Below are positions 1-61,588 of a DNA stretch of 61,588 bases, piece after piece. The stretch spans positions 1 to 61,588 of the forward strand of contig NZ_JAPCID010000049.1 in the NCBI RefSeq assembly GCF_027587175.1, written 5' to 3'. Positions within the stretch are counted from its first letter, which is position 1; the number at the start of each line of letters is the position of its first letter. Source of the DNA: Solirubrobacter deserti. Lineage in GTDB: Bacteria > Actinomycetota > Thermoleophilia > Solirubrobacterales > Solirubrobacteraceae. The notes under the pieces were generated by a model. The model was not told where the DNA came from. It ran no database searches and was given only the letters and a program-made list of their open reading frames with translations. The position numbers and the translations under genes were made by a program.

Positions 1-88
1 CGGCCCGCCCGCGGCCTGGCGCGCCCGTCCCCGGCGCGGCGGGCGCCGCCCCGCGTGGCCCCGCCTCGCGCGGCCACGCTTCGCCGCG

Positions 89-1954
89 ATGCGGCGCGCG
101 TGGCCTCTCCGCGCCGCTGTTGTCGCCGTGCTGGCCCTCGTCGGGCTCGGATTCGTTCCACCTGCGGCCGGGGCGGCGACCCCGGGGCGGTTCGTCGTGC
201 GTCAGTGCACCGCGGGGGCGGCGTTCAGCGCTGTGGCGTGGAGCGCGAACACCGCCGTGGCGCAGACGTGTTACGCGCAAGGCGGGTCGGTGGTCATGAC
301 CGCGCCGGCGCATCGGCTCGCGCACTACGGCAGCGCGCTGCTGACGTTCGCCGTGCCGGCGTCGATGCCGAACACGACGATCGCCTCGTTCACGACGAGC
401 TATCGGTCGACGCCGCAGGCGCCGAGCACCAACCCGGCGTACCTGCAGCTCGGGTCGGGGTCGACCCAGCTCAAGGACACCCCGTCCGGGACGGCGGGAT
501 GGGGCGAGTACTTCCAGACGCCCAGCGGAGCGCGCACGCTGCACTTCCACACGTGGTGCTCGCCGGCGAACGGGCCCGGCTACTGCAACTGGTCCGGGCC
601 GCTGTTCTCGCTGTACGGCGTCGACCTCACGCTCGCGGAGGCGGTGCGGCCGACCGCGAGCGGCAGCGGCGCGGTGCTCGGGTCGGGGAGCCAGCGTGGG
701 GTCCGGGCGCTGAGCGTGGTGGCCGCCGACGCCGACTCGGGCGTCAGGAGCGTCACGGCGACGCTCGGGGGCACGGCGGTCGGCGGGCTGTCGCCGGCCT
801 GCGCCGACGACGTGTTCCCGCCGTGCCCGCAACGCGTCGACGAGATCATCGACATCGACACCACGCGCGTCCCCGACGGCACTCGGCTCCTTCGTCTGGT
901 GACGGTCGACTACGCGGGCAACAGCGCGACGACGGATGTCGGCTTCGTCACGATCGACAACGTCCCGGCGCCCTCGAGCGCCAGCGCGCCGGTCGTCGCG
1001 GGCGTCGCGCGGCACGGCGAGACGCTCACCGCGTCGGACGGCACCTGGACCGGCACCGGCCTCACCCTGACGCGCCGCTGGCAGCGGCTGGAGTCCGGCA
1101 CATGGACGGACATCTCCCGGGCGACGAGCTCCGGCTACGAGGTGACCCCAGCCGACTACGGCAAAGCGCTGCGGTTCTGGGTCCGCGCCGTCAACGCGGA
1201 GGGCGCCGCGGACGCGTACTCGGACCCGACCGACCCGGTCGCGGCCCCCGCCGCTCCGCGCCCCGAGCCGACGCCGGACCCGACCCCGGCGCCTCCGCCG
1301 GCCACGCCGCTGCCCGCTTCGCCGCCGGGACCCGCACCGGCGCCGCCCGAGGCGCCGGTGACGCTGCTCGCCGCGTTCGAAGGCTCGGACCGGACCTGGG
1401 CCAAGGTCACGTGGGGCGAGCGCCCCGTGATCGTCGGCACGCTCCGCGGCGGCGAGGGGCAGCCGCTGGCGCACGCGCGGGTCGAGATCGCGGCCGCGCC
1501 GCACGTGCTCGGCAATCCGGCGCCGGCGCTCGATCACGTGGTCAGCGACGCGGACGGTCGGTTTCGCTACCGCGTGCCGGCGGGGGTGTCGAGGACCCTG
1601 CGGCTGCGCGCCGGTTCCGCACGAGCGGTGGACCTGGTCGTGCACGTCACGCCGAAGGTGACGCTCACGGCGGAGCGCGAGCTGTTGAGGCCCGGGCAGA
1701 CCGTCGCGCTCAAGGGCAAGATCGCGGGCGCGCCGGCCGGTGTGCGCAAGCCCCTCGAGCTGCAGGTCCGCGTGGGAGCGCGCTGGTGGACGTTCGCGAC
1801 CACGCGCCTCGCCCGCCACGGCGGCACTTTCAGCGGCCGCTACCGGGTCACGGGCGCTCGGGTCCAGCAGGTCCGTGCTCTCGTGCGCGCGGACGAGGGC
1901 TGGCCGTTTCTCGCCGGGCACAGCCGTGCGGTGACGGTGCAGGTGCGGCCGTAG
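89..1954 (+). CDS. Secreted protein with Ig-like and carboxypeptidase-regulatory-like domains
   Basis: A 621-residue exported protein. The N-terminus has a clear Sec signal peptide: basic MRRAW, a hydrophobic run, and an AGA/ATP-type cleavage region near residue 30. The N-terminal half (about 30-300) is a beta-rich region with several Cys. Residues about 295-390 resemble a bacterial Ig-like repeat (pattern TLTASDGTWTG then an RWQR segment). A Pro-rich linker follows at about 390-425. The C-terminal 200 residues look like two beta-sandwich modules; one has the ARVEIA...DADGRFRYRVPAG pattern of carboxypeptidase-regulatory-like domains. Proteins of this build are common in soil actinobacteria, but their function is unknown. 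The start was chosen because it gives the signal peptide; no Shine-Dalgarno is visible. Confidence 0.8.
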   Translation: MRRAWPLRAAVVAVLALVGLGFVPPAAGAATPGRFVVRQCTAGAAFSAVAWSANTAVAQTCYAQGGSVVMTAPAHRLAHYGSALLTFAVPASMPNTTIASFTTSYRSTPQAPSTNPAYLQLGSGSTQLKDTPSGTAGWGEYFQTPSGARTLHFHTWCSPANGPGYCNWSGPLFSLYGVDLTLAEAVRPTASGSGAVLGSGSQRGVRALSVVAADADSGVRSVTATLGGTAVGGLSPACADDVFPPCPQRVDEIIDIDTTRVPDGTRLLRLVTVDYAGNSATTDVGFVTIDNVPAPSSASAPVVAGVARHGETLTASDGTWTGTGLTLTRRWQRLESGTWTDISRATSSGYEVTPADYGKALRFWVRAVNAEGAADAYSDPTDPVAAPAAPRPEPTPDPTPAPPPATPLPASPPGPAPAPPEAPVTLLAAFEGSDRTWAKVTWGERPVIVGTLRGGEGQPLAHARVEIAAAPHVLGNPAPALDHVVSDADGRFRYRVPAGVSRTLRLRAGSARAVDLVVHVTPKVTLTAERELLRPGQTVALKGKIAGAPAGVRKPLELQVRVGARWWTFATTRLARHGGTFSGRYRVTGARVQQVRALVRADEGWPFLAGHSRAVTVQVRP

Positions 1955-1956
1955 AG

Positions 1957-1972
1957 ACAGAAATTCTTCTGT
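1957..1972 (+). terminator. Short hairpin after secreted-protein gene
   Basis: ACAGAA, loop ATTC, TTCTGT: a perfect 6-bp inverted repeat in an AT-richer patch directly after the stop codon. It lies between the secreted-protein gene and ftsW. No U-tract follows, so terminator function is only possible. Confidence 0.3.
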
Positions 1973-2014
1973 ACACCGGAAGGGGTCCGGGCGACGGCAC
2001 CGAACAGCGGCTCG

Positions 2015-3250
2015 ATGGGCCGATCGCAGCAGCCGCTTGAACATCGACTGCTGCTCACTGCCACTTTCTGCCTGCTGGCGGGCGGGGCGGTGATGGTGTA
2101 CTCGGCGTCGAGCGCCCGGACCGTGCTCCAGGGCCAGGGCGACGGAACGATGTACCTCGCAAAGTACGTGGGCTACGGGTTCTTCGGCCTGATCGCGATG
2201 CACATCATCTCGCGGCTGCGGCTCGATCTGATCCGCCGCTACACGTCCGTGCTGCTCGGGGCCTCGTTCGTCATGCTCGTGATGGTCAAGGTGCCGGGCT
2301 TGGGCGTCGAGGTCAACGGCGCGACACGCTGGCTCGGGTTCGGCCCGCTGCAGTTCCAGCCGAGCGAGATCGTCAAGCTCGCACTGGTCCTGCACGTCGC
2401 GGCCGTGATCGCGGAGCGGCCCAAGATCGCGCGCAACATCAGGACGGTCGTCGGACCCGTGCTGGCCGTCGGCGGCGGGGCGGTCCTGCTGATCGCCGCC
2501 CAGCCCGACCTCGGCACGTGCCTGGTGATCTGCTTCACGATGGCGGTGCTGCTGGTGATCGCGGGCCTGCCGATGCGCCAGCTGGGCCTGATGACGGGTG
2601 CCGGCGCGGTGCTGGTGCTGCTGTTCGCGATCCTCGAGCCCTATCGGCGCGAGCGCCTGACGTCGTTCCTGGACCCGTGGGCGCACGCGCACGACGAGGG
2701 CTTCCAGATCGTCCAGGGCCAGATCGCGATCGGCTCGGGCGGCATCTTCGGCAACGGTCTCGGGCAGTCCATCCAGAAGATCTTCTACGTTCCCGAGGCC
2801 CACACGGACTTCATCCTCACGATCATCGGGGAGGAGCTCGGCCTGGCGGGCATCGTCGGCCTCCTGAGCCTGTACGGCATCATCGCGTACGCCGGGTTGC
2901 AGACCGCCAAGAAGGCCAAGGGCATCTACGCCACCCTCGTCGCCGCCGGCATCACCTCACTCATCCTGTGCCAAGCCCTGCTCAACGTCTACGCCATCCT
3001 CGGCCTCGCGCCGCTGACCGGCGTCCCGCTGCCCTTCATCTCGTCCGGTTCGACGAGCCTGATCACGCTGATGGTCTCCATGGGCGTGCTGCTCAACGTC
3101 GCCTCGGGCGGCCACGCCCACACGCTCAGTGCCGTCCCGCAACGCTCCAAGTCCGCTCGTGACCGCGCCGCCGAGGATCGTCATCGCGGCCGGCGGGACG
3201 GCGGGGCACGTGGTGCCGGCGATAGCCGTCGCCGACGCGCTGCGAGCTGA
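2015..3250 (+). CDS. ftsW: Peptidoglycan glycosyltransferase FtsW (SEDS family)
   Basis: SEDS-family membrane protein of 411 residues that polymerises lipid II glycan strands during septation. About ten hydrophobic segments are visible. The family signature after TM3 (NGATRWLGFGPLQFQPSE) and the C-terminal PLTGVPLPFISSGSTSL motif are both intact. It is immediately upstream of murG, the gene making its substrate, as in other division and cell-wall clusters. The cytoplasmic tail is long and Arg-rich and runs 92-122 nt into the murG reading frame. RodA or SpoVE paralogues share the motifs, but the murG/murC/ftsQ/ftsZ context favours FtsW. No good ribosome binding site is visible at the chosen start. 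Confidence 0.93.
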   Translation: MGRSQQPLEHRLLLTATFCLLAGGAVMVYSASSARTVLQGQGDGTMYLAKYVGYGFFGLIAMHIISRLRLDLIRRYTSVLLGASFVMLVMVKVPGLGVEVNGATRWLGFGPLQFQPSEIVKLALVLHVAAVIAERPKIARNIRTVVGPVLAVGGGAVLLIAAQPDLGTCLVICFTMAVLLVIAGLPMRQLGLMTGAGAVLVLLFAILEPYRRERLTSFLDPWAHAHDEGFQIVQGQIAIGSGGIFGNGLGQSIQKIFYVPEAHTDFILTIIGEELGLAGIVGLLSLYGIIAYAGLQTAKKAKGIYATLVAAGITSLILCQALLNVYAILGLAPLTGVPLPFISSGSTSLITLMVSMGVLLNVASGGHAHTLSAVPQRSKSARDRAAEDRHRGRRDGGARGAGDSRRRRAAS

Positions 3251-4211
3251 GGGCGCCGAGGTCAGCTTCGTCGGCGGCCAGCGCGCCGAGGCCGAGCTCG
3301 TCCCACAGGCCGGCTACGAGCTGGACCCGATCAACGTCGAGGGCATCAACCGCTCGAATCCGGTGAAGGCCGCGCGCGCCGTCGGCAAGGCGGGCGGCGC
3401 GCTCCTCGCGGCGCGCCGGATTCTCAAGCGTCGCGGCGCGGACGCCGTCCTCGGGGGCGGCGGCTACGTCGCCGGCCCGGTCGGGCTCGCGGCCACGCTG
3501 GCGAAGCTGCCGCTCGTGCTCACCGAGGCCGACTCGCACCTGGGCCTGACCAACCGGCTGCTCGCCAAGCGGGCCGAGCGCGTCTGCCTCGCGTTCCCGC
3601 TCGCGGGACACGAGGGCGAGCGCTTCCGGGTCACGGGCCGTCCTGTCCCGGAGACCTACAGCGACCGGGCCCAGGCCCGTGCGCAGCTGGGCATCGGCAC
3701 GGACGAGACCGCCGTGCTGATCTTCGGCGGCTCGCTCGGCGCCCGCTCGATCAACCACGCCGCCGTGGAGGCGTTCAAGGACGCGCCGTACCGCGTCGTC
3801 CACGTCGCCGGCACGCGCGACTACCCCGACCTCGAGGCGCCGGACGACAACTACGTCCTGCTCGACTACCTGACGCCGTTCGGCGTCGCGCTGGCCGCGG
3901 CGGACGTCGCGGTCGCCCGCTCCGGCGGCTCGATCTTCGAGCTCGCCCAGTACGGCCTCCCCGCCGTCCTGATCCCGTACCCGCACGCCACCGCCGACCA
4001 CCAGACCACCAACGCGCGCTGGATGACCGAAGCCGGCGCCGCCCGCGTGCTGCCGGACGCCGAGCTCAGCCCGGAGCGGCTGCGCGCCGAGACGGACGCC
4101 GTGCTGGCCGCGCGCGCGGACATGGCCGCGGCCGCCCGCGCGCTGGCAAAGCCGGACGCCGCGCGCGACATCGCTCACGAGGTCCTCGCCGCGGTGGACC
4201 GGCACCGCTGA
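3159..4211 (+). CDS. murG: MurG, lipid II synthase (GlcNAc transferase)
   Basis: Transfers GlcNAc from UDP-GlcNAc to lipid I to make lipid II on the inner membrane face. The GT-B fold signatures are present: the N-terminal Gly-rich GGTAGH loop (about residues 12-17), the second Gly-rich stretch DAVLGGGGYVAGP, the GGSLGARSIN motif of the C-terminal domain, and ARSGGSIFELAQYGLPAVLIPYP with the UDP-contacting residues. At 350 aa the length is typical. A GTG at 3159 starts the protein directly before the first beta strand; an upstream in-frame GTG at 3129 would add ten residues. Either start lies inside the 3' end of ftsW, so translation is probably coupled. Confidence 0.94.
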   Translation: MTAPPRIVIAAGGTAGHVVPAIAVADALRAEGAEVSFVGGQRAEAELVPQAGYELDPINVEGINRSNPVKAARAVGKAGGALLAARRILKRRGADAVLGGGGYVAGPVGLAATLAKLPLVLTEADSHLGLTNRLLAKRAERVCLAFPLAGHEGERFRVTGRPVPETYSDRAQARAQLGIGTDETAVLIFGGSLGARSINHAAVEAFKDAPYRVVHVAGTRDYPDLEAPDDNYVLLDYLTPFGVALAAADVAVARSGGSIFELAQYGLPAVLIPYPHATADHQTTNARWMTEAGAARVLPDAELSPERLRAETDAVLAARADMAAAARALAKPDAARDIAHEVLAAVDRHR

Positions 4212-4452
4212 GGCGGGGCCGCGGGCGGGGCGGAGCGCGGGGATACCCGCACCCCGAACCGGCACGGGATCAGGGTCGTCCCTGAGGCGCGGTGGCCAAG
4301 CGGGCGGCAGAGTCCGGTGCGTGCCGACCCCAACCACTCCCCCAGGAATTGGCCGTGGAGCTAGCCGCACCTGGATCGACGCGGTAACCCCGCGGCGCGT
4401 GGGGGCGAGGCACGAAAGAGTTGTCCTCTCCTCCCCAAGAAAAGGAACTCCA
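4212..4452 (+). promoter_or_regulatory. Structured 5' leader before small lipoprotein gene
   Basis: A 241-bp gap without a gene. It contains nested inverted repeats: GGCACG (4261-4266) with CGTGCC (4320-4325), enclosing CAGGG-tcgt-CCCTG (4271-4284); CCAGG (4342-4346) with CCTGG (4370-4374); and CGCGG-taacc-CCGCG (4380-4394). The gene then starts with a clean AAAGGA ribosome binding site at 4441-4446. The density of pairable segments suggests a structured mRNA leader, but it fits no riboswitch class I can name with confidence. Confidence 0.35.
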
Positions 4453-4776
4453 ATGATTCGTAAGTTGCTCACCTTTGCCGCCGTCGCCGCCTCTCTGACC
4501 GTCGTCGCCTGCGGCAACGAGGGCATCGACCAGGACGAGGCCGACCGCATCCAGGAGCGCGCCTCGCAGGTGCAGGAGGACGCCCAGCGCACCGCCGAGG
4601 AGGTCCGTGCCGGCACCAAGGACGCCGAGCAGGCGGCTGAGGAGATCCAGGAGGACGTCAACGGCCTGGCCAACGACACGATCGACGCCGCCAAGGACGC
4701 CGACATCCCGGACGAGGCCCGCGAGCAGCTCGAGGCCGCCCAGGAGCAGATGAACGCCGCGCAGGGCCAGAACTAG
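4453..4776 (+). CDS. Small coiled-coil lipoprotein
   Basis: A 107-residue lipoprotein of unknown function. The signal peptide ends in a lipobox VVAC, with Cys 20 as the predicted lipidated residue, so the mature protein should be anchored to the outer face of the membrane. The mature part is almost all charged/Ala heptad-like sequence (repeated EA, QE and DA blocks), predicted as a long helix or coiled coil, with no aromatic residue. It is reminiscent of Lpp or apolipoprotein-like periplasmic helices, but no family is assigned. The ATG is preceded by AAAGGA at good spacing, one of the few genes here with a strong Shine-Dalgarno, and it has a long structured leader. Confidence 0.8.
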   Translation: MIRKLLTFAAVAASLTVVACGNEGIDQDEADRIQERASQVQEDAQRTAEEVRAGTKDAEQAAEEIQEDVNGLANDTIDAAKDADIPDEAREQLEAAQEQMNAAQGQN

Positions 4777-4793
4777 CCCTTGGGGGAGAGACC

Positions 4794-4823
4794 CCGGCGG
4801 GCGGCCACGCGGCCGCTCGCCGG
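4794..4823. terminator. Bidirectional hairpin between lipoprotein gene and recQ
   Basis: CCGGCGGGCGGCC, loop ACGC, GGCCGCTCGCCGG: a 13-bp stem with a single G-T wobble. It sits between two convergent genes (lipoprotein ends 4776, recQ ends 4868), so it probably terminates both. No U-tract is present. Confidence 0.6.
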
Positions 4824-4867
4824 CGGGCCCCCACACGGCGGCACCGGCGCGCAGCGCGCGGGCGCGC

Positions 4868-6484
4868 CTACACCGCGGTCAGCAGCTCGCGCTCGCGCAC
4901 CACTTCCAGCGCGAGCGTCTTGTAGCCGGCCTCGTCGAACAGGACGACCATCGAGCCGTCGTCGTAACGCTGGACGACGCCCTCGCCCCACGACTCGTGG
5001 GCGACGCGCGCGCCGACCGGGAACGGCACGTCCGACGGCGGGGCGCTCACCCGACCCGACTCGCAGTTGTCGCAGTAGCCGCACGGCGGCTCGAACGGCT
5101 CGCCGAAGTAGGACAGGATGAATGCGCGGCGGCAGTCGTCGGTCTCGGCGTAGGCGCGCATCATGTCCACGCGCGAACGGTCGAAGGAGCGGCGCATCTC
5201 CTCGGCCTCCGCGGCGGCCGTCACCAGCTCCGACGACGGCGCGTCCGACATCGGCGCGATCTCGCCGTCCATCGCCACGCGCACCGCGCCCGCGTCCTCC
5301 AGGCGCGACAGGGCGGAGGCGAGCCTGGTGTCCGACAGATGGACCGAGTCCCCCAGGTCCGCCGCCGGAACGCCCTGGCGCACGGCGTCCAGCACGTGCG
5401 CGAGCTCGTCGACCTCGACGTGGCCGCCGGCGAAGAACCGGCGCAGCCCGACGTCCTCGCTGCGGTAGAAGAGCACGATCTCGGCGGGCTCCCCGTCGCG
5501 GCCGGCGCGGCCCGCCTCCTGGTAGTAGGCGTCCAGCGACTCGGCGACCTCTGCATGGAACACCCAGCGGACGTCGGCCTTGTCGATGCCCATGCCGAAC
5601 GCGGTGGTGGCGACGACCACGTCGATCGAGCCGTCCATGAAGCGCTCCTGGACGTCGTCGCGCTCGGCCGACTTCATCCCCGCGTGGTAGGACGCCGCGC
5701 GCAGCGAGCCCTCGCACAGCTCGTCGGCGAGCTCTTCGGCCTCGCGCCGCGTCGACACGTAGACGATCCCGGGCGGAGGCGAAGCCGCGATCCGCTCGAC
5801 CAGCGCCCGCCGCTTGCGCTCGGCGCCCTGCTCCCCGTGGAAGCGCTCGACCGAGAAGCGCAGGTTCGGCCGGTCGAACCCGCGGATCAGCAGCACCGGG
5901 TCACGCAGCCCGAGCCGCGTGACGATCTCCTCGCGCACGGGCGGCGCCGCCGTCGCGGTCAGCGCGAGCACGGGCGGGCGGCCCAGCGCCTCGATCGCGG
6001 CGCCCAGCCGCAGGTACTCGGGCCGGAAGTCGTGCCCCCACTCGCTGACGCAGTGCGCCTCGTCCACGACGAACAGCGAGATGTCCGCCACCGCGAGCTC
6101 GTCGAGCACGTCCTTGCGCGCCAGCTGCTCGGGCGCGAGGAACAGGAACTCGAGCGCGTTCTCGGCCAGCTCGTGCAGCGCCTCCTCGCGCTCGGCCCGC
6201 GGCAGCGAGGAGTTCACCTGCGCCGCGCCGCCCGCCGCGAGCTCGTTGAGCCCGTCCACCTGGTCGCGCTGCAGCGCGATCAGCGGGGAGACGACGACCG
6301 TCGCGCCGGGCGTCAGCAGCCCGGCGATCTGGTAGATCGCCGACTTGCCCGCGCCCGTGGACATGACCACCAGCACGTCGCGTCCCTCCAGCGCCGCCTC
6401 GATGGCTTCTCGCTGCCCGGCGCGGAGCTCGGCGTAGCCGAACGCCTCTCGCGCAACCCGTTCGATCCTCGATTCGTCGGCCAA
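4868..6484 (-). CDS. recQ: ATP-dependent DNA helicase RecQ-like
   Basis: Superfamily 2 3'-5' DNA helicase of 538 residues for recombination and replication-fork repair. Walker A is STGAGKSA (about 42-49) and Walker B is [17 protein letters not shown], the diagnostic RecQ motif. Helicase motifs IV-VI follow, including [14 protein letters not shown] and [10 protein letters not shown]. The Cys-rich zinc element is present near residue 470 (CGYCDNC). A clear HRDC domain is missing, so this is a short RecQ; the C-terminal 60 residues look like a small beta domain. The only in-frame start near the N-terminus is TTG. It is divergent from murC with 19 bp between start codons and interrupts the cell-wall gene order. 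Confidence 0.92.
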
Positions 6485-6490
6485 GCGCCG

Positions 6491-6496
6491 TAGGGT
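6491..6496 (+). promoter_or_regulatory. Putative -10 element of murC (leaderless)
   Basis: TAGGGT followed by exactly 7 nt and a GTG (6504). This overlaps the alternative GTG at 6495 and favours GTG 6504 as the real murC start. Confidence 0.55.
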
Positions 6497-6503
6497 GACA
6501 GGC

Positions 6504-7715
6504 GTGAATCAGCCGTGGTCAGGACGCAAACTGCACTTCGTCGGCATCGGCGGCATCGGGATGAGCGGGCTCGCGAAGGTGGCCCGCAGCCTGGGCGCCG
6601 AGGTGACCGGCTCCGACCGCGCGCAGGGCGGGCACGACGCGCGCAACGTCCCCGCCGGGGCGACCGTCGTCTTCTCGACCGCGATCGGCGCCGACAACCC
6701 CGAGCGCACCACCGGCGCGCCCGAGCTGCACCGCGCCGACCTGCTGGCCGAGCTCACGCAGCTCAAGCCGACGATCGCGGTGTCCGGCACCCACGGCAAG
6801 ACGACCACCACGTCGATGCTCGTACACGCCATGCCGGGCGAGAGCTACCTGGTCGGCGGCGAGGTCCGCAGCACCGGCACCAACGCCGACTGGCACGAGG
6901 ACAGCGCCTGGCTGATCGTCGAAGCCGACGAGTCCGACCGCAGCCTGCTCAAGCTGCACCCGACGATCGCGGTCGTGACCAACGCCGAGCTCGACCACCA
7001 CACCACCTACGCGAGCTCGCGCGACGTGGACGACACGTTCGCCCAGTTTCTCGCGCGCGCGAGGGACGCGGTCGTCGCGCCCGACCTCACGCGCCTGCGC
7101 GCCGACGCGCACGTGTTCGGCGAGTACGACGGCCCGCTGGCCGTGCCCGGGGCGCACAACCGCAAGAACGCGGCGGCCGCGCTGACGGCGATCGAAATCG
7201 CCCAGGGCACCGCCGAGCTGGCGCGCGAGCTGCTCGCGACCTTCGAGGGCGCGGGCCGGCGCTTCGAGGTGGTCGGCACCGCCAACGGCGCCACGGTCGT
7301 CGACGACTACGCGCACCACCCGACCGAGGTGCGCGCGACGATCGAGGCCGCCCGCAGCCAGCACCCGCCGCGGGTGATCGCGCTCTTCCAGCCGCACCTG
7401 TTCAGCCGCACCCAACGCGAGGCCCGCGCGTTCGGCGAGGCCCTGGCCGGGGCGGACATGGCGGTGCTGCTCGATGTCTATCCCGCGCGCGAGCGCCAGG
7501 AGGACTACCCCGGCGTCAGCGGCCTGCTCGTCGCCGAACACGCCTACGACGCCCGCCCGGGGATGCCCGTGATCTGGGCCAAGACGCACGCCACAGCGCG
7601 TGCGTACCTGCAACGGGCGTTGCAGGAGGGCGACCTGTTGCTCACGATGGGCGCCGGAGACGTGAACGCGATCGGCAGGGACCTCGTCGCGCATAGCGAA
7701 CCCCCCGGACGATGA
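6504..7715 (+). CDS. murC: UDP-N-acetylmuramate-L-alanine ligase MurC (compact)
   Basis: Adds L-Ala to UDP-MurNAc, the first peptide step of peptidoglycan synthesis in the cytoplasm. Signatures are the N-terminal [13 protein letters not shown] dinucleotide-like loop, the ATP P-loop [20 protein letters not shown], the HHPTEV motif and FQPHLFSRT. It is short (403 aa against the usual 450-490). The stretch normally found between the GSD motif and the STAI motif in the N-terminal domain is reduced, and central-domain loops are trimmed, although all catalytic motifs remain. A TAGGGT hexamer 7 nt before GTG 6504 supports this start over GTG 6495. The 3' end overlaps ftsQ by ATGA; the murB usually found between them is absent. 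Confidence 0.92.
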
Positions 7716-8479
7716 CGCGTCTCAAAGTCGGCCTCGCTGTCGTCGCCGTAATCGTGCTGACCGGCGGCGGCTTCCTGTGGCTGCGCGGGTCGAGCCTCGT
7801 CGCGGTCCAGGACGTCCAGATCACGGGCGTCACCGCCTCCGACGGGGACAAGGTCCGTGCCGCGCTCGAGTCGGTGGCCAAGGACATGACGACCCTCAAC
7901 GTCCGCGAAGAGGTACTGCGCGAAGCCAGTGCCTCATACACGTCGGTCGACGACGTGAAGGTGCAGTCCGACTTCCCGCACACGCTCCGCATCCAGGTGA
8001 TCGAGCGCCGGCCGGTGGCCGCGGTCTCCCGGCCGGGGGAGCGGCGCGTCCCGGTGACCAGCAACGGCACGCTGCTGCGCGGCGTGACCGCCGAGCGCGA
8101 TCTTCCCAGCGTCAAGCTCAAGCGCGACCCGGCCGGAGCGCGGATCACGGACCGCCGGATCCTCAACGCGCTGACGGTTGCGGGGGCGGCGCCCGACCCG
8201 CTGCGCGGTCGCACCGACGAGGTCAAGGTCGACAAGCGCGGCGTGATCGTCGACCTCCAAGAAGGCCCCGAGCTGATCTTCGGGGGAGGCGACGAAGCGG
8301 ACAAGAAGTGGGCGGCCGCAGCCCGTGTCCTGGCCGAGATCTCCGCGCAGGGGGCCACATATCTCGACCTTCGGATCCCGGGCCGAGTGGCCGCGGGCGG
8401 ACTCGCCCCGATCGCCACGCCGACGCCCGACCCGAACGCTCAACCTGAGGCTGAGAATAGCCCAACTCTGAATCCGTAG
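7712..8479 (+). CDS. ftsQ: Cell division protein FtsQ
   Basis: A 255-residue bitopic membrane protein of the divisome. It has a short cytoplasmic N-terminus, one TM helix (about residues 4-24), a POTRA domain beginning VQDVQITGVT and including a hydrophobic-strand IQVIERRPVAAVS block, then the FtsQ beta domain (DEVKVDKRGVIVDL, with the late YLDLRIPGRVA segment). The C-terminal 30 residues are Pro/Asn-rich and probably disordered. It is translationally coupled to murC (ATGA overlap) and lies upstream of ftsZ, the classical order. ftsA is not found between ftsQ and ftsZ. Confidence 0.9.
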   Translation: MTRLKVGLAVVAVIVLTGGGFLWLRGSSLVAVQDVQITGVTASDGDKVRAALESVAKDMTTLNVREEVLREASASYTSVDDVKVQSDFPHTLRIQVIERRPVAAVSRPGERRVPVTSNGTLLRGVTAERDLPSVKLKRDPAGARITDRRILNALTVAGAAPDPLRGRTDEVKVDKRGVIVDLQEGPELIFGGGDEADKKWAAAARVLAEISAQGATYLDLRIPGRVAAGGLAPIATPTPDPNAQPEAENSPTLNP

Positions 8480-8526
8480 TCGAGACTTCGGCAGTCTGCA
8501 ACGATGCTTGCGCCGGTTCGCTCCCG

Positions 8527-8556
8527 TTGACATCGGGAACGAAATCCCCGTACCTT
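8527..8556 (+). promoter_or_regulatory. Putative ftsZ promoter
   Basis: TTGACA (8527-8532), an 18-bp spacer, then TACCTT (8551-8556), located in the 150-bp gap before ftsZ. It predicts a 5' UTR of about 65 nt, unlike the many leaderless genes in this window. This is the best -35/-10 pair seen here. Confidence 0.5.
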
Positions 8557-8629
8557 GCGGTAATCCGCGCCGTCGGCGAGCCTGCTAAAACGCTCGACCC
8601 TAACTAGAGGTCCGGACGGAAAAACCCAC

Positions 8630-9703
8630 ATGGAAGCCAGCGGTTATCTCGCAGTCATCAAGGTCGTCGGCGTCGGCGGCGGTGGAACCAATGCCGTGAA
8701 CCGGATGATCGACGCCGGTCTCAGCGGCGTTGAGTTCATCGCGGCCAACACGGACGCGCAGGCGCTCCAGATGACGGACGCCGACCTCAAGCTGCACATC
8801 GGCAGCACGCTCACGAAGGGCCTGGGCGCGGGCGCCAACCCGCAGATCGGTCAGGGCGCCGCGGCGGAGTCGCGCGACGACATCAAGGAGGCGCTCAAGG
8901 GCGCGGACATGGTGTTCGTCACGGCCGGCGAGGGCGGTGGCACCGGCACGGGCGCCGCACCCGTGATCGCCGAGATCGCCAAGAACGAAATAGGAGCGCT
9001 CACGGTCGGCGTGGTCACACGCCCGTTCGCGTTCGAGGGCTCTCAGCGGGCCCGCCAGGCGCAGGAGGGCATCGACCGCCTGCGCGAGATGGTGGACACG
9101 CTGATCGTGATCCCCAACGAGAAGCTGCTCGCGATGGTCGAGCGGCGCACGAGCATCCTCGACGCGTTCCGCGAGGCCGACAACGTCCTGCGTCAGGGCG
9201 TTCAGGGCATCACGGACCTGATCACGATCCCCGGCCTGATCAACCTCGACTTCGCCGATGTGCGGGCGATCATGGAGAACGCCGGCAGCGCGCTGATGGG
9301 CATCGGCACCGCCCAGGGCGAGAACCGCGCCAGCGAAGCGGCCAAGGCCGCGATCAGCTCTCCGCTGCTGGAGGAGTCGGTCGAGGGCGCGACCGGCATC
9401 CTGCTCAACATCACCGGTGGTCGCGACCTGGGCCTGTTCGAGGTCAACGAGGCCGCGGAGCTCATCCACTCCGCCGCGGACGCCAACAGCAACATCATCT
9501 TCGGCGCCGTGATCGACGAGGGCATGTCGGACGACATCCGCGTCACCGTGATCGCCACCGGCTTCGACCACGGGGGCGTCCGTGCCGCCCGCGAAGAGCG
9601 CTCGCGCGCGCCGCGCGACCGCAACCCGCGGATCGACGAGCGCCAGCGCGATTCGCTCGTCATCCGCGACGACGATCTCGACATCCCGCCGTTCCTTCGC
9701 TGA
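8630..9703 (+). CDS. ftsZ: Cell division GTPase FtsZ
   Basis: Tubulin-like GTPase that forms the cytokinetic ring. The 357-residue protein starts with the nucleotide-binding core [15 protein letters not shown], carries the tubulin signature GGGTGTG (residues about 102-108) and the T7 catalytic loop [11 protein letters not shown], and ends with an Arg/Asp-rich linker and the conserved C-terminal peptide [11 protein letters not shown] that binds membrane anchors such as SepF or FtsW. Length and composition are normal. It follows ftsQ after a 150-bp gap holding a plausible promoter. The ribosome binding site is weak (GGACGG, about 10 nt upstream). Confidence 0.98.
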
Positions 9704-9708
9704 CCCGC

Positions 9709-9747
9709 CCTCCGTGTTGTCGGCCGATCGGCCGATCAACGCGGAGG
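9709..9747 (+). promoter_or_regulatory. Long hairpin covering the Shine-Dalgarno of the diguanylate cyclase gene
   Basis: The 5' arm CCTCCGTGTTGTCGGCC (9709-9725), loop GATC, and the 3' arm GGCCGATCAACGCGGAGG (9730-9747) form about 16-17 pairs with one bulged A and one mismatch or wobble. The 3' arm contains the GGAGG that precedes the ATG at 9749, and the 5' arm supplies a CCTCC anti-Shine-Dalgarno. It may also act as the ftsZ terminator. Confidence 0.55.
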
Positions 9748-9748
9748 A

Positions 9749-11440
9749 ATGCTGTCGCGCCGGCCGATCCTGCTCGTCCCGCTGTTCGCCTGCGCCGCGT
9801 GGCTGCTGGGCTACGCCGTGAACGTCGTGGCTTTCGCCGGCGCGGATCTCGGCCCGCTCAGCTCGCGCTTCGCCCATGACGTGGTGCTCGCCGTCGCGGC
9901 GGGCATCTGCCTCACGCGCGGCGCGCTGGCCGCCCGCGAACGCTGCGCCTGGCTGCTGATCGGCGCCGGCGTCGCCGCCTGGACCGCGGGCGAGATCTAC
10001 TACACCGCCGCCCTGTGGGATGAGAGCGCCCCGCCCATCCCGAGCTTCGCCGACGCCGGATTCTTGTTGTTCCCGCCGTTCACCTTCGCCGGCATGCTGG
10101 TCCTGCTGCGCCGACGTGTCCGGCTGACGCCGACCCTGCTCGTCGACGGCATTACGGCCGCGCTCGCCGTCGGCGCCCTGAGCGCCGCGATCGTCTTCCA
10201 GACCGTGCTCGAGCACGCCGAGGGCGATGGTGTCGCGGTGGCCACGAGCCTCGCCTATCCCATCGCCGATCTCGTCCTGTTGGCCGTCGGCGTCGGCGCG
10301 CTGGCCGCCGCGGGCTGGAGGCTCGACCGCACGTGGGCGCTGCTGGTCGCCGGCATCCTCGCCTTCTGGCTGGCCGACTCCGTGTTCCTCGTCAAGGCGG
10401 CCGAGGGCACGTTCGAGTCCGGCGGCTGGCTGGATATGGCTTGGTGGCTCGCCCTGCTGCTGATCGCGCTCGCCGCGTGGCAGCGCGGCCCGTCGACGCG
10501 CCGCCGGCCCGCCGACGACAGCCTGCGCCTGCTGATCGCGCCGCTGGTCTCCGGCGCCGTCTCCCTCGAGCTGCTCGTCTACGCCTCGACGGGCGCGCTG
10601 AACGGGCTCGCCGTGGCGCTCGCCGCCGCCGCGATCGTGTTCGTGATGGTGCGCCTGACGCTCACCTTCCGCCAGAACGTCCGCATCCTGCGGGCGAGCC
10701 GGACCGAGGCGATGACCGACGCCCTCACCGGACTCGGCAACCGGAGGGCGCTGACCCGGGCGCTGGACGCCGCGCTCCCCGAGGCCCACGAGGACGCGCC
10801 CCGCGTGCTCGCGCTGTTCGACCTCGACGGCTTCAAGCACTACAACGACACGTTCGGCCACCCGGCCGGCGACGTCCTGCTCGCCGACCTCGGCGGGCGC
10901 CTGCGGACCTACGTCGGCAAGCGCGGCCGCGCGTTCCGGATGGGCGGCGACGAGTTCTGCGTGCTGTTCAAGCCGTCCGCCGCCGACGCCACCGCGCTGG
11001 TCGAGGGCGCCGCCGAGGCGCTGTCCGACGAGGGCGAGGGCTACTGGGTCGGCTGCTCGTTCGGCTCCATCACGCTGCCCACCGAGGCCGACGATTCCGA
11101 GACGGCGCTGCGGATCGCCGACCAGCGCATGTACGCGTGCAAGAACTCGGGCCGAATGTCGGCGGCGCGCCAGGCGCGCGACGTCCTGCTCGCCGTCCTC
11201 GGCCCGCAGGACCCCGGGATCGCCGCCCGAGCGGAGGAAGCCGCGCTCAAGCTCGGCCTGGACCGCGAGCAGCGCGAGGCGGTCCGCTACGCGGTCGAGC
11301 TGCACGCGCTCGGCGAGGACGTGATCGCCGCGGCGCCCTCGCTACGCGCCGTCGCGCGGCTCGTCGCGGAGAGCCACGCGCCGTCGTCCCCGGCCGCACG
11401 CATCGTCGCGGCCGCCGTGGGCCGCTCAGTCGTCGCCTGA
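9749..11440 (+). CDS. Membrane GGDEF diguanylate cyclase with degenerate HD-GYP-like tail
   Basis: Predicted c-di-GMP synthase of 563 residues. About nine hydrophobic segments fill residues 1-310. A GGDEF domain follows (about 325-485) with DALTGLGNRRAL, the metal-binding LFDLDGFKHYNDTFGHPAGD stretch and an intact active-site motif RMGGDEF. No RxxD inhibitory site is obvious upstream of it. The last 90 residues (DPGIAARAEEAALKLGLDREQ...AVELHALGED) look like the first half of an HD-GYP phosphodiesterase domain, but the HD pair is replaced (HALGED), so that part is probably inactive. The GGAGG before the ATG ends only 1 nt from the start and lies within a strong hairpin. Confidence 0.88.
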   Translation: MLSRRPILLVPLFACAAWLLGYAVNVVAFAGADLGPLSSRFAHDVVLAVAAGICLTRGALAARERCAWLLIGAGVAAWTAGEIYYTAALWDESAPPIPSFADAGFLLFPPFTFAGMLVLLRRRVRLTPTLLVDGITAALAVGALSAAIVFQTVLEHAEGDGVAVATSLAYPIADLVLLAVGVGALAAAGWRLDRTWALLVAGILAFWLADSVFLVKAAEGTFESGGWLDMAWWLALLLIALAAWQRGPSTRRRPADDSLRLLIAPLVSGAVSLELLVYASTGALNGLAVALAAAAIVFVMVRLTLTFRQNVRILRASRTEAMTDALTGLGNRRALTRALDAALPEAHEDAPRVLALFDLDGFKHYNDTFGHPAGDVLLADLGGRLRTYVGKRGRAFRMGGDEFCVLFKPSAADATALVEGAAEALSDEGEGYWVGCSFGSITLPTEADDSETALRIADQRMYACKNSGRMSAARQARDVLLAVLGPQDPGIAARAEEAALKLGLDREQREAVRYAVELHALGEDVIAAAPSLRAVARLVAESHAPSSPAARIVAAAVGRSVVA

Positions 11441-11446
11441 GCGCGC

Positions 11447-11452
11447 TAGGGT
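11447..11452 (+). promoter_or_regulatory. Putative -10 element of the gcv operon
   Basis: TAGGGT located 10 nt before the gcvT ATG, in a 22-bp intergenic gap too small for a conventional promoter plus leader. It predicts a 5' UTR of about 4 nt. Confidence 0.4.
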
Positions 11453-11462
11453 CCGGGGCCGC

Positions 11463-12542
11463 ATGGCCATCGGGTCCGACACCACTCTGCTGAGAACCCC
11501 GCTCTACGACCGCCACGTCGCCGCGCGCGCCAAGCTGGTGCCGTTCGCCGGCTGGGAGATGCCCGTCCAGTACGCGGGCATCAAGGAGGAGCACCTCGCC
11601 GTCCGCGAGCGCGCGGGCGTCTTCGACGTCTCCCACATGGGCGAGATCGAGACGACGGGCCCGCAGGCGCTCGAGTTCCTGCAGCGCATCCTCTCCAACG
11701 ACGTCTCGAAGATCGCCGAGAACGGGGCGCAGTACAGCGTGCTGTGCAAGGAGGACGGCGGCGTCCTGGACGACCTGTTCACCTACAAGCTGGCCGAGAA
11801 CCACTACCTCACGGTCACGAACGCGGCCAACCACGCGAAGGACCTCGCGTGGTTCCGCAAACAGGCCGAGGCGTTCGACGTCCAGCTCAAGGACGCCCTG
11901 CACGACTACGCGATGCTCGCGGTGCAGGGGCCGCAGGCGCGCGGCATCGTCGCGAACCTCACGGAAGCCGAGCTGCCCAAGCGCTTCCGCACCGCCCGCG
12001 CCACCGTCGCCGGCGTTCCCGACGTGCTCGTGTGCGGCACGGGCTACACCGGCGAGGACGGCGTCGAGCTGCTGATCGACCCGCTCGGCTCGGTCAAGGT
12101 GTGGGACGCATTGCTGCAGGCGGGCGTCGCCCCGATCGGCCTGGGCGCGCGCGACACGCTGCGCCTGGAGGTCTGTTACCACCTCTACGGCAACGACCTG
12201 ATGGAGTCGCGCGGCCCGATCGAGGCCGGTCTCGGGTGGTGCGTGAAGGAGGACACGGGCTTCATCGGCGCCGAGGCGATCCGCGTCACCCGTGAGAACG
12301 GGCCGTCAGAGACGCTCGTCCCGTTCGTCACCGAGCAGGGCATCGCCCGCCAGGGCAACGCGGTGATCGGCGGGGGAGAGGTCACGTCCGGCACGCTCAG
12401 CCCGTCCTTGAACCAGGGCATCGGCATGGCCTACGTCCCGGTCGACAAGGCTGAGCCGGGCACGAAGCTCGAGATCGACGTGCGAGGCCGCACCCGCGCC
12501 GCCGAGGTGCGCAGCAAACCGCTTTACAGCAAGGAGACCTGA
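11463..12542 (+). CDS. gcvT: Aminomethyltransferase GcvT (glycine cleavage T protein)
   Basis: T protein of the glycine cleavage system. It moves the methylene group from the aminomethyl-lipoyl H protein to tetrahydrofolate and releases ammonia. The 359-residue length is typical. Landmarks are the N-terminal LVPFAGWEMPVQY, the GVFDVSHMGEI motif, the folate-site GYTGEDGVELL, GLGARDTLRLE, and the C-terminal barrel with GYxxx-like GIGMAYVP. It is the first gene of a four-gene operon with gcvH 3 nt downstream. Short gap upstream: no room for a glycine riboswitch. Confidence 0.96.
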   Translation: MAIGSDTTLLRTPLYDRHVAARAKLVPFAGWEMPVQYAGIKEEHLAVRERAGVFDVSHMGEIETTGPQALEFLQRILSNDVSKIAENGAQYSVLCKEDGGVLDDLFTYKLAENHYLTVTNAANHAKDLAWFRKQAEAFDVQLKDALHDYAMLAVQGPQARGIVANLTEAELPKRFRTARATVAGVPDVLVCGTGYTGEDGVELLIDPLGSVKVWDALLQAGVAPIGLGARDTLRLEVCYHLYGNDLMESRGPIEAGLGWCVKEDTGFIGAEAIRVTRENGPSETLVPFVTEQGIARQGNAVIGGGEVTSGTLSPSLNQGIGMAYVPVDKAEPGTKLEIDVRGRTRAAEVRSKPLYSKET

Positions 12543-12545
12543 CAG

Positions 12546-12932
12546 ATGGCCGAGGCCAGCTACCCCGACGATCTGAAGTACCACTCCGAGCACGACTGGG
12601 CCCGGATCGAAGGCGACACCGCCACGCTCGGGATCACCTGGTACGCCCAGGACCAGCTCGGCGAGGTCGTGTTCTTCGACCCGCCCGCGGTCGGCACCAG
12701 CATCAACAAGGACAGCCCGTACGCCGAGGTGGAGTCCGTCAAGGCCGTGTCCGACGTGGTCGCGCCGCTCTCCGGCGAGATCATCGAGGTCAACGAGGCC
12801 CTCAAGGACTCGCCCGAGCAGATCAACGAGGATTCCTACGGCGAGGGCTGGCTCGTGAAGATCAAGCTCTCCGACCCGTCCGAAGGCGACAGCTTGATGG
12901 ACGCCGAGAGCTACCGCCAGACCCTGTCATAA
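12546..12932 (+). CDS. gcvH: Glycine cleavage H protein (lipoyl carrier)
   Basis: A 128-residue lipoyl carrier that shuttles the aminomethyl intermediate between the P, T and L proteins. The lipoylated lysine lies in ESVKAVSD, and the typical LGEVVFFDPP and ENPY-like SYGEGWLVKIK segments are present. AAGGAG, 9 nt upstream of the ATG, is a strong ribosome binding site. It lies in the gcv operon, 3 nt after gcvT and 15 nt before gcvPA. Confidence 0.97.
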   Translation: MAEASYPDDLKYHSEHDWARIEGDTATLGITWYAQDQLGEVVFFDPPAVGTSINKDSPYAEVESVKAVSDVVAPLSGEIIEVNEALKDSPEQINEDSYGEGWLVKIKLSDPSEGDSLMDAESYRQTLS

Positions 12933-12947
12933 GCTCAGTGGCTCACT

Positions 12948-14258
12948 ATGAGCCGCTACACGTCTGCGACTGAATCCGACCGGCTCCAGATGCTCGACGC
13001 GATCGGCGTCGAGTCCATCGACGACCTCTTCGCGGACGTCCCTGAGGGCGTCCGCCTCGGTCGTCCTCTGGAGCTGCCGGCCGGCAAGCCCGAGCAGGAG
13101 GTCTATGGCCGCCTGCGCGACCTCGCCGCCAAGAACGTCTCCGCCGAGGACGAGATCTCGTTCCTCGGCGCCGGGATGTACGACCACTACGTTCCGGCGC
13201 TGATCGACAACATCCTTCAGCGCTCGGAGTTCCTCACGCCCTACACGCCCTACCAGCCCGAGATCTCCCAGGGCGGGCTGCAGGTGATGTTCGAGTACCA
13301 GACGGCGATCTCGGAGCTGACCGGGCTGCCCGTGTCGAACGCGTCCGTCTACGAGGGCCCGTCGGCCGTCGCGGCCGCCGGCTGGCTGGCGCACACGCAC
13401 ACCAAGCGCACGAAGTTCCTCGTCTCCGAGGGCCTGCACCCGCACTCGCTCGAGACGCTGATCACGACGTCCGCGGGCTGGGGCACGACGATCGAGACGC
13501 TGCCACTCGAGAACGGGCTCACGCAGCTCGACGAGGTGGGAGACGACGTCGCCGCGATCTTCATCGGCCAGCCGAACTTCTACGGCGCGGTCGAGGACGT
13601 CGCCGCCCTGAGCGCGAAGAAGAACAGCGCGCTGCTGATCGTCCAGGCCGACCCGCTCACGCTCGGCGTGCTGCGCTCGCCCGGCGAGGACGACGTGGAC
13701 CTATGCGTCGGCGAGGGCCAGACGCTCGGGAACCGGCTGGACTTCGGCGGGCCGTCGTTCGGCTTCTTCGCCGCCAAGCAGGACTACATCCGCCGCATGC
13801 CGGGCCGCATCGCCGGTGAGACCACCGACGTCGACGGCCGTAGAGGCTTCGTGCTCACCCTGCAGACGCGCGAGCAGCACATCCGCCGCGAGAAGGCGAC
13901 GCACAACATCTGCACGGCGCAGGCGCTCAACGCGCTGGCGGGGATGATCTACCTCAGCTGGCTCGGCCGCGAAGGTCTCACCGAGCTCGGCGAGCTGCTC
14001 GTCTCGCGCACCCACTACGCCCGCGAGACGCTGGCCGCGATCGAGGGCGTCGAGCTCTGGCACGACCAGCCCGTCGTGCGCGAGTTCGCGGTCAAGCTCA
14101 GCAAGGACGTCCACGAGGTGCTCGAGTTCTGCGCCGAGCGCGGCGTCAACGCGGGCTACCCGCTCGCCGACAACGGGCTGCTGGTGGCCATCACCGAACA
14201 GCGCTCGAAGGCCGACATCGACCGCCTCGCCGAGGTGCTGCAGGAGGCGCTCGCATGA
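12948..14258 (+). CDS. gcvPA: Glycine dehydrogenase (decarboxylating) subunit 1
   Basis: N-terminal half of the split P protein, corresponding to the non-PLP-binding aspartate aminotransferase-fold subunit that pairs with GcvPB to decarboxylate glycine. The 436 residues start with a P-protein-like RYTSATESDRLQML and contain the conserved LGAGMYDHYVPA, TPYTPYQPEISQG and GLPVSNASVYEG blocks. Single-chain GcvP (about 950 aa) is the rule in most actinobacteria, so the two-subunit form here resembles Firmicutes, Thermotoga and other deep lineages. It overlaps gcvPB by 4 nt (ATGA). Confidence 0.95.
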   Translation: MSRYTSATESDRLQMLDAIGVESIDDLFADVPEGVRLGRPLELPAGKPEQEVYGRLRDLAAKNVSAEDEISFLGAGMYDHYVPALIDNILQRSEFLTPYTPYQPEISQGGLQVMFEYQTAISELTGLPVSNASVYEGPSAVAAAGWLAHTHTKRTKFLVSEGLHPHSLETLITTSAGWGTTIETLPLENGLTQLDEVGDDVAAIFIGQPNFYGAVEDVAALSAKKNSALLIVQADPLTLGVLRSPGEDDVDLCVGEGQTLGNRLDFGGPSFGFFAAKQDYIRRMPGRIAGETTDVDGRRGFVLTLQTREQHIRREKATHNICTAQALNALAGMIYLSWLGREGLTELGELLVSRTHYARETLAAIEGVELWHDQPVVREFAVKLSKDVHEVLEFCAERGVNAGYPLADNGLLVAITEQRSKADIDRLAEVLQEALA

Positions 14259-15808
14259 CGATCACCGACAATCAGTTGCACGGCGACCCGGGGATCGAGG
14301 CGCACGAGCAGCACCCGCAGCGCAGCGCGATCGTCGAGACCGAGCAGCAGCGCGACCGCGCCCGCACGATCTACGAGAAGTCCAAGCCGGGCCGGCGCGC
14401 GTTCGTGGCGCCCGAGCTCGACGTGCCCAAGCACGAGCTGCCCGAGCGCTTCCGCCGCGCGGAGGCGCCGAAGCTGCCGGAGATCGCCGAGCCGGAGATC
14501 GTCCGCCACTACAACCGGCTCTCCAAGCGCAACTTCGACCTGGATTCCGGCTTCTACCCGCTCGGTTCGTGCACGATGAAGCACAACCCGAAGCTGCACG
14601 AGCGCGTGGCGGCGCTGCCGGGCAACGCGCGGCTGCATCCGCTGCAGAACCCGAAGCGCGCCCAGGGTGCGCTGGAGCTCATGTACGAGCTGCAGGGCGC
14701 GCTGGGCGAGATCGCGGGCCTGCCGCACGTGTCGCTGCAGCCGTCGGCCGGCTCGCACGGTGAGCTGGCGGGCGTGCTGTTGACGCGCGCCTACCACGAG
14801 GATCGCGGCGACCACCGCACGAAGATCCTCACGCCGGACACCGCGCACGGCACGAACCCGGCGACGGTGACCATGGGCGGCTACGAGGTCGTCAAGGTCG
14901 GCACCAACGCCGACGGCGGCGTGGACATCGAAGACCTGCGCGCGAAGGCCGACGAGCAGGTCGCGTGCCTGATGCTCACCAACCCGAACACGCTCGGTGT
15001 GTTCGACACCAACATCGAGGAGATCGCCAAGATCGTCCACGGCGTCGGCGCGACGCTGTACTACGACGGAGCGAACCTCAACGCGGTGATGGGGCGCACG
15101 CGGCCGGGCGACATGGGCTTCGACATCGTGCACTTCAACCTGCACAAGACGTTCACGCAGCCGCACGGCGGCGGCGGCCCCGGCGCCGGCCCGATCGCGG
15201 TGTCGGACCGCATCGAGCCGTACATCACCAAGCCGCAGGTGGTCAAGCGCGAGGACGGCACGTTCGACCTCGACTACGACCGGCCGAAGTCGATCGGCCG
15301 CCTGCGCGGCTTCCAGGGCAACTACGGCGTGTTCGTGCGCTCCTACGCGTACATCCTGTCGCTCGGCTCCGACGGCCTGCAGGAGGCGAGCGAGACCGCG
15401 GTCCTGAACGCCAACTACCTGCTCGCGCGCCTGCGCCAGCTCGGCGTGACGGACCTGCTGCCGCCGGCCTACGACCGCCTGTGCATGCACGAGTTCGTGC
15501 TCTCGGGCGCGCCGATGAAGCGCGAGCTCGGGCTGCGTACGCTCGACCTGGCCAAGCGCCTGCTCGACCACAGCTTCCACCCGCCGACGGTGTACTTCCC
15601 GCTGCTGGTGGACGAGGCACTGCTGATCGAGCCGACCGAGACCGAGACCAAGGAGACGCTCGACGCGTTCGCCGACGCGCTCGCCCAGATCCTGCGCGAG
15701 GGCGCCGAGGATCCGGAGATCGCCCGCAACGCGCCGTACGGCACGCCGGTGCGCCGGCTGGATGAGGCGGGCGCGGCCAAGCGTCCGGTCATCCGTCAAC
15801 CGCTGTAG
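14255..15808 (+). CDS. gcvPB: Glycine dehydrogenase (decarboxylating) subunit 2, PLP-binding
   Basis: PLP-binding half of the split P protein, 517 residues. The Schiff-base lysine is in HFNLHKTF, followed by the Gly-rich PHGGGGPGAGP loop that closes over the cofactor. SGFYPLGSCTMKHNPK and TAHGTNPATVTMGGYEV are further signatures. It starts with ATG overlapping the gcvPA stop and closes the gcv operon. The N-terminus is somewhat long and charged, with several His/Gln, before the conserved core. A 20-bp imperfect direct repeat begins at the 3' end of this gene. Confidence 0.96.
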   Translation: MTITDNQLHGDPGIEAHEQHPQRSAIVETEQQRDRARTIYEKSKPGRRAFVAPELDVPKHELPERFRRAEAPKLPEIAEPEIVRHYNRLSKRNFDLDSGFYPLGSCTMKHNPKLHERVAALPGNARLHPLQNPKRAQGALELMYELQGALGEIAGLPHVSLQPSAGSHGELAGVLLTRAYHEDRGDHRTKILTPDTAHGTNPATVTMGGYEVVKVGTNADGGVDIEDLRAKADEQVACLMLTNPNTLGVFDTNIEEIAKIVHGVGATLYYDGANLNAVMGRTRPGDMGFDIVHFNLHKTFTQPHGGGGPGAGPIAVSDRIEPYITKPQVVKREDGTFDLDYDRPKSIGRLRGFQGNYGVFVRSYAYILSLGSDGLQEASETAVLNANYLLARLRQLGVTDLLPPAYDRLCMHEFVLSGAPMKRELGLRTLDLAKRLLDHSFHPPTVYFPLLVDEALLIEPTETETKETLDAFADALAQILREGAEDPEIARNAPYGTPVRRLDEAGAAKRPVIRQPL

Positions 15809-15837
15809 ACGGCCAAACGTCAACGGTTGTAGACGGC
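15794..15837 (+). repeat. Imperfect 20-bp tandem repeat at end of gcvPB
   Basis: CGTCAACCGCTGTAGACGGC (15794-15813) recurs as CGTCAACGGTTGTAGACGGC (15818-15837) with a 24-bp period. The first copy contains the gcvPB stop codon, so the gene end appears duplicated. Each copy also carries GTC...GAC dyad symmetry. Confidence 0.6.
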
Positions 15838-15850
15838 ATCAACACCCCTT

Positions 15851-15899
15851 GACGGAAAGGTTCTGAAACCACCCCACCGGTTTTCAGGACCCGACCGTC
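15851..15899 (+). terminator. Hairpin after gcv operon
   Basis: GGTTCTGAAACC (15859-15870) can pair with GGTTTTCAGGACC (15879-15891), flanked by GACGG (15851-15855) and CCGTC (15895-15899) as an outer helix. This gives a long interrupted stem-loop between gcvPB and the next gene. No U-tract; probable gcv operon terminator. Confidence 0.5.
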
Positions 15900-15952
15900 G
15901 AGGGGATGGTCCTCCCCGTCAACCGAACCGATCCTTCGTAGGGGAGGACTAG

Positions 15953-16570
15953 ATGTCCAGGATTCGTCTGGCCGCCGTGTCGGCCATGGTCTCGTGCGGC
16001 TTGCTGCTGGTCGGCGGAACGAGCGCCGCCGGTGCGCAGGAGGCTGCGCGTCTCACGCAGGTCGTCCCGATGTCCGGCACCGTCACCAAGGGCGGGCAGA
16101 AGGGCAAGCCGTTCACCGGCACGTACACGATCGAGCGCTTCGTCAATGCGGGCGGCGCGCTGCACGCCGTCGGCACGGTGAAGGGCAAGGCCGGCAACAA
16201 GAGCGTCACCAAGAAGAACGTGCGCGTTCCGGCCGCCGTGGCGAACAGCGCGGCGGCGGGCGGGGCCCAGGCGAGCCAGGTGCCGCCGCTGCCGTTGCCG
16301 CCGTTGCCCGCGGGCAACGCGTGCTCGATCCTCTCGCTCGACCTCGGGCCGATCAATCTGAACGTGCTCGGGCTCGTCGTTCGCACGAACCAGATCCAGC
16401 TGCGCATCGACGCCGTCCAGGGCCCGGGCAACCTGCTCGGCAACCTGCTGTGCGCGATCACCGGGCTGCTGAATCCCGCCACGGGCGGCTCGCCGGTGGC
16501 GAACACGCCGCTCGGGCAGCTCGTCCAGATCCTGAACGCGCTGCTGGCCCTGAGTCCGCGCACCGCATAA
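15953..16570 (+). CDS. Secreted protein of unknown function
   Basis: A 205-residue exported protein with a typical Sec signal (basic start, hydrophobic stretch, GTSAAGA/QEA cleavage region near residue 28). The mature N-terminal part reads like a small beta barrel (SGTVTKGGQKGKPFTGTYTIERFV), the middle is a Pro/Leu-rich linker (PPLPLPPLP), and the C-terminal half contains two Cys and a LDLGPINLNVLGLVVRTNQI block seen in actinobacterial secreted proteins of unknown role. The ribosome binding site GGGGAGGA lies just upstream, one of the strongest in the window, suggesting high expression. Confidence 0.8.
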   Translation: MSRIRLAAVSAMVSCGLLLVGGTSAAGAQEAARLTQVVPMSGTVTKGGQKGKPFTGTYTIERFVNAGGALHAVGTVKGKAGNKSVTKKNVRVPAAVANSAAAGGAQASQVPPLPLPPLPAGNACSILSLDLGPINLNVLGLVVRTNQIQLRIDAVQGPGNLLGNLLCAITGLLNPATGGSPVANTPLGQLVQILNALLALSPRTA

Positions 16571-16588
16571 CCGGGTATGGGGAGACGC

Positions 16589-17467
16589 GTGAAGCGTCTC
16601 TCCATCGCCGCAGCAATGCTCGCCATCGTGCCCGCCTCCGCCGAGGCGGGCACGGTTGCGCGAGAGGGCACCGAGCTCGTGTACCGCTCCGCGCCGGGCG
16701 AACGCGACTACGTCGTGATGCAGGTGCTCCGGGGCCAGCCCGGCATCTCCGCGGGCGGGACCGGCGTGACGCTCGGCGCCGGCTGCCAGGACCGCACCTG
16801 CTCGCTCGACGGCGTGACCGCCATCCGCGTCCTCGCCGGAGACGGCGACGACCAGGTCGACATCTTCGCCCCCCTGCCCGTGGTTGCCGACCTCGGCCCG
16901 GGGGACGACGCGTTCCTCGGGCGCGCCCGCACCGTCACGGCGAGCGGCGGCGACGGCGACGACCGGCTCAGCTTCACGGCCGGCCAGGGCGCGCTCGACG
17001 GCGGACCCGGCTCCGACCAGGTGCGGTTCGAACGGCTCGGCGCGGGGTCGACCTCGGGCTCGGCCACCATCGCGGGTGGCGAGGGCGACGACGAGCTCAC
17101 GGCCGAGGGCCGGGCGAAGGGGTCCGTCGACGTGGCGTGCGGACCGGGTGCCGACCGGCTGCGGCTCACGCTGCAGGACCGCGCGGGGGAAGGGTGCGCC
17201 CCGCACGTGGGCGTCACCACGACCTTCCGGACCCGGCTCGACGCCGTCCTGTCCGGCCCCGGGAGCCTGGCCGCGGCGTTCTGGCGCGACGGCAGGGTCA
17301 CCGCGCGCGGCGCCGCCACGGCCGCCGCGGCCGGGCCGCTGCGCGTGCGCATGCGGCCGACCCGAGCGGGCCGGGGCGAGCGATCGCGCAGCGTCTTCGT
17401 GGAGCTGCGCACGCGCTTCGGGGGCGACCGCAACGCGTACCAGCTGGAGACGCGGTTCGCGCGATGA
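16589..17467 (+). CDS. Secreted calcium-repeat-like (RTX-type) protein
   Basis: A 292-residue exported protein. A GTG at 16589 gives a clean signal peptide (KRLSIAAAMLAIVPASAEAG) and has GGGGAG about 5 nt upstream; an upstream ATG at 16577 would add four residues. The mature protein starts GTVAREGTELVY and holds a series of Gly/Asp-rich turns (AGDGDDQVD, LGPGDDAF, GGDGDDRL, GGEGDDEL, CGPGADRL) like degenerate hemolysin-type calcium-binding nonapeptides. Two Cys pairs are likely disulfides. The C-terminal 90 residues form a separate basic domain. It is followed by an ATGA-overlapping paralogue of the same build, so the pair arose by tandem duplication. The function is unknown. Confidence 0.8.
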   Translation: MKRLSIAAAMLAIVPASAEAGTVAREGTELVYRSAPGERDYVVMQVLRGQPGISAGGTGVTLGAGCQDRTCSLDGVTAIRVLAGDGDDQVDIFAPLPVVADLGPGDDAFLGRARTVTASGGDGDDRLSFTAGQGALDGGPGSDQVRFERLGAGSTSGSATIAGGEGDDELTAEGRAKGSVDVACGPGADRLRLTLQDRAGEGCAPHVGVTTTFRTRLDAVLSGPGSLAAAFWRDGRVTARGAATAAAAGPLRVRMRPTRAGRGERSRSVFVELRTRFGGDRNAYQLETRFAR

Positions 17468-18386
17468 GCGCGCTGCTCGCGATCGTCGCGCTGCTGGCGC
17501 TCGCGCCCGCCGCCCACGCGGGGACGCTCGGCCGCGAGGGCAGCGAGCTGGTCTTCCGGGCCGCGCCGGGCGCCGACGACGCGTTCTTCGCCACGGCGGA
17601 GAACGGCGTGCTGCGCTTCACCGGCGACGACGTCACGCCGGGCGAGGGCTGCGGCGGCCGGGAGGTCACGTGCGCGCTCGACGGCGTGACGGCCATCCGA
17701 CTGCCACGGGCGACGGCGCCGACCGGGTCGAGGCCAGCGCGCCCGTGACGGTCGCGGCCGACCTCGGGCCGGGGAACGACACCTACGAGGTGACCGCTCC
17801 CGCCGCGAGCGTCAGCGGCGGGCCGGGCGACGACCACGTCGAGGCCTTCAACAGCGTCCAGGGCTACGTCGGCCCGATCACCGTGGACGGCGGCCCGGGC
17901 AACGACACGCTGCAGATGCTCGGCCGCGGGCCGGGGATGACGCTGATCGGCGGCGAGGGCGACGACGTGCTCGGGCCCGCGCTCACCAACCCGTACGTGC
18001 ATCCGATCGACCTCGTGTGCGGCCCGGGCAACGATCGCGTGACCGGCGAGCCGCAGGACCGCTTCGGCGACGGCTGCGCGCGGCCGGTGACCGGGCTGAC
18101 GCGGCTCTCGCGCGTCTCGCGCGTGTTCGCCAAAGGCCGGCTGGAGGTGCCGATGCGGACCATGATCAGCGTGCGCCGGCGCACCCACCGCGGCGACCTC
18201 GATCTTCCCGCGCTCGCCCGCCGCACGCTGAACGCACCCGCGGGCCCGCTGCGCGCGCGCCTGAAGACGACGGCCGCCGGGAAGCGCTTGCTGCGCCGCG
18301 ACCCCACGCCGCTGGTGTGGGTGTTCATCGAGACTCGAACCGCGTCCGACCGCACGCGGGTGATCTTCAAGTCGAGGCTAGGCTAA
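17464..18386 (+). pseudogene. Frameshifted second copy of RTX-like secreted protein
   Basis: Paralogue of the preceding gene, starting at an ATG that overlaps its stop (ATGA). The signal peptide and first 80 residues match the upstream copy (GTLGREGSELVF against GTVAREGTELVY), up to CALDGVTAIR. The reading frame then continues one frame back, as ADRVEASAPVTVAADLGPGNDTYEV with further GPGNDT, GGEGDD and CGPGND turns and the basic C-terminal domain, to 18386. Aligning the two copies places the lesion at a single missing base around 17704-17705 (IRL-x-TGDGADRVE against IRVLAGDGDDQVD). In the given sequence the first frame stops at 17748. It could be a recent pseudogene, a phase-variable or recoded gene, or a sequencing error; the intact downstream frame argues for a recent event. 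Confidence 0.75.
18379..18384 (+). promoter_or_regulatory. Putative -10 element of trpS
   Basis: TAGGCT ends 10 nt before the GTG start of trpS and lies inside the last codons of the upstream frameshifted gene. It predicts a near-leaderless transcript. Confidence 0.4.
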
Positions 18387-18394
18387 GCCGCACA

Positions 18395-19393
18395 GTGGTC
18401 ATCTTCTCCGGCATCCAGCCCACCGGGCGCAAGCACCTCGGCAACTACATCGGGGCGATCCTCAACTACGTCAAGGGCCAGGACAAGGCCGACCCGGCGA
18501 TCTACTGCATCGTCGACCTGCACGGCACGACCGTCCAGTACGACCCGGAGGAGCTGCGCCGGCGCACGCGCGAGACCGCCGCGCTGCTGATCGCGGCCGG
18601 GCTGGAACCCGAGCGCTGCATCCTGTTCCGCCAGGGCGACGTGCAGGAGCACGCCGAGCTGTGCTGGCTGCTGTCGAGCGTGACGTCCGTGGGCCAGCTC
18701 AACCGCATGCACCAGTTCCGCGACAAGGCGGGCGCGGCGCGTGACCGCGTGTCCGCCGGGCTGCTGTTCTACCCGGTGCTGATGGCCGCCGACGTGCTCG
18801 CCTACCGCGCGCACGAGGTGCCCGTGGGCGAGGACCAGCGCGAGCACATCGAGCTCATGCGCGACGTCGCGGAGGCGTTCAACAAGCGCTTCGGCGAGAC
18901 GCTCGTCGTGCCCGAGGGCAACATCCCGACGGTCGGCGCGCGCGTGCGCGACCTCAAGGAGCCGGAGCGCAAGATGTCGACGACGGGCGGGACGCCGCAA
19001 GGCACCGTCTTCGTCGACGAGGAGCCCGAGTCGATCGTCAAGAAGTTCAAGAAGGCCGTCGCCGACAGCGGCTCGGAGATCGTCGTCGCCGAAGACAAGC
19101 CCGGCATCTCGAACATGATCGAGATCCTGGCGGTGGCGCGCGGCGTGACGCCCGCCGACATCGAGCGCGACTTCGCGGGCTCGGGCTACGGCGCGTTCAA
19201 GACCGCCGTCGGGGAGGAGGTCGCCGCGTGGCTCGCGCCGACGCGCGAGCGGTTCCTCGAGATCAAGGACGACACGTCGGAGATCGAGCGCTTCCTCGAG
19301 CTCGGCGCGGAGAAGGCGCGCGCGATCGCGGCCCCGGTCGTCGCCGACGTCCGCGAGGCCATGGGCGTCGGACCCGTCCGCACCCCCGCCTAG
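18395..19393 (+). CDS. trpS: Tryptophanyl-tRNA synthetase
   Basis: Class I aminoacyl-tRNA synthetase charging tRNA-Trp, 332 residues, normal for the bacterial enzyme. MVIFSGIQPTGRKHLGNY carries the HIGH-equivalent HLGNY, DLHGTT is near the Trp pocket, PVGEDQREHIELMRDVA is the conserved motif after the connective peptide, and the KMSKS equivalent is KMSTTGG. The GTG start places the first beta strand immediately, as in the family. No Shine-Dalgarno; TAGGCT 10 nt upstream suggests a near-leaderless mRNA. Confidence 0.97.
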   Translation: MVIFSGIQPTGRKHLGNYIGAILNYVKGQDKADPAIYCIVDLHGTTVQYDPEELRRRTRETAALLIAAGLEPERCILFRQGDVQEHAELCWLLSSVTSVGQLNRMHQFRDKAGAARDRVSAGLLFYPVLMAADVLAYRAHEVPVGEDQREHIELMRDVAEAFNKRFGETLVVPEGNIPTVGARVRDLKEPERKMSTTGGTPQGTVFVDEEPESIVKKFKKAVADSGSEIVVAEDKPGISNMIEILAVARGVTPADIERDFAGSGYGAFKTAVGEEVAAWLAPTRERFLEIKDDTSEIERFLELGAEKARAIAAPVVADVREAMGVGPVRTPA

Positions 19394-19396
19394 TCT
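19391..19396 (+). promoter_or_regulatory. Putative -10 element of scpA, overlapping trpS stop
   Basis: TAGTCT followed by 7 nt and the GTG of scpA. Its first three bases are the TAG stop codon of trpS. A leaderless transcript is implied. Confidence 0.55.
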
Positions 19397-19403
19397 CCGC
19401 TGC

Positions 19404-20153
19404 GTGCGTGTCACGCAGCTCGAACTCGATCTGGACGTCTTCGCGGGCCCGTTCGACCTGCTCCTCTCGCTGATCCTGCGGGAGGAGCTGGACCTGCTCG
19501 AGGTGGACCTGGCGGAGATCGTCGTCACCTACCTCGACCACCTCGAGTCCACGGACCAGCTGGACCTCGAGTCCGCGACCGAGTTCCTGGTCCTGATCGC
19601 GGCGCTGCTAGAGCTCAAGTCGCGGCTGATGCTCCCGAACGAGGAGGTCGAGGAGCTCGACGAGCTCGCGCCCGCCGAGGCCGCCGAGGAGCTCGTGGAG
19701 CGGATGCTGCAGTACGCGCGCTTCCGCGCCGCCGGTGCGCACCTGCGGGAGCTGGGCGAGCACGAGCGCGGGTTCCTGTACCGCAGCGCGCCACCCCAGC
19801 TCGGCCCGGCCGAGGTCACCGCGGGCGCGTACGAGCCGTCCGTGCTCGGCGCCGCACTCGGCTCGCTGCTGCGCACGCCGAAGCCGATCGACCTCTCGCA
19901 CATGGCGATGCCGCGCGTCACCGTCGCCGAGCGCCTCACGCACCTGCGCGGGCTCCTCAAGCGCGCGAGCTCGTTCTCGTTCGACGAGGCGGTCAAGGAC
20001 GCCGACCGCGTGACGGTCTGCGTCACCGTGTTCGCGCTGCTCGAGCTCTACAAGCGCGGCGAGGCGTCGTGGGAGCAGGAGGAGCCGTTCGGCGAGATCA
20101 CGGTTCACGCGCACGCCGCCGCGCCGGTGGCCGGCGAGGCGGCGGCGGCGTGA
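19404..20153 (+). CDS. scpA: Segregation and condensation protein ScpA
   Basis: Kleisin subunit of the SMC-ScpAB condensin that compacts and segregates chromosomes. The N-terminal signature FAGPFDLLLSLILREELDLLEVDLAEIV is the SMC-neck-binding helix region. The middle is acidic (ELDELAPAEAAEEL), as expected for the ScpB-binding linker, and the C-terminal winged helix contains TVAERLTHL...SFDEAVKDADRVTVCVTVFALLELYKRG. The 249-residue length is typical. scpB follows after 55 nt. Confidence 0.95.
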   Translation: MRVTQLELDLDVFAGPFDLLLSLILREELDLLEVDLAEIVVTYLDHLESTDQLDLESATEFLVLIAALLELKSRLMLPNEEVEELDELAPAEAAEELVERMLQYARFRAAGAHLRELGEHERGFLYRSAPPQLGPAEVTAGAYEPSVLGAALGSLLRTPKPIDLSHMAMPRVTVAERLTHLRGLLKRASSFSFDEAVKDADRVTVCVTVFALLELYKRGEASWEQEEPFGEITVHAHAAAPVAGEAAAA

Positions 20154-20208
20154 CGCGCCGCGCCCACGCCGCGCGCCCATCTCGTCCCGCGCCCGCGGAG
20201 GCCCGGCC

Positions 20209-20787
20209 GTGAACGCGCCGCTCACCCTGTCGGCGCGGCTCGAGGCGCTGCTGTTCCTCGCCCCCGACCCGGTCACGGTCGAGGAGCTCGCGGACGCGCT
20301 GCAGACGTCCGAGGAGGCGGTCACGAACGCTGCGCTGGCGCTGGACGAGGCGCTCGCCGAGCGCGGGCTGGTGCTCAAGCGCATCGGCGGCGGGCTCGCG
20401 CTCGCGTCGCACCCGGACGCCGAGGAGGCCGCGCGGCGGCTGCTCGCCCGGCCGCGCACGCCCGCGCTCACCCCGGCTCAGGCCGAGACGCTCGCGATCG
20501 TCGCCTACCTGCAGCCCGTGAGCCGGCCCGAGGTCGCGCGTATCCGCGGCGTCGCGAGCGAGTCCGCGACCACCGCGCTCGCCGACCGCGGGCTGATCGA
20601 GGAGGCGGGTCGCTCGCAGTTCGGCGCGGTGCTCTACCGGACGACGCCGCAGTTCCTGAAGCTCTTCGGTCTCGAGTCCCCGGAAGCGCTGCCGGACGTC
20701 GCGCAATGGGACCCGAGCCCGGAGGAGGCCGCCCAGCTGCGCGATCGCCTGCTCCGCGCCGGCGAGGCGCGTTCGGGCACCACCTAG
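20209..20787 (+). CDS. scpB: Segregation and condensation protein ScpB
   Basis: Kite subunit of the SMC-ScpAB complex, 192 residues, made of two winged-helix domains. LSARLEALLFLAPDPVTVEELADAL opens the first domain; the second contains LTPAQAETLAIVAYLQPVSRPEVARIRGV, a hallmark of the family, and ends with GRSQFGAVLYRTTPQFLKLFGL. A GGAGG ribosome binding site precedes the GTG start by about 8 nt. It is paired with scpA, as in most bacteria, and a hairpin terminator follows. Confidence 0.96.
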   Translation: MNAPLTLSARLEALLFLAPDPVTVEELADALQTSEEAVTNAALALDEALAERGLVLKRIGGGLALASHPDAEEAARRLLARPRTPALTPAQAETLAIVAYLQPVSRPEVARIRGVASESATTALADRGLIEEAGRSQFGAVLYRTTPQFLKLFGLESPEALPDVAQWDPSPEEAAQLRDRLLRAGEARSGTT

Positions 20788-20796
20788 CGGTTAGCT

Positions 20797-20812
20797 CCCG
20801 CTGCGTAGCGGG
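20797..20812 (+). terminator. Hairpin after scpB
   Basis: CCCGCT, loop GCGT, AGCGGG: a perfect 6-bp stem 9 nt after the scpB stop codon. Probable end of the scpAB transcript; no U-run. Confidence 0.45.
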
Positions 20813-20827
20813 CACAAGCTGCGCGCC

Positions 20828-21577
20828 ATGACCGAGCCTCCCCGCCCGTACGAGCAGGCCCCGCCGCCGCCCGACGGCCCGCCGCAGTACGCGCCGCCGC
20901 CCCAGCCGTACGGGCCGCCGCCGGCCTACTACCGCCCGCTCGAGGCACGTCTGCTCGCGGTGAAGGTCGTGCTCTGGCTGACCGTCGCCGTCACGGCGTT
21001 CGCGGTGGTCTCCGACCTGCTCGAGATCGCGCTCTTGAACCGGATGATCGCCGGCGAAGCGGTCAGCGATTCCGACGCCGACAACAACGACATGCGCCAG
21101 GCGCTCGTCGGCGGCCTGCAGCTCCTGCTGCTGATCGCGGCGGCGGTCGTGTTCATCATGTGGCTGTTCCGCGCCTACCAGAACAGCGACGCGGTCGCTC
21201 CGGGCGTGCGCCGCTACGGGCACGGCTGGGCGATCGGCGGCTGGTTCGTCCCGATCATGAACCTGTGGCGCCCGAAGCAGGTGGTCAATGACGTCTGGCG
21301 CGCCGGCGGGCCGCCGCCAGAGCCGAACGGCGTGGTCCAGGGATGGTGGGCGCTGTGGCTGTTCTCCAGCATCATCGGCAACTTCGCGGGACGGTCGGGG
21401 TTCAGCAGTGACACGCCCGAGGACATCCGGAGCGGGACCTACGCCTACCTCGTGTCCGACCTGACCGCGATTCCGGCGGCGATCCTGGCCATCGTCATGG
21501 CCGCGACGCTCACGCGCCGCCTCAACGAGCGCGCGGCGCAGGGCCCGCCCGGTTCTGCGGACGCCCCGCCCCGGTAA
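20828..21577 (+). CDS. DUF4328-type membrane protein
   Basis: A 249-residue integral membrane protein of unknown function. The N-terminus is a Pro/Tyr-rich low-complexity stretch (repeated PPP, QPYGPPP), probably cytoplasmic and flexible. About five TM segments follow. The conserved block GHGWAIGGWFVPIMNLWRPKQVVNDVWRA identifies the DUF4328 family, widespread in actinobacteria. It is monocistronic by appearance, between the scpB hairpin and the arylsulfotransferase-like gene. Confidence 0.85.
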   Translation: MTEPPRPYEQAPPPPDGPPQYAPPPQPYGPPPAYYRPLEARLLAVKVVLWLTVAVTAFAVVSDLLEIALLNRMIAGEAVSDSDADNNDMRQALVGGLQLLLLIAAAVVFIMWLFRAYQNSDAVAPGVRRYGHGWAIGGWFVPIMNLWRPKQVVNDVWRAGGPPPEPNGVVQGWWALWLFSSIIGNFAGRSGFSSDTPEDIRSGTYAYLVSDLTAIPAAILAIVMAATLTRRLNERAAQGPPGSADAPPR

Positions 21578-21622
21578 TCGGTTGCGAGGAGTGCGGCCCG
21601 CGACGGCGAACCACGCGCCACT

Positions 21623-23422
21623 ATGCGCAACTTCACGAGCGTTCACGGGTTGCGTTCCAGCGTGCGGAAATTGATCCTCGCGCTCGGCGCGACCGCTGCC
21701 TTCACGGGCGGCACCACAATCGTCCTGGCGCAGGCCAACGCGCAGCAAGACACGGAGTTCTCGGTCTATCCGGTCCCCGGCACCTTGACCGCGGGCGAGA
21801 AGACGACGATCTCCTTCCGGGGCGGGAACGCCGATGCGCTCGGCACGGTGACCGTGCGCGGTTCGCGCTCCGGCAGCCACCCCGGCAAGCTGGTCGCCCA
21901 CTCCGACGGCCGCGGCGTCAGCTTCAAGCCCGACAAGCCGTTCGAGGCCAACGAGCAGGTGACGGTTCAGACGGACCGCAAGATCGTCGGGGCGAGCAAC
22001 GGCGACTTCGAGATCAACATCGGCGACGAGACCACGCGCAAGGCGCGGCCGGTCGAGCTGCCCGACGTCGGCCGCGGCGACGTGCAGAAGTACGAGACGC
22101 GCCCGGACCTCTCGCCGCCCGCGGTGACGGTCACGACGGCCAAGCCCGGCCGCGCGCCCGGCCTGGTGTTCCTCGCGCCCAAGGCCGGTCGCGGCCAGGA
22201 CGGCCCGATGATCATCAACGATCAGGGCGAGCTGGTGTGGTTCAAGGCCACGCCCGGGAAGATCCCCGCCGACTTCCGCGTCCAGCAGCTCGGCGGCAAG
22301 CCGGTGCTGACCTGGTGGGAGGGTCAGCTGTTCGTCGGTGACGGCGACGGCGTCGGCCAAGTCTACGACCAGAACTACCAGAAGGTGGCGACGGTCACGG
22401 CCGGCAACGGCTACTCGTTCGACCTGCACGAGTTCACGCTCACGCCGCAGGGCACGGCGCTCGTGCTCTCCTACGAGCGCTTCAAGCGCGACCTGCGCCC
22501 GTGGGGCGGCCCGAAGGACTCGCGCGTGGTGGACAACATCGTCCAGGAGATCGACCTCAAGACCGGCGCGGTGCTGTTCGAGTGGCACTCGTTCGGCAAC
22601 GTCGGCCTCAAGGAGTCGGGCATCCCGGCGCCGACCGCACCCGGCTTCGAGTGGGAGTACTTCCACGTGAACTCGGTCGAGCTCACGCCGGACAACAACT
22701 TCCTGATCTCGGCGCGCAACACGTCCGCGGTCTACAAGATCGACCGCCGCACCGGCAAGGTCCTGTGGACGCTCGGCGGCAAGAACTCGACGTTCAAGCT
22801 CGGCAAGGGCGTCCGCTTCGACTGGCAGCACAGCGCCCGCACGCAGGCCGACGGCACGATCAACATCTACGACAACTCGGCCGCGCCGCCCACGCGCAAG
22901 AACTCGCGCGTGATCAACGTGCGCCTGGACGAGCAGGCCAAGACGGCCACGCTGGTGAAGGCCTTCAAGCACCCGCTCGGCCTGCTCTCGGCCAGTCAGG
23001 GCAACGTCGAGACGCTGCCCAACGGCAACCTGTTCGTCGGCTGGGGCTCGCAGCGCTGGTTCAGCGAGTTCGACGCGAAGGGCAACCTCGTCTTCGACGG
23101 CCGGATCGCCCGCGGCAACGACAACTACCGCGCGTTCCGCTCGCCGTGGCAGGGCTACCCGTCCAACGCGCCGCAGGTGACGGCCGAGGCCGGAGGCGGC
23201 AAGGTCACGGCCCGCGTGAGCTGGAACGGCGCGACCGAGGTCGCTCGCTGGGAGCTCCTCGGCGGCGCGGACGCGAACTCCCTCGCCCCGCTGGCGAGCG
23301 CCCCGTACAGCGGCTTCGAGACCGCGCTGTCCGCGAACGGCTCCCCGGCCGTCGTGGCCGTGCGGGCGTACGACGCGGCCGGCAAGGTCCTGACGACGTC
23401 CGGGACCACCAAGCCCGAATAG
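21623..23422 (+). CDS. Secreted arylsulfotransferase (ASST)-like protein
   Basis: A 599-residue exported protein of the arylsulfotransferase_2-like beta-propeller family. Domains: signal peptide, a small beta domain (about 40-150), a propeller (about 165-510) with family blocks WWEGQLFVGDGDG, SFDLHEFTLTPQGTAL, EIDLKTGAVLFEW, FEWEYFHVNSVELTPDNNFLISARNTSAVYKIDRRTGKVLWTLGG and DWQHSARTQADGTINIYDNS, then a C-terminal Ig-like domain. Some ASSTs transfer sulfate between phenols; the activity here is not established, and a structural or sugar-related role is possible. An in-frame GTG at 21662 would give a more classical signal peptide (RKLILALGATAAF) than the first ATG used here. Confidence 0.82.
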   Translation: MRNFTSVHGLRSSVRKLILALGATAAFTGGTTIVLAQANAQQDTEFSVYPVPGTLTAGEKTTISFRGGNADALGTVTVRGSRSGSHPGKLVAHSDGRGVSFKPDKPFEANEQVTVQTDRKIVGASNGDFEINIGDETTRKARPVELPDVGRGDVQKYETRPDLSPPAVTVTTAKPGRAPGLVFLAPKAGRGQDGPMIINDQGELVWFKATPGKIPADFRVQQLGGKPVLTWWEGQLFVGDGDGVGQVYDQNYQKVATVTAGNGYSFDLHEFTLTPQGTALVLSYERFKRDLRPWGGPKDSRVVDNIVQEIDLKTGAVLFEWHSFGNVGLKESGIPAPTAPGFEWEYFHVNSVELTPDNNFLISARNTSAVYKIDRRTGKVLWTLGGKNSTFKLGKGVRFDWQHSARTQADGTINIYDNSAAPPTRKNSRVINVRLDEQAKTATLVKAFKHPLGLLSASQGNVETLPNGNLFVGWGSQRWFSEFDAKGNLVFDGRIARGNDNYRAFRSPWQGYPSNAPQVTAEAGGGKVTARVSWNGATEVARWELLGGADANSLAPLASAPYSGFETALSANGSPAVVAVRAYDAAGKVLTTSGTTKPE

Positions 23423-23426
23423 GCGG

Positions 23427-23432
23427 TAGCGT
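23427..23432 (+). promoter_or_regulatory. Putative -10 element of a 53-codon ORF
   Basis: TAGCGT followed by exactly 7 nt and an ATG (23440), matching the leaderless pattern seen elsewhere in this window. It sits just after the stop codon of the arylsulfotransferase-like gene. Confidence 0.4.
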
Positions 23433-23466
23433 CCAGCGGATGATCCAGCCTGAGATCATCCGCTGG
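23433..23466. terminator. Perfect 13-bp hairpin between convergent genes
   Basis: CCAGCGGATGATC, 8-nt loop, GATCATCCGCTGG. The perfect inverted repeat lies between the arylsulfotransferase-like gene and the convergent rlmN, so it is likely a bidirectional terminator. The start of a possible 53-codon ORF lies inside it. Confidence 0.6.
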
Positions 23467-23601
23467 CCGTTCGCTCGCCCGGAGGAGCACGTCGCGGTGA
23501 CGTGCCTGACCGTGCGCGAGCCGTGCCAGCCGAGCGTGCCCATCGTGCTCCCGCCGGTCGTGCGCCGGCCGAAGCCGGTCAGGCCGAAGCCGGCGTCTTA
23601 G
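23440..23601 (+). CDS. Possible 53-residue Pro-rich small protein
   Basis: An ORF of 53 codons starting MIQPEIIRWPFARPEEHV and ending in a basic Pro-rich tail (VVRRPKPVRPKP), with two Cys. No family is recognised. For it: a TANNNT hexamer 7 nt before the ATG, as in several neighbours' leaderless starts. Against it: the first codons lie in a terminator-like hairpin, and the 3' end overlaps the end of rlmN by 23 nt on the opposite strand. It may be spurious. Confidence 0.35.
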   Translation: MIQPEIIRWPFARPEEHVAVTCLTVREPCQPSVPIVLPPVVRRPKPVRPKPAS

Positions 23602-24565
23602 CCGCGAGCTGCCCGCAGGCCGCGTCGATGTCGCGGCCGCGGGTCAGCCGGACCGTCGCGCGCAGGCCGTGCTCCTCGAGCGCGGCCTTGAAGGAGTCGA
23701 TCGCGTTGCGCGAGGACCCGTCGTAGATCGAGTCCGTCGGGTTGTACGGGATCAGGTTGAGCTTGTAGATCTTCGGATCGAGGATCTGGGCGAGCTGGAC
23801 GGCCTGCGCGTAGCCGTCGTTGACGCCCGCGAGCATCACGTACTCGATGAACACCTGGCGGCGCTTGCGCTCGTAGAACGCCTCGCACGCGGCGAGCACC
23901 TCCCGCAGGTCGTAGCGCTCGTTGACCGGCATGATCTGCGAGCGCAGCGCGTCCTCGGGCGCGTGCAGGGAGAGCGCGAGCCGGATCGGCATGTCGGTCT
24001 CGGTGAGGCGCTTGATGCCCGGCACCCAGCCGACGGTGGAGATGCCCGTGCGGCGGTGCGTGATGCCGACGTCGGGCAGCCGGCGGCACGTCTCCAGCAC
24101 GTTGTCCAGGTTCATCATCGGCTCGCCCATGCCCATGAACACGAGGTGGTCGACGGGCTCGATGCGGCGGAAGTGCAGCACCTGGTCGAGGATCTCGGAC
24201 GCCGTCAGGTTGCGGCCGAACTTCATCTTGCCGGTGGCGCAGAACGTGCAGGTGAGCGGGCAGCCGGACTGCGAGCTCACGCAGATCGAGCGGCGCCCGT
24301 CGCGGTAGCGCATCAGGACGGCCTCGACGGCGCGGCCGTCCTGCGTGTGGAACAGCGCCTTCACCGTCCCGTCGGACGCGTGGGCCTCGCGCACCAGCTC
24401 GAGCGTGCTGAACGGGACCTCCTCGGCGAGCTTCGCGCGCAGCGCGGCCGGCAGGTCCGTCATCTCCTCGTAGGACGAGGCGCCCTGGGACGCCCAGCGC
24501 CAGACCTGCCGCGCTCGGAAGGCGGGCTGATCCTCCAGCGTCTTCTCGAGCAACTGCAGATCCAC
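23579..24565 (-). CDS. rlmN: 23S rRNA (adenine2503-C2)-methyltransferase RlmN
   Basis: Radical SAM enzyme that methylates C2 of A2503 in 23S rRNA (and A37 in some tRNAs). The 4Fe-4S motif is CPLTCTFCATG, preceded by CVSSQSG; the SAM-binding GMGEPMMN and later STVGWVPGI and SLHAPEDALRSQIMP segments are typical, and the late Cys that forms the protein-RNA adduct is in DIDAACGQL. The GTG at 24565 gives 328 residues and begins the conserved VDLQLLEKTL helix; longer upstream extensions would run through the divergent rluB gene. Convergent with the arylsulfotransferase-like gene. Confidence 0.94.
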   Translation of the reverse strand: MDLQLLEKTLEDQPAFRARQVWRWASQGASSYEEMTDLPAALRAKLAEEVPFSTLELVREAHASDGTVKALFHTQDGRAVEAVLMRYRDGRRSICVSSQSGCPLTCTFCATGKMKFGRNLTASEILDQVLHFRRIEPVDHLVFMGMGEPMMNLDNVLETCRRLPDVGITHRRTGISTVGWVPGIKRLTETDMPIRLALSLHAPEDALRSQIMPVNERYDLREVLAACEAFYERKRRQVFIEYVMLAGVNDGYAQAVQLAQILDPKIYKLNLIPYNPTDSIYDGSSRNAIDSFKAALEEHGLRATVRLTRGRDIDAACGQLAAKTPASA

Positions 24566-24572
24566 GACCTCA

Positions 24573-24578
24573 TATGGT
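24573..24578 (+). promoter_or_regulatory. Putative -10 element of rluB
   Basis: TATGGT ends 9 nt before the GTG of rluB, in the 22-bp gap between the divergent rlmN and rluB starts. The overlapping CATATG palindrome could serve both directions. Confidence 0.4.
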
Positions 24579-24587
24579 GGCAGGGCT

Positions 24588-25286
24588 GTGAGACTGGCCA
24601 AGTACCTCGCCCACGCCGGCGTCGCCTCGCGGCGCGCGTCCGAGCTGATCATCGCCGACGGCCGCGTGACCGTGGACGGCGCGATCGTCACCGATCCCGC
24701 CCGCGACGTCGACGACTCCAACGCCGTCAAGGTCGACCGCAAGCGCGTCAAGGTCGCCAGCCAGACGCTCGTCGTCTACCTGGTCAACAAGCCGGCGGGG
24801 TACGTGTCCACCGCCAAGGACCCGCAGGATCGGCAGACCGTGGTCTCGCTCGTGCCGTCGTCCCAGCGGCTGTATCCGGTGGGCCGGCTGGACTTCGACA
24901 CCACCGGCCTGATCCTGCTGACCAACGACGGCGACCTCGCCCACCGGCTCACGCACCCGTCGTTCGAGGTGCCGCGCACGTACCGCGCCCGCGTGGCCAA
25001 CGCCCCGGTGCAGGAGCCCGCGCTGCGGGCGCTGCGCGAAGGCGTGCTGCTCGAAGACGGGATGACCGCGCCCGCCAAGGTCCGGAACATCAGCTCGGGC
25101 CATCTCGAGATCACCATCCACGAAGGCCGCAAGCGGCAGGTCAAGCGCATGCTCGAAGCGGTCGGGCACCGCGTGTACTCGCTCGAGCGCGTCGCCTTCG
25201 GGCCGCTGCGCCTCGGGTCCCTGCAACCGGGCGAGTTCCGCAAGCTCGGCCAGCCTGAGGTCGAGCGCCTGCGCTCGCTTGGTTGA
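24588..25286 (+). CDS. rluB: Ribosomal large-subunit pseudouridine synthase RluB-like
   Basis: Converts a uridine of 23S rRNA to pseudouridine. The 232-residue protein has an N-terminal S4 RNA-binding domain (RLAKYLAHAGVASRRASELI...GRVTVDG) and an RsuA/RluB-family catalytic domain with the nucleophilic Asp in GRLDFDTTGLILLTNDG, plus KPAGYVST and EGRKRQVKRMLEAVGH. RluB, RluE and RluF share this build; the scpAB-rluB-aroH-cmk-type neighbourhood is the usual setting for RluB in Gram-positive bacteria. The stop codon abuts aroH. Confidence 0.88.
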   Translation: MRLAKYLAHAGVASRRASELIIADGRVTVDGAIVTDPARDVDDSNAVKVDRKRVKVASQTLVVYLVNKPAGYVSTAKDPQDRQTVVSLVPSSQRLYPVGRLDFDTTGLILLTNDGDLAHRLTHPSFEVPRTYRARVANAPVQEPALRALREGVLLEDGMTAPAKVRNISSGHLEITIHEGRKRQVKRMLEAVGHRVYSLERVAFGPLRLGSLQPGEFRKLGQPEVERLRSLG

Positions 25287-25655
25287 ATGGCGCCCATGCG
25301 GCTGGTCGCGCTCCGAGGCGCCAACGAGGTCACCGAGAACACCGCCGAGGCGATCCTCTCGGCCACGGACAAGCTGATGCGCGAGATCCTCGCGCGCAAC
25401 GAGCTGGGCGCCGACGACCTCGTCAGCTGCATCTTCACGCTCACGCCGGACCTCGACGCGCAGTTCCCCGCCGCCGCCGCGCGAGCGATGGGGCTCTCGA
25501 GCGTGCCGCTGCTGTGCGCGCGGGAGATCCCGGTGCCGGGCGCGCTGCCGCAGATCATCCGGGTGCTGATCCACGCCTACATGGATCGCCCCGCCGAGCA
25601 CGTCTATCTCGGCGAGGCGGCCAAGCTGCGGCTGGACCTCACCGGCGCCCAATAG
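25287..25655 (+). CDS. aroH: Chorismate mutase, AroH class
   Basis: Converts chorismate to prephenate, the committed step to Tyr and Phe. The 122-residue protein matches the trimeric AroH fold rather than the AroQ helix bundle: VALRGANEVTENTAEAI supplies the N-terminal active-site Arg, and PLLCAREIPVPGALPQIIRVLIH carries the late catalytic Arg/Glu region. Two ATGs are possible (25287, 25296); the first lies directly on the rluB stop (TGAATG), indicating translational coupling. It is separated from the rest of the aromatic operon by a divergent efflux module. Confidence 0.93.
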   Translation: MAPMRLVALRGANEVTENTAEAILSATDKLMREILARNELGADDLVSCIFTLTPDLDAQFPAAAARAMGLSSVPLLCAREIPVPGALPQIIRVLIHAYMDRPAEHVYLGEAAKLRLDLTGAQ

Positions 25656-25673
25656 CGGCGCTTCGTGTGCGCG

Positions 25674-25727
25674 GCCGGCTTCGCCGGCGCGTGCCCACTT
25701 CGGCTTGGAGATCGCTTCGCGGATCTC
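25674..25727. terminator. Hairpins between aroH and the ABC permease gene
   Basis: Two adjacent stem-loops between convergent genes: GCCGGC-ttc-GCCGGC (25674-25688) and GAGATC, 8-nt loop, GATCTC (25708-25727). Likely bidirectional termination. Confidence 0.45.
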
Positions 25728-26506
25728 TAAAGGCGCTGGTAGCGGCGCACGCTCAGCGGCACGAAGATCGCCGTCAGCAGCGCCGCCCAGGCGAGCGAGG
25801 CGAGCACCGGGTGCTGGAGCGGCCACACGTCCGGCACGTCGCCGGTGGGCGAGCCGAACAGCTCGCGGCACGCGGTCGCCAGCGCGGTGAGCGGGTTCCA
25901 CTCCGCGACCTGGCGCAGCCCGTCCGGCAGGCCCTCGACGGGCACGAAGATCCCGGACAGGAACATCAGCGGGAAGATGATGCTGAGCGCGATCCCGTCC
26001 GCTCCGTCCGGGTCGCGCACCATCAGGCCGATCCAGACGCCGACCCAGGTCACGCCGAACGCGGTCACGATCAGCAGCGCGAACGCGGCCAGCGTCTCGA
26101 GGATGGTGCCGTGCGGCGCCCAGCCGACGATCAAGCCGCAGATGACGACCACCACCAGCCCGGCGCACAGTTCCACCAGCTCGGCGATGGTGCGGCCCGC
26201 GATCACCGATGCGCGGGCGATCGGCAGCGCGCGTAGGCGATCCATCAGCCCGCTGCGGATGTCCGACGCGACGCCGACCGAGATTCCCGGGATCGTCCCG
26301 ATCATCGACTGGGCGAAGATGCCGGACACCAGGTAGTCGTGATAGTCGCCGCCGCCCGGGACGGCGATCGCGGACCCGAAGACGTAGGCGAACAGCAGCA
26401 CGAACACGATCGGCATCAGCAGCCCGCCGAACAGCTTCTCGGGGATGCGCGGGATGTGGCGCAGGCTGCGGCCGGCGAGCAGCCGGATCTCCAGGACCGT
26501 GTTCAT
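25727..26506 (-). CDS. ABC-2 type permease of drug-efflux pair (DrrB-like)
   Basis: Membrane half of a two-gene ABC exporter, 259 residues with six hydrophobic segments. The layout (N-terminal amphipathic RSLRHIPRIPEKLFGGLLMPIVFVLLF, then SGIFAQSMIGTIPGISVGVASDIRSGLMDRLRALPIAR, and late FVPVEGLPDGLRQVAEWNPLTAL) matches the DrrB/ABC2 membrane family that exports anthracyclines or lipids. It overlaps the ATPase gene by 4 nt (ATGA) in the same operon, under probable control of the divergent TetR regulator. The substrate is unknown. Confidence 0.88.
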   Translation of the reverse strand: MNTVLEIRLLAGRSLRHIPRIPEKLFGGLLMPIVFVLLFAYVFGSAIAVPGGGDYHDYLVSGIFAQSMIGTIPGISVGVASDIRSGLMDRLRALPIARASVIAGRTIAELVELCAGLVVVVICGLIVGWAPHGTILETLAAFALLIVTAFGVTWVGVWIGLMVRDPDGADGIALSIIFPLMFLSGIFVPVEGLPDGLRQVAEWNPLTALATACRELFGSPTGDVPDVWPLQHPVLASLAWAALLTAIFVPLSVRRYQRL

Positions 26507-27399
26507 GTGAGCGCGAAGAACGCCTCGTCGAGGGTGGGTTGGGCGAGCGACGCCTCTTCGACGTCGAGGTCGTCGAGCGCGTCGAGGATCCGGCGCAGGT
26601 CGTCCGGTCCGTTCGGCGCGGCGACCGACACCCGCCGCGCGCGGGGATCGACCTCGGCGTCCAGCCGTCGTGCGGCCTCCTCGAACGCGTCCAACGTGAT
26701 GTGCACGCGGCGTTCACCGACGCGCCGCTTGAGCTCGGCCGGCGTGCCCTCGGCCACGGTTCGCCCGCCGCTCAGCACGACGATCCGGTCCGCGAGCCGG
26801 TCGGCCTCCTCCAGGTACTGGGTGGTGAGGATGAGCGCCGCGCCTTCGGTCACGAGGTCGGCGATCGCGCCCCACATGTCGGCGCGGGCGGCCGGGTCGA
26901 GCCCGGTCGTGGGCTCGTCGAGGAAGACGACCGGACGGCGGACGACCAGGCAGGCCGCGAGGTCCAACCGGCGCCGCATCCCGCCGGAGTAGGTGCCGAG
27001 CAGCCGGCCGGCCGCGTCGGCGAGGCCGAAGCGCTCCAGCAGTTGCTCCGTCCGTGCCGCGGCGTCCGCCTTCGACAGCCGCTGCAGACGCCCGAGCAGC
27101 ATCAGGTTCTCGCGCCCGGTCAGCCGCTCGTCGAGCGACGCGTCCTGCCCGGCGACCGCGATCTGCTCGCGCACGGCGGCGGGCGCGCGGGCCACGTCGT
27201 GGCCGGCCACCTCGGCCCGACCCGCGGTGGGCTCGAGCAGCGTCGTAAGGATCCGCACGGCGGTCGTCTTGCCGGCGCCGTTGTGGCCGAGCAGGCCGAG
27301 GACGGTCCCGGGCGCCACTTCGAGGTCGAGGTCGCGGAGCGCGTCGGTCTCGCTGAACCGGCGGCCGAGCGCATCCGTTCGTACGGCGTACGAATTCAT
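26503..27399 (-). CDS. ABC transporter ATPase, DrrA/daunorubicin-resistance type
   Basis: Nucleotide-binding subunit of the exporter, 298 residues. Walker A GHNGAGKTTAV, Q-loop VAGQD, signature YSGGMRRRLDLA, Walker B VVFLDEPTTGLD and the switch His (LTTQYLEE context) are all present. The C-terminal 90 residues form the DUF4162-like extension seen in DrrA proteins. ATG 27399 is preferred: it leaves a 29-bp gap to the divergent tetR, and a TACCGT hexamer lies 7 nt upstream, so the mRNA would be leaderless. An upstream ATG at 27435 would overlap tetR. Confidence 0.9.
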   Translation of the reverse strand: MNSYAVRTDALGRRFSETDALRDLDLEVAPGTVLGLLGHNGAGKTTAVRILTTLLEPTAGRAEVAGHDVARAPAAVREQIAVAGQDASLDERLTGRENLMLLGRLQRLSKADAAARTEQLLERFGLADAAGRLLGTYSGGMRRRLDLAACLVVRRPVVFLDEPTTGLDPAARADMWGAIADLVTEGAALILTTQYLEEADRLADRIVVLSGGRTVAEGTPAELKRRVGERRVHITLDAFEEAARRLDAEVDPRARRVSVAAPNGPDDLRRILDALDDLDVEEASLAQPTLDEAFFALT

Positions 27400-27406
27400 A
27401 CGGCGT

Positions 27407-27412
27407 ACGGTA
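27407..27412 (-). promoter_or_regulatory. Putative -10 of the ABC efflux operon (leaderless)
   Basis: On the minus strand TACCGT, 7 nt, ATG (27399). It lies within the operator array, so it should be occluded when TetR is bound. Confidence 0.55.
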
Positions 27413-27416
27413 GGAG

Positions 27417-27422
27417 TACGCT
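27417..27422 (+). promoter_or_regulatory. Putative -10 of tetR (leaderless)
   Basis: TACGCT, 6 nt, ATG (27429), inside the third operator dyad. No Shine-Dalgarno could fit between the divergent starts. Confidence 0.55.
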
Positions 27423-27428
27423 GTACGA

Positions 27429-28106
27429 ATGTCAAGCCTCCCGCCGATCTGGGCTCGCGACGAGCCGAAGGGCCGCGGCCGGCAGTCGCCGCTCTCGCGG
27501 GCCGGGATCGTGCGGGTCGCGATCGAGGTCGCGGACGCCGAAGGCATCGAGGCGGTCTCGATGCGGCGGCTCGCGCGTGAGCTGCAGGCGGGCGCGATGT
27601 CGCTCTACCACTACTTCGAGAACCGCGACGAGCTGCTCGAGCTGATGGTGGACACGGTCGCGGGGGAGATGGTCGTGCCGGCGCTGCCGAAGAGCTGGCG
27701 GCCGGCGCTGGAGGCGGTCGCGCGCCGCAGCCGGGGGATGTTCCACCAGCATCCGTGGGTGCTGCCGATCCTGCAGGGCGTGCCGACGGTCACGCCCAAC
27801 CTGCTGCGTCACATCGAGCAGTCGGCGCGGTCGGTCGCCGCGCTGGAGGGCGTTCGCCCGGAGCTGCTCTCGAACATCGTCAACGCCGTCGACGACTACA
27901 CGATCGGCTTCACGCTGCGCGAGCTGGACATGCAGGACCGGCGCGAGCGGCGCAGCTGGGACGACCCAAACGTCCGCTACCTGCTCGAGAGCGGCGAGTT
28001 CCCGCTCGTGGCCGAGTTCGTGGCGAGCGACTCGCCGCTGCCCGCGCCGGACTTCGAGCTCGGGCTCAAGTGGCTGCTGGACGGGTTCGAGGCCGAAATA
28101 GACTGA
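27429..28106 (+). CDS. TetR/AcrR-family transcriptional repressor
   Basis: A 225-residue regulator with an N-terminal helix-turn-helix (IVRVAIEVADAEGIEAVSMRRLARELQAGAMSLYHYFENRDELLELM) and a C-terminal ligand domain of the TetR_C_1 type (DDYTIGFTLRELDM). It is divergent from the ABC efflux genes, with 29 bp between starts filled by three palindromes. The likely role is drug-responsive repression of the exporter and of itself. The ligand is unknown. Confidence 0.9.
   Translation: MSSLPPIWARDEPKGRGRQSPLSRAGIVRVAIEVADAEGIEAVSMRRLARELQAGAMSLYHYFENRDELLELMVDTVAGEMVVPALPKSWRPALEAVARRSRGMFHQHPWVLPILQGVPTVTPNLLRHIEQSARSVAALEGVRPELLSNIVNAVDDYTIGFTLRELDMQDRRERRSWDDPNVRYLLESGEFPLVAEFVASDSPLPAPDFELGLKWLLDGFEAEID
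28099..28104 (+). promoter_or_regulatory. Putative -10 element of hisC
   Basis: TAGACT, then 7 nt, then the ATG of hisC. It overlaps the last codons and stop of tetR. A leaderless hisC mRNA is predicted. Confidence 0.55.
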
Positions 28107-28111
28107 GGCGC

Positions 28112-29191
28112 ATGGCGATCGAGTACGGCGAGAAAGTTCGGCGCATCCCGGTCTATCCGGCGGCCGAGGGCTACGGGTACGAAGGGCCGGTCGCCAAGAT
28201 GGCGTCCAACGAGTCGCCCTATCCGCCGCTTCCGCAGGTGATCGAGGCGGCGTCCAAGGCGCTCGCCGGCATCAACCGCTATCCGGACCCGACGAACGCG
28301 GCGTTGCGGCGCAAGCTGTCGGACCTGACCGGCGTCCCCGCGCAGCGGATTGCGATCGGCAACGGCTCCTGCGACATCCTGCTCGCGGCCGGCGACGCGC
28401 TGCTCGAGCCCGGCGCGGAGCTGGTGTACGCGTGGCCGTCCTTCTCCGTCTACCCGCACCTGGCGGCCGCTTCCGGCGCACGGGCGATCGAGGTCCCGCT
28501 CGACTCCAGCCACTACCACCAGCTCGACAAGATGGCCGAGGAGATCACGGCCGCCACGCGGCTGGTGATCGTCTGCAACCCGAACAACCCGACCTCGACG
28601 GCGCTGCCCCTGGACGAGATCGAGGCCTTCATCAACCAGGTCCCGCGCAACGTCGCGGTGATCCTCGACGAGGCCTACATCGAGTTCAACGTCCTGCAGG
28701 ACCCGGACGACTCCGTGCAGCTGCTCGACAAGCACCCGAACCTGATCCTGCTGCGCACGTTCAGCAAGATCTACGGCCTGTGCGGGCTGCGGGTCGGCTA
28801 CGCGCTGTGCGGGGCGGAGTCGTTCCGGACGGCGGTGGATCAGGTGCGCCAGCCGTTCTTCTGCAACGCGGCCGCGCAGGCCGCGGCGGTCGAGGCGCTG
28901 AACCACCAGGACGAGGTGACGCGCCGCGTCGAGCGCAACCTCGCCAAGCGGATCGGGCTCGAGGACGGGCTGCGCGCCCTGGGGATCGAGCCGGCGCAGT
29001 CGCAGGCGAACTTCGTCTGGTTCGACCTGCCGGAGACGGCGTCCGAGGCCGACGTGCTGCGCGGGCTGTCGATGACCGGCGTGCTCGTGCGCTCCGGTGA
29101 GGCGCTCGGCCGCGAGGGTGCGCTGCGCGTCACCGTGGGCAACCAGGCCGAGAACGAGCGTTTCCTGGAAGCGCTCGCTCCGCTGCTGTAA
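28112..29191 (+). CDS. hisC: Histidinol-phosphate / aromatic aminotransferase HisC
   Basis: PLP fold-type I aminotransferase of 359 residues. MASNESPYPPLP at the start, IGNGSCDILLAAG, VICNPNNPTSTAL, DEAYIEF, the PLP lysine in TFSKIYGLCGLRVGY, and a C-terminal LRVTVGNQAENERFL with the substrate-binding Arg. Sequence alone supports HisC, but the location between aroH and aroF-tyrA-aroA suggests it also, or mainly, transaminates prephenate/phenylpyruvate/hydroxyphenylpyruvate, as HisC paralogues do in Bacillus and several actinobacteria. No other his genes are nearby. Confidence 0.9.
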   Translation: MAIEYGEKVRRIPVYPAAEGYGYEGPVAKMASNESPYPPLPQVIEAASKALAGINRYPDPTNAALRRKLSDLTGVPAQRIAIGNGSCDILLAAGDALLEPGAELVYAWPSFSVYPHLAAASGARAIEVPLDSSHYHQLDKMAEEITAATRLVIVCNPNNPTSTALPLDEIEAFINQVPRNVAVILDEAYIEFNVLQDPDDSVQLLDKHPNLILLRTFSKIYGLCGLRVGYALCGAESFRTAVDQVRQPFFCNAAAQAAAVEALNHQDEVTRRVERNLAKRIGLEDGLRALGIEPAQSQANFVWFDLPETASEADVLRGLSMTGVLVRSGEALGREGALRVTVGNQAENERFLEALAPLL

Positions 29192-29194
29192 GGT
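29189..29194 (+). promoter_or_regulatory. Putative -10 element before the aromatic leader peptide
   Basis: TAAGGT, made from the hisC stop codon plus the next three bases. It lies 5 nt before a GTG (29200) and 11 nt before the ATG (29206) of the leader ORF. The same AAGG could instead serve as ribosome binding site. Confidence 0.35.
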
Positions 29195-29205
29195 CCGCCG
29201 TGCTT

Positions 29206-29280
29206 ATGACGACGTCTGCCGCACAGAAGCTCCACGCGCAGGCGTCCGCGTACCCCTATTACGGCTGGCGATTTAGTTAG
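29206..29280 (+). CDS. Aromatic-amino-acid leader peptide (attenuator ORF)
   Basis: A 24-codon ORF between hisC and the DAHP synthase gene. After a neutral N-terminus it ends with AYPYYGWRFS: three Tyr, one Trp and one Phe codon within nine codons, exactly the products of the pathway. An in-frame GTG at 29200 could add two residues. It is followed immediately by an 11-bp inverted repeat whose 5' arm begins at the stop codon, the hallmark layout of ribosome-mediated attenuation. The peptide itself is not expected to have a function. Assignment rests on composition, position and downstream structure, not on homology. Confidence 0.75.
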   Translation: MTTSAAQKLHAQASAYPYYGWRFS

Positions 29281-29375
29281 GCGCTCGGCCGGCGACGCAC
29301 CGTCTCCGTCCGCATCCTGGGCCTGAGGGCCGAGCGCCGGAGACTCCACTCGCCGTACGTCTTTGCCAGCCTTTT
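29263..29375 (+). promoter_or_regulatory. Attenuator structure upstream of aroF
   Basis: Visible helices: GGCGCTCGGCC (29280-29290) with GGCCGAGCGCC (29328-29338), perfect 11 bp; the overlapping alternative CCGGCG (29289-29294) with CGCCGG (29335-29340); and GGCTGGC (29263-29269, over the Gly-Trp codons of the leader) with GCCAGCC (29365-29371), followed by TTTT. ACTCC (29343-29347) can also pair with the GGAGT of the aroF ribosome binding site (29384-29388). A ribosome stalled on aromatic codons would mask GGCTGGC and block the last, U-tailed helix. The mechanism is inferred from these pairings. Confidence 0.55.
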
Positions 29376-29397
29376 CAGTCCAGGGAGTACCAGTCAG

Positions 29398-30426
29398 ATG
29401 ATGATCGTCATGCAGCCGGGCGCCACCGAGTCCGACATCGAGTCCGTCGTCGAGCGCATCGAGAGCTGCGGCGCCCGCGCCCACCTCTCGCGCGGCGAGG
29501 AGGTCACCGTGATCGGCGCGATCGGTGACCGCGAGCACGTGCAGCGGCTCGGCCTCGAGGGCCACGCGGGCGTGCAGCAGGTCGTGCCGATCCTGCGGCC
29601 GTACAAGCTCTCGTCCAACCAGTTCAAGTCGGGCGAGCGCTCCGTCATCGAGATCGACGGCCGGCGCATCGGCGGCGAGCACTTCTCGATGATCGCCGGG
29701 CCGTGCACGGTCGAGTCGCGCGACCAGGTGCTCTCCACGGCGGAGACGGTCGCCGCGGCGGGCGCGTCGATGTTCCGCGGCGGCGCGTACAAGCCGCGTT
29801 CATCGCCGTACTCGTTCCAGGGCCTGGGCCAGGAGGGTCTGCGCCTGCTGGCGGAAGCCAAGGAGCGAACGGGCTTGCCGATCGTCACCGAGTTGATGGA
29901 CGCACGTGACGTCGAGCCGATCCTGGAAGTGGCGGACGTGATCCAGGTCGGCGCGCGCAACATGCAGAACTACCCGCTGCTGGCCGAGATCGGCCGCACG
30001 GGGCGGCCCGTGCTGATCAAGCGCGGCTTGTCCTCCACGCTCGAAGAGCTGCTGATGGCCGCCGAGTACGTGCTCAAGGAGGGAAACCCGAACGTGATGC
30101 TGTGCGAGCGCGGCATCCGCACGTTCGAGACCGCCTACCGCTTCACGCTCGACATCATGGCCATCCCGATGCTCAAGGAGCTCTCGCACCTGCCCGTGAT
30201 CGTCGACCCGTCGCACGCGCCCGGGCGCCGCGACATGGTCCTGCCGCTGTCGCTGGCCGCCGCCGCGGCGGGCGCGGACGGCATCATCGTCGAGGTGCAC
30301 CCGAACCCCGAAGAGGCGATCTGCGACGGCCCGCAGCAGATCTACGCCGAGGAGTTCGCCGCCTACCTCGAGCAGGTCGAGCGCGCGGCCGCTGTCGCCG
30401 GCAAGGTCCTGAGCGCCGCGGCGTGA
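29398..30426 (+). CDS. aroF: 3-deoxy-7-phosphoheptulonate (DAHP) synthase, type I-beta
   Basis: First enzyme of the shikimate pathway, condensing PEP and erythrose 4-phosphate. The 342 residues comprise an N-terminal ferredoxin-like regulatory domain (MIVMQPGATESDIESVVERIE, about 1-70), as in Thermotoga maritima DAHP synthase, where it binds Tyr/Phe, and a TIM barrel with GPCTVESRDQ, RGGAYKPRSSPYSFQG, GARNMQNYPLL, IKRGLSST and DPSHAPGRRD. Most actinobacteria use type II enzymes, so this form is notable. GGGAG, 10 nt before the ATG, is a good ribosome binding site. It overlaps tyrA by GTGA and is preceded by an attenuator-like leader, implying both allosteric and transcriptional control. Confidence 0.95.
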   Translation: MMIVMQPGATESDIESVVERIESCGARAHLSRGEEVTVIGAIGDREHVQRLGLEGHAGVQQVVPILRPYKLSSNQFKSGERSVIEIDGRRIGGEHFSMIAGPCTVESRDQVLSTAETVAAAGASMFRGGAYKPRSSPYSFQGLGQEGLRLLAEAKERTGLPIVTELMDARDVEPILEVADVIQVGARNMQNYPLLAEIGRTGRPVLIKRGLSSTLEELLMAAEYVLKEGNPNVMLCERGIRTFETAYRFTLDIMAIPMLKELSHLPVIVDPSHAPGRRDMVLPLSLAAAAAGADGIIVEVHPNPEEAICDGPQQIYAEEFAAYLEQVERAAAVAGKVLSAAA

Positions 30427-31484
30427 AGGTCGCCGTCGTCGGTGTCGGGCTGATCGGCGGTTCGATCGGCCTTGCGGCTCGCCAGCGTCTGGGGGCGCAC
30501 GTGGTGGGCTGGGACCCGTCGGCGGGTGCGTTGGAAGCGGCGGTCGCGCGCGGCGCGATCGTCGAGGCGTGCGCTTCGTTGGTGGACGCGGTCGGGGACG
30601 CCGACTTCGCGTTCGTGGCCGCGCCCGTGCACGTGCTGGCGGGCGTGGTCAGCGAGGTGCTGGCGGTGGCCGGGCCGCAGTGCGTGGTGACCGATGTCGG
30701 CTCGGTCAAGCGCGCGGTCGCGGGCGCTGTCTCCAATCCGCGCTTCATCGGCGGGCATCCGCTGGCGGGCGCGGAGACAGCGGGCGTCGAGCACGCGCGC
30801 GCGGACCTGTTCACCGACGCGACGTGGTACCTGACGCCGACGCCGAACACCGAGGGCAGCGCGTTCGAGCGCCTGCACCGGCTGATCACGCGCATCGGGG
30901 CGTGGCCGACCGCGGTCGAGCCCGAGACGCACGACGTGATCATGGCCTCGGTGTCCCATCTCCCGCACGTGCTGGCCAACGTGCTGGTGGCGCAGGCGGC
31001 GCGCGTGCTGGGGGAGGAGCGCCTGCCCGCCACGGGGCCGTCGTTCCGGGACGTTACGCGTGTCGCGGGCGCGAACTCCGTCGTGTGGGGTGGGATCTAC
31101 GCCGCCAACGCCGACGCGCTCGTGGCCGCGATCGACGACCTCGTCGCTCGCCTGTCCCACGCGCGTGACATGCTCGCGGCCGGCGACGCGGCCGGCATCG
31201 CCGAGTGGAACGACGGCGCGCGCGATGACCGCCGGCGCCTGCTGGAGGCCGGCCTGGCCGGCGGCGAGGTCCACGAGCTGCGCGTGCTGGTCCCCAACCG
31301 CCCCGGGATCGTGGCGGAGATCGCGCTGGCCCTGGGACGCGAGACGATCGACATCGTGGACATGGGCCTGTATCCCTCGTCCGGCTCCCACGGCACGGTC
31401 GCGCTGTGGATTCGCGGCGCCGTCGTGGCGCAGCAGGCCGAACGACTTGTCCGAGAACTTGGGTTGGAGGTTGTGAGAGCGTGA
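30423..31484 (+). CDS. tyrA: Prephenate dehydrogenase with ACT domain
   Basis: Oxidatively decarboxylates prephenate to 4-hydroxyphenylpyruvate for Tyr. The 353-residue protein starts at the Rossmann strand (KVAVVGVGLIGGSIGLAA), with DVGSVKRAV, GGHPLAGAETAGVEHARADLF and the catalytic-His region SVSHLPHVLANVLV. A C-terminal ACT domain (HELRVLVPNRPGIVAEIALALG...) is expected to sense Tyr. The GTG start overlaps the aroF stop (GTGA), and its stop overlaps aroA the same way, so the three are translationally coupled. Confidence 0.94.
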   Translation: MKVAVVGVGLIGGSIGLAARQRLGAHVVGWDPSAGALEAAVARGAIVEACASLVDAVGDADFAFVAAPVHVLAGVVSEVLAVAGPQCVVTDVGSVKRAVAGAVSNPRFIGGHPLAGAETAGVEHARADLFTDATWYLTPTPNTEGSAFERLHRLITRIGAWPTAVEPETHDVIMASVSHLPHVLANVLVAQAARVLGEERLPATGPSFRDVTRVAGANSVVWGGIYAANADALVAAIDDLVARLSHARDMLAAGDAAGIAEWNDGARDDRRRLLEAGLAGGEVHELRVLVPNRPGIVAEIALALGRETIDIVDMGLYPSSGSHGTVALWIRGAVVAQQAERLVRELGLEVVRA

Positions 31485-32767
31485 GGTTCGATCCGTCTGG
31501 TCCGTTGAAGGGCACACTGCGTGCGCCCGGCGACAAGTCCATGTCGCACCGTGCCGCGCTGTTCGGGGCGATGAGCGCTGATCCGGTGCACGTGACCGGC
31601 TACCTCGACGCGGCCGACACCCGGTCCACTCTGGCTGCCGTGCACGCGTTGGGCGCGCTCGTCGAGGACGGCTCGCCGGGGACGCTGACGATCCGTGGCC
31701 CGGGCCTACGCGCCGCGGGCGAGGCGTCGATCGACGTGGGCAACGCGGGTACGCTGATGCGGCTGCTGCCCGGCTGGCTCGCGGGGCAGGACGGCGGCAC
31801 GTGGACGTTCGACGGCGACGAGTCGATCCGCCGCCGGCCCGTCGACCGGATCGCGCGGCCGCTGCGTGAGATGGGCGCACGGATCGATGCCGTGGACGAC
31901 CGCCTGCCGCCGTTCACCGTGCACGGCTCGCCGCTGCACGGCATCGAGTACGCGCTGCCGGTGGCGAGCGCGCAGATCAAGTCGTGCGTGCTGATGGCGG
32001 GCCTGCTCGCGTCCGGCACCACCACGATCGTCGAGCCCGAGCCCTCCCGGGACCACACCGAGCGCCTGCTCGCCCGCTCGGGCGTGAAGATCGCGCGCGA
32101 CGGCGACCGCATCTCGCTCACCCAGCACGACGAGCTCGAGCTCGGCTCCATTCACGTGCCCGGCGACCCCTCGTCCGCCGCCTTCCACATCGCGGCCGCC
32201 GTGCTGGTGAAGGGCTCGCGGATCGTGATCACGGACATGAGCGCGAACTGGACCCGCGTGGGTTTCGTCCGGATCGTCGAGCGCATGGGCGGCGTGGTCG
32301 TCGGCGACCTCGAGTCCCCCGACGCGTCGACGATCCGCCCGGACGAGCCGGTCACCGAGCTCGATGTCACCTCCGGTCCGCTGGTCGGCACCGTCGTCGA
32401 ACCGCACGAGGTCCCGCTCGCGATCGACGAGCTGCCGCTGGTGGCGCTGCTGGGCTGCTTCGCCGAGGGCGAGACCGTCGTCACCGGCGCGGCCGAGCTG
32501 CGTGTCAAGGAATCGGACCGGATCGCCACCGTCGTCGACGGCCTGCGCGGCCTCGGCGCCTCGATCGAAGCTACCGACGACGGCTTCGTGGTCCAGGGCA
32601 CCGGCGGCCTGCGCGGCGGCACGATCTCCTCGCACGGCGACCACCGCCTGGCGATGCTCGGCGCGGTCGCGGGCCTGGCGAGCCGCGAGGGCGTCACGGT
32701 CGACGGCATGGAAGCGGCCGCGGTCTCGTATCCGGGCTTTGAGCGCGATCTTGGCTTACTTTTGTAA
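31481..32767 (+). CDS. aroA: 3-phosphoshikimate 1-carboxyvinyltransferase (EPSP synthase)
   Basis: Makes EPSP from shikimate 3-phosphate and PEP. The 428-residue protein has LRAPGDKSMSHRAAL (PEP/S3P site), the second-domain LNAGTxxR equivalent DVGNAGTLMRLL, DESIRRRPVDRI, GSAQIKS-like SAQIKSCVLMAGLLASG, and the C-terminal RVKESDRIATVVDGL and HGDHRLAMLGAVAG. The GDKSMSHR and NAGTLMR (with Thr rather than Ala) patterns resemble class II (CP4-like) enzymes; tolerance was not assessed. Last coupled gene of aroF-tyrA-aroA. Confidence 0.96.
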   Translation: MRFDPSGPLKGTLRAPGDKSMSHRAALFGAMSADPVHVTGYLDAADTRSTLAAVHALGALVEDGSPGTLTIRGPGLRAAGEASIDVGNAGTLMRLLPGWLAGQDGGTWTFDGDESIRRRPVDRIARPLREMGARIDAVDDRLPPFTVHGSPLHGIEYALPVASAQIKSCVLMAGLLASGTTTIVEPEPSRDHTERLLARSGVKIARDGDRISLTQHDELELGSIHVPGDPSSAAFHIAAAVLVKGSRIVITDMSANWTRVGFVRIVERMGGVVVGDLESPDASTIRPDEPVTELDVTSGPLVGTVVEPHEVPLAIDELPLVALLGCFAEGETVVTGAAELRVKESDRIATVVDGLRGLGASIEATDDGFVVQGTGGLRGGTISSHGDHRLAMLGAVAGLASREGVTVDGMEAAAVSYPGFERDLGLLL

Positions 32768-32788
32768 CGGTTACGCGTAGATCCGCGC

Positions 32789-33706
32789 GTGCCCCTCGCG
32801 CATGATCACGGGGTGGTCGACCTAACTCGCGAAATCCGCGACTTTCGTCGACCACCCGAGGTCGAAATCGCGCGGGTGGCGGCGCGGCAGCACGGGCTGG
32901 TGACCGTTGCGCAGCTGGGCGCGGCCGGGTTGGACAAGGACGCGATCGCGCGGCGAGTGCGCTCTGGGCGGCTCCATCGCCTGCGCCGGGGTGTGTACGC
33001 GGTGGGGCACACCGCGCTCTCGCGTGAGGCGCAGTTTCTCGCGGCGGTCCTGACGGCGGGCGAGGGGGCGGCGCTCAGCGGCCTGGCGTGCGCTGAGCTC
33101 TACGAGGTCCGGCGTTGGCGCGCCCCCTGTATCGATGTCGTTGCCCCGAAGGAACGCCGCGTCCGCACCAACGCGCGCATTCACAAGGCCAGGCTGCACC
33201 GGGACGACGTCACGGTCCACAAGGGCATCCCGTGCACGACGATCGCCCGCCTCGTCGTCGATCTCACCGATCAGATCACCTCGTGGGAGATCGCGAACGT
33301 CATTCACGAGGCCGCGTTCCGCGGCCTGTTCCGGCTCGAGGACACGTGTGCGGCGATCGAGCGCGGACGGGGGCGGAAGACGAGCGTCGCGAAGAAGGCC
33401 GTCCAACTCCACCTCGACGGCAGCGCCGGCGTCCGCTCCCGCGGCGAGCTCCGCTTCCTGATCGCGCTCGAACGCGACGGCCTCCCCGAGCCGCGCCTCA
33501 ACACCGACCTCAACGGCCACGAGGTGGACTTCCACTGGCCGGCCCTCAAGCTCGCGATCGAGTTCGACGGCCCGCACCACGCCCGCACGCGCACGCAGCG
33601 CCAGGACGAACGGAAAGCCGAGGCGTGGCGATCCGCCGGCTACGAGCTCCTGCGGTTCGCACCCGAACACGTCGGCGCGGCCCTTCGGGCGGTAACCATG
33701 AGGTAA
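32789..33706 (+). CDS. AbiEi-like wing plus DUF559 nuclease-fold protein
   Basis: A 305-residue protein with two recognisable parts. Residues about 25-130 look like an AbiEi-type antitoxin winged helix (ARQHGLVTVAQLGAAGLDKDAIARRVRSGRLHRLRRGVYAVGH). The C-terminal 110 residues match DUF559, a Vsr/PD-(D/E)xK-like fold (RSRGELRFLIALERDGLPEPRLN, then VDFHWPALKLAIEFDGPHHARTRTQRQDERKAEAWRSAGYELLRF). Such proteins are abundant and often multi-copy in actinobacteria. No toxin gene partner is adjacent, so a toxin-antitoxin role is doubtful. The start is uncertain: GTG 32789 or 32813, and a strong hairpin spans that area. Confidence 0.75.
   Translation: MPLAHDHGVVDLTREIRDFRRPPEVEIARVAARQHGLVTVAQLGAAGLDKDAIARRVRSGRLHRLRRGVYAVGHTALSREAQFLAAVLTAGEGAALSGLACAELYEVRRWRAPCIDVVAPKERRVRTNARIHKARLHRDDVTVHKGIPCTTIARLVVDLTDQITSWEIANVIHEAAFRGLFRLEDTCAAIERGRGRKTSVAKKAVQLHLDGSAGVRSRGELRFLIALERDGLPEPRLNTDLNGHEVDFHWPALKLAIEFDGPHHARTRTQRQDERKAEAWRSAGYELLRFAPEHVGAALRAVTMR
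32811..32857. repeat. 11-bp inverted repeat with nested stem near DUF559 gene start
   Basis: GGGTGGTCGAC (32811-32821) and GTCGACCACCC (32847-32857) pair perfectly, enclosing an inner TCGCG-aaatc-CGCGA stem. It may terminate the aro operon (aroA ends 32767) or regulate the following gene; if translation starts at 32789, the hairpin is coding. Confidence 0.55.
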
Positions 33707-33743
33707 CCGGAACCCCGCGATATGCAGGCACTCTGCGCGGTGC

Positions 33744-34631
33744 ATGGTCACTCGGCGCCGCCTCGGCTCAGCCGCGGGGGTCGCGCTTGCGCTGGTCGCG
33801 CTCGGGGTGTTGTGCTGGAGCCGAGCGGACGAGCTGCAGCGTGCGCTCGCGCTCGTCTCAGTCGCCTCGCTCGTCGCGCTCACGGCGCTGCACCTGGTGA
33901 CGTTGATCGTGCGCAGCGAGGCGTGGCGGCTCACGCTGGCGGCGGTCGAGGGGTCGGTGCCGCCGCGAAGAGCGGTGCACGGCGCGAACGCCGGCGCGTT
34001 CTTGGCCGGGTCGATCGAGTCGCACAGCGCGCTGCCGGCGCGGGTGGTGCTGCTCAAGCAGCTCGCCGGGCCGCGGGCGCCGAAGGCGACGCAGATTCTC
34101 GTGAGCGACGCGCCGATCTTCCTGCTCGAGGTGTGCGCGACCGCGCTCATCCTGTGCGGCGCGACGCCGTGGGGCCTCGCGCTGCTCGCGGGCGCGATCG
34201 TCCTGCTGTTCACCGGCGGGCACGCTTCGCAGCGGTTCGAGCGGCTCGCGGCGCTGCGCGGGCTCAAGGTGCTGCGCGACAAGCGGCGGCTCGCGGCGCT
34301 GACCGGTTGGGTGAGCGTCATCAGCGCGATCGGCGCCGGGCGGGTGGCGATCGCGCTCGCGGCGTGCGGGGTGTCGCCGACACCGGAGAGGGTCGGGATC
34401 GCGTTCACGGCTTCCGGCGCCTACGCGCTGTCGCCCGTGGGTCCGGGCGCGCCGGTGGCGGCCACCGTCACCGCGGTCGGCACGGGCGGCGCGCCGATCG
34501 CGGCCGGGCTCGTGCTCGCCGCGACCTCGATCGGAGCGGTGATCGTGTACGCGCTGCTGGTCGCCGTCACGCTTCTAGCGCTCCGACAGCCACTTTCACG
34601 GCGCGTTGACTTGCGTGCGCCGAGCGCGTGA
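33744..34631 (+). CDS. Flippase-like membrane protein (LPG synthase TM / UPF0104 fold)
   Basis: A 295-residue polytopic protein with about seven or eight hydrophobic segments. The pattern LIVRSEAWRLTLAA...ANAGAFLAGSIESHSALPARVVLLKQL and the later GAYALSPVGPGAPVAATVTAVG resemble the transmembrane domain of lysylphosphatidylglycerol synthases and the wider AglD/UPF0104 family, which lack the synthase domain and may move lipids across the membrane. No ribosome binding site is obvious. The next gene starts 13 nt after its stop. Confidence 0.7.
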   Translation: MVTRRRLGSAAGVALALVALGVLCWSRADELQRALALVSVASLVALTALHLVTLIVRSEAWRLTLAAVEGSVPPRRAVHGANAGAFLAGSIESHSALPARVVLLKQLAGPRAPKATQILVSDAPIFLLEVCATALILCGATPWGLALLAGAIVLLFTGGHASQRFERLAALRGLKVLRDKRRLAALTGWVSVISAIGAGRVAIALAACGVSPTPERVGIAFTASGAYALSPVGPGAPVAATVTAVGTGGAPIAAGLVLAATSIGAVIVYALLVAVTLLALRQPLSRRVDLRAPSA

Positions 34632-34644
34632 TCGGGTGCCAGGC

Positions 34645-35838
34645 ATGAAGCGATTCATGCTGGCCACCGTGGCCATGACGGCCCTGCTCGCCCCCGCTGC
34701 GGCGAGCGCGCAGGACGCGCGTCTCGAGGCGCGCGCGATCCTGCCCGCTGACGCCACGTTCCCGGCGCCCTTCCCCGGCGTGCCGAACACCGACCCGGCG
34801 CCCGCGCCGGGCGCCGCGCAGCCGGTCGGCGGCTTCTCCGCCCTGCTCGACGCCGGCAACGGCAGCTACTGGGCGATGCCCGACAACGGCTTCGGCAACA
34901 AGACGAACTCGCGCTCGTTCATCCTGCGCCTGTACAAGGTCCGCCCGAACTGGCGCACCGAGTGGAGCGGCCGCGGAACGGTCAACATCCAGTCCGCGAT
35001 CACGCTCAGCGACCCGGACGAGAAGGTCCCGTTCCCGATCGTCAACGAGACCACGCCGGAGCGCATCCTCACCGGCGGTGACTTCGACATCGAATCGGTC
35101 CGCCAGCTCCCGGACGGCACGTTCTACTTCGGCGAGGAGTTCGGCCCGTTCCTGCTGCACGTCGACGCGCAGGGCAAGGTCCTCGACGCCCCGATCGCGA
35201 TCCCGCGCATCGGCGGCCAGCCGCGCGTCCAGTCCCCGGACAATCCGTACCTGTTCGGCCGCACGCCGAACCTCGGCGGCTCGTCCGGCTTCGAGGCCAT
35301 GGCGCTCTCGCACGACGGCAAGTTCCTGTACCCGATCCTCGAGAACGCCGTCACGGGTGACGATCCGCTGATCCGGCGCGTGTACGAGTTCGACGTCAAG
35401 GAGCGCCGCTACACGGGCCGCACCTGGAACTACCGCATGACCCAGCCCGGCCTGTTCGTCTCGGACGCGGTCGCCATCGGCCGTGACCAGCTCATCGTCA
35501 CCGAGCGCGACAACAACCAGGGCGAGGCCGCGGCCTGGAAGAAGGCGTTCGTCATCGACGTCCCGGACCGCCGCCCGAACCTGGCCAAGCGCGAGATCGT
35601 CGACCTGCTCAACATCAGGGACCGGGACGGCATCTCGCTGTTCGGCGCCCGTCCGGGCGACTTCGGCCTGGGCAACCCGTTCGAGTTCCCGTACGTGACG
35701 GTCGAGGCGGTCCTGCCGCTCTCCAACAACGAGCTGCTGTTCGTCAACGACACGAACTTCGGCTCCACCGGCCGCAACTCGGCCCTGCCGGACTACAGCG
35801 ACTTCATCGTCCTGAAGGTCCCGGGCATCAGGAACTGA
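34645..35838 (+). CDS. Secreted esterase-like phytase-family protein
   Basis: A 397-residue exported protein with a good signal peptide (KRFMLATVAMTALLAPAAASAQ). The mature part matches the phytase-like beta-propeller family: GGFSALLDAGNGSYWAMPDNGFGNK, GGDFDIESVRQLPDGTFYFGEEFGPFLLH, GGSSGFEAMALSHDGKFLYPILE, and a final LPLSNNELLFVNDTNFGSTGRN. Members are annotated as esterase-like or phosphodiesterase/phytase-like, with few tested. Probably periplasmic or secreted. The 3' end overlaps the convergent class V aminotransferase by 11 nt. Confidence 0.85.
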   Translation: MKRFMLATVAMTALLAPAAASAQDARLEARAILPADATFPAPFPGVPNTDPAPAPGAAQPVGGFSALLDAGNGSYWAMPDNGFGNKTNSRSFILRLYKVRPNWRTEWSGRGTVNIQSAITLSDPDEKVPFPIVNETTPERILTGGDFDIESVRQLPDGTFYFGEEFGPFLLHVDAQGKVLDAPIAIPRIGGQPRVQSPDNPYLFGRTPNLGGSSGFEAMALSHDGKFLYPILENAVTGDDPLIRRVYEFDVKERRYTGRTWNYRMTQPGLFVSDAVAIGRDQLIVTERDNNQGEAAAWKKAFVIDVPDRRPNLAKREIVDLLNIRDRDGISLFGARPGDFGLGNPFEFPYVTVEAVLPLSNNELLFVNDTNFGSTGRNSALPDYSDFIVLKVPGIRN

Positions 35839-36853
35839 GCGCGTCGAGCGCCGCGTCGACGTCCGCCTCGGTGTTGTAGAGGTGAAACGACGCGCGTAGA
35901 CGGCCCGCGCGGGCGGCGGCCATGATCCCCGCCCGCGCGAGCTTCTCCGTCGCGTCGTCGATCGCGGACGTGACGATCGCCGAGTCGCCCTCCGGCTCCC
36001 CGAGCCCGCGCCGGAAGCGGTTCGCGAGCGCCAGGTCGTGCGCGTGGATCGCCTCCACGCCGATCTCGTTGATCACCCGCAGCGCCGGCTCGGTCCCGAC
36101 CCAGCTGAACCACGCGGGCGAGGTGTCGAAGCGGCGCGCGTTCGGCGCGAGCCGCAGCGGCGGGCCGAACTGGTCCGTGAGCGGGTCGTTGGCCGCGTAC
36201 CAGCCGGCCTGGTGCGGCGTCAGCGTCTCGGCCAGCTCGGGCTTGAGCACCAGGAACGCGGTGCCGCGCGGGCTCATCAGCCACTTGTAGGCCGCGCACG
36301 CGACCGCGTCGAAGCGGGTCGCGTCGAGTGGCAGCCAACCGATCCCGTGCGTGGCGTCGATCACCGTGCGCGCGCCGTGGTGCTCGGCGGCGGCGGCGAT
36401 CGCGTCCAGGTCCGCGAGCTCTCCGGTCGAGGACTGCACCGCGGACACCGCGACGACGTCGATGCTCGCGTCGATGGCTTCAGCGAGCCGGTCGAGCGGG
36501 ACGAAGTCCACCGTCACCCCGCGCTCGGCCTGCGCCAGGAACGGGAAGATGAGCGACGTGAACTCCGGCTCGGGGGAGAGGACCTTCGAGCCGTCCGGGA
36601 TCGCCGCCGCCACCTGCGCGATCAGCCCCGACACGTTCGCCCCGACCGCGACGTTCTCCGGGTGTGCGCGGACGAGCGTGGCGAACTCCGCCCGCGCGCG
36701 GTCCGTGACCGCCGTCCAGTGCTCCCAGCTGACCCGCCCGTGGCGCCAGTCCTCCTGCGCCCGTTGCAGCGCCTCCCACGCCGGGTCGGGTGGAAGCCCG
36801 AAGCTCGCGGTGTTCAGATAGACGGTCTCGGGGTGCCACAGGTTCGCGATCAC
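35828..36853 (-). CDS. Class V PLP-dependent aminotransferase (SufS/kynureninase/EgtE-like)
   Basis: A 341-residue fold-type I PLP enzyme. The PLP Lys is in CAAYKWLMSPRGTAFL; the N-terminal VYLNTASFGLPP, GANVSGLIAQVAA, AVQSSTGELADL, and the DATHGIGWLPLD aspartate are present. It resembles cysteine desulfurase-like/isopenicillin-epimerase-like enzymes, but lacks the loop Cys expected of a desulfurase. The substrate is unknown. GTG 36853 is chosen because TAGTTT lies exactly 7 nt upstream (leaderless), giving MIANLWHPETVYL; a TTG at 36862 would add three residues. It is downstream of the KTSC gene. Confidence 0.85.
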   Translation of the reverse strand: MIANLWHPETVYLNTASFGLPPDPAWEALQRAQEDWRHGRVSWEHWTAVTDRARAEFATLVRAHPENVAVGANVSGLIAQVAAAIPDGSKVLSPEPEFTSLIFPFLAQAERGVTVDFVPLDRLAEAIDASIDVVAVSAVQSSTGELADLDAIAAAAEHHGARTVIDATHGIGWLPLDATRFDAVACAAYKWLMSPRGTAFLVLKPELAETLTPHQAGWYAANDPLTDQFGPPLRLAPNARRFDTSPAWFSWVGTEPALRVINEIGVEAIHAHDLALANRFRRGLGEPEGDSAIVTSAIDDATEKLARAGIMAAARAGRLRASFHLYNTEADVDAALDALSS

Positions 36854-36860
36854 CCGCGAC

Positions 36861-36866
36861 AAACTA
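36861..36866 (-). promoter_or_regulatory. Putative -10 of the class V aminotransferase, overlapping upstream stop
   Basis: Minus-strand TAGTTT, 7 nt, GTG (36853). Its TAG is the stop codon of the preceding KTSC gene. It decides the aminotransferase start. Confidence 0.55.
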
Positions 36867-37112
36867 CGCGGCCCCGAGCGGCCGAGGCGTCGGTGTCCAG
36901 TTGAAGCGCTCCGCGTGCGGCTTGAGGACCCCGTTCACGAACTTGCCCTTGGACGGCGCGAGCTCGAACTCCGCGAACAGCAGCTCGTCGCACGGATAGT
37001 CGTAGACCAGCCGCCCCTCCACGTACAGCAGCTCGAGGACCCCGCGCACGGCATCGAACCGGTACGCAGCGATGGCTGAGGAGTCACACCGCACCCAGCC
37101 CCGCTCGTGCAC
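36864..37112 (-). CDS. KTSC-domain small protein
   Basis: An 82-residue protein whose core (WVRCDSSAIAAYRFDAVRGVLELLYVEGRLVYDY...FELAPSKGKFVNGVLKP) matches the KTSC domain, a small fold often found alone or fused to RNA-processing enzymes. The C-terminus is HAERFNWTPTPRPLG. Its function is unknown. The GTG at 37112 is preferred because a TATCGT hexamer lies exactly 7 nt upstream; an earlier in-frame GTG at 37148 is also possible. It lies between the MocR gene and the aminotransferase, on the same strand. Confidence 0.7.
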   Translation of the reverse strand: MHERGWVRCDSSAIAAYRFDAVRGVLELLYVEGRLVYDYPCDELLFAEFELAPSKGKFVNGVLKPHAERFNWTPTPRPLGAA

Positions 37113-37119
37113 GGCCGCA

Positions 37120-37125
37120 ACGATA
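37120..37125 (-). promoter_or_regulatory. Putative -10 of the KTSC gene (leaderless)
   Basis: Minus-strand TATCGT, 7 nt, GTG (37112). It favours the shorter KTSC start. Confidence 0.5.
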
Positions 37126-37182
37126 CGCCCCGGGGAGGCGGACGTCACGGCGCGAGGCGGCGCGGCGGCGCGGCGGCGCGGT

Positions 37183-38550
37183 CTACGCCGCGCGCGTGCG
37201 GCGCGGCGGGTCGACCGCGGCGGCGAGCGCGGCCGCGAGCGGCGCCGCCTCCTCGAGCTCGAGCGTGGCGATAGTGACGCGGACGGCGGGACCCGCCTCG
37301 AGCCGAAACGGCGCACCCGCGGCGACCGCGACGCCGTGGCCGAGCAGCGCGCGGACGGCAGCGTCCTCGTCGGGCACGGGCACCCACACGTTCAGCCCGC
37401 TGCGGCCTTCGGCCGCGATGCCGTGGGCCGCGAGCGCGTGCACCAGCGCCGCGCGGCGGGTGGAGTACACGTCGGCGGCCCGCCGGACCAGCGCGGCGAT
37501 CTCGCTGTCCGCCCACAGCCGCGCCGCCAGGCGCTGCAGGATGGAGCTCACCCAGCCGGGCCCGAGCGAGAGCCGGCCCTCCACCCGCGCGAGCGTGAGC
37601 TCGTCCGCGGTGAGCACCGCGCAGCGCAGGTCCGGGCCGAGCCACTTGGAGACCGAGCGCACCACCGCCCAACGCCCGCCGGCGCCCGTGGCCGAGCAGT
37701 ACGGCACGCCCGCGACCGGGCCGAGGTGGTCGTCCTCGACCACCAGCACGTCGCGCAGGAGCTCACGCAGCTCGCCGGCGCGCTCGGCGTCCAGCGCCGC
37801 GCCGAGCGGGTTGTGCCCGCGCGGTGTGACGATGGCACCCCGCGCGCCGGCGGCGAGGGCGGCGGCAAGCGACTCGGGCCGCATGCCGCGGCCGTCGACC
37901 GTGACCGGCGCAAGGCGCAATCCGAGCGCCCGCGCCAGGTCGAGCACGCCCGGCCACCCGGGATCCTCGACCGCCAGGAGATCGCCCGGCGCGAGCTGCG
38001 CCGCCAGCACCCGCTCGATCCCGTCCAGCGCCCCGTTCACCACCACGACGCGCTCGGCGGCCACGCCGTCCGCAATGAAGGCGGCCCGCGCCAGCTCGGC
38101 GAGTCCACCGTCGACCGGAGCCTCGCCGTAGAGCCGCTGCGCGAAAGGGCCGCGCTGCGTGGCCGCGGCGGAGCCGGACCCCCTCGTGGAGGCGCCGGAC
38201 GCGAGCGCCGTGAGCGCGGGCGCGAGGTCGGGAAGGAACGCCGGATCCGGGTTGCCGAGCGCGAGGTCGCGCGTGCCCGGTGGGAGGGGGGAGGGCGCCC
38301 GCGGCGATCGCAGCGGCGGGCGGTCGGCCACGCGCGTCGCCGAGCGGGCGCGGGAGACCACGACACCGCGGCGGCGAAGCTCGGCCAGCGCGGACGCGAC
38401 CGTGGTCGGTGACACGTCCAGCGAGTCCGCCAGCGTGCGGACGGACGGGAGCTTCGTGCCCGGCGACAGCACGCCGGAGGCGACCGCGCGCTCGACCGAG
38501 CCGGCGATCTCTTCCGCGGACGCTCCAGATATGGCAAACTGTACTGACAC
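37183..38550 (-). CDS. pdxR: MocR/PdxR-type GntR regulator with aminotransferase domain
   Basis: A 455-residue regulator with an N-terminal GntR winged helix (GSVERAVASGVLSPGTKLPSVRTLADSLDVSPTTVASALAELRRRGVV) and a C-terminal fold-type I aminotransferase domain that binds PLP as effector; the PLP lysine is in VRSVSKWLGPDLR. MocR proteins such as PdxR control vitamin B6 or amine metabolism. It is divergent from a PNPOx-like gene with 24 bp between starts, the classic arrangement of regulator and target. GTG 38550 starts just before the HTH; longer ORFs upstream are shadows. The gene name is inferred from context. Confidence 0.85.
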   Translation of the reverse strand: MSVQFAISGASAEEIAGSVERAVASGVLSPGTKLPSVRTLADSLDVSPTTVASALAELRRRGVVVSRARSATRVADRPPLRSPRAPSPLPPGTRDLALGNPDPAFLPDLAPALTALASGASTRGSGSAAATQRGPFAQRLYGEAPVDGGLAELARAAFIADGVAAERVVVVNGALDGIERVLAAQLAPGDLLAVEDPGWPGVLDLARALGLRLAPVTVDGRGMRPESLAAALAAGARGAIVTPRGHNPLGAALDAERAGELRELLRDVLVVEDDHLGPVAGVPYCSATGAGGRWAVVRSVSKWLGPDLRCAVLTADELTLARVEGRLSLGPGWVSSILQRLAARLWADSEIAALVRRAADVYSTRRAALVHALAAHGIAAEGRSGLNVWVPVPDEDAAVRALLGHGVAVAAGAPFRLEAGPAVRVTIATLELEEAAPLAAALAAAVDPPRRTRAA

Positions 38551-38574
38551 AGAAGTCAATCTGTACTGTAACAG
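38539..38574. promoter_or_regulatory. MocR operator: two 14-bp direct repeats
   Basis: CTGTACTGACACAG (38539-38552) and CTGTACTGTAACAG (38561-38574), 22 bp apart, each with CTGT-N6-ACAG dyad symmetry. The first covers the regulator start, the second abuts the divergent gene ATG. Two direct repeats about two helical turns apart are typical of MocR binding sites. Confidence 0.65.
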
Positions 38575-39213
38575 ATGCTCAAGACACCGAGAACCAAGCT
38601 CACCCGCGTCCCGCAACGGGGCAGCCACGACAGCGAGACGCTGTACGCGATCCTCGACGAAGCGCTCATCGGGCACGTCGGGTTCGTCACGCCGACCGGC
38701 CACCCGGCCGTGATCCCGACGCTGATCGCCAGAGACGGCGACGAGCTGCTCATCCACGGCAGCAACGCGTCCCGCACCGTCCGCGCGCTCCGCGCGGGGC
38801 AGGAGGCGTGCGTCGAGGTCACGCACATCGACGGGCTCGTGCTCGCCCGCAGCGCGTTCCACCACTCGATGAACTACCGCTCGGCGATCCTCTACGGCAC
38901 GCTGCAGCCCGCCGAGGACAAGGAACGCGCGCTCGAGGTCTTCACGAACAAGCTCGTGCCGGGCCGCTGGGAGCACGTTCGCTGGCCGAACCCGCAGGAG
39001 CTCAAGGCGACCGAGGTGCTGAGCCTGCCGATCACCGAGGGCAGCGCGAAGGTCCGCACGGGCGAGCCGATCGACGACGAGCCCGACTACGCGCTGGACA
39101 CGTGGGCCGGCGTGATCCCGATCACGACCGTCCGGGGCGACCCGATCCCCGATCCGCGGCTGCCCGACGCCATGGACGTCCCCGAGCACGTAAGGTCGCT
39201 GACGGACCGGTAG
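38575..39213 (+). CDS. Pyridoxamine 5'-phosphate oxidase-family protein
   Basis: A 212-residue FMN-binding split-barrel protein. LYAILDEALIGHVGFVTPTGHPAVIPTLIARDGDELLIHGSNASRTVRAL and SMNYRSAILYGTLQPAEDKE fit the PNPOx-like/Nim-like flavoprotein family. Position opposite a MocR regulator suggests a role in B6 salvage or a flavin-dependent oxidation, but it lacks clear proof of true PdxH activity. Its ATG lies immediately after an operator repeat, with TACTGT 5 nt upstream, so the mRNA is probably leaderless. Confidence 0.8.
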   Translation: MLKTPRTKLTRVPQRGSHDSETLYAILDEALIGHVGFVTPTGHPAVIPTLIARDGDELLIHGSNASRTVRALRAGQEACVEVTHIDGLVLARSAFHHSMNYRSAILYGTLQPAEDKERALEVFTNKLVPGRWEHVRWPNPQELKATEVLSLPITEGSAKVRTGEPIDDEPDYALDTWAGVIPITTVRGDPIPDPRLPDAMDVPEHVRSLTDR

Positions 39214-39214
39214 C

Positions 39215-39220
39215 TAGCCT
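39215..39220 (+). promoter_or_regulatory. Putative -10 element of cmk
   Basis: TAGCCT ends 9 nt before the cmk ATG and begins 1 nt after the TAG stop of the preceding gene. Near-leaderless start predicted for cmk-der. Confidence 0.4.
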
Positions 39221-39229
39221 CTGTAAGTC

Positions 39230-39853
39230 ATGGTCATCGCCATCGACGGGCCCGCCGGAGCGGGGAAGTCCACGGTCGCGCGCGCAGTTGCGCAGCGGCT
39301 CGGCTTCACCTACCTGGACACGGGGGCGATGTACCGCTGCGTCGGCCTCGCCACGCAACGCAGCAGCGAGCCGGCGGCCACGGTCGCCCGGCGGATCGAG
39401 ATCGAGGTCGGAGAGCGCGTCCTACTCGACGGCGAGGACGTGACCGAGGCGATCCGCGCCCCGGGCGTGTCGGAGGCAGCCTCCAAGGTCGCGGCGGACC
39501 CCGAGGTGCGCCAGGCGCTCGTGGCCAAGCAGCAGGCGATCGTCGCCGACGGCGACTGGGTGGCCGAGGGCCGCGACATCGGCACCGTCGTCGCGCCCGA
39601 CGCGGCCGTCAAGGTCTTCCTCCACGCCGACCCGGAGGAGCGCGCGCGCCGCCGCGCCGCGCAGCTGAACCTGGACCCGCAGGACGTGCTGGCCAAGCAG
39701 CGCACCCGCGACGAGCGCGATTCCAGCGCGGGCCGCTCCACGCTGCAGGCGCCCGAGGACGCGACCCCCGTCGACACGACCGGCCTCACGCTCGACGAAG
39801 TCATCGACCAGGTGGTCACGCTCGCGATCGAGGCCAAGGAGATCCAGGCATGA
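39230..39853 (+). CDS. cmk: Cytidylate kinase
   Basis: Phosphorylates CMP/dCMP with ATP. The 207-residue protein has the P-loop [14 protein letters not shown] at its start, the conserved [10 protein letters not shown] (CMP site), [12 protein letters not shown], the LID-like [16 protein letters not shown], and [19 protein letters not shown] with [10 protein letters not shown] at the end, all standard for bacterial Cmk. The aroA-cmk-der order is conserved in many Gram-positives; here a few unrelated genes intervene between aroA and cmk. Overlaps der by ATGA. Confidence 0.96.
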
Positions 39854-41211
39854 AGGTCGCCGTCGTCGGCTACCCCAACGTGGGCAAGTCGTCCCTCGTG
39901 AACCGGCTCACGCAGTCCCGCGAGGCGGTCGTCCACGAGCGCCCCGGCATCACGCGCGACCGCAAGGAGCTTCAGACGGACTGGAACGGCCGCACGTTCA
40001 CGCTGATCGACACCGGCGGCGTGGACACCCAGGACGAGGACCCGCTCGCGGTGTCGATCCAGGATCAGGCGCGCGAGGCGCTCGCGGACGCCCAGGTCGC
40101 GCTGTTCGTCGTCGACGCGCGCGCCGGCATGCGCCCCGGCGACGCCGAGATCGCGAACATCCTGCGCCGCGGCGAGATCCCGATCGTCGTCGCCGCCAAC
40201 AAGATCGACAGCCCGAACGACCTCCCGCTCGCGCACGACTTCTACGGCCTCGGCCTGGGCGAGCCGCTCGCCGTCTCCGCCGCACAGGGCCTGGGCACGG
40301 GCGATCTGCTGGACCGCCTCGTCGAGCTGCTGCCGGAGGAGGAAGAGCTCCCCGAGGAGGACGAGGACCTTGTCCGCCTCGCGGTGATCGGGCGCCCGAA
40401 CGTCGGCAAGTCCAGCCTCGTCAACGCCTTCCTCGGCCGCGAGCGCGTGATCGTGTCCGACATCGCCGGCACCACGCGCGACGCGATCGACACGCCGATC
40501 GAGGTCGACGGCCGCAAGGTGATCCTCGTCGACACGGCCGGCATGCGCCGCCAGGCCAAGGTGACCGAGTCGGTCGAGTACTACACGAACCTGCGCAGCC
40601 AGCGCGCGGCCGAGCGCGCCGACGTCGCGCTCGTCGTGTGCGACGCGCAGGACGGCGTGACCGCCCAGGACCTCCGGATCGCCGAGCTGGCGATGAAGGC
40701 CGGCTGCGCGACGGCGCTCGTGCTCAACAAGTGGGACATCACGGGCGGCGACCAGGAGGCGCGCGGGCCCGGCGGCGGCGTCGGCGCCGAGGAGCTGGAC
40801 GCCGAACGCGCCCGCGTGAACCAGAAGCTGCGCCTGCGGCCGCGGGTGCTGACCGCGTCCGCCAAGACGGGCCGCAACATCGCGCGCGTGCTGACCGAGG
40901 CGCTCGCGATCGCCGACCGCGCCAAGCACCGCATCCCCACGCCGGAGCTCAACCGCTTCCTGGCCGACGTGATCGCCGCGCGCCAGCCGCCGGCCAAGCA
41001 GGGCCACCGGCTCAAGATGCTCTACATCGCCCAGGTCGGCGAGGCGCCGCCGCGATTCGCCATCCAGGTCAACTCCCGCCAGCGTGTCACCCGGGACTAC
41101 GCCTACTTTGTGGAGAACCGACTGAGAGAGCGGTACGGGCTCGACGGAGTGCCCGTGATCATCGACTTCGTGGAGCGCAAGAACCGCTCCAAAGCTGAAC
41201 GAATGGCCTAA
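39850..41211 (+). CDS. der: Ribosome assembly GTPase Der (EngA)
   Basis: Double-G-domain GTPase for 50S subunit maturation, 453 residues. G domain 1 has the P-loop [11 protein letters not shown] and DTGGVD; G domain 2 has [21 protein letters not shown] and NKWD. The C-terminal KH-like domain ends with [20 protein letters not shown]...[17 protein letters not shown] Gly-rich insertion ([12 protein letters not shown]) after the second NKWD is unusual but short. Translationally coupled to cmk. Confidence 0.97.
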
Positions 41212-41233
41212 TAGCCAACAACCTGAAACCCGC

Positions 41234-41239
41234 TAGCCT
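41234..41239 (+). promoter_or_regulatory. Putative -10 element of metK
   Basis: TAGCCT ends 10 nt before the metK ATG in the 38-bp gap after der. No SAM riboswitch can fit here. Confidence 0.4.
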
Positions 41240-41249
41240 TTCACGTTCA

Positions 41250-42485
41250 ATGAGCCATCAAAGCGACAACGAGTACCTGTTCACGTCCGAGAGCGTGACC
41301 GAAGGCCACCCCGACAAGGTCGCGGATCAGATCTCCGACGGCGTGCTGGACGCCGTGCTCCGCGAGGACCCGACCGGCCGCGTGGCCTGCGAGACGCTCG
41401 TGAACACCGGTCTCGTCGTCGTGTCCGGCGAGATCTCGACCTCGACGTACGTCGACATCCAGGAGATCGCGCGCGAGACGATCCGCCGCATCGGCTACAC
41501 CGACGCCGAGCTCGGCTTCTCCGCTGATTCCTGCGCCGTCATCAACGCGATCGACAAGCAGTCGCCGGACATCGCTCAGGGTGTCGACGAGGCGCTCGAG
41601 CATCGTGTCGACGAGTCCGACACCGACGAGCTGGACATCGCCGGCGCCGGCGACCAGGGCATGATGTTCGGCTACGCGTCCAACGAGACCGAGGAGCTCA
41701 TGCCGCTCCCGATCTCCCTCGCGCACCGCCTGGCCGAGCGCCTCGCCGCGGTCCGCAAGGACGGCACGCTGAACTACCTGCGCCCCGACGGCAAGACCCA
41801 GGTCTCGGTCAAGTACGTCGACGGCAAGCCCGTCTCGATCGAGAAGGTCCTGATCTCCACGCAGCACGCCGAGTCGGCGACGCGCGAGCAGATCACGAAC
41901 GACCTGTGGGAGCAGGTCGTGCTGCCGATCCTGCCGGCCGACAAGTTCGACGCCGAGAAGCTGCGCAAGAACTTCCTCGTGAACCCGACCGGCCGCTTCG
42001 TCATCGGCGGCCCGGTGGGCGACGCCGGCCTCACGGGCCGCAAGATCATCGTCGACACCTACGGCGGCATGGCTCGCCACGGCGGCGGGGCGTTCTCGGG
42101 CAAGGACCCGTCGAAGGTGGACCGCAGCGCCGCGTACGCCGCGCGCTACGTCGCCAAGAACCTCGTCGCCGCCGGCCTGGCCGACCGCGTCGAGGTCCAG
42201 GTCGCCTACGCCATCGGCGTCGCGCACCCGGTCTCGGTGATGGTCGAGACGTTCGGCACGGAGAAGATCGGCCGCGGCCGCATCGCCGCCCTGGTCGACG
42301 AGTTCTTCGACCTGCGCCCGGGCGCCTTCCGCGAGTACCTGCAGCTGCACCGTCCGATCTACCAGAAGACCGCCGCGTACGGCCATTTCGGTCGCAACGA
42401 CGAGGACTTCACGTGGGAGAAGACGGACAAGGCCGCCGCGCTGCGTGAGGCCGCCGGCCTCGCGGTCGCAGACTCCGTTGCGTAG
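41250..42485 (+). CDS. metK: S-adenosylmethionine synthetase
   Basis: Makes SAM from Met and ATP. The 411 residues show [14 protein letters not shown] near the N-terminus, the [12 protein letters not shown] motif, [30 protein letters not shown], and [23 protein letters not shown], all invariant in the family. The C-terminus is normal. Followed 25 nt downstream by a strong intrinsic terminator, so metK probably forms its own transcript. Confidence 0.98.
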
Positions 42486-42509
42486 CAGCTAATCCGCGCT
42501 TAAACGGGT

Positions 42510-42539
42510 AAAGGGGACCCCCATGAGGGGGTCCCTTTC
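42510..42539 (+). terminator. Intrinsic terminator of metK
   Basis: GGGACCCCC, loop ATGA, GGGGGTCCC: a 9-bp perfect stem extended by A-T pairs and followed by TTTCTC. The clearest rho-independent terminator in the window. Its 3' arm and loop contain the only Shine-Dalgarno-like GAGGGGG before the symporter GTG at 42542. Confidence 0.8.
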
Positions 42540-42541
42540 TC

Positions 42542-44191
42542 GTGAATGACGTCCGGCTCGACACCAACTTCGTCGACTACCTGATCGTCGCCAGCTACTT
42601 CGTCGTCGTCCTCGGCGTCGGCTTCGCGGCCAAGCGCTACATCAAGTCCAGCCTCGACTACTTCCTGTCCGGGCGGTCGCTCCCGGCCTGGATCACCGGC
42701 CTCGCGTTCATCTCCGCCAACCTGGGCGCGACGGAGGTGCTCGGCATGGCCGCCAACGGTGCCCAGTACGGCGTCGCGACGGTCAACTACTACTGGCTCG
42801 GTGCGATCCCGGCCATGGTCTTTCTCGGCCTGGTGATGATGCCGTTCTACTACGGCTCGAAGGTCCGCTCGGTGCCGGAGTACCTGCTGTTGCGCTTCGA
42901 CAAGCAGTCGCATGTGTTCAACAGCGTCACCTTCGCGGTGGCGACGATCCTGATCGCCGGCGTGAACCTGTTCGCGCTCGCGCTCGTCTTGAAGCTGCTG
43001 CTGGGCTGGCCGATCATCGTCGGCATCATCGTGGCCGCGGTGGTGGTCGCCGCGTACATCACGCTCGGCGGCCTGTCGTCGGCGATCTACAACGAGGTGC
43101 TGCAGTTCTTCGTGATCCTCGCCGCGCTGATCCCGATCACGGTGATCGGCTTGTTCGAGGTCGGCGGCTGGGGCGGTCTGCAGGACAGGGTCAGGGAGTC
43201 CAAGCTCGGCGAGGCGGGTCTGCACGCGCTGGAGGGCACGAACCCGGGCGACGTGACCAACCCGATCGGCGCGACGTGGATCGGGCTCGTGTTCGGCCTC
43301 GGCTTCGTGCTCGCGTTCTCCTATTGGACGACGAACTTCGCCGAGGTCCAGCGGGCGCTGTCCGCGAAGGACCTCAGCGCGGCCGAGCGCACGCCTCTGA
43401 TCGGCGCGATCCCCAAGCTGTTCCTGCCGTTCGTGATGATCGTCCCGGGCATGATCGCGCTCGTGGTCATCCCGGGGCTCGGCAGCGATCAGCCGAACAT
43501 GGAGTACAACAACGCGATCCCGCTGCTCATGAACGAGTACCTGCCCAACGGGATGCTCGGCATCGCACTGACCGGCCTGATGGCGTCGTTCATGGCGGGT
43601 GTGGCGGCCAACGTGAGTGCGTTCAACACCGTGGTCACCACCGACCTCGTGGAGCCGTACCTGAAGAAGGGCATGCCCGACGAGTGGTACATCCGCTTCG
43701 GGCGCATCGCGACGATCGGCGGCATCTTCGTGTCGATCTTCACCGCGTTGATCGCCTCCACCTACGACAACCTCATGAACTACCTGCAGGCGCTGTTCTC
43801 GATCTTCAACGCGCCGCTGTTCGCCACGTTCATCATCGGCATGTTCTGGAAGCGCATGACCTCGGCCGCGGCGATCTGGGGCCTGATCGCGGGCACGGTC
43901 ACCGCCGCCGGGCTGTTCATCGGCTACAAGGCGGGCTGGATCGGCTTCGGCTCCGACCTCGACCAGTCGATGTGGGGCGCGGGCGCCGCGTTCGTGGTCG
44001 ACGCCGTCGTCACGGTGGTCGTGTCGCTCATGACCAAGCCCAAGCCGGTCGACCAGCTGCAGGGGTTGGTGTACGGCATGGCCAACGTCGACGAGAGCGT
44101 CAAGCGCCCGCCACACTGGTGGGAGTCGCCGAAGCTGCTCGGGTTCTCGGTGCTCGCCGGGGCCGCCATCCTGACGCTCGTGTTCTGGTAG
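42542..44191 (+). CDS. Sodium:solute symporter (SSS family)
   Basis: A 549-residue polytopic transporter with about 13-14 TM segments, LeuT-like fold. SSS landmarks include DYFLSGRSLPAWITGLAFISANLGATEVLGMAANGAQYG, ITLGGLSSAIYNEVLQFFVI and the TNFAEVQRALSAKDLSAAERTPLIGAIPK loop. It resembles the sugar branch (SglT-like), and the adjacent galactokinase and sugar ABC genes support a sugar substrate. The GTG start lies 2 nt after the metK terminator, so its Shine-Dalgarno (GAGGGGG) is inside the terminator hairpin. Confidence 0.88.
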   Translation: MNDVRLDTNFVDYLIVASYFVVVLGVGFAAKRYIKSSLDYFLSGRSLPAWITGLAFISANLGATEVLGMAANGAQYGVATVNYYWLGAIPAMVFLGLVMMPFYYGSKVRSVPEYLLLRFDKQSHVFNSVTFAVATILIAGVNLFALALVLKLLLGWPIIVGIIVAAVVVAAYITLGGLSSAIYNEVLQFFVILAALIPITVIGLFEVGGWGGLQDRVRESKLGEAGLHALEGTNPGDVTNPIGATWIGLVFGLGFVLAFSYWTTNFAEVQRALSAKDLSAAERTPLIGAIPKLFLPFVMIVPGMIALVVIPGLGSDQPNMEYNNAIPLLMNEYLPNGMLGIALTGLMASFMAGVAANVSAFNTVVTTDLVEPYLKKGMPDEWYIRFGRIATIGGIFVSIFTALIASTYDNLMNYLQALFSIFNAPLFATFIIGMFWKRMTSAAAIWGLIAGTVTAAGLFIGYKAGWIGFGSDLDQSMWGAGAAFVVDAVVTVVVSLMTKPKPVDQLQGLVYGMANVDESVKRPPHWWESPKLLGFSVLAGAAILTLVFW

Positions 44192-44200
44192 GAGAAGACC

Positions 44201-44509
44201 GTGTCCGATACACCGAACCGGGCCGAGCGCGCCGCCAACCTCTTCGACCTGCGCCGGATCATCGGCGGGCTGTTCGTCGCCTGGGGGGTCCTGCTGATCG
44301 TGCTCGGGCTCCTCGACGTCGGCGACGTCGACAACGCGATGAACATCAACCTCTACTCGGGCATCGGGATGCTGGTGTTGGGGCTGCTGTTCCTGCTGTG
44401 GGCGTTCACGCGCCCCCTCGGGCGCGAGTTGCGCGAGTCAGAGCAGGCGAGCGGCAGCGCCCGGAGCGACGGCGAAGGCACCCGCCGGCCGGGGGACACC
44501 GGGTCCTAG
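44201..44509 (+). CDS. Small two-TM membrane protein
   Basis: A 102-residue protein with two TM helices (about 22-40 and 51-68) and a hydrophilic Ser/Gly/Arg-rich tail. RBS GGAGAAG precedes the GTG at good spacing, 9 nt after the symporter, so it is probably cotranscribed and may be an accessory subunit. No family is recognised with certainty. Its last 24 codons overlap the 3' end of the convergent galK on the opposite strand. Confidence 0.7.
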   Translation: MSDTPNRAERAANLFDLRRIIGGLFVAWGVLLIVLGLLDVGDVDNAMNINLYSGIGMLVLGLLFLLWAFTRPLGRELRESEQASGSARSDGEGTRRPGDTGS

Positions 44510-45433
44510 CAGCGCGAGGACCGAACCGCCGAAGCCGCCGCCGACCATCCGGGCGCCGGCGGCTCCGGCGGCCTTGAGTCGCTCCACGGTGGCTTCGACC
44601 TCGGGGACGGACGCCTCGTAGTTGTCGCGCAGCGAGGCGTGCGACTCGTCGAGCAGGTGGCCGAGCCCTTCGAGGTCGCCCGCGTCGAGCGCGAGCGCGG
44701 CGGCCTCGACGCGCTCGTTCTCGCTGACCACGTGCGCGACGCGGCGGCGGAGCGTGTCGTCGAGACCCTCGAAGTCGCGCGCGTCCCGCAGGCTCGTGAT
44801 GCCGAGCGCCTCGCACGCCGCGCGGCACTCGGCACGGCGCTCGTTGTAGCCACCGGCGGCGTGCGTGTGCGTGGCGCCGGAATCCACGGTCACGAGCTGC
44901 CACTCGCCGAGGTCGAGCGGATGCGGGTCCACGTCGAGGCTGCGGAAGTCGATCCGCAGCACGTGCCCGTCCCGCGAGCACAGTGAGGCGAGCTGGTCCA
45001 GCAGCCCGGTCTCGGCGCCGACCCAGTCGTTCTCCACGCGCGAGCACAGCTGCGCCAGCTCGAGGAGGTCGTCGGGCTCGCGGCCGAGCAGCGCGAGCGC
45101 CAGCGCCGCCTCGAGCGCCGCGCTGGAGGACAGGCCGCTGCCCTGCGGGACGTCGCCGCTGATGGTCAGGTGCGCGGGGGCGACGTCGAATCCCGCGGCG
45201 CGCAGCTCGCCCACCATCCCGCGCGCGAACGCGCGCCAGCCCTCGGCGCGCTCGGGCGCGTCGAACTCGTCCCGTTCGCCCAGATCGAGGGCGTCGACGG
45301 TGAACATGCGCGCCGGCTCGGCCGTCACGGTGACACCCCGCTCGATCGCGAACGGCATCGCGAGCCCGTCGTTGTAGTCGGTGTGCTCGCCGATCAGGTT
45401 CACCCGACCGGGGCCGAACGCGCGCACGCTCAC
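44438..45433 (-). CDS. galK: Galactokinase
   Basis: GHMP kinase that phosphorylates galactose. The 331-residue protein opens with FGPGRVNLIGEHTDYNDGLAMPFAI (the GalK signature), has the ATP-binding GDVPQGSGLSSSAALE, and ends with MVGGGFGGSVLALL. It is shorter than the E. coli enzyme (382 aa); loops in the C-terminal half are trimmed. Neither galT nor galE is in the window. It is divergent from the sugar ABC operon with 35 bp between starts, and its 3' end overlaps a small membrane-protein gene by 72 nt. Confidence 0.92.
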   Translation of the reverse strand: MSVRAFGPGRVNLIGEHTDYNDGLAMPFAIERGVTVTAEPARMFTVDALDLGERDEFDAPERAEGWRAFARGMVGELRAAGFDVAPAHLTISGDVPQGSGLSSSAALEAALALALLGREPDDLLELAQLCSRVENDWVGAETGLLDQLASLCSRDGHVLRIDFRSLDVDPHPLDLGEWQLVTVDSGATHTHAAGGYNERRAECRAACEALGITSLRDARDFEGLDDTLRRRVAHVVSENERVEAAALALDAGDLEGLGHLLDESHASLRDNYEASVPEVEATVERLKAAGAAGARMVGGGFGGSVLALLGPGVPRPAGAFAVAPGAAARLL

Positions 45434-45456
45434 GGTTGACCGCCGCGGGAGCGGGG

Positions 45457-45462
45457 TAACGA
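45457..45462 (+). promoter_or_regulatory. Possible -10 of the sugar ABC operon
   Basis: TAACGA, 6 nt, ATG (45469), with TTGACC upstream at about 45436. Weaker match than others (last base A, short spacer). Confidence 0.3.
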
Positions 45463-45468
45463 GCCGTC

Positions 45469-46740
45469 ATGAGGGAGACGCGCCGGGAGTTCCTGGCGGC
45501 CGCGGCCGGTGCCGCGCTGGTGCTGGCGGGCTGTGGCGGATCGTCGCGCTCGGACGGCGCCCAGGTGACGCTCGACTTCTGGAACGGCTTCACCGGCGGC
45601 GACGGGCCGCAGATGCTCGCGCTGGTGCAGGCGGTGGAGAAGGAACATCCCGAGATCCGCGTGCGGATGGTGACCGCGCGCTGGGAGGACTTCTACACGA
45701 AGCTGCCGGCCGCCGTGGCGAGCGGCGAAGGGCCGGACGTCGCCCTCATGCACGTCGACCAGATCCCCACGAACGCCGCCCACCGCACCATCATGCCGCT
45801 CGACGACCTCGTCCGTGACCTCGATCTGCAGGAGGACGACTTCGCCGCGCCGGTCTGGCGCGCCGGGGCGGTGGACGGCCGACGCTACGGCGTGCCGCTC
45901 GACATGCACCCGATCGGGCTCTATGCCAACCAGCAGGTGCTGTCTGAGGCAGGGCTCGATCCCGAGAGCCTGCCCACGACGCGCGACGAATATGAGTCCG
46001 CGCTCGAAGAGCTCAAGGGCAAGGGCGTCCAAGGGCACTGGGTGACGCCGTTCTTCTTCACCGGCGGGCACCAGTTCATGTCGCTGCTGTGGCAGTTCGG
46101 CGGCGACCTGACCGACCCGGAGGCCACGCGTGCGACGTGGAACTCGGACGCGGGCGTGGAGGCGCTGGAGTGGATGCGGAGCCTGATCGCCAAGGGCTAC
46201 TCGCCCCGCAACGTCGGCCAGGACGCGGACTCGATCGCATTCAAGAACGGCCAGAACGCGTTCATCTGGAACGGCGCGTGGGCGATCGGCGACTACGGCT
46301 CGACCGAGGGCCTGGAGTGGACGCTCGCGCCGCTGCCGAAGATCGGGAGCGTGGCGGCCGCCTGGTCGAACTCCCACAACTTCACCGTCATGCGCCAGCC
46401 CACGCCGGATCCGCAGCGGCTGGAAGCGGTGAAGGTGCTGATCGACGGCGTCACCCGCTCGCCCGCGTGGGCCGAGGCGGGGCAGATCCCCGCGCGCCGG
46501 AGCGCCCGTGAGAGCGAGGCGTTCCGCAAGCTCGAGGCGCAGTCCGCGCTCGCCCGGCAGGTGCCCGATCTGCGCTTCGCGGCCGCGGCGCCCGGGCTGT
46601 CCGACGTGCGCGAGTCGACGCTGGACATCGCCGTCGCGCAGGCCATCAACGGCTCGCGTCCCGTGCGGGAGGCGCTCGACGACAGCGCGCGCCGGGCGAA
46701 CGAGCTGCTCGCGCTCAACCGGGAGAAGTACGGCACATGA
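45469..46740 (+). CDS. Sugar ABC transporter substrate-binding lipoprotein
   Basis: Family 1 extracellular solute-binding protein of 423 residues. The N-terminus has twin Arg (RRE) and a lipobox LAGC (Cys about 23), so a Tat-like export and lipid anchoring are likely. The mature part has LDFWNGFTGGDGPQMLALVQAVEKEHP, GEGPDVALMHVDQ, and GQNAFIWNGAWAIGDY, typical of MalE/UgpB-like oligosaccharide-binding proteins. It heads an operon with two permeases and a GH43 glycosidase, suggesting a plant-derived pentose or galactose oligosaccharide as ligand. Confidence 0.9.
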   Translation: MRETRREFLAAAAGAALVLAGCGGSSRSDGAQVTLDFWNGFTGGDGPQMLALVQAVEKEHPEIRVRMVTARWEDFYTKLPAAVASGEGPDVALMHVDQIPTNAAHRTIMPLDDLVRDLDLQEDDFAAPVWRAGAVDGRRYGVPLDMHPIGLYANQQVLSEAGLDPESLPTTRDEYESALEELKGKGVQGHWVTPFFFTGGHQFMSLLWQFGGDLTDPEATRATWNSDAGVEALEWMRSLIAKGYSPRNVGQDADSIAFKNGQNAFIWNGAWAIGDYGSTEGLEWTLAPLPKIGSVAAAWSNSHNFTVMRQPTPDPQRLEAVKVLIDGVTRSPAWAEAGQIPARRSARESEAFRKLEAQSALARQVPDLRFAAAAPGLSDVRESTLDIAVAQAINGSRPVREALDDSARRANELLALNREKYGT

Positions 46741-47600
46741 AGCGCGCCACGCCCTGGCTGTTCCTCGCGCCGTACCTGCTGCTCTTCAGCGCCTTCGTCG
46801 CCGCGCCGGTCCTCTACGGCCTGTGGATGTCCCTGCACAACTGGGACCAGTTCCTGCCGGAGAAGCCGTTCATCGGGCTGGAGAACTACGCGAACCTGTT
46901 CACGCCCGGCTCGGCCAAAGCGGGCCCGTTCTGGGACGCGATGCTCGCCACGGGCATCTTCACGCTCTTCAGCGTCCCGCTGCTCGTGGTGCTGCCGCTG
47001 GGCGTCGCGCTGCTGCTCAACCGCCGCTTCAAGGGCCGTGCCGTGTTCCGCGCGATCTACTTCGCGCCCTATGTCCTGGGCGTGGTGGTCGTCAGCATGG
47101 TGTTCCGTTTCGTGCTGGACCCGAACATCGGCGCGCTCAACCACCTGCTCGGGACGACGACGCCGTGGACCACCGCGCTCCCATGGGCGTGGGTGTCGCT
47201 GATCGGCATGACCGTGTGGTGGACGCTCGGCTTCAACGCCGTCATCTACCTCGCCGGCCTGCAGGACATCGACCGCTCGCTCTACGACGCCGCCGCGGTG
47301 GACGGCGCCGGCCGCTGGCAGCAGTTCTGGAACGTCACCCTGCCGTCGCTGCGGCCGGTGACCGTGTTCGTGGTCACGGTGACGATCCTCGCCTCGGCGA
47401 ACTTGTTCGGCCAGTCTTACCTGATGACACAGGGCGCGCCCGAGGAGAGGACCCGCTCGGCGATCATGTTCATCGCCGAGGAAGGCTTCCAGGACTTCAA
47501 CCTCGGCTCCGCCGCGGCGATGAGCTACGTGCTCGCCATGTTCCTGATGGCGCTCAGCGCGGGTGTGTTCTTCTTCTTCCGCAAGCGGGGTGCGGCGTGA
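46737..47600 (+). CDS. Sugar ABC transporter permease, MalF/UgpA type
   Basis: First inner-membrane subunit of the importer, 287 residues with six TM segments. PYLLLFSAFVAAPVLYGLWMSLHNW at the start and the EAA loop DIDRSLYDAAAVDGAGRWQQFWNVTLPSLRPVTVFV that docks the ATPase are diagnostic. The ATG overlaps the binding-protein stop (ATGA), and its own stop overlaps the next permease. Confidence 0.92.
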   Translation: MKRATPWLFLAPYLLLFSAFVAAPVLYGLWMSLHNWDQFLPEKPFIGLENYANLFTPGSAKAGPFWDAMLATGIFTLFSVPLLVVLPLGVALLLNRRFKGRAVFRAIYFAPYVLGVVVVSMVFRFVLDPNIGALNHLLGTTTPWTTALPWAWVSLIGMTVWWTLGFNAVIYLAGLQDIDRSLYDAAAVDGAGRWQQFWNVTLPSLRPVTVFVVTVTILASANLFGQSYLMTQGAPEERTRSAIMFIAEEGFQDFNLGSAAAMSYVLAMFLMALSAGVFFFFRKRGAA

Positions 47601-48415
47601 AGCGCGCATGGGTGTGGGTGGCGTTGATCGCGCTGTCGGTCATCTACCTCGCGCCGATCTTGTGGATGTTGGTGACCGCGTTCAAGACCGAGGAGGAGTC
47701 GGCCGCCTCACCGCCGACATTGCTGCCGTCGCAGTGGTCGACGGAGGCGCTCGACACGATCTTCTCCTCCTCCGCGCAGACGCCGGTGCCGCGCTGGTTC
47801 GTGAACTCACTCGTCGCCGCGCTCGGCACCGGCCTGGTGGTCGTGCTCACGGCCGCCCCCGCCGCGTACGCGTTGGCGCGCATGGAGTTTCCGGGCAAGC
47901 GCCTCGTGTTCGGGTTGATCGTGGCGACGCTGTTCGTGCCGCCCATCATCTTCCTGGCACCTAACTATGAGATCGTGGAAGCACTCGGCTGGCTGGACTC
48001 CCTTCCGGCGGTGATCTTCCCCGTCTCGGCCGGCGCGTTCGGTGTCTTCTTCCTGCGTCAGTTCTTTGTCGGTCTCCCGAAGGAGCTCGAGGAGGCAGCG
48101 CTGCTGGACGGCGCGAACCGCCTGCAGGTGTTCCTGCGGATCGTGGTCCCGCTCTCGCGCCCGGCGCTCGCGACGCTCTTCCTGCTGTCGGTCTTGACGA
48201 ACTGGAACGACTTCCTGTGGCCGCTGTACGTGCTCTTCAACCCGGAGAACCTGACGCTCGGCCCCGGTCTCGGGTTGCTACAGGGCGCCAACCAGACCAA
48301 CTACGCGCTGCTCATGGCCGGCGGCCTGGTCGCCAGCGTGCCGGTGCTCATCCTGTTCGCCGTCGCCCAGCGCTACATCATCGAAGGCGTCTCGCGCAGC
48401 GGGCTCAAAGGGTGA
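47597..48415 (+). CDS. Sugar ABC transporter permease, MalG/UgpE type
   Basis: Second permease, 272 residues, six TM segments. It carries the EAA motif PKELEEAALLDGANRLQVFLRIVVPLSRPALATLFL and the N-terminal LAPILWMLVTAFKTEEE typical of MalG. GTG start overlaps the previous stop (GTGA) and the GH43 gene overlaps its stop in turn. No ATPase gene follows; such systems usually share a multitask MsiK-like ATPase encoded elsewhere. Confidence 0.92.
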   Translation: MKRAWVWVALIALSVIYLAPILWMLVTAFKTEEESAASPPTLLPSQWSTEALDTIFSSSAQTPVPRWFVNSLVAALGTGLVVVLTAAPAAYALARMEFPGKRLVFGLIVATLFVPPIIFLAPNYEIVEALGWLDSLPAVIFPVSAGAFGVFFLRQFFVGLPKELEEAALLDGANRLQVFLRIVVPLSRPALATLFLLSVLTNWNDFLWPLYVLFNPENLTLGPGLGLLQGANQTNYALLMAGGLVASVPVLILFAVAQRYIIEGVSRSGLKG

Positions 48416-49263
48416 AGGTCTACGACGGATATTTCGCCGACCCGTTCGTGTTGCGTCTGCCCGAGGGTGGCTACGCCGCGTACGGCACGGGGTCGATGGT
48501 CGACGGCCGCGCGTTCGAGATCCTGCGGTCCGCGGACCTCGTGCACTGGGAACGGGTGGGTGGAGCGCTGGAGCCGCTCGACGGCTTCACCGACTACTGG
48601 GCGCCCGAGGTCGCGTTCCACGACGGTGCCTACTACCTGTACTACTCGCCCGGCGTCGGAGACCAGGGACACCGTGTGCGGGTGGCGGTGTGCGAGTCAC
48701 CCTGGGGCCCGTTCCGTGATGCGGGTGTGGTGCTGACTCCCGGCGAGCGCTTCGCGATCGACGCGAGCCCGTTCCGTGACGCTGACGGTCAGTGGTACCT
48801 GTACTACGCGTGTGACGTGCTCGAGGGCGAGCGCGTCGGCACGACCGTCGCCGTCGACCGCCTGGTGACGATGACCGAGGTGGCCGGCGAGCCGCGCGTG
48901 CTCCTGCGCGCTTCCGACGACTGGCAGATCTTCCTACGCGACCGTGAGATGTACGGCGCCGTCTATGACTGGCACACACTGGAAGGCCCGTTCGTGGTCC
49001 GGCGGGACGGGCGCTACGTGCTGTTCTACTCCGGTGGTTCATGGGAACGCGACACCTACGGCGTCTCGTACGCGATCGCCGACCACCCGCTCGGGCCGTT
49101 CACCGAACCCGAGGTCGGACCGGTGGTGCTCCGCGACGGCCGCGGGCACAACTGCGTCGTCGACGACTCGATCGTCTACCACGCGTGGGAGGGCGAGCGG
49201 CGCGTGATGTGCGTCGCGCCCCTGCGATGGGACGGGCTCAGGCCTCGAGCCGTTCCCGCATGA
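48412..49263 (+). CDS. Glycoside hydrolase family 43 (arabinosidase/xylosidase-like)
   Basis: Intracellular five-bladed beta-propeller glycosidase of 283 residues, without a signal peptide. The catalytic triad is visible: general base Asp in GYFADPFVLR, the pKa-tuning Asp in AIDASPFRD, and the acid Glu in WHTLEGPFVV. DYWAPEVAFHDGAYYLYYSPG is typical of the family. It likely hydrolyses imported arabino- or xylo-oligosaccharides, or beta-galactosides, delivered by the coupled ABC importer (GTGA overlap). It overlaps the convergent DNA methyltransferase gene by 26 nt. Confidence 0.9.
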   Translation: MKVYDGYFADPFVLRLPEGGYAAYGTGSMVDGRAFEILRSADLVHWERVGGALEPLDGFTDYWAPEVAFHDGAYYLYYSPGVGDQGHRVRVAVCESPWGPFRDAGVVLTPGERFAIDASPFRDADGQWYLYYACDVLEGERVGTTVAVDRLVTMTEVAGEPRVLLRASDDWQIFLRDREMYGAVYDWHTLEGPFVVRRDGRYVLFYSGGSWERDTYGVSYAIADHPLGPFTEPEVGPVVLRDGRGHNCVVDDSIVYHAWEGERRVMCVAPLRWDGLRPRAVPA

Positions 49264-50038
49264 CCCGGATCGCCTCAGGGCTCTCGTCGATCAGCAGATA
49301 ACGACGGCCGAGCTTGGCCGCGACCGCTCCGAGCGTCCCGGAGCCCGCGAACGGGTCCAGGCACAGGTCCCCGGGCCGGGAGCTCGCCTGCACGAAGCGG
49401 CGCAGCAACCCCTCCGGCTTCTGTGTCGGGTAACCCGTCTTCTCACGGCCCGTGGGGGAGACGATGGTGTGCCAGATGACGGACGTGGGCCGCTTGCCCT
49501 TGGCGGCCTTCTCGGGCGTCACCAGCCCGGGCGCCATGTACGGCTCACGGTCCACGCTCTCACTGTCGAAGTAGTACTCGCGCGGATCCTTCACGTACAC
49601 GAGGATCGTGTCGTGCTTCTGCGGCCAGCGGCCCTTCGGCTTGGCGCCGTAGTCGTAGGCCCAGATCAGCTCGTTGAGGAAGTTCTCGCGACCGAACAGC
49701 TCGTCAAGGAAAAGCTTGACGTAATGAGCCTCGCGGTAGTCGACGTGCAGGTAGAGGGTGCCGGTCGGGTCGAGCACCCGCCACAGCTCCTCCAGCCGCG
49801 GGGCGAGGAAGCCCAGGTAGTCGTCGAAGTGATCCTTGTATGACGATTCCGCCAAGAGCTTGGTGGTGTAGCGACGGCCACCGAAGCCGACGCGGTCACC
49901 GTCGTCGGCGGGGGTCATCACCAGTGAACGGCGGGTCTGCGTGCGCCCGGTGTTGAACGGTGGATCCGCGTACACCATCTGCGCCATCGCGTCAGGCAGC
50001 TCGCGCAGGTGAGTGAGGTTGTCGCCCTCGAGGATCAG
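49238..50038 (-). CDS. Orphan beta-class DNA methyltransferase
   Basis: Site-specific DNA (adenine-N6 or cytosine-N4) methyltransferase. Motif IV DPPFN precedes the SAM motif DPFAGSGTLGAVA near the C-terminus, the beta order, and GYPTQKPEGLLRRFV is motif X-like. No restriction gene is adjacent, so it is probably solitary. The only in-frame ATG (49987) would begin just before DPPFN, yet the conserved-looking ILEGDNLTHLRELPDAM lies upstream with no ATG, GTG or TTG. A CTG at 50038 that overlaps the lysE stop as CTGA would include it (266 aa) and mirrors the ATGA/GTGA coupling used elsewhere. Confidence 0.85.
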   Translation of the reverse strand: MILEGDNLTHLRELPDAMAQMVYADPPFNTGRTQTRRSLVMTPADDGDRVGFGGRRYTTKLLAESSYKDHFDDYLGFLAPRLEELWRVLDPTGTLYLHVDYREAHYVKLFLDELFGRENFLNELIWAYDYGAKPKGRWPQKHDTILVYVKDPREYYFDSESVDREPYMAPGLVTPEKAAKGKRPTSVIWHTIVSPTGREKTGYPTQKPEGLLRRFVQASSRPGDLCLDPFAGSGTLGAVAAKLGRRYLLIDESPEAIRVMRERLEA

Positions 50039-50643
50039 CGCCGGCCGCCCGTCAACACTGCGGCGGCACCGAGCGCGATGTACACCGCGCCGGTGACGCG
50101 GTGCCCGTGGCGAAAGCCCTTCAGCCGCTGGGCGGCGGTGGAGGCGGCGAAGGCGTAGGCGCAGTCGAGTGCGAACCCGAGCGCGCCCAGCACGGCGCCG
50201 AGCACCAGGATCTGCGTCGCGACCGGGCCGCGGCCAGGATCGACGAACTGCGGCAGGAAGGCGAGGAAGAACAGCGTCACCTTCGGATTCAGCAGCTGCA
50301 CGACGATCGCCTGTCGGTACGCGCTGCCGCGCGGGGTCTGCGCGGCAGCGTCGCCGCCGCGGCTGAGCAGCGCCTTCACGCCGAGGAAGACGAGGTAGGC
50401 CGCGCCCGCGTAGCGGATCACGTCGTAGGCGGTGTCCGAGGACGCGATCAGCGCGCTCAGTCCCACCGCGGCAGCGACCACGTTGATCGCCGTGCCCGTC
50501 AACAGCCCGAGCGCCGATGCGATCCCGGCCGAGCGGCCCTCCGCCATCGAGCGCGTGGCGATGTAGACCATGTTCGGCCCCGGGATCGCGATCAGCGCGA
50601 GCGCGGCGAGAGCGAACAGGGCGAGCGTGGACGCGGACGGCAC
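50035..50643 (-). CDS. LysE/RhtB-family amino-acid exporter
   Basis: A 202-residue membrane protein with six hydrophobic segments. LALIAIPGPNMVYIATRSMAEGRSAGIASALGLLTGTAINVVAAAVGLSAL is the RhtB/LysE N-terminal signature, including the conserved PGPN. It probably exports a small amino acid or derivative. It heads a small transcript with the DNA methyltransferase (CTGA overlap) and has a good leaderless -10 (TAGGCT, 6 nt before GTG). Confidence 0.88.
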   Translation of the reverse strand: MPSASTLALFALAALALIAIPGPNMVYIATRSMAEGRSAGIASALGLLTGTAINVVAAAVGLSALIASSDTAYDVIRYAGAAYLVFLGVKALLSRGGDAAAQTPRGSAYRQAIVVQLLNPKVTLFFLAFLPQFVDPGRGPVATQILVLGAVLGALGFALDCAYAFAASTAAQRLKGFRHGHRVTGAVYIALGAAAVLTGGRR

Positions 50644-50649
50644 CCGCCG

Positions 50650-50655
50650 AGCCTA
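50650..50655 (-). promoter_or_regulatory. Putative -10 of lysE (leaderless)
   Basis: Minus-strand TAGGCT, exactly 6 nt, GTG (50643). Confidence 0.55.
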
Positions 50656-50667
50656 TCGGCGCGCCCG

Positions 50668-50694
50668 GGGGAATCGCCCTCTGGGCGATTCCCC
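50668..50694. terminator. Perfect 12-bp hairpin before lysE
   Basis: GGGGAATCGCCC, loop TCT, GGGCGATTCCCC: it separates the 3' end of the hydrolase-glycosyltransferase gene (50730) from the lysE promoter on the same strand. Strong terminator candidate without a U-run. Confidence 0.65.
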
Positions 50695-50729
50695 GAGCGA
50701 CGTGAGCCGCAAGGCGAGCGTCGCCACCG

Positions 50730-52799
50730 TCAGAGCAGGTCGGATATCAGCGCTGCCGCGCGGGTCGCGCCGTAGGTGTCCACCGCGAGGTATTCCGGCT
50801 GGCGGCCGATCTCCTGCGCGATGGCGTCCGCGATCTGCTCCGGCCCGTCGGTCTCGAAGTCCATGAAGCGGCCCGCGCCGTAGCGCTCGAGCCGGTGGCG
50901 CACGTGGAAGTTCTGCTCGAAGTGGTGGCGCAGCGGGAACGCGAGGAAGGGGCGCTGGTTGGCGGTCAGCTCCATCGCGGTCGTCAGCCCGCCCTGGACG
51001 ACGGCCAGGTCGCACGCCGCCAGGTGCTGGTAGAGGTCGCGGACGTACGCGCGGATCTCCAGCCCGGGATGCGGGGGCAGCGTCGCCGGGTCGATCCGCG
51101 GGCCGGCCACGACGATCATTCGCAGCCCCGGCACGCGCTCCCGGGCCAGCGGGTACGCGGCGATCACGCTCCGCAGCAGCGCGCCGCCGACCCCCGAGCC
51201 GCCGACCGTGACCAGGCAGACCGGCTCGGGACCGTACCCGAGCGCGCTGCGGAGCCGCTCGCGGTCCGGCACCGGCGCGAAGCCGGTCACGTAGCCGGGG
51301 AAGTCGAAGTGTCGCTCGGTCCAGTCGCGGATCAGCGGCAGGTCGGCGCCGAACGCGTCGGGGACCACGTCGTCGGGTTCGCCGACGAACAGCGCGCGGT
51401 CGCGCAGCCCGGGATGGCGGTCGATGTGCTCGATCATCTCGGCGTTGTAGTCGGCGGTCAGCGCGGCCTCCCCGTCCACCGGCAGCCAGCCGACGAAGTC
51501 CGTCAGCCACACGTAGGGCGCGCGCTTGAGGGAGGGATTCTCGTGCAGGAAGTAGTCGAGCTCCCACGCCTCGTCGCCGATCCAGAGGTCGTAGTCCTGC
51601 GCCTCCACGACGTCGTGGAAGACCATGAAGTTCGCGATCAGGATCTCGTCCATCCGGCGCCAGGCCTGGAAGCAGTGCAGGTCGTGCTCGGCCGACTCGG
51701 ACTCGAAGTGCGCGGACTCGTTGGCCAGGTGCGCGCTCGCCGGGTGGATGCGCTCACCCTCGGCCTCGAGCACGCGCGTGACGGGATTCTGCGCGAGCCA
51801 GTCGATGTCGAGGTCGGGGTGCAGGCGGCGCAGATCCTGCGCGATCGCGACGTCGCGGCGCGCGTGGCCGAGGCCGATGGGGGAGGAGACGAACAGCGCG
51901 CGGGGGCGCTTGGAGCGGACGCGCCGCGGCGGCTGGCCGCCCGCGAACTCGTATAGGAGCCGGTTGACCTCCACGGGCTTGCGCGCCTGCGGCCCGTGGC
52001 CGACTCCCTCCATCGTCACCAGCCGTCCGCCGGTGGCCTCCGCCAGCGCGGCGCCCTGCGCGTGCGGCCGGATGCGGTCGTCGTCGCCGTGGATGACCAG
52101 GACCGGACACTGGATCCGTGAGACCGTGTCCTCGAACGACTCCAGCCGGCACAGGGAGAGCGCCGACATGGTGTTCGCGAGCGTCTCCGGGTCGGTCTCC
52201 AGCGCCCACTCGATGCAGTCCTCGATCTGCTTGGTCGAGTGCGGCTCGGTGAACATCTCGCCGAAGAAGAACTCCAGGAACCCGCGGTAGTCCTTGCGCC
52301 AGTAGTGGCGGTTGTACTTCGCCCACGGGTCGGTGGAGCCGGTCAGGTCCTCCTCGAAGCGGGCGCAGATCGCCCGCTCCGGGTGATTGGGCGCGAGCGA
52401 GGTCGAAGGGCCGATGTAGGCCACGCCGCGTACGCGCTCCGGGTGGTTCGCGGCCAGCAGCGTCGCCCACAGCGCGCCGCACGACAGACCCGCGAGGAAG
52501 GCCTCGCGGGTCTCGGTCGCGTCCAGGACAGCGAGCGCGTCGGCCGCGAACTCGGCCTCCGCGTACGCCTCGACGCCGGGCGGGCGGTCCGACTTCCCGT
52601 TCCCGCGTCCGTCGAACGTGATCACGCGGAAATGCCGCGCCAGGTACGCGATCTGGGCCTTCCACAGGCGCGAGTGGATGATCGACCACGTCGGCAGCAG
52701 CAGGATCGTGTCGCGCCCGCTCCCGGAGACCTCGTAGAACAGCCGCACGCCGTTGCGGGTGACGTAGCCCTCGTGGTTCGGGTGGCGGGCGCGGCTCAC
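50730..52799 (-). CDS. Alpha/beta-hydrolase-glycosyltransferase fusion
   Basis: A 689-residue two-domain protein. Residues about 1-275 are an alpha/beta hydrolase with an intact triad: nucleophile Ser in GLSCG, Asp in IHGDDDRIRP and His in EGVGHGPQ; the cap carries Trp/Tyr-rich SKxxPWAKYNRHYW-like sequence. After a basic linker (about 276-290), residues 291-689 are a GT-B glycosyltransferase of MurG/GT28 type: SSPIGLGHARRDVAIAQ at the start and TVGGSGVGGALL...ACDLAVVQGGLTTAMELTANQRPFLAFP near the end. The GTG overlaps the upstream methyltransferase stop (GTGA). Substrates are unknown; an ester- or lactone-containing glycosylated metabolite is plausible. Confidence 0.85.
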   Translation of the reverse strand: MSRARHPNHEGYVTRNGVRLFYEVSGSGRDTILLLPTWSIIHSRLWKAQIAYLARHFRVITFDGRGNGKSDRPPGVEAYAEAEFAADALAVLDATETREAFLAGLSCGALWATLLAANHPERVRGVAYIGPSTSLAPNHPERAICARFEEDLTGSTDPWAKYNRHYWRKDYRGFLEFFFGEMFTEPHSTKQIEDCIEWALETDPETLANTMSALSLCRLESFEDTVSRIQCPVLVIHGDDDRIRPHAQGAALAEATGGRLVTMEGVGHGPQARKPVEVNRLLYEFAGGQPPRRVRSKRPRALFVSSPIGLGHARRDVAIAQDLRRLHPDLDIDWLAQNPVTRVLEAEGERIHPASAHLANESAHFESESAEHDLHCFQAWRRMDEILIANFMVFHDVVEAQDYDLWIGDEAWELDYFLHENPSLKRAPYVWLTDFVGWLPVDGEAALTADYNAEMIEHIDRHPGLRDRALFVGEPDDVVPDAFGADLPLIRDWTERHFDFPGYVTGFAPVPDRERLRSALGYGPEPVCLVTVGGSGVGGALLRSVIAAYPLARERVPGLRMIVVAGPRIDPATLPPHPGLEIRAYVRDLYQHLAACDLAVVQGGLTTAMELTANQRPFLAFPLRHHFEQNFHVRHRLERYGAGRFMDFETDGPEQIADAIAQEIGRQPEYLAVDTYGATRAAALISDLL

Positions 52800-53839
52800 C
52801 GGCGGACCTCGAACACGAGGTTGAACGGCGTCTCGGCCACGCGCCGGAAGCGCGTGAAGCCGGCGGCGGTGACGACGTCGCGCAGCCGCGCCTCGCCGGC
52901 CTGCGCGCCGAGCGCGAGCCCGACGTCCTGGCTGAGCGACGCGGGCGTGCACACGAGCGTGGACACGGCGTAGTAGACGCGGCCGACCGGGTTCAGGTTC
53001 TCCTCGACCGTGTCGCCGGCGAACGGCTCCACCAGCAGCCACGTGCCGTCCGCGGCGAGCGCCTGGCGGATGTGGTGCGCGGCGCGGACCGGGTCGCCCA
53101 TGTCGTGCAGGCAGTCGAACGTGGTCACGAGGTCGTAGTCGTGGCCGGGGAAGTCCTGCGCGCTGGCGACCTGGAAGCTGGCGGCGCTGGCCTTCGCGTT
53201 GGCCGCCGCGATCGACGCGTCGTGGTAGTCGAAGCCGCGCACGTCGGAGGCGGGGTAGGCGTCGGCCATGATCAGGGTGCTGGCGCCGTGGCCGCAGCCG
53301 ACATCGGCGACGCGCGCGCCGGCGCGCAGCTTGTCCTCGACGCCCTCGAGCGCGGGAATCCAGGTCTGCGTGAGGTTGTGCTGATAGCCGGGGCGGAAAA
53401 AGCGTTCGCAGCCCTCGAACAGGTCGTGGCCGTGCTGGTGCCAGCCGACGCCGGCGCCGCTCTTGAACGCCTCGGCGATCTTCGGCTCGTCCCGCACCGC
53501 GGCGGTCATCAGCTGGAACGCGCCCGGGAGGAAGACGGGGCTGTCCTCCTCGGCGAGCGCCATCGCGTGCTCGGCGGGGAGCGCGTAGCGGCCGTCCTCG
53601 TAGGCGACGTAGCCGCCCGCGGCCTGCGCGTTGAGCCACTCGCGCACGTAGCGCTCGCTCGTCTGGGTCTTGTCCGCGAGCTCGCGCGGCGTGAGCGCGC
53701 CGGCGCCGGCCATCGCCTTGTAGAGGCCGAGCCGGTCGCCGATCACCACAAGGGCGGCGTTGAGCGTCGCGCCGAGCTCACCCACCGCGGTCATGACGAA
53801 GTCCTGGAGCTTGGCCTCGTCGATTGTCTGTGTCGTCAT
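52796..53839 (-). CDS. SAM-dependent methyltransferase with winged-helix N-domain
   Basis: A 347-residue class I methyltransferase. Residues 1-100 form a dimerisation/winged-helix domain (GDRLGLYKAMAGAGALTPRELADKTQTSERYVREWLN), as in O-methyltransferases and the mycobacterial Rv2258c family. Motif I is VADVGCGHGASTLIMA, with the acidic motif II FDYHD. A metabolite O- or N-methyltransferase is likely, with the substrate shared by the coupled hydrolase-glycosyltransferase downstream. TAGCGT lies 6 nt before the ATG. Confidence 0.88.
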   Translation of the reverse strand: MTTQTIDEAKLQDFVMTAVGELGATLNAALVVIGDRLGLYKAMAGAGALTPRELADKTQTSERYVREWLNAQAAGGYVAYEDGRYALPAEHAMALAEEDSPVFLPGAFQLMTAAVRDEPKIAEAFKSGAGVGWHQHGHDLFEGCERFFRPGYQHNLTQTWIPALEGVEDKLRAGARVADVGCGHGASTLIMADAYPASDVRGFDYHDASIAAANAKASAASFQVASAQDFPGHDYDLVTTFDCLHDMGDPVRAAHHIRQALAADGTWLLVEPFAGDTVEENLNPVGRVYYAVSTLVCTPASLSQDVGLALGAQAGEARLRDVVTAAGFTRFRRVAETPFNLVFEVRR

Positions 53840-53845
53840 GGCGCG

Positions 53846-53851
53846 ACGCTA
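53846..53851 (-). promoter_or_regulatory. Putative -10 of the methyltransferase gene, overlapping the luxR-type stop
   Basis: Minus-strand TAGCGT, 6 nt, ATG (53839). Its TAG is the stop codon of the upstream LuxR-family gene. Confidence 0.55.
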
Positions 53852-56629
53852 GATCTGCGGTTGCGGCGCTCGCATCGGGAGGGGGTCCTGGTCCTGGGTC
53901 AGGACCCGCGCCAGCGCGGTGCGCGAGTCGATCGCGAGCTTGCGGTAGACGCTCTGCAGGTGGTGGTCGACGGTCTTGGGCGAGAGGAACAGCTTGCCCG
54001 CGGCCTCGCGGATCGTGTGGCCCTCGGCGAGGATCAGCGCGACCTGCAGCTCGCGCGGGGTGAGCGCGTCGAGCGTGAGCGGGGTCCGACGGCGGGCGGT
54101 CTCGCCGCTGGCCTGCAGCTCCCGGCGGGCGCGCTCCGCCCAGGGGACCGCGCCGAGCGCGTCGAAGGCGGCGATCGCGGCGCGGAGCGGCTCGCGAGCC
54201 TGGCTGCGCCGCTTGGCGCGCCGCAGCGCCTCACCCTGGGCGAGCAGGGTGCGGGCGGTCTCGAAGCGATCCGGCGTGTGGGCGTGCAGGGCAAGCGCGG
54301 CGTCGTAGTCGCCGCGCGCGCGGGCGAGGCGGGCGAGCGACCAGGGCTGGCCCTTGGCCTGCGCCGCGGCGGCGAACGCGTCCAGCGGCGTCTCCGGCAC
54401 GAGCCCGGCGAGCTCGGGCGCGGGTGAGACGTCGGGGTCGGCGATGCCGCGGTCGTCGAGCAGGTGCTGCTTGGCGGTGAGGTGGGTGATCGCGGCGTCG
54501 AGGTTGCCGCGGCCGAGCTCGAGCTCCGCGTGCGCGTCCAGCGCCCACAGCTCGAAGAACGCGAGCCCGCGCTGCCGGGCGAGCTGCAGGGCCTCGGCGG
54601 CGTGCGGGGTCTCGCGCCCCTGGCGGGCCTCGACGCACGCGAGGCCGGCGAGCGCCGCGCACAGGTTCGTGGCCTGGCCGGTCTCGCGCGCGAGCCGGAT
54701 CGCCTCCTCATAGAGCGCGACCGCGACGTGCGGGCGGTCCGACGTGGCCGCGTCCCGCGCGGCGAGCCACAGCGGAAGCGGCAGCTCGCCGACCGCGCCC
54801 TGGCGGCGGGCGGTCTCAGTCGCGCGCTGGATGAGCTCCCGCCCGCGCTCGGCTTCTCTGAGCCACAGCGCGCCGGTCGCGGCCGCCGCGAGCAGCGCCG
54901 GGTCCGAGGAGTCGTCCAGCAGCGCGGTCGCCTCCCGCAGCAGCGGGACGCCCGCGTCGTCGCCGTTGTAGATGAGCGCCATGCCGAGCGCGAGCGTCGC
55001 CCGGACCCGCGTGCGGACGGGCGCCGCGGGCGTGAGCGCCGCCCACGCCGCGCGGGCGGTCGCGAGCATGCGCGCGGGATCGGCGGCGCAGATCGCGGCG
55101 TCGGTGGCCTGCGCGAGCATCTCGGCCGCGCGCTCGGGCGGCGCCTCGCGCGCGGCCGCGACGAGCACGTTGTGGGCCAGCTGCACGTGCCCGCCGTGCA
55201 GGGCCGCGTGGCCGCGCAGATGGTCGATCTCGACTCGCAGCGGCGGGTCGGTGCACAGCTCCCGCGCCTCGGCCAGACGCTCGTCGGCGCGCTCGGCGTG
55301 CCCGGCGAGCCACGCGGCCTCCGCCGCGTGGAAGAGCCGCTGCGCCCGGCGGGGCTGGTCGGCCGTGAGCCGCGCGGCCCGCTCGAGCGAGCTCGCCGCG
55401 GCCGTGTACGCGCCCCGGCCTCGGGCGCGCAGCCCGGCCCGCTCGAGTTCCTCCGCCACCCCGTCGTCCGGCCCGAGCGCCGCCGCCGCTCGATGCCACG
55501 CCCGCCGGTCCGGGTCCGGCTCCACCCGCGCGAGGGCGGCGTGCGCGGTTCGCCGCTCGTCCGGCGCGGCGCACCGGTACGCCGCCGAGCGCGCAAGGGG
55601 ATGGCAGAAGCGGACGCGATCGAGCGCGAGGGTGATGAGGCCGGCCCGCTCGGCGGCGGCGAGCGGCGCGAGGACCGCGGCGGCGCCGCCGGCCGCGCCG
55701 CTCGTGCCGGCTGGGCCGCTCGTGCCGGTCGGGCCGGTCGGGCCGTTCGTGCCGCTCGTGCCGGTCGGGCCGCTGCCGCCGGCCGCGCCGCTCACGCCTG
55801 GCGCCGCCATATCTCTTGCGGCGGCCGCGATCACGCCCAGATCTCCCTCCTCGTCGGCGGCCGCCAGCGCGAGCAGGCGCCGGGCCGGCTCCGGCAAGCC
55901 CCGCACGCGCGCGGCGAAGGTCTCCTCGACGCTCGTGCGCACGGGCACGGCCGGTTCCAGCGCAAGCCCGGCGGCGGACGCGGCCAGCTCGACCAGCGCG
56001 AGTGGGTTGCCGAGGGTCGCCTCGAAGGCGCGGTCGGCGGCGCCCGGGGGCAGCGGGCGGCCCGCGTGGCGCTCGAGCAGCGCGGCGGCGGTCGCGCGGT
56101 CCAGGCCGGACAGCGACAGCTCGGGCAGGTCGAGGCGGACGCGGCTCGCGACCAGGATCGCGAGCGCGTCGGCGAGCAGGCGGCGGGCCGCGAACAGGAT
56201 CGCGGCCAGGGAGGACGCGTCGAGCCACTGGGCGTCGTCGATCACGACGAGCACCGGCGCCTGCTCCGCGCACGCGGTCAGGAGCGTCAGGGTCGCGGCG
56301 CCGATCAGGAAGCGGTCTCCGGCCGCGCCCTCGGCGAGCCCGAGCGCCGCGCGCAACGCGGCGGCCTGGGGCGCCGGCAGGGTGTCCACGCGGTCGAGCA
56401 CGGGCCGCAGCAGCGAAAGCAGGCCGGCGAACGGGATCTCGGACTCGGACTCGACGCCGGTCGCGCGCAGGACGGTCATCCCGGACGCGCTCGACAGCGC
56501 GTACTCGAGCAGCGCGGTCTTGCCGATGCCCGCTTCGCCGGTGATCGTCAACGCCTCGCTGGTGCCGAGGCGCGCGTTGGCGAGCAGCCGGTCGATGCGG
56601 GCCAGCTCTTCGGCGCGGCCGATCACCAT
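53849..56629 (-). CDS. LAL-type LuxR regulator (AAA ATPase plus TPR-like array) with Gly-X-Y insert
   Basis: A 926-residue large ATP-binding LuxR-family regulator. N-terminal AAA/STAND ATPase with Walker A GEAGIGKTALLE and Walker B VLVVIDDAQWLD; then helical-repeat (TPR-like) sequence with Leu/Arg-rich AARLTADQPRRAQRLFHAAEAAWLAGH-type units; and a C-terminal LuxR HTH (LTPRELQVALILAEGHTIREAAGKLFLSPKTVDHHLQSVYRKL). A collagen-like run of about 13 Gly-X-Y triplets (residues about 278-316) sits just after the ATPase. Such regulators often control secondary-metabolite clusters; here the methyltransferase and hydrolase-glycosyltransferase are the obvious targets. Confidence 0.9.
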   Translation of the reverse strand: MVIGRAEELARIDRLLANARLGTSEALTITGEAGIGKTALLEYALSSASGMTVLRATGVESESEIPFAGLLSLLRPVLDRVDTLPAPQAAALRAALGLAEGAAGDRFLIGAATLTLLTACAEQAPVLVVIDDAQWLDASSLAAILFAARRLLADALAILVASRVRLDLPELSLSGLDRATAAALLERHAGRPLPPGAADRAFEATLGNPLALVELAASAAGLALEPAVPVRTSVEETFAARVRGLPEPARRLLALAAADEEGDLGVIAAAARDMAAPGVSGAAGGSGPTGTSGTNGPTGPTGTSGPAGTSGAAGGAAAVLAPLAAAERAGLITLALDRVRFCHPLARSAAYRCAAPDERRTAHAALARVEPDPDRRAWHRAAAALGPDDGVAEELERAGLRARGRGAYTAAASSLERAARLTADQPRRAQRLFHAAEAAWLAGHAERADERLAEARELCTDPPLRVEIDHLRGHAALHGGHVQLAHNVLVAAAREAPPERAAEMLAQATDAAICAADPARMLATARAAWAALTPAAPVRTRVRATLALGMALIYNGDDAGVPLLREATALLDDSSDPALLAAAATGALWLREAERGRELIQRATETARRQGAVGELPLPLWLAARDAATSDRPHVAVALYEEAIRLARETGQATNLCAALAGLACVEARQGRETPHAAEALQLARQRGLAFFELWALDAHAELELGRGNLDAAITHLTAKQHLLDDRGIADPDVSPAPELAGLVPETPLDAFAAAAQAKGQPWSLARLARARGDYDAALALHAHTPDRFETARTLLAQGEALRRAKRRSQAREPLRAAIAAFDALGAVPWAERARRELQASGETARRRTPLTLDALTPRELQVALILAEGHTIREAAGKLFLSPKTVDHHLQSVYRKLAIDSRTALARVLTQDQDPLPMRAPQPQI
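55682..55798 (-). repeat. GC-rich repeat encoding 13 Gly-X-Y triplets
   Basis: A tandem 9-bp-type repeat within the LuxR gene, coding for GPTGTSGTNGPTGPTGTS-like collagen triplets. Near-identical units suggest slippage expansion and possible length variation between strains. Confidence 0.75.
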
Positions 56630-56635
56630 GGCGCG

Positions 56636-56641
56636 ATCCTA
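56636..56641 (-). promoter_or_regulatory. Putative -10 of the LuxR-family gene (leaderless)
   Basis: Minus-strand TAGGAT, 6 nt, ATG (56629). Confidence 0.5.
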
Positions 56642-56663
56642 CGGTCCGGCGACCGTGCCACGC

Positions 56664-56669
56664 TAGGGC
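56664..56669 (+). promoter_or_regulatory. Possible -10 of priA
   Basis: TAGGGC, 6 nt, ATG (56676); the last base does not fit TANNNT. It lies in the 46-bp gap between divergent luxR-type and priA starts. Confidence 0.3.
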
Positions 56670-56675
56670 TCGCCG

Positions 56676-58808
56676 ATGATCGCCCGGGTCGAGCCGCTCA
56701 CCACCACGCGCCGCCTGTCGGGCCCGTTCGACTACAAGGCCGACGGGCTCGCGCTGGACGTCGGCTCGATCGTGCGGATCCCGTTCGGGCACCAGCAGCT
56801 CGACGGCGTGGTGGTCGCGCTGACCGACAGCACGGACGTGCCTGAGGAGAAGCTCGTCGTGCCCACGGACGTGCGCGACGACAGCGTCCCGCGCGACCTC
56901 GTCGACACCGCGCTGTGGATCGCCGAGGAGTACTGCTCCACGCCCGCGCGGGCGCTGCAGATCGTCACGCCGCCGCCCGGCAAGGCCAAGACGTACCTCT
57001 TTGCGGAGCCCACGGGTGAGACCGGCAAGCTCACCGCCAAGCAGCAGGAGCTGATGGAGCGGCTCCCCGGCCCGGCCGGCAAGGACCTCGCCGCGCTGCG
57101 CCGGCTCGAGGCGCGCGGCCTGGTGACCATCAGCGAGCGCACGGAGCGTCGCGTCCCGCGCACGAACGCCACCGAGGACCGCGCGCACGAGCTCACGCAG
57201 CCCCAGGTGGAAGCGCTCAAGGCGATCGACGAAGGCGGCTCGCACCTGCTGCACGGCGTGACCGGCTCGGGCAAGACCGAGGTCTACCTGCGCGCGGCGC
57301 AGGCGTGCCTGGAGCGCGGCGAAGGCGTGATCGTGCTCGTGCCGGAGATCGCGCTCACGCCGCAGACCGTCGCGCGCTTCCAGGCCCGCTTCGGGGACAC
57401 GGTCGCGCTGCTGCACTCGGCCCTGTCGGAGGGCGAGCGCTACGACGAGTGGCGCCGTCTGCGCACCAACGAGGCGCGGATCGCGGTGGGCCCGCGCTCC
57501 GCCGTCTTCGCGCCCGTGGACAATCTCGGCCTGATCGTGGTCGACGAGGAGCACGACGCGTCCTACAAGCAGGACGGCGACCCGCGCTACGACGCCCGCC
57601 ACGTCGCCGCTTTCCGCGCCTACCAGTCCGGCGCGCGGCTCGTGGCGGGGAGCGCGACACCGCGGCCCGAGACCGTCCACACCATGCACCGGCTGCGGCT
57701 CCCCGCGCGCGTGGAGGCCGCCGGCAAGAAGCCGCTCGTGTTCGCCGAGGACCCGGCGCCGCCCGGCGTCGCACCGCCGCGCCCTGCGCTCACCCCCCGC
57801 CGCGCGGACGGCCTCCCACCCGTGCGCATCCTCGACATGCGCGAGTCCCAGCACTCGCTCCACCCCGAGACGCGCCGCGCCATCCTCGCCACGCGGAAGT
57901 CGATCGTGCTGCTCAACCGCCGCGGCTGGTCGAACTTCCTCTCGTGCAAGACGTGCGGGAAGGCGTGGGAGTGCCCGCGCTGCGACGTCGCGCTCGTCCT
58001 GCACCGCGCGCAGCACGAGATCGCCTGCCATCACTGCGGCCACAAGGAGCCGGTCCCGAAGCGCTGCGACAACTGCGGCAGCCTCGCGGTCGCCCGCCAT
58101 GGCGCCGGCACCGAGCGGGTCGAGCACGAACTGCGCCAGATGCTCGACGTGCCGATCTTCCGCCTGGACGCCGACACCACGAGCACCAAGGACGCGGTCC
58201 CCGAGCTGCTCGCCCGCTTCCACGCGTCGTCCTCCGGGCTGCTGCTGGGCACGCAGATGGTCGCCAAGGGCCACGACTTCCCGGACGTCACGCTCGGCGT
58301 CGTCCTCGACGCCGATTCCACGCTGCGCTTCCCCGACTTCCGCGCGGAGGAGCGCACGTTCGCGCTGATCGCGCAGCTCGCGGGGCGCGCCGGCCGCGGC
58401 CCGAAGGGTGGCCGCGTACTCGTGCAGACGCGCTCGCCCGACGCGCCGTCGATCGTCGCCGCCGCCAACCACGACAGCGACGGCTTCCTGCGCGAGGAGC
58501 TCGCCCGCCGCAAGGCGCACGAGTACCCGCCGTTCGCGGACATCATCCGGGTCGTGACGAGCGCGGCCGACCCCGACGCCGCCCGCTCCGCCGCGGCCGC
58601 CATCGCCGAGCACATCACGGTCCCCGAGACGCAGCTGCTCGGCCCGGCCCCGCTGTTCCGGCTGCGTGACCGCGAGCGCTTCCAGCTCGTGCTCAAGACC
58701 CACGAGCGCGCGGCCGCCATCCACGCGACCGGCCACGCCGTCGAGGACGCCGCGCGGGCCAAGGCCTTCAAAGAGGTCAACTTCTCGGTGGACGTCGACC
58801 CGGTCTAA
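56676..58808 (+). CDS. priA: Primosomal protein PriA (replication-restart helicase)
   Basis: A 710-residue SF2 helicase that reloads the replisome at stalled forks. The 3'-DNA-binding domain (about 1-110), Walker A GVTGSGKTEV, Walker B VDEEHDASYKQ, and motifs V/VI (GTQMVAKGHDFPDV and QLAGRAGRGPKGG) are intact. The zinc-binding region has the paired Cys motifs CKTCGKAWECPRC and CHHCGHKEPVPKRCDNC. Many actinobacteria carry a degenerate PriA without ATPase motifs; this one looks catalytically complete. Tightly followed by def. Confidence 0.96.
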   Translation: MIARVEPLTTTRRLSGPFDYKADGLALDVGSIVRIPFGHQQLDGVVVALTDSTDVPEEKLVVPTDVRDDSVPRDLVDTALWIAEEYCSTPARALQIVTPPPGKAKTYLFAEPTGETGKLTAKQQELMERLPGPAGKDLAALRRLEARGLVTISERTERRVPRTNATEDRAHELTQPQVEALKAIDEGGSHLLHGVTGSGKTEVYLRAAQACLERGEGVIVLVPEIALTPQTVARFQARFGDTVALLHSALSEGERYDEWRRLRTNEARIAVGPRSAVFAPVDNLGLIVVDEEHDASYKQDGDPRYDARHVAAFRAYQSGARLVAGSATPRPETVHTMHRLRLPARVEAAGKKPLVFAEDPAPPGVAPPRPALTPRRADGLPPVRILDMRESQHSLHPETRRAILATRKSIVLLNRRGWSNFLSCKTCGKAWECPRCDVALVLHRAQHEIACHHCGHKEPVPKRCDNCGSLAVARHGAGTERVEHELRQMLDVPIFRLDADTTSTKDAVPELLARFHASSSGLLLGTQMVAKGHDFPDVTLGVVLDADSTLRFPDFRAEERTFALIAQLAGRAGRGPKGGRVLVQTRSPDAPSIVAAANHDSDGFLREELARRKAHEYPPFADIIRVVTSAADPDAARSAAAAIAEHITVPETQLLGPAPLFRLRDRERFQLVLKTHERAAAIHATGHAVEDAARAKAFKEVNFSVDVDPV

Positions 58809-58811
58809 GAT
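58806..58811 (+). promoter_or_regulatory. Putative -10 of def, overlapping priA stop
   Basis: TAAGAT, exactly 6 nt, GTG (58818). The TAA is the priA stop codon. Confidence 0.55.
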
Positions 58812-58817
58812 CGACGG

Positions 58818-59399
58818 GTGGCCGAGGAAGCGCACGGACAAGTCGTCGAGCCGAGCGAACGGCTCGATCCCGAGACGCGCGCCCGCCGCGAGGCCGCGCT
58901 CAAGCTCGTCCGCAAGTACGGCGACCCGGTGCTCCGCTCACGCGCGCTGGAGATCAACCACTTCGACGAGGCGCTGCGCGAGGAGGTCCGTCGCATGGGC
59001 CGCCTGATGCACGACGCCTACGGCATCGGGCTCGCCGCCACGCAGGTCGGCAAGATGCACCGCCTGCTGGTCTACCGGACCGAGCTCGAGGGCTCGATCG
59101 CCGCGCTCGTCAACCCGGTGCTGGAGTGGGCGAGCAAGGACAAGGAGACCTCCGAGGAGGGCTGTCTGTCGCTGCCCGGCGTCGCCGTAGAGGTCGAGCG
59201 CCCCGTGCACGTCCGCGTCTCCGCGCTCGACGAGTACGGCAAGCCGATCCTCATCGAGGCCTCGGGCCTGGAGGCGCGGGTCATCCAGCACGAGATGGAC
59301 CACCTGGACGGCGTCCTCATCCTGGACCGCGCCTCGCGCGACCAGCGCAAGCAGGCGATGAAGACGCTCCGCGAGCAGCTCGAGCCTCAGACAGCTTGA
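58818..59399 (+). CDS. def: Peptide deformylase
   Basis: Removes the formyl group from nascent N-terminal Met. The 193-residue metalloenzyme shows the three motifs: GIGLAATQV, EEGCLSLPG (metal Cys) and QHEMDHLDGVL (metal His pair and Glu). The N-terminus has an extra 28-residue charged stretch before LVRKYGDPVLRS. It overlaps fmt by TTGA, the usual partner that adds formyl groups to the initiator tRNA. Confidence 0.97.
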   Translation: MAEEAHGQVVEPSERLDPETRARREAALKLVRKYGDPVLRSRALEINHFDEALREEVRRMGRLMHDAYGIGLAATQVGKMHRLLVYRTELEGSIAALVNPVLEWASKDKETSEEGCLSLPGVAVEVERPVHVRVSALDEYGKPILIEASGLEARVIQHEMDHLDGVLILDRASRDQRKQAMKTLREQLEPQTA

Positions 59400-61030
59400 G
59401 AAACGTCTACCTCGGCACCTCCGAGTTCGCGGCCGTCGTGCTGCGCGCGCTGGCTGCGAGCGACCATCGCCCGCAGCTGGTCGTCACACGCCCGGACGCC
59501 AAGCAGGGGCGCGGCCAGAAGCTCGCCCCGCCGCCGGTCGCGGTGCTCGCGGCCGAGCTCGGCATCCCGTTCATCCAGCCCGCCGACCTGCACGCGCCGG
59601 AGACGCTGCAGGCGATCGCGGAAGTCCAGCCCGAGGTGCTCACCACCTGCGCCTACGGCGTGCTGATCAAAGAGCCGCTGCTCAGCGACTACGAGATGAT
59701 CAACGTGCACCCGTCGCTGCTGCCGCGCTGGCGCGGGGCGGCGCCGATCGAGCGCTCGATCATGGCCGGCGACGCCGAGACCGGCGTGGCGATCATGCGC
59801 GTCACCGCCGGCTGGGACTCGGGGCCCGTCTACGCGTTGGGGCGCGAGCCGATCCGGGAGGACGACGACTACGGCACGCTCGTCCCGCGCCTGGAGGAGC
59901 TCGGCGCGCGCCTGCTGGTGCAGGTCCTCGACGAGCGTCCCCAGCCGGTCGAGCAGGACGAGTCCGGCGTCACCTACGCGAACAAGATCGGCGCGCGCGA
60001 GCGCGCGCTGGACCCGACGCAGACGCCGGAGGAAGTCGAGCGCACGATCCGCGCGCTGCGCCCGCACATCGGGTCCCGCCTGCCGCTGCCCGACGGCACG
60101 TTCCTGGGCGTGACCGCGGCGCGCGTCGACGGGCCGACCCGGGCGCCCGCCGGCGGCCTCGTCCGCACCGACGGCCTGCGCCTGCTGCTCGACTGCCACG
60201 GCGGCGCGCTCGAGATCCTCGAGGTCAGGCCGCCCGGCGGCAAGGTCATGCCCGCCGCCGACTGGCTGCGCGGCCAGCGCGACGCCATGCTCACGAACTT
60301 CCGCTTCGACCCCGCGCTGCCCGACCGCGGCCTGGACGAGATCCTCGAGACCGCCCAGCGCGAATGGCGCGACCCCGACGACGAGTGGCAGCCGCACGTG
60401 TGCGCGCTCGCCGCGCGTGGGGACGCGGAGACGCTCGCCGCGCTCGAGCCGCTCGCCCGCTCCGACAAGCCCGAGCTGCGCGAGCTCGCCGCCTACGTGG
60501 TCGGCCAGCTCGGCACGACCACGCCCGCGCTTCCGGCCGAGCAGGAGGCCGCGCTGCGCAGCATGGCCGAGCGCGAGCAGGACCCGACGGTGCTCGCGGC
60601 GATCATCTGCGCCTTCGGCCACATGGGCGCGCCGGCCGGGCACGACTGGCTGCTCGCGCAGCGCGGCCACGCGGACGTCTCTGTCCGCGAGGCCGTGGCG
60701 TTCGCGCTCGGCGGGCGACCGGGGGAGGACACCCTGGCCGCGCTGATCGAGCTGTCCGCGGACGAGGACGCGAAGGTGCGCGACTGGGCGACGTTCGCGC
60801 TCGGGACGCTGGCCCCATCGGACGGGGATGAGTTGCGGGACGCGCTGGCCGCGCGGCTGGACGATCCGGACGAGGACACGCGGATGGAAGCCGTGCACGG
60901 GCTCGCGCTGCGGGGGGATGCGCGTGCGGCTGAGCCTGCGCGCGAGCTGCTCGCCGGGCGGGATGCCTCGGACGACGGCGTGTGGCGGCGCCATTTGTTG
61001 GCGGAGACACGCGAGAGTCTGGACTCGTAG
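59396..61030 (+). CDS. fmt: Methionyl-tRNA formyltransferase fused to HEAT repeats
   Basis: A 544-residue protein. Residues about 1-300 are a complete Fmt: YLGTSEFAAVVLRAL, VVTRPDAKQGRGQKL, the catalytic Asn-His-Asp set in CAYGVLI, INVHPSLLPRWRGAAPIERSI and WDSGPVYALG, and the C-terminal OB-like domain ending RPPGGKVMPAADWLRGQR. The remaining 245 residues form a HEAT-repeat array (AALEPLARSDKPELRELAAYVVGQLG, VLAAIICAFGHMG, VSVREAVAFALGG, KVRDWATFALGTLA, TRMEAVHGLALRGD). HEAT proteins like this are usually separate genes. An in-frame ATG at 60287 could also yield the HEAT part alone. TTG start overlaps the def stop (TTGA). Confidence 0.88.
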   Translation: MRNVYLGTSEFAAVVLRALAASDHRPQLVVTRPDAKQGRGQKLAPPPVAVLAAELGIPFIQPADLHAPETLQAIAEVQPEVLTTCAYGVLIKEPLLSDYEMINVHPSLLPRWRGAAPIERSIMAGDAETGVAIMRVTAGWDSGPVYALGREPIREDDDYGTLVPRLEELGARLLVQVLDERPQPVEQDESGVTYANKIGARERALDPTQTPEEVERTIRALRPHIGSRLPLPDGTFLGVTAARVDGPTRAPAGGLVRTDGLRLLLDCHGGALEILEVRPPGGKVMPAADWLRGQRDAMLTNFRFDPALPDRGLDEILETAQREWRDPDDEWQPHVCALAARGDAETLAALEPLARSDKPELRELAAYVVGQLGTTTPALPAEQEAALRSMAEREQDPTVLAAIICAFGHMGAPAGHDWLLAQRGHADVSVREAVAFALGGRPGEDTLAALIELSADEDAKVRDWATFALGTLAPSDGDELRDALAARLDDPDEDTRMEAVHGLALRGDARAAEPARELLAGRDASDDGVWRRHLLAETRESLDS

Positions 61031-61101
61031 GTCGTCCGCGGGCGCCGCAGCGTTTTCGAAACGAACGGCGAACGGCTCATCGAGCGAACACGGGCCGGCG
61101 G

Positions 61102-61150
61102 GGGGTGACGTACATAGGTTGCGCCTAGCGCAACGTTTGTTCGTCACCCC
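61102..61150. terminator. 49-bp nested palindrome after fmt
   Basis: GGGGTGACG-N7-GTTGCGC, centre CTA, GCGCAAC-N7-CGTCACCCC: two symmetric dyads sharing the same centre, 20 of 23 positions paired. On the plus strand it is followed by GTTTGTT, so it may terminate the def-fmt transcript; it could also be a protein-binding site or a mobile repeat. Confidence 0.55.
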
Positions 61151-61401
61151 GTTTGTTCAGAGCGCGGTTGAGCCCGAGCGTGATCGCTTCGGGCCCGGAG
61201 CAGGACGAAACGACCACTTCCGCCCACGTGGTCTCCGTAGCCCGTAACTTGACGGTACGCAGCACGGCGATGTTCGCGCCACGCGGGGCTCGGAGGGCGC
61301 TGAGCGCGGGCGCGAGGCGGAAACGCCGCTCCCTTCCCCCCTCGGTGAGCCTTCGAACCCGGTCACGGCCGCCGCGGCACGTGGACTGCCCTCCACAACG
61401 A

Positions 61402-61428
61402 CGACGGGCGCCCAAGGGGCGCCCGTCG
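61402..61428. terminator. Perfect 12-bp hairpin
   Basis: CGACGGGCGCCC, loop AAG, GGGCGCCCGTCG, 20 bp downstream of the reverse-strand gene that ends at 61449. Probable terminator of that gene. Confidence 0.65.
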
Positions 61429-61448
61429 CACAAGCTATGTGAGACCGC

Positions 61449-61588
61449 CTACCAGGCCGGCGTCGCGGCCGGATCGGCGGCCGGCTCGGCCACCGCGGGC
61501 TGCTCGGCCTGGACCGCGGCCGGAGTCGGCTCGGCGGGGGCGGGCGTCTCGACCGGCGGGGCGGCCGCCTCGACCGGCGCGGCCGCCG
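61449..61588 (-). CDS. 3' end of a protein with an Ala/Pro/Glu-rich tail (partial)
   Basis: The last 46 codons of a gene running off the right edge. The visible part is a low-complexity Ala/Pro/Glu/Val tail (PVETPAPAEPTPAA and EPAADPAATPAW), a composition seen in extended C-termini of ribosomal or cell-envelope proteins of actinobacteria. Nothing more specific can be said. The stop is followed by a strong hairpin. Confidence 0.6.
   Translation of the reverse strand, partial: AAAPVEAAAPPVETPAPAEPTPAAVQAEQPAVAEPAADPAATPAW

What the first reader, a model, noticed from the sequence alone, without database searches (positions are those of the whole stretch)
59396..61030. Methionyl-tRNA formyltransferase fused to a HEAT-repeat array
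An intact Fmt (about 300 aa) continues in frame into about 245 residues of HEAT repeats, with no stop or frameshift between. HEAT arrays are scaffolds; fusing one to the initiator-tRNA formylating enzyme, directly coupled to def, could tether formylation to ribosomes or another partner. An internal ATG at 60287 may also give the HEAT part alone. I do not know of a described Fmt-HEAT protein.
Basis: partly seen in the sequence, partly recalled or inferred. Interest (0 to 1): 0.7.

Follow-up and report, generated by a model that had tools for sequence, protein, structure and literature searches.

The report
Initiator-tRNA formylating enzyme with HEAT arm
In the soil bacterium Solirubrobacter, the enzyme that formylates the initiator tRNA has been joined to a complete HEAT-repeat protein, a real gene fusion kept across the genus whose binding partner is still unknown.

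Summary
Window 59396-61030 is one 544-aa reading frame: an apparently intact methionyl-tRNA formyltransferase (Fmt, residues 1-298), a ~14-residue linker, and a HEAT-repeat domain (313-544). It is not a sequencing error: the same stop-free frame is in 7 of 7 Solirubrobacter genomes held (6 species, 70-100% identical). The six species align without a gap to residue 519, and all parts show dN/dS below 1. No fusion was seen outside the genus in order, family, class and phylum searches. Unfused relatives end Fmt near residue 295; in 15 of 24 loci an rsmB match starts within 100 nt.

The HEAT part matches a whole stand-alone actinobacterial HEAT protein (YibA/PRK09687-like) and keeps that group's signature residues. 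AlphaFold gives two well-folded domains. HEAT is strongly acidic (net -25), so a protein partner is likelier than direct RNA binding. The internal ATG at 60287 is in 1 of 6 species. Ribosome tethering is untested. I judge it a new domain architecture of a known enzyme; the HEAT part's function is inferred.

The parts
58818..59399 (+). def, peptide deformylase (193 aa), upstream and overlapping the fusion gene by 4 nt
   Evidence: Pep_deformylase PF01327, 152.8 bits; TTGA overlap
59396..61030 (+). fmt::HEAT fusion gene, TTG start, TAG stop, 544 aa
   Evidence: same stop-free frame in 7 of 7 genomes of the genus
59411..59929 (+). Formyl transferase N-terminal (catalytic) domain, residues 6-178
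   Evidence: PF00551 110.8 bits; N103, H105 and D141 invariant in a 19-row alignment and matched in E. coli Fmt 1fmt; their catalytic role is recalled
59987..60277 (+). Formyl transferase C-terminal domain, residues 198-294
   Evidence: PF02911 38.3 bits; model residues 1-305 align to 2fmt at Z 35.8, 302 residues, rmsd 1.9
60290..60331 (+). linker, residues 299-312, about 14 aa, same length in all six species
   Evidence: gap-free six-species alignment; dN/dS of residues 299-330 below 1 in 15 of 15 pairs; lowest pLDDT block 301-310 (63 and 67)
60332..61027 (+). HEAT-repeat domain, residues 313-544, 14 predicted helices; corresponds to a whole stand-alone HEAT protein
   Evidence: HEAT_2/HEAT; helices; alignment with stand-alone relatives from near their N-terminus; signature residues shared
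60248..60250 (+). only in-frame start codon in residues 271-345 shared by all six species (M285, inside Fmt); no Shine-Dalgarno match upstream
   Evidence: M285 is also invariant in unfused Fmts, so its conservation is explained by Fmt
   Evidence: present in 1 of 6 species, no Shine-Dalgarno match

Best explanation
In the ancestor of Solirubrobacter a complete gene for a YibA/PRK09687-like HEAT-repeat protein came to lie just after fmt, where rsmB often starts in relatives, and fused in frame to it; the stretch between became a short linker. The genus has since kept this Fmt as a two-part protein. Shown: the fusion, its conservation, its restriction to the genus in what was searched, its selection, and its place in the priA-def-fmt-rsmB neighbourhood. 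Inferred: the Fmt part formylates Met-tRNA(fMet) as usual. Inferred: the HEAT part is an acidic protein-binding arm that kept the binding face of its stand-alone ancestors and holds a partner protein next to the formylating enzyme, which localises or tunes formylation. The partner is not known.
For: Stop-free frame in 7 of 7 genus genomes, 6 species. Six-species alignment gap-free to residue 519. dN/dS in the four closer species (6 pairs): Fmt N 0.12-0.21, linker 0.10-0.40, HEAT 0.17-0.25. In the 6 genus genomes whose further matches were listed, none is a second Fmt: they are HEAT paralogues or weak short formyltransferase matches. Fmt motifs intact. HEAT aligns over the length of stand-alone proteins. 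Of 36 positions invariant in 6 of 6 fused rows and kept in at least 6 of 7 stand-alone rows, examples are R462-D-W-A-T466, H425, R431, E498, R506, D508, R510. Fused rows form one clade, support 100/100. AlphaFold pLDDT 90.8 and 90.6, pTM 0.69 and 0.74. HEAT net charge -25. rsmB match within 100 nt of the fmt stop in 15 of 24 unfused loci, 1.6-2.4 kb away in 5 of 5 fused loci with enough flank. One lead towards translation: the closest stand-alone relative (G012) lies 1.9 kb upstream of thrS and infC on the same strand.
Against: No partner, binding or activity was tested. The G012 lead is a single case with an opposite-strand aminotransferase gene between; no translation gene was recognised beside the stand-alone HEAT genes of G595, G598, G540, G001 and G003, mostly by eye. 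HEAT evolves faster than Fmt (mean identity 0.73 against 0.85 for Fmt N), and in the 9 pairs with G005 or G002 HEAT dN/dS is 0.36-0.69 (Fmt N 0.27-0.45); third positions are 0.95-0.96 GC (G001, G002), so the ratios are rough. Two further unfused genomes (G073, G080) also have 1.6 and 2.7 kb between fmt and rsmB, so a changed fmt-rsmB interval is not peculiar to the fusion. Domain placement rests on pTM alone; no coordinates were inspected.
Confidence: 0.5

Rival explanations
1. Passive fusion: the HEAT protein keeps an independent job (for example immunity or another protein-binding role) and merely shares the polypeptide and expression of a housekeeping enzyme.
For: Most stand-alone relatives looked at have no recognised translation neighbour; the best stand-alone match outside the order (G595) lies in a gene array with two T6SS_Tdi1_C immunity-type proteins; the solved relative YibA is reported to neutralise RhsA (passage in PMC3150448); HEAT signature kept.
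Against: The linker is fixed in length and under selection; 21 positions are invariant in the fused rows and absent from all 7 stand-alone rows compared, a few of them in poorly aligned columns; the neighbours priA, def, a TSP3-repeat protein and rsmB are no toxins by Pfam, though no systematic toxin search was made.
Confidence: 0.27
2. Built-in regulator: the acidic HEAT arm folds against the basic tRNA channel of Fmt and gates formylation until a partner pulls it away.
For: HEAT net charge -25, pI 4.4; HEAT is attached at the end of the Fmt C-terminal domain, which in 2fmt lies by the tRNA (recalled); pTM 0.74 hints at a preferred arrangement; fused-only invariant residues such as W324, Y367, W418.
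Against: The 7 stand-alone rows compared are acidic too (net -11 to -35), so acidity looks inherited rather than adapted; no coordinates were inspected; no activity data.
Confidence: 0.12
3. Two products: a second HEAT polypeptide starts inside the gene or is cut off.
For: One in-frame ATG (M285) is shared by 6 of 6 species.
Against: The true TTG start also lacks a clear Shine-Dalgarno match, so the missing motif is weak evidence.
Confidence: 0.08
4. Artefact: two genes joined by a sequencing error.
For: None found.
Against: Same frame in 7 assemblies of 6 species; 0 of 1635 nt differ from the CPCC 204708 record, whose upstream 4 kb differs at 182 ungapped positions, so it is a separate sequence.
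Confidence: 0.01

Closest known systems
Methionyl-tRNA formyltransferase (Fmt, TIGR00460; E. coli 1fmt/2fmt)
   Same: Residues 1-298 align with residues 4-307 of the E. coli enzyme (198 bits); same fold (2fmt Z 35.8); next to def.
   Different: Ordinary Fmt ends about here; this one continues for about 245 residues of linker and HEAT repeats.
Stand-alone actinobacterial HEAT-repeat proteins (YibA/PRK09687-like)
   Same: The seven compared are 35-44% identical by tblastn, line up over the same extent, share the R-[DN]-W-A signature and are acidic.
   Different: Those are separate genes in other neighbourhoods; here the protein is the C-terminal half of Fmt.
E. coli YibA (1oyz), HEAT protein
   Same: Sequence match, E 3e-11 over 87 residues; the fused HEAT part matches the NCBIfam model PRK09687 below its cut-off. 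That this model stands for YibA is recalled.
   Different: YibA is a separate protein beside rhsA and reported to neutralise it (PMC3150448 passage); no toxin partner is known here.
ArnA (formyltransferase fused to a dehydrogenase; function recalled)
   Same: An Fmt-like domain with a second domain at its C-terminus (fold match Z about 31).
   Different: ArnA acts on a nucleotide sugar and its second domain is an enzyme; here the enzyme is a true Fmt by TIGR00460 and the second domain is a repeat array.

Membership tests
Methionyl-tRNA formyltransferase | Score above the TIGR00460 equivalog cut-off | tested here: met
   201.8 against 201.5 bits, only just above
Methionyl-tRNA formyltransferase | Both Formyl_trans_N and Formyl_trans_C domains | tested here: met
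Methionyl-tRNA formyltransferase | Catalytic Asn-His-Asp set (role recalled) | tested here: met
   N103, H105, D141 invariant in 19 rows and aligned with the same residues of 1fmt
Methionyl-tRNA formyltransferase | Formylates Met-tRNA(fMet) | not testable with these tools
   needs an assay; the only other match in the genome is 34% over 82 residues
HEAT repeat (PF13646/PF02985) | Score above Pfam cut-off and helical repeat | tested here: met
   69.1 and 38.9 bits; all-helical model of residues 313-544
NCBIfam NF007244 / PRK09687 | Score above the equivalog cut-off of 275 bits | tested here: not met
   115 bits for the whole protein, 118 for the HEAT part: a relative, not a member
PBS lyase HEAT (PF03130) | Score above Pfam cut-off of 20.9 bits | tested here: not met
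   10.8 bits
HEAT immunity protein (Imm-HEAT) | Toxin gene alongside | tested here: inconclusive
   Pfam names the neighbours priA, def, a TSP3-repeat protein and rsmB; no systematic toxin search

The most novel reading that the evidence does not exclude
Solirubrobacter carries a built-in control arm on initiator-tRNA formylation: the acidic HEAT domain gates or relocates Fmt in answer to a protein partner, so that the amount or place of formyl-Met initiation is regulated by protein-protein contact.
Probability: 0.15. Interest if true: 0.68.

Novelty: new variant of a known kind. Interest (0 to 1): 0.42.

Why it matters
Fmt is a small enzyme found in nearly all bacteria (recalled), and in the searches made here no other genus of the order showed this second domain. 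A genus that carries it joined to a protein-binding repeat array is a natural experiment. Finding what the HEAT arm holds would either name a physical partner of the formylation step, which is hard to find when contacts are transient, or show how a housekeeping enzyme can carry an unrelated passenger domain through the divergence of a genus.

Tried and rejected
Sequencing error or readthrough: rejected, 7 assemblies agree. Internal start at 60287: rejected as a conserved feature. Origin from a neighbouring HEAT gene: none of the 24 unfused Fmt loci L008-L031 has a HEAT match at E 1e-6 within its flanks of up to 1.5 kb. Origin by duplication of the stand-alone paralogue of the genus (G001, G003): not resolved; the fused set is one clade but its sister is unclear, 10 of 14 inner branches open. 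Rosetta-stone link of stand-alone HEAT genes to translation: six neighbourhoods looked at; only G012 has translation genes near (thrS and infC, 1.9 kb away, an aminotransferase gene between), the other five none that I recognised. Genes were called there by a simple GC-based script that can mistake frames, and many were named by eye. Anti-phage defence models: three weak partial matches of P0001 to HEAT-bearing models, E 1.1e-6 to 6.7e-3. Fold search: the Fmt domain filled the listed rows, so the HEAT part was compared with solved structures by sequence only. Other paper searches gave listings without an Fmt-HEAT protein by title or abstract start. Plasmid collection: 0 of 288 matching records covered 80% of the protein.

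Mishaps: the L003 row was read on the wrong strand; redone. Alignments A1 and A2 placed the stand-alone HEAT rows against the Fmt part; the first AlphaFold run used A2 with five such rows, so it was repeated with A3 without them.

Rows dropped before counts: for the tree, 3 of the 14 stand-alone rows (G568, G342, G398; partial or distant) were left out. For one search, 7 of those 14 were used, those most like the fused set, which favours finding shared residues. In one search the list of places was cut by the tool, so absence of fusion in the weakest-scoring genomes rests on the HEAT-only searches. Not every HEAT match was given a locus; only fetched loci were checked for Fmt.

Full report
What is there. 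The stretch 59396-61030 on the plus strand is one reading frame of 544 codons from TTG to TAG. Pfam finds Formyl_trans_N at residues 6-178, Formyl_trans_C at 198-294, and HEAT_2 and HEAT repeats, above curated cut-offs; HEAT_EZ and HEAT_PBS are below theirs. The NCBIfam PRK09687 match spans residues 332-517, well below its cut-off. The NCBIfam model for Fmt is passed by a hair (201.8 against 201.5). Upstream, def ends in a TGA that overlaps the TTG by four bases in 5 of 6 species; in G002 there are 38 nt between them.

Whose genome. The window is contig 69 of a 7.1-Mb genome in 129 contigs. A record of Solirubrobacter sp. CPCC 204708 carries the identical 1635-nt gene (0 differences); its upstream 4 kb differs at 182 positions in an ungapped comparison. 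Four other species are named by their records: S. phytolaccae, S. soli, S. taibaiensis and Candidatus S. pratensis.

Is the fusion real. In 7 of 7 genomes of the genus the frame runs through both parts without a stop, at 70-100% identity. The six species align without any gap to residue 519. Counting changes by the Nei-Gojobori method, the four closer species (6 pairs) give dN/dS 0.12-0.21 for the Fmt N part, 0.10-0.40 for residues 299-330 and 0.17-0.25 for HEAT. The 9 pairs with G005 or G002 give 0.27-0.45 for Fmt N and 0.36-0.69 for HEAT. The HEAT part therefore evolves faster but is constrained. Third positions are 0.95-0.96 GC in G001 and G002, so synonymous distances are rough.

How far it spreads. 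Of 232 genomes of the order searched with the whole protein, 225 have a match. Among the listed places only the seven of the genus run through HEAT; no other listed row goes beyond residue 301 without passing a stop codon (the list was cut by the tool). In the smaller search of 61 genomes one row (G053) reached residue 405, but through two stops. Searches with HEAT alone examined 146 genomes of the family, 396 of the phylum and 399 of the class, overlapping sets, with matches in 16, 46 and 25. Of the 64 HEAT loci fetched, 7 have an Fmt match in the flanks, and all 7 are Solirubrobacter (three loci were short). A pattern scan of the 84,980 species genomes of genome contigs returned 6 loci: 5 are Solirubrobacter and one is a 45-residue match in an alphaproteobacterial contig; that scan reaches close relatives only. 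Other phyla were not searched with a sensitive method.

Where it came from. Of 24 unfused loci, the rsmB match starts within 100 nt of the fmt stop in 15, lies farther in 2, and was not seen within the flank in 7; two further unfused genomes, G073 and G080, have 1.6 and 2.7 kb between the genes. In Solirubrobacter rsmB is 1.6-2.4 kb away in 5 of 5 genomes with enough flank, and an opposite-strand gene for a proline-rich protein with a TSP3 repeat lies between. The HEAT part lines up with stand-alone proteins from near their N-terminus, including the first conserved W and R (W331, R341). So the fusion holds what looks like a complete HEAT protein. The fused rows are one clade with full support; which stand-alone protein is closest is not resolved. 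G001 and G003 carry a separate paralogue elsewhere.

What the two halves look like. AlphaFold models have mean pLDDT 90.8 and 90.6 with the weakest block in the linker. Residues 1-305 match the E. coli Fmt-tRNA complex 2fmt at Z 35.8 over 302 residues. pTM is 0.69 with an alignment in which five HEAT rows were misplaced, and 0.74 with a clean one. This suggests, but does not show, a preferred arrangement of the two domains. N103, H105 and D141 are invariant in 19 aligned sequences.

How it may work. HEAT carries a net charge of -25, so direct binding to tRNA or rRNA is unlikely. Thirty-six positions are invariant in the six fused rows and shared by at least 6 of 7 stand-alone relatives, among them R462-D463-W464-A465-T466; twenty-one are invariant in the fused rows but absent from all seven. 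I read the first group as a retained face for a partner or as fold, and the second as adaptation to the new setting; both are inference. E. coli YibA, one of the solved relatives by sequence, is said in a passage of PMC3150448 to neutralise the growth inhibition by RhsA. PMC3482391 passages list HEAT repeats among immunity proteins, and PMC13392607 passages describe a HEAT-like immunity protein bound to its toxin. So HEAT proteins of this broad type bind proteins. The closest stand-alone relative, in G012, lies on the strand of thrS and infC, 1.9 kb upstream of thrS with an aminotransferase gene on the other strand between; this is a lead towards translation, but a single one. My preferred reading is a protein-binding arm on an active Fmt.

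What is known. A full-text search for 'methionyl-tRNA formyltransferase' with 'HEAT repeat' found 0 papers; 'formyltransferase', 'HEAT-repeat' and 'fused' found one, on E. coli promoters by its title (listing only). 'Solirubrobacter' with 'formyltransferase' found two papers on soil metagenomes (listing only). The library lacks most subscription papers, so this is not proof that the fusion is undescribed.

Noticed in passing
window 61449-61588 (cut by the contig end); L064:5412-6689 (-): Opposite-strand gene between fmt::HEAT and rsmB in 5 of 5 genus genomes with enough flank: a hydrophobic stretch near the N-terminus, a TSP3_bac repeat, a long proline-alanine tail and a conserved end DPAATPAW.
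   Followed up: partly
window 55679-55798, inside the gene 53849-56629 (-), residues 278-317: A LuxR-family AAA ATPase regulator (AAA_16 and GerE) holds a Gly-X-Y insert that matches the Collagen model weakly (20.8 bits, below cut-off).
   Followed up: partly
L072:3870-5390 and L073:5138-6764: The stand-alone HEAT paralogue in two Solirubrobacter species lies tail to tail, 4-6 nt apart, with a gene for a putative neutral zinc metallopeptidase (Pfam Zn_peptidase for L072; L073 by eye).
   Followed up: partly
L071:1-6075: The closest stand-alone HEAT relative (G012) lies on the same strand as thrS and infC, 1.9 kb upstream of thrS, with an aminotransferase class-V gene on the other strand between.
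   Followed up: partly
L104:1333-7142: In genome G595 the stand-alone HEAT gene lies in an array of small genes with two near-identical T6SS_Tdi1_C immunity-type proteins, as in a polyimmunity locus.
   Followed up: partly
G152:C1:4375394-4376016 (L047, L057): A stand-alone HEAT gene of a related genus appears as two pieces, one with a TAG inside, a possible pseudogene.
   Followed up: no
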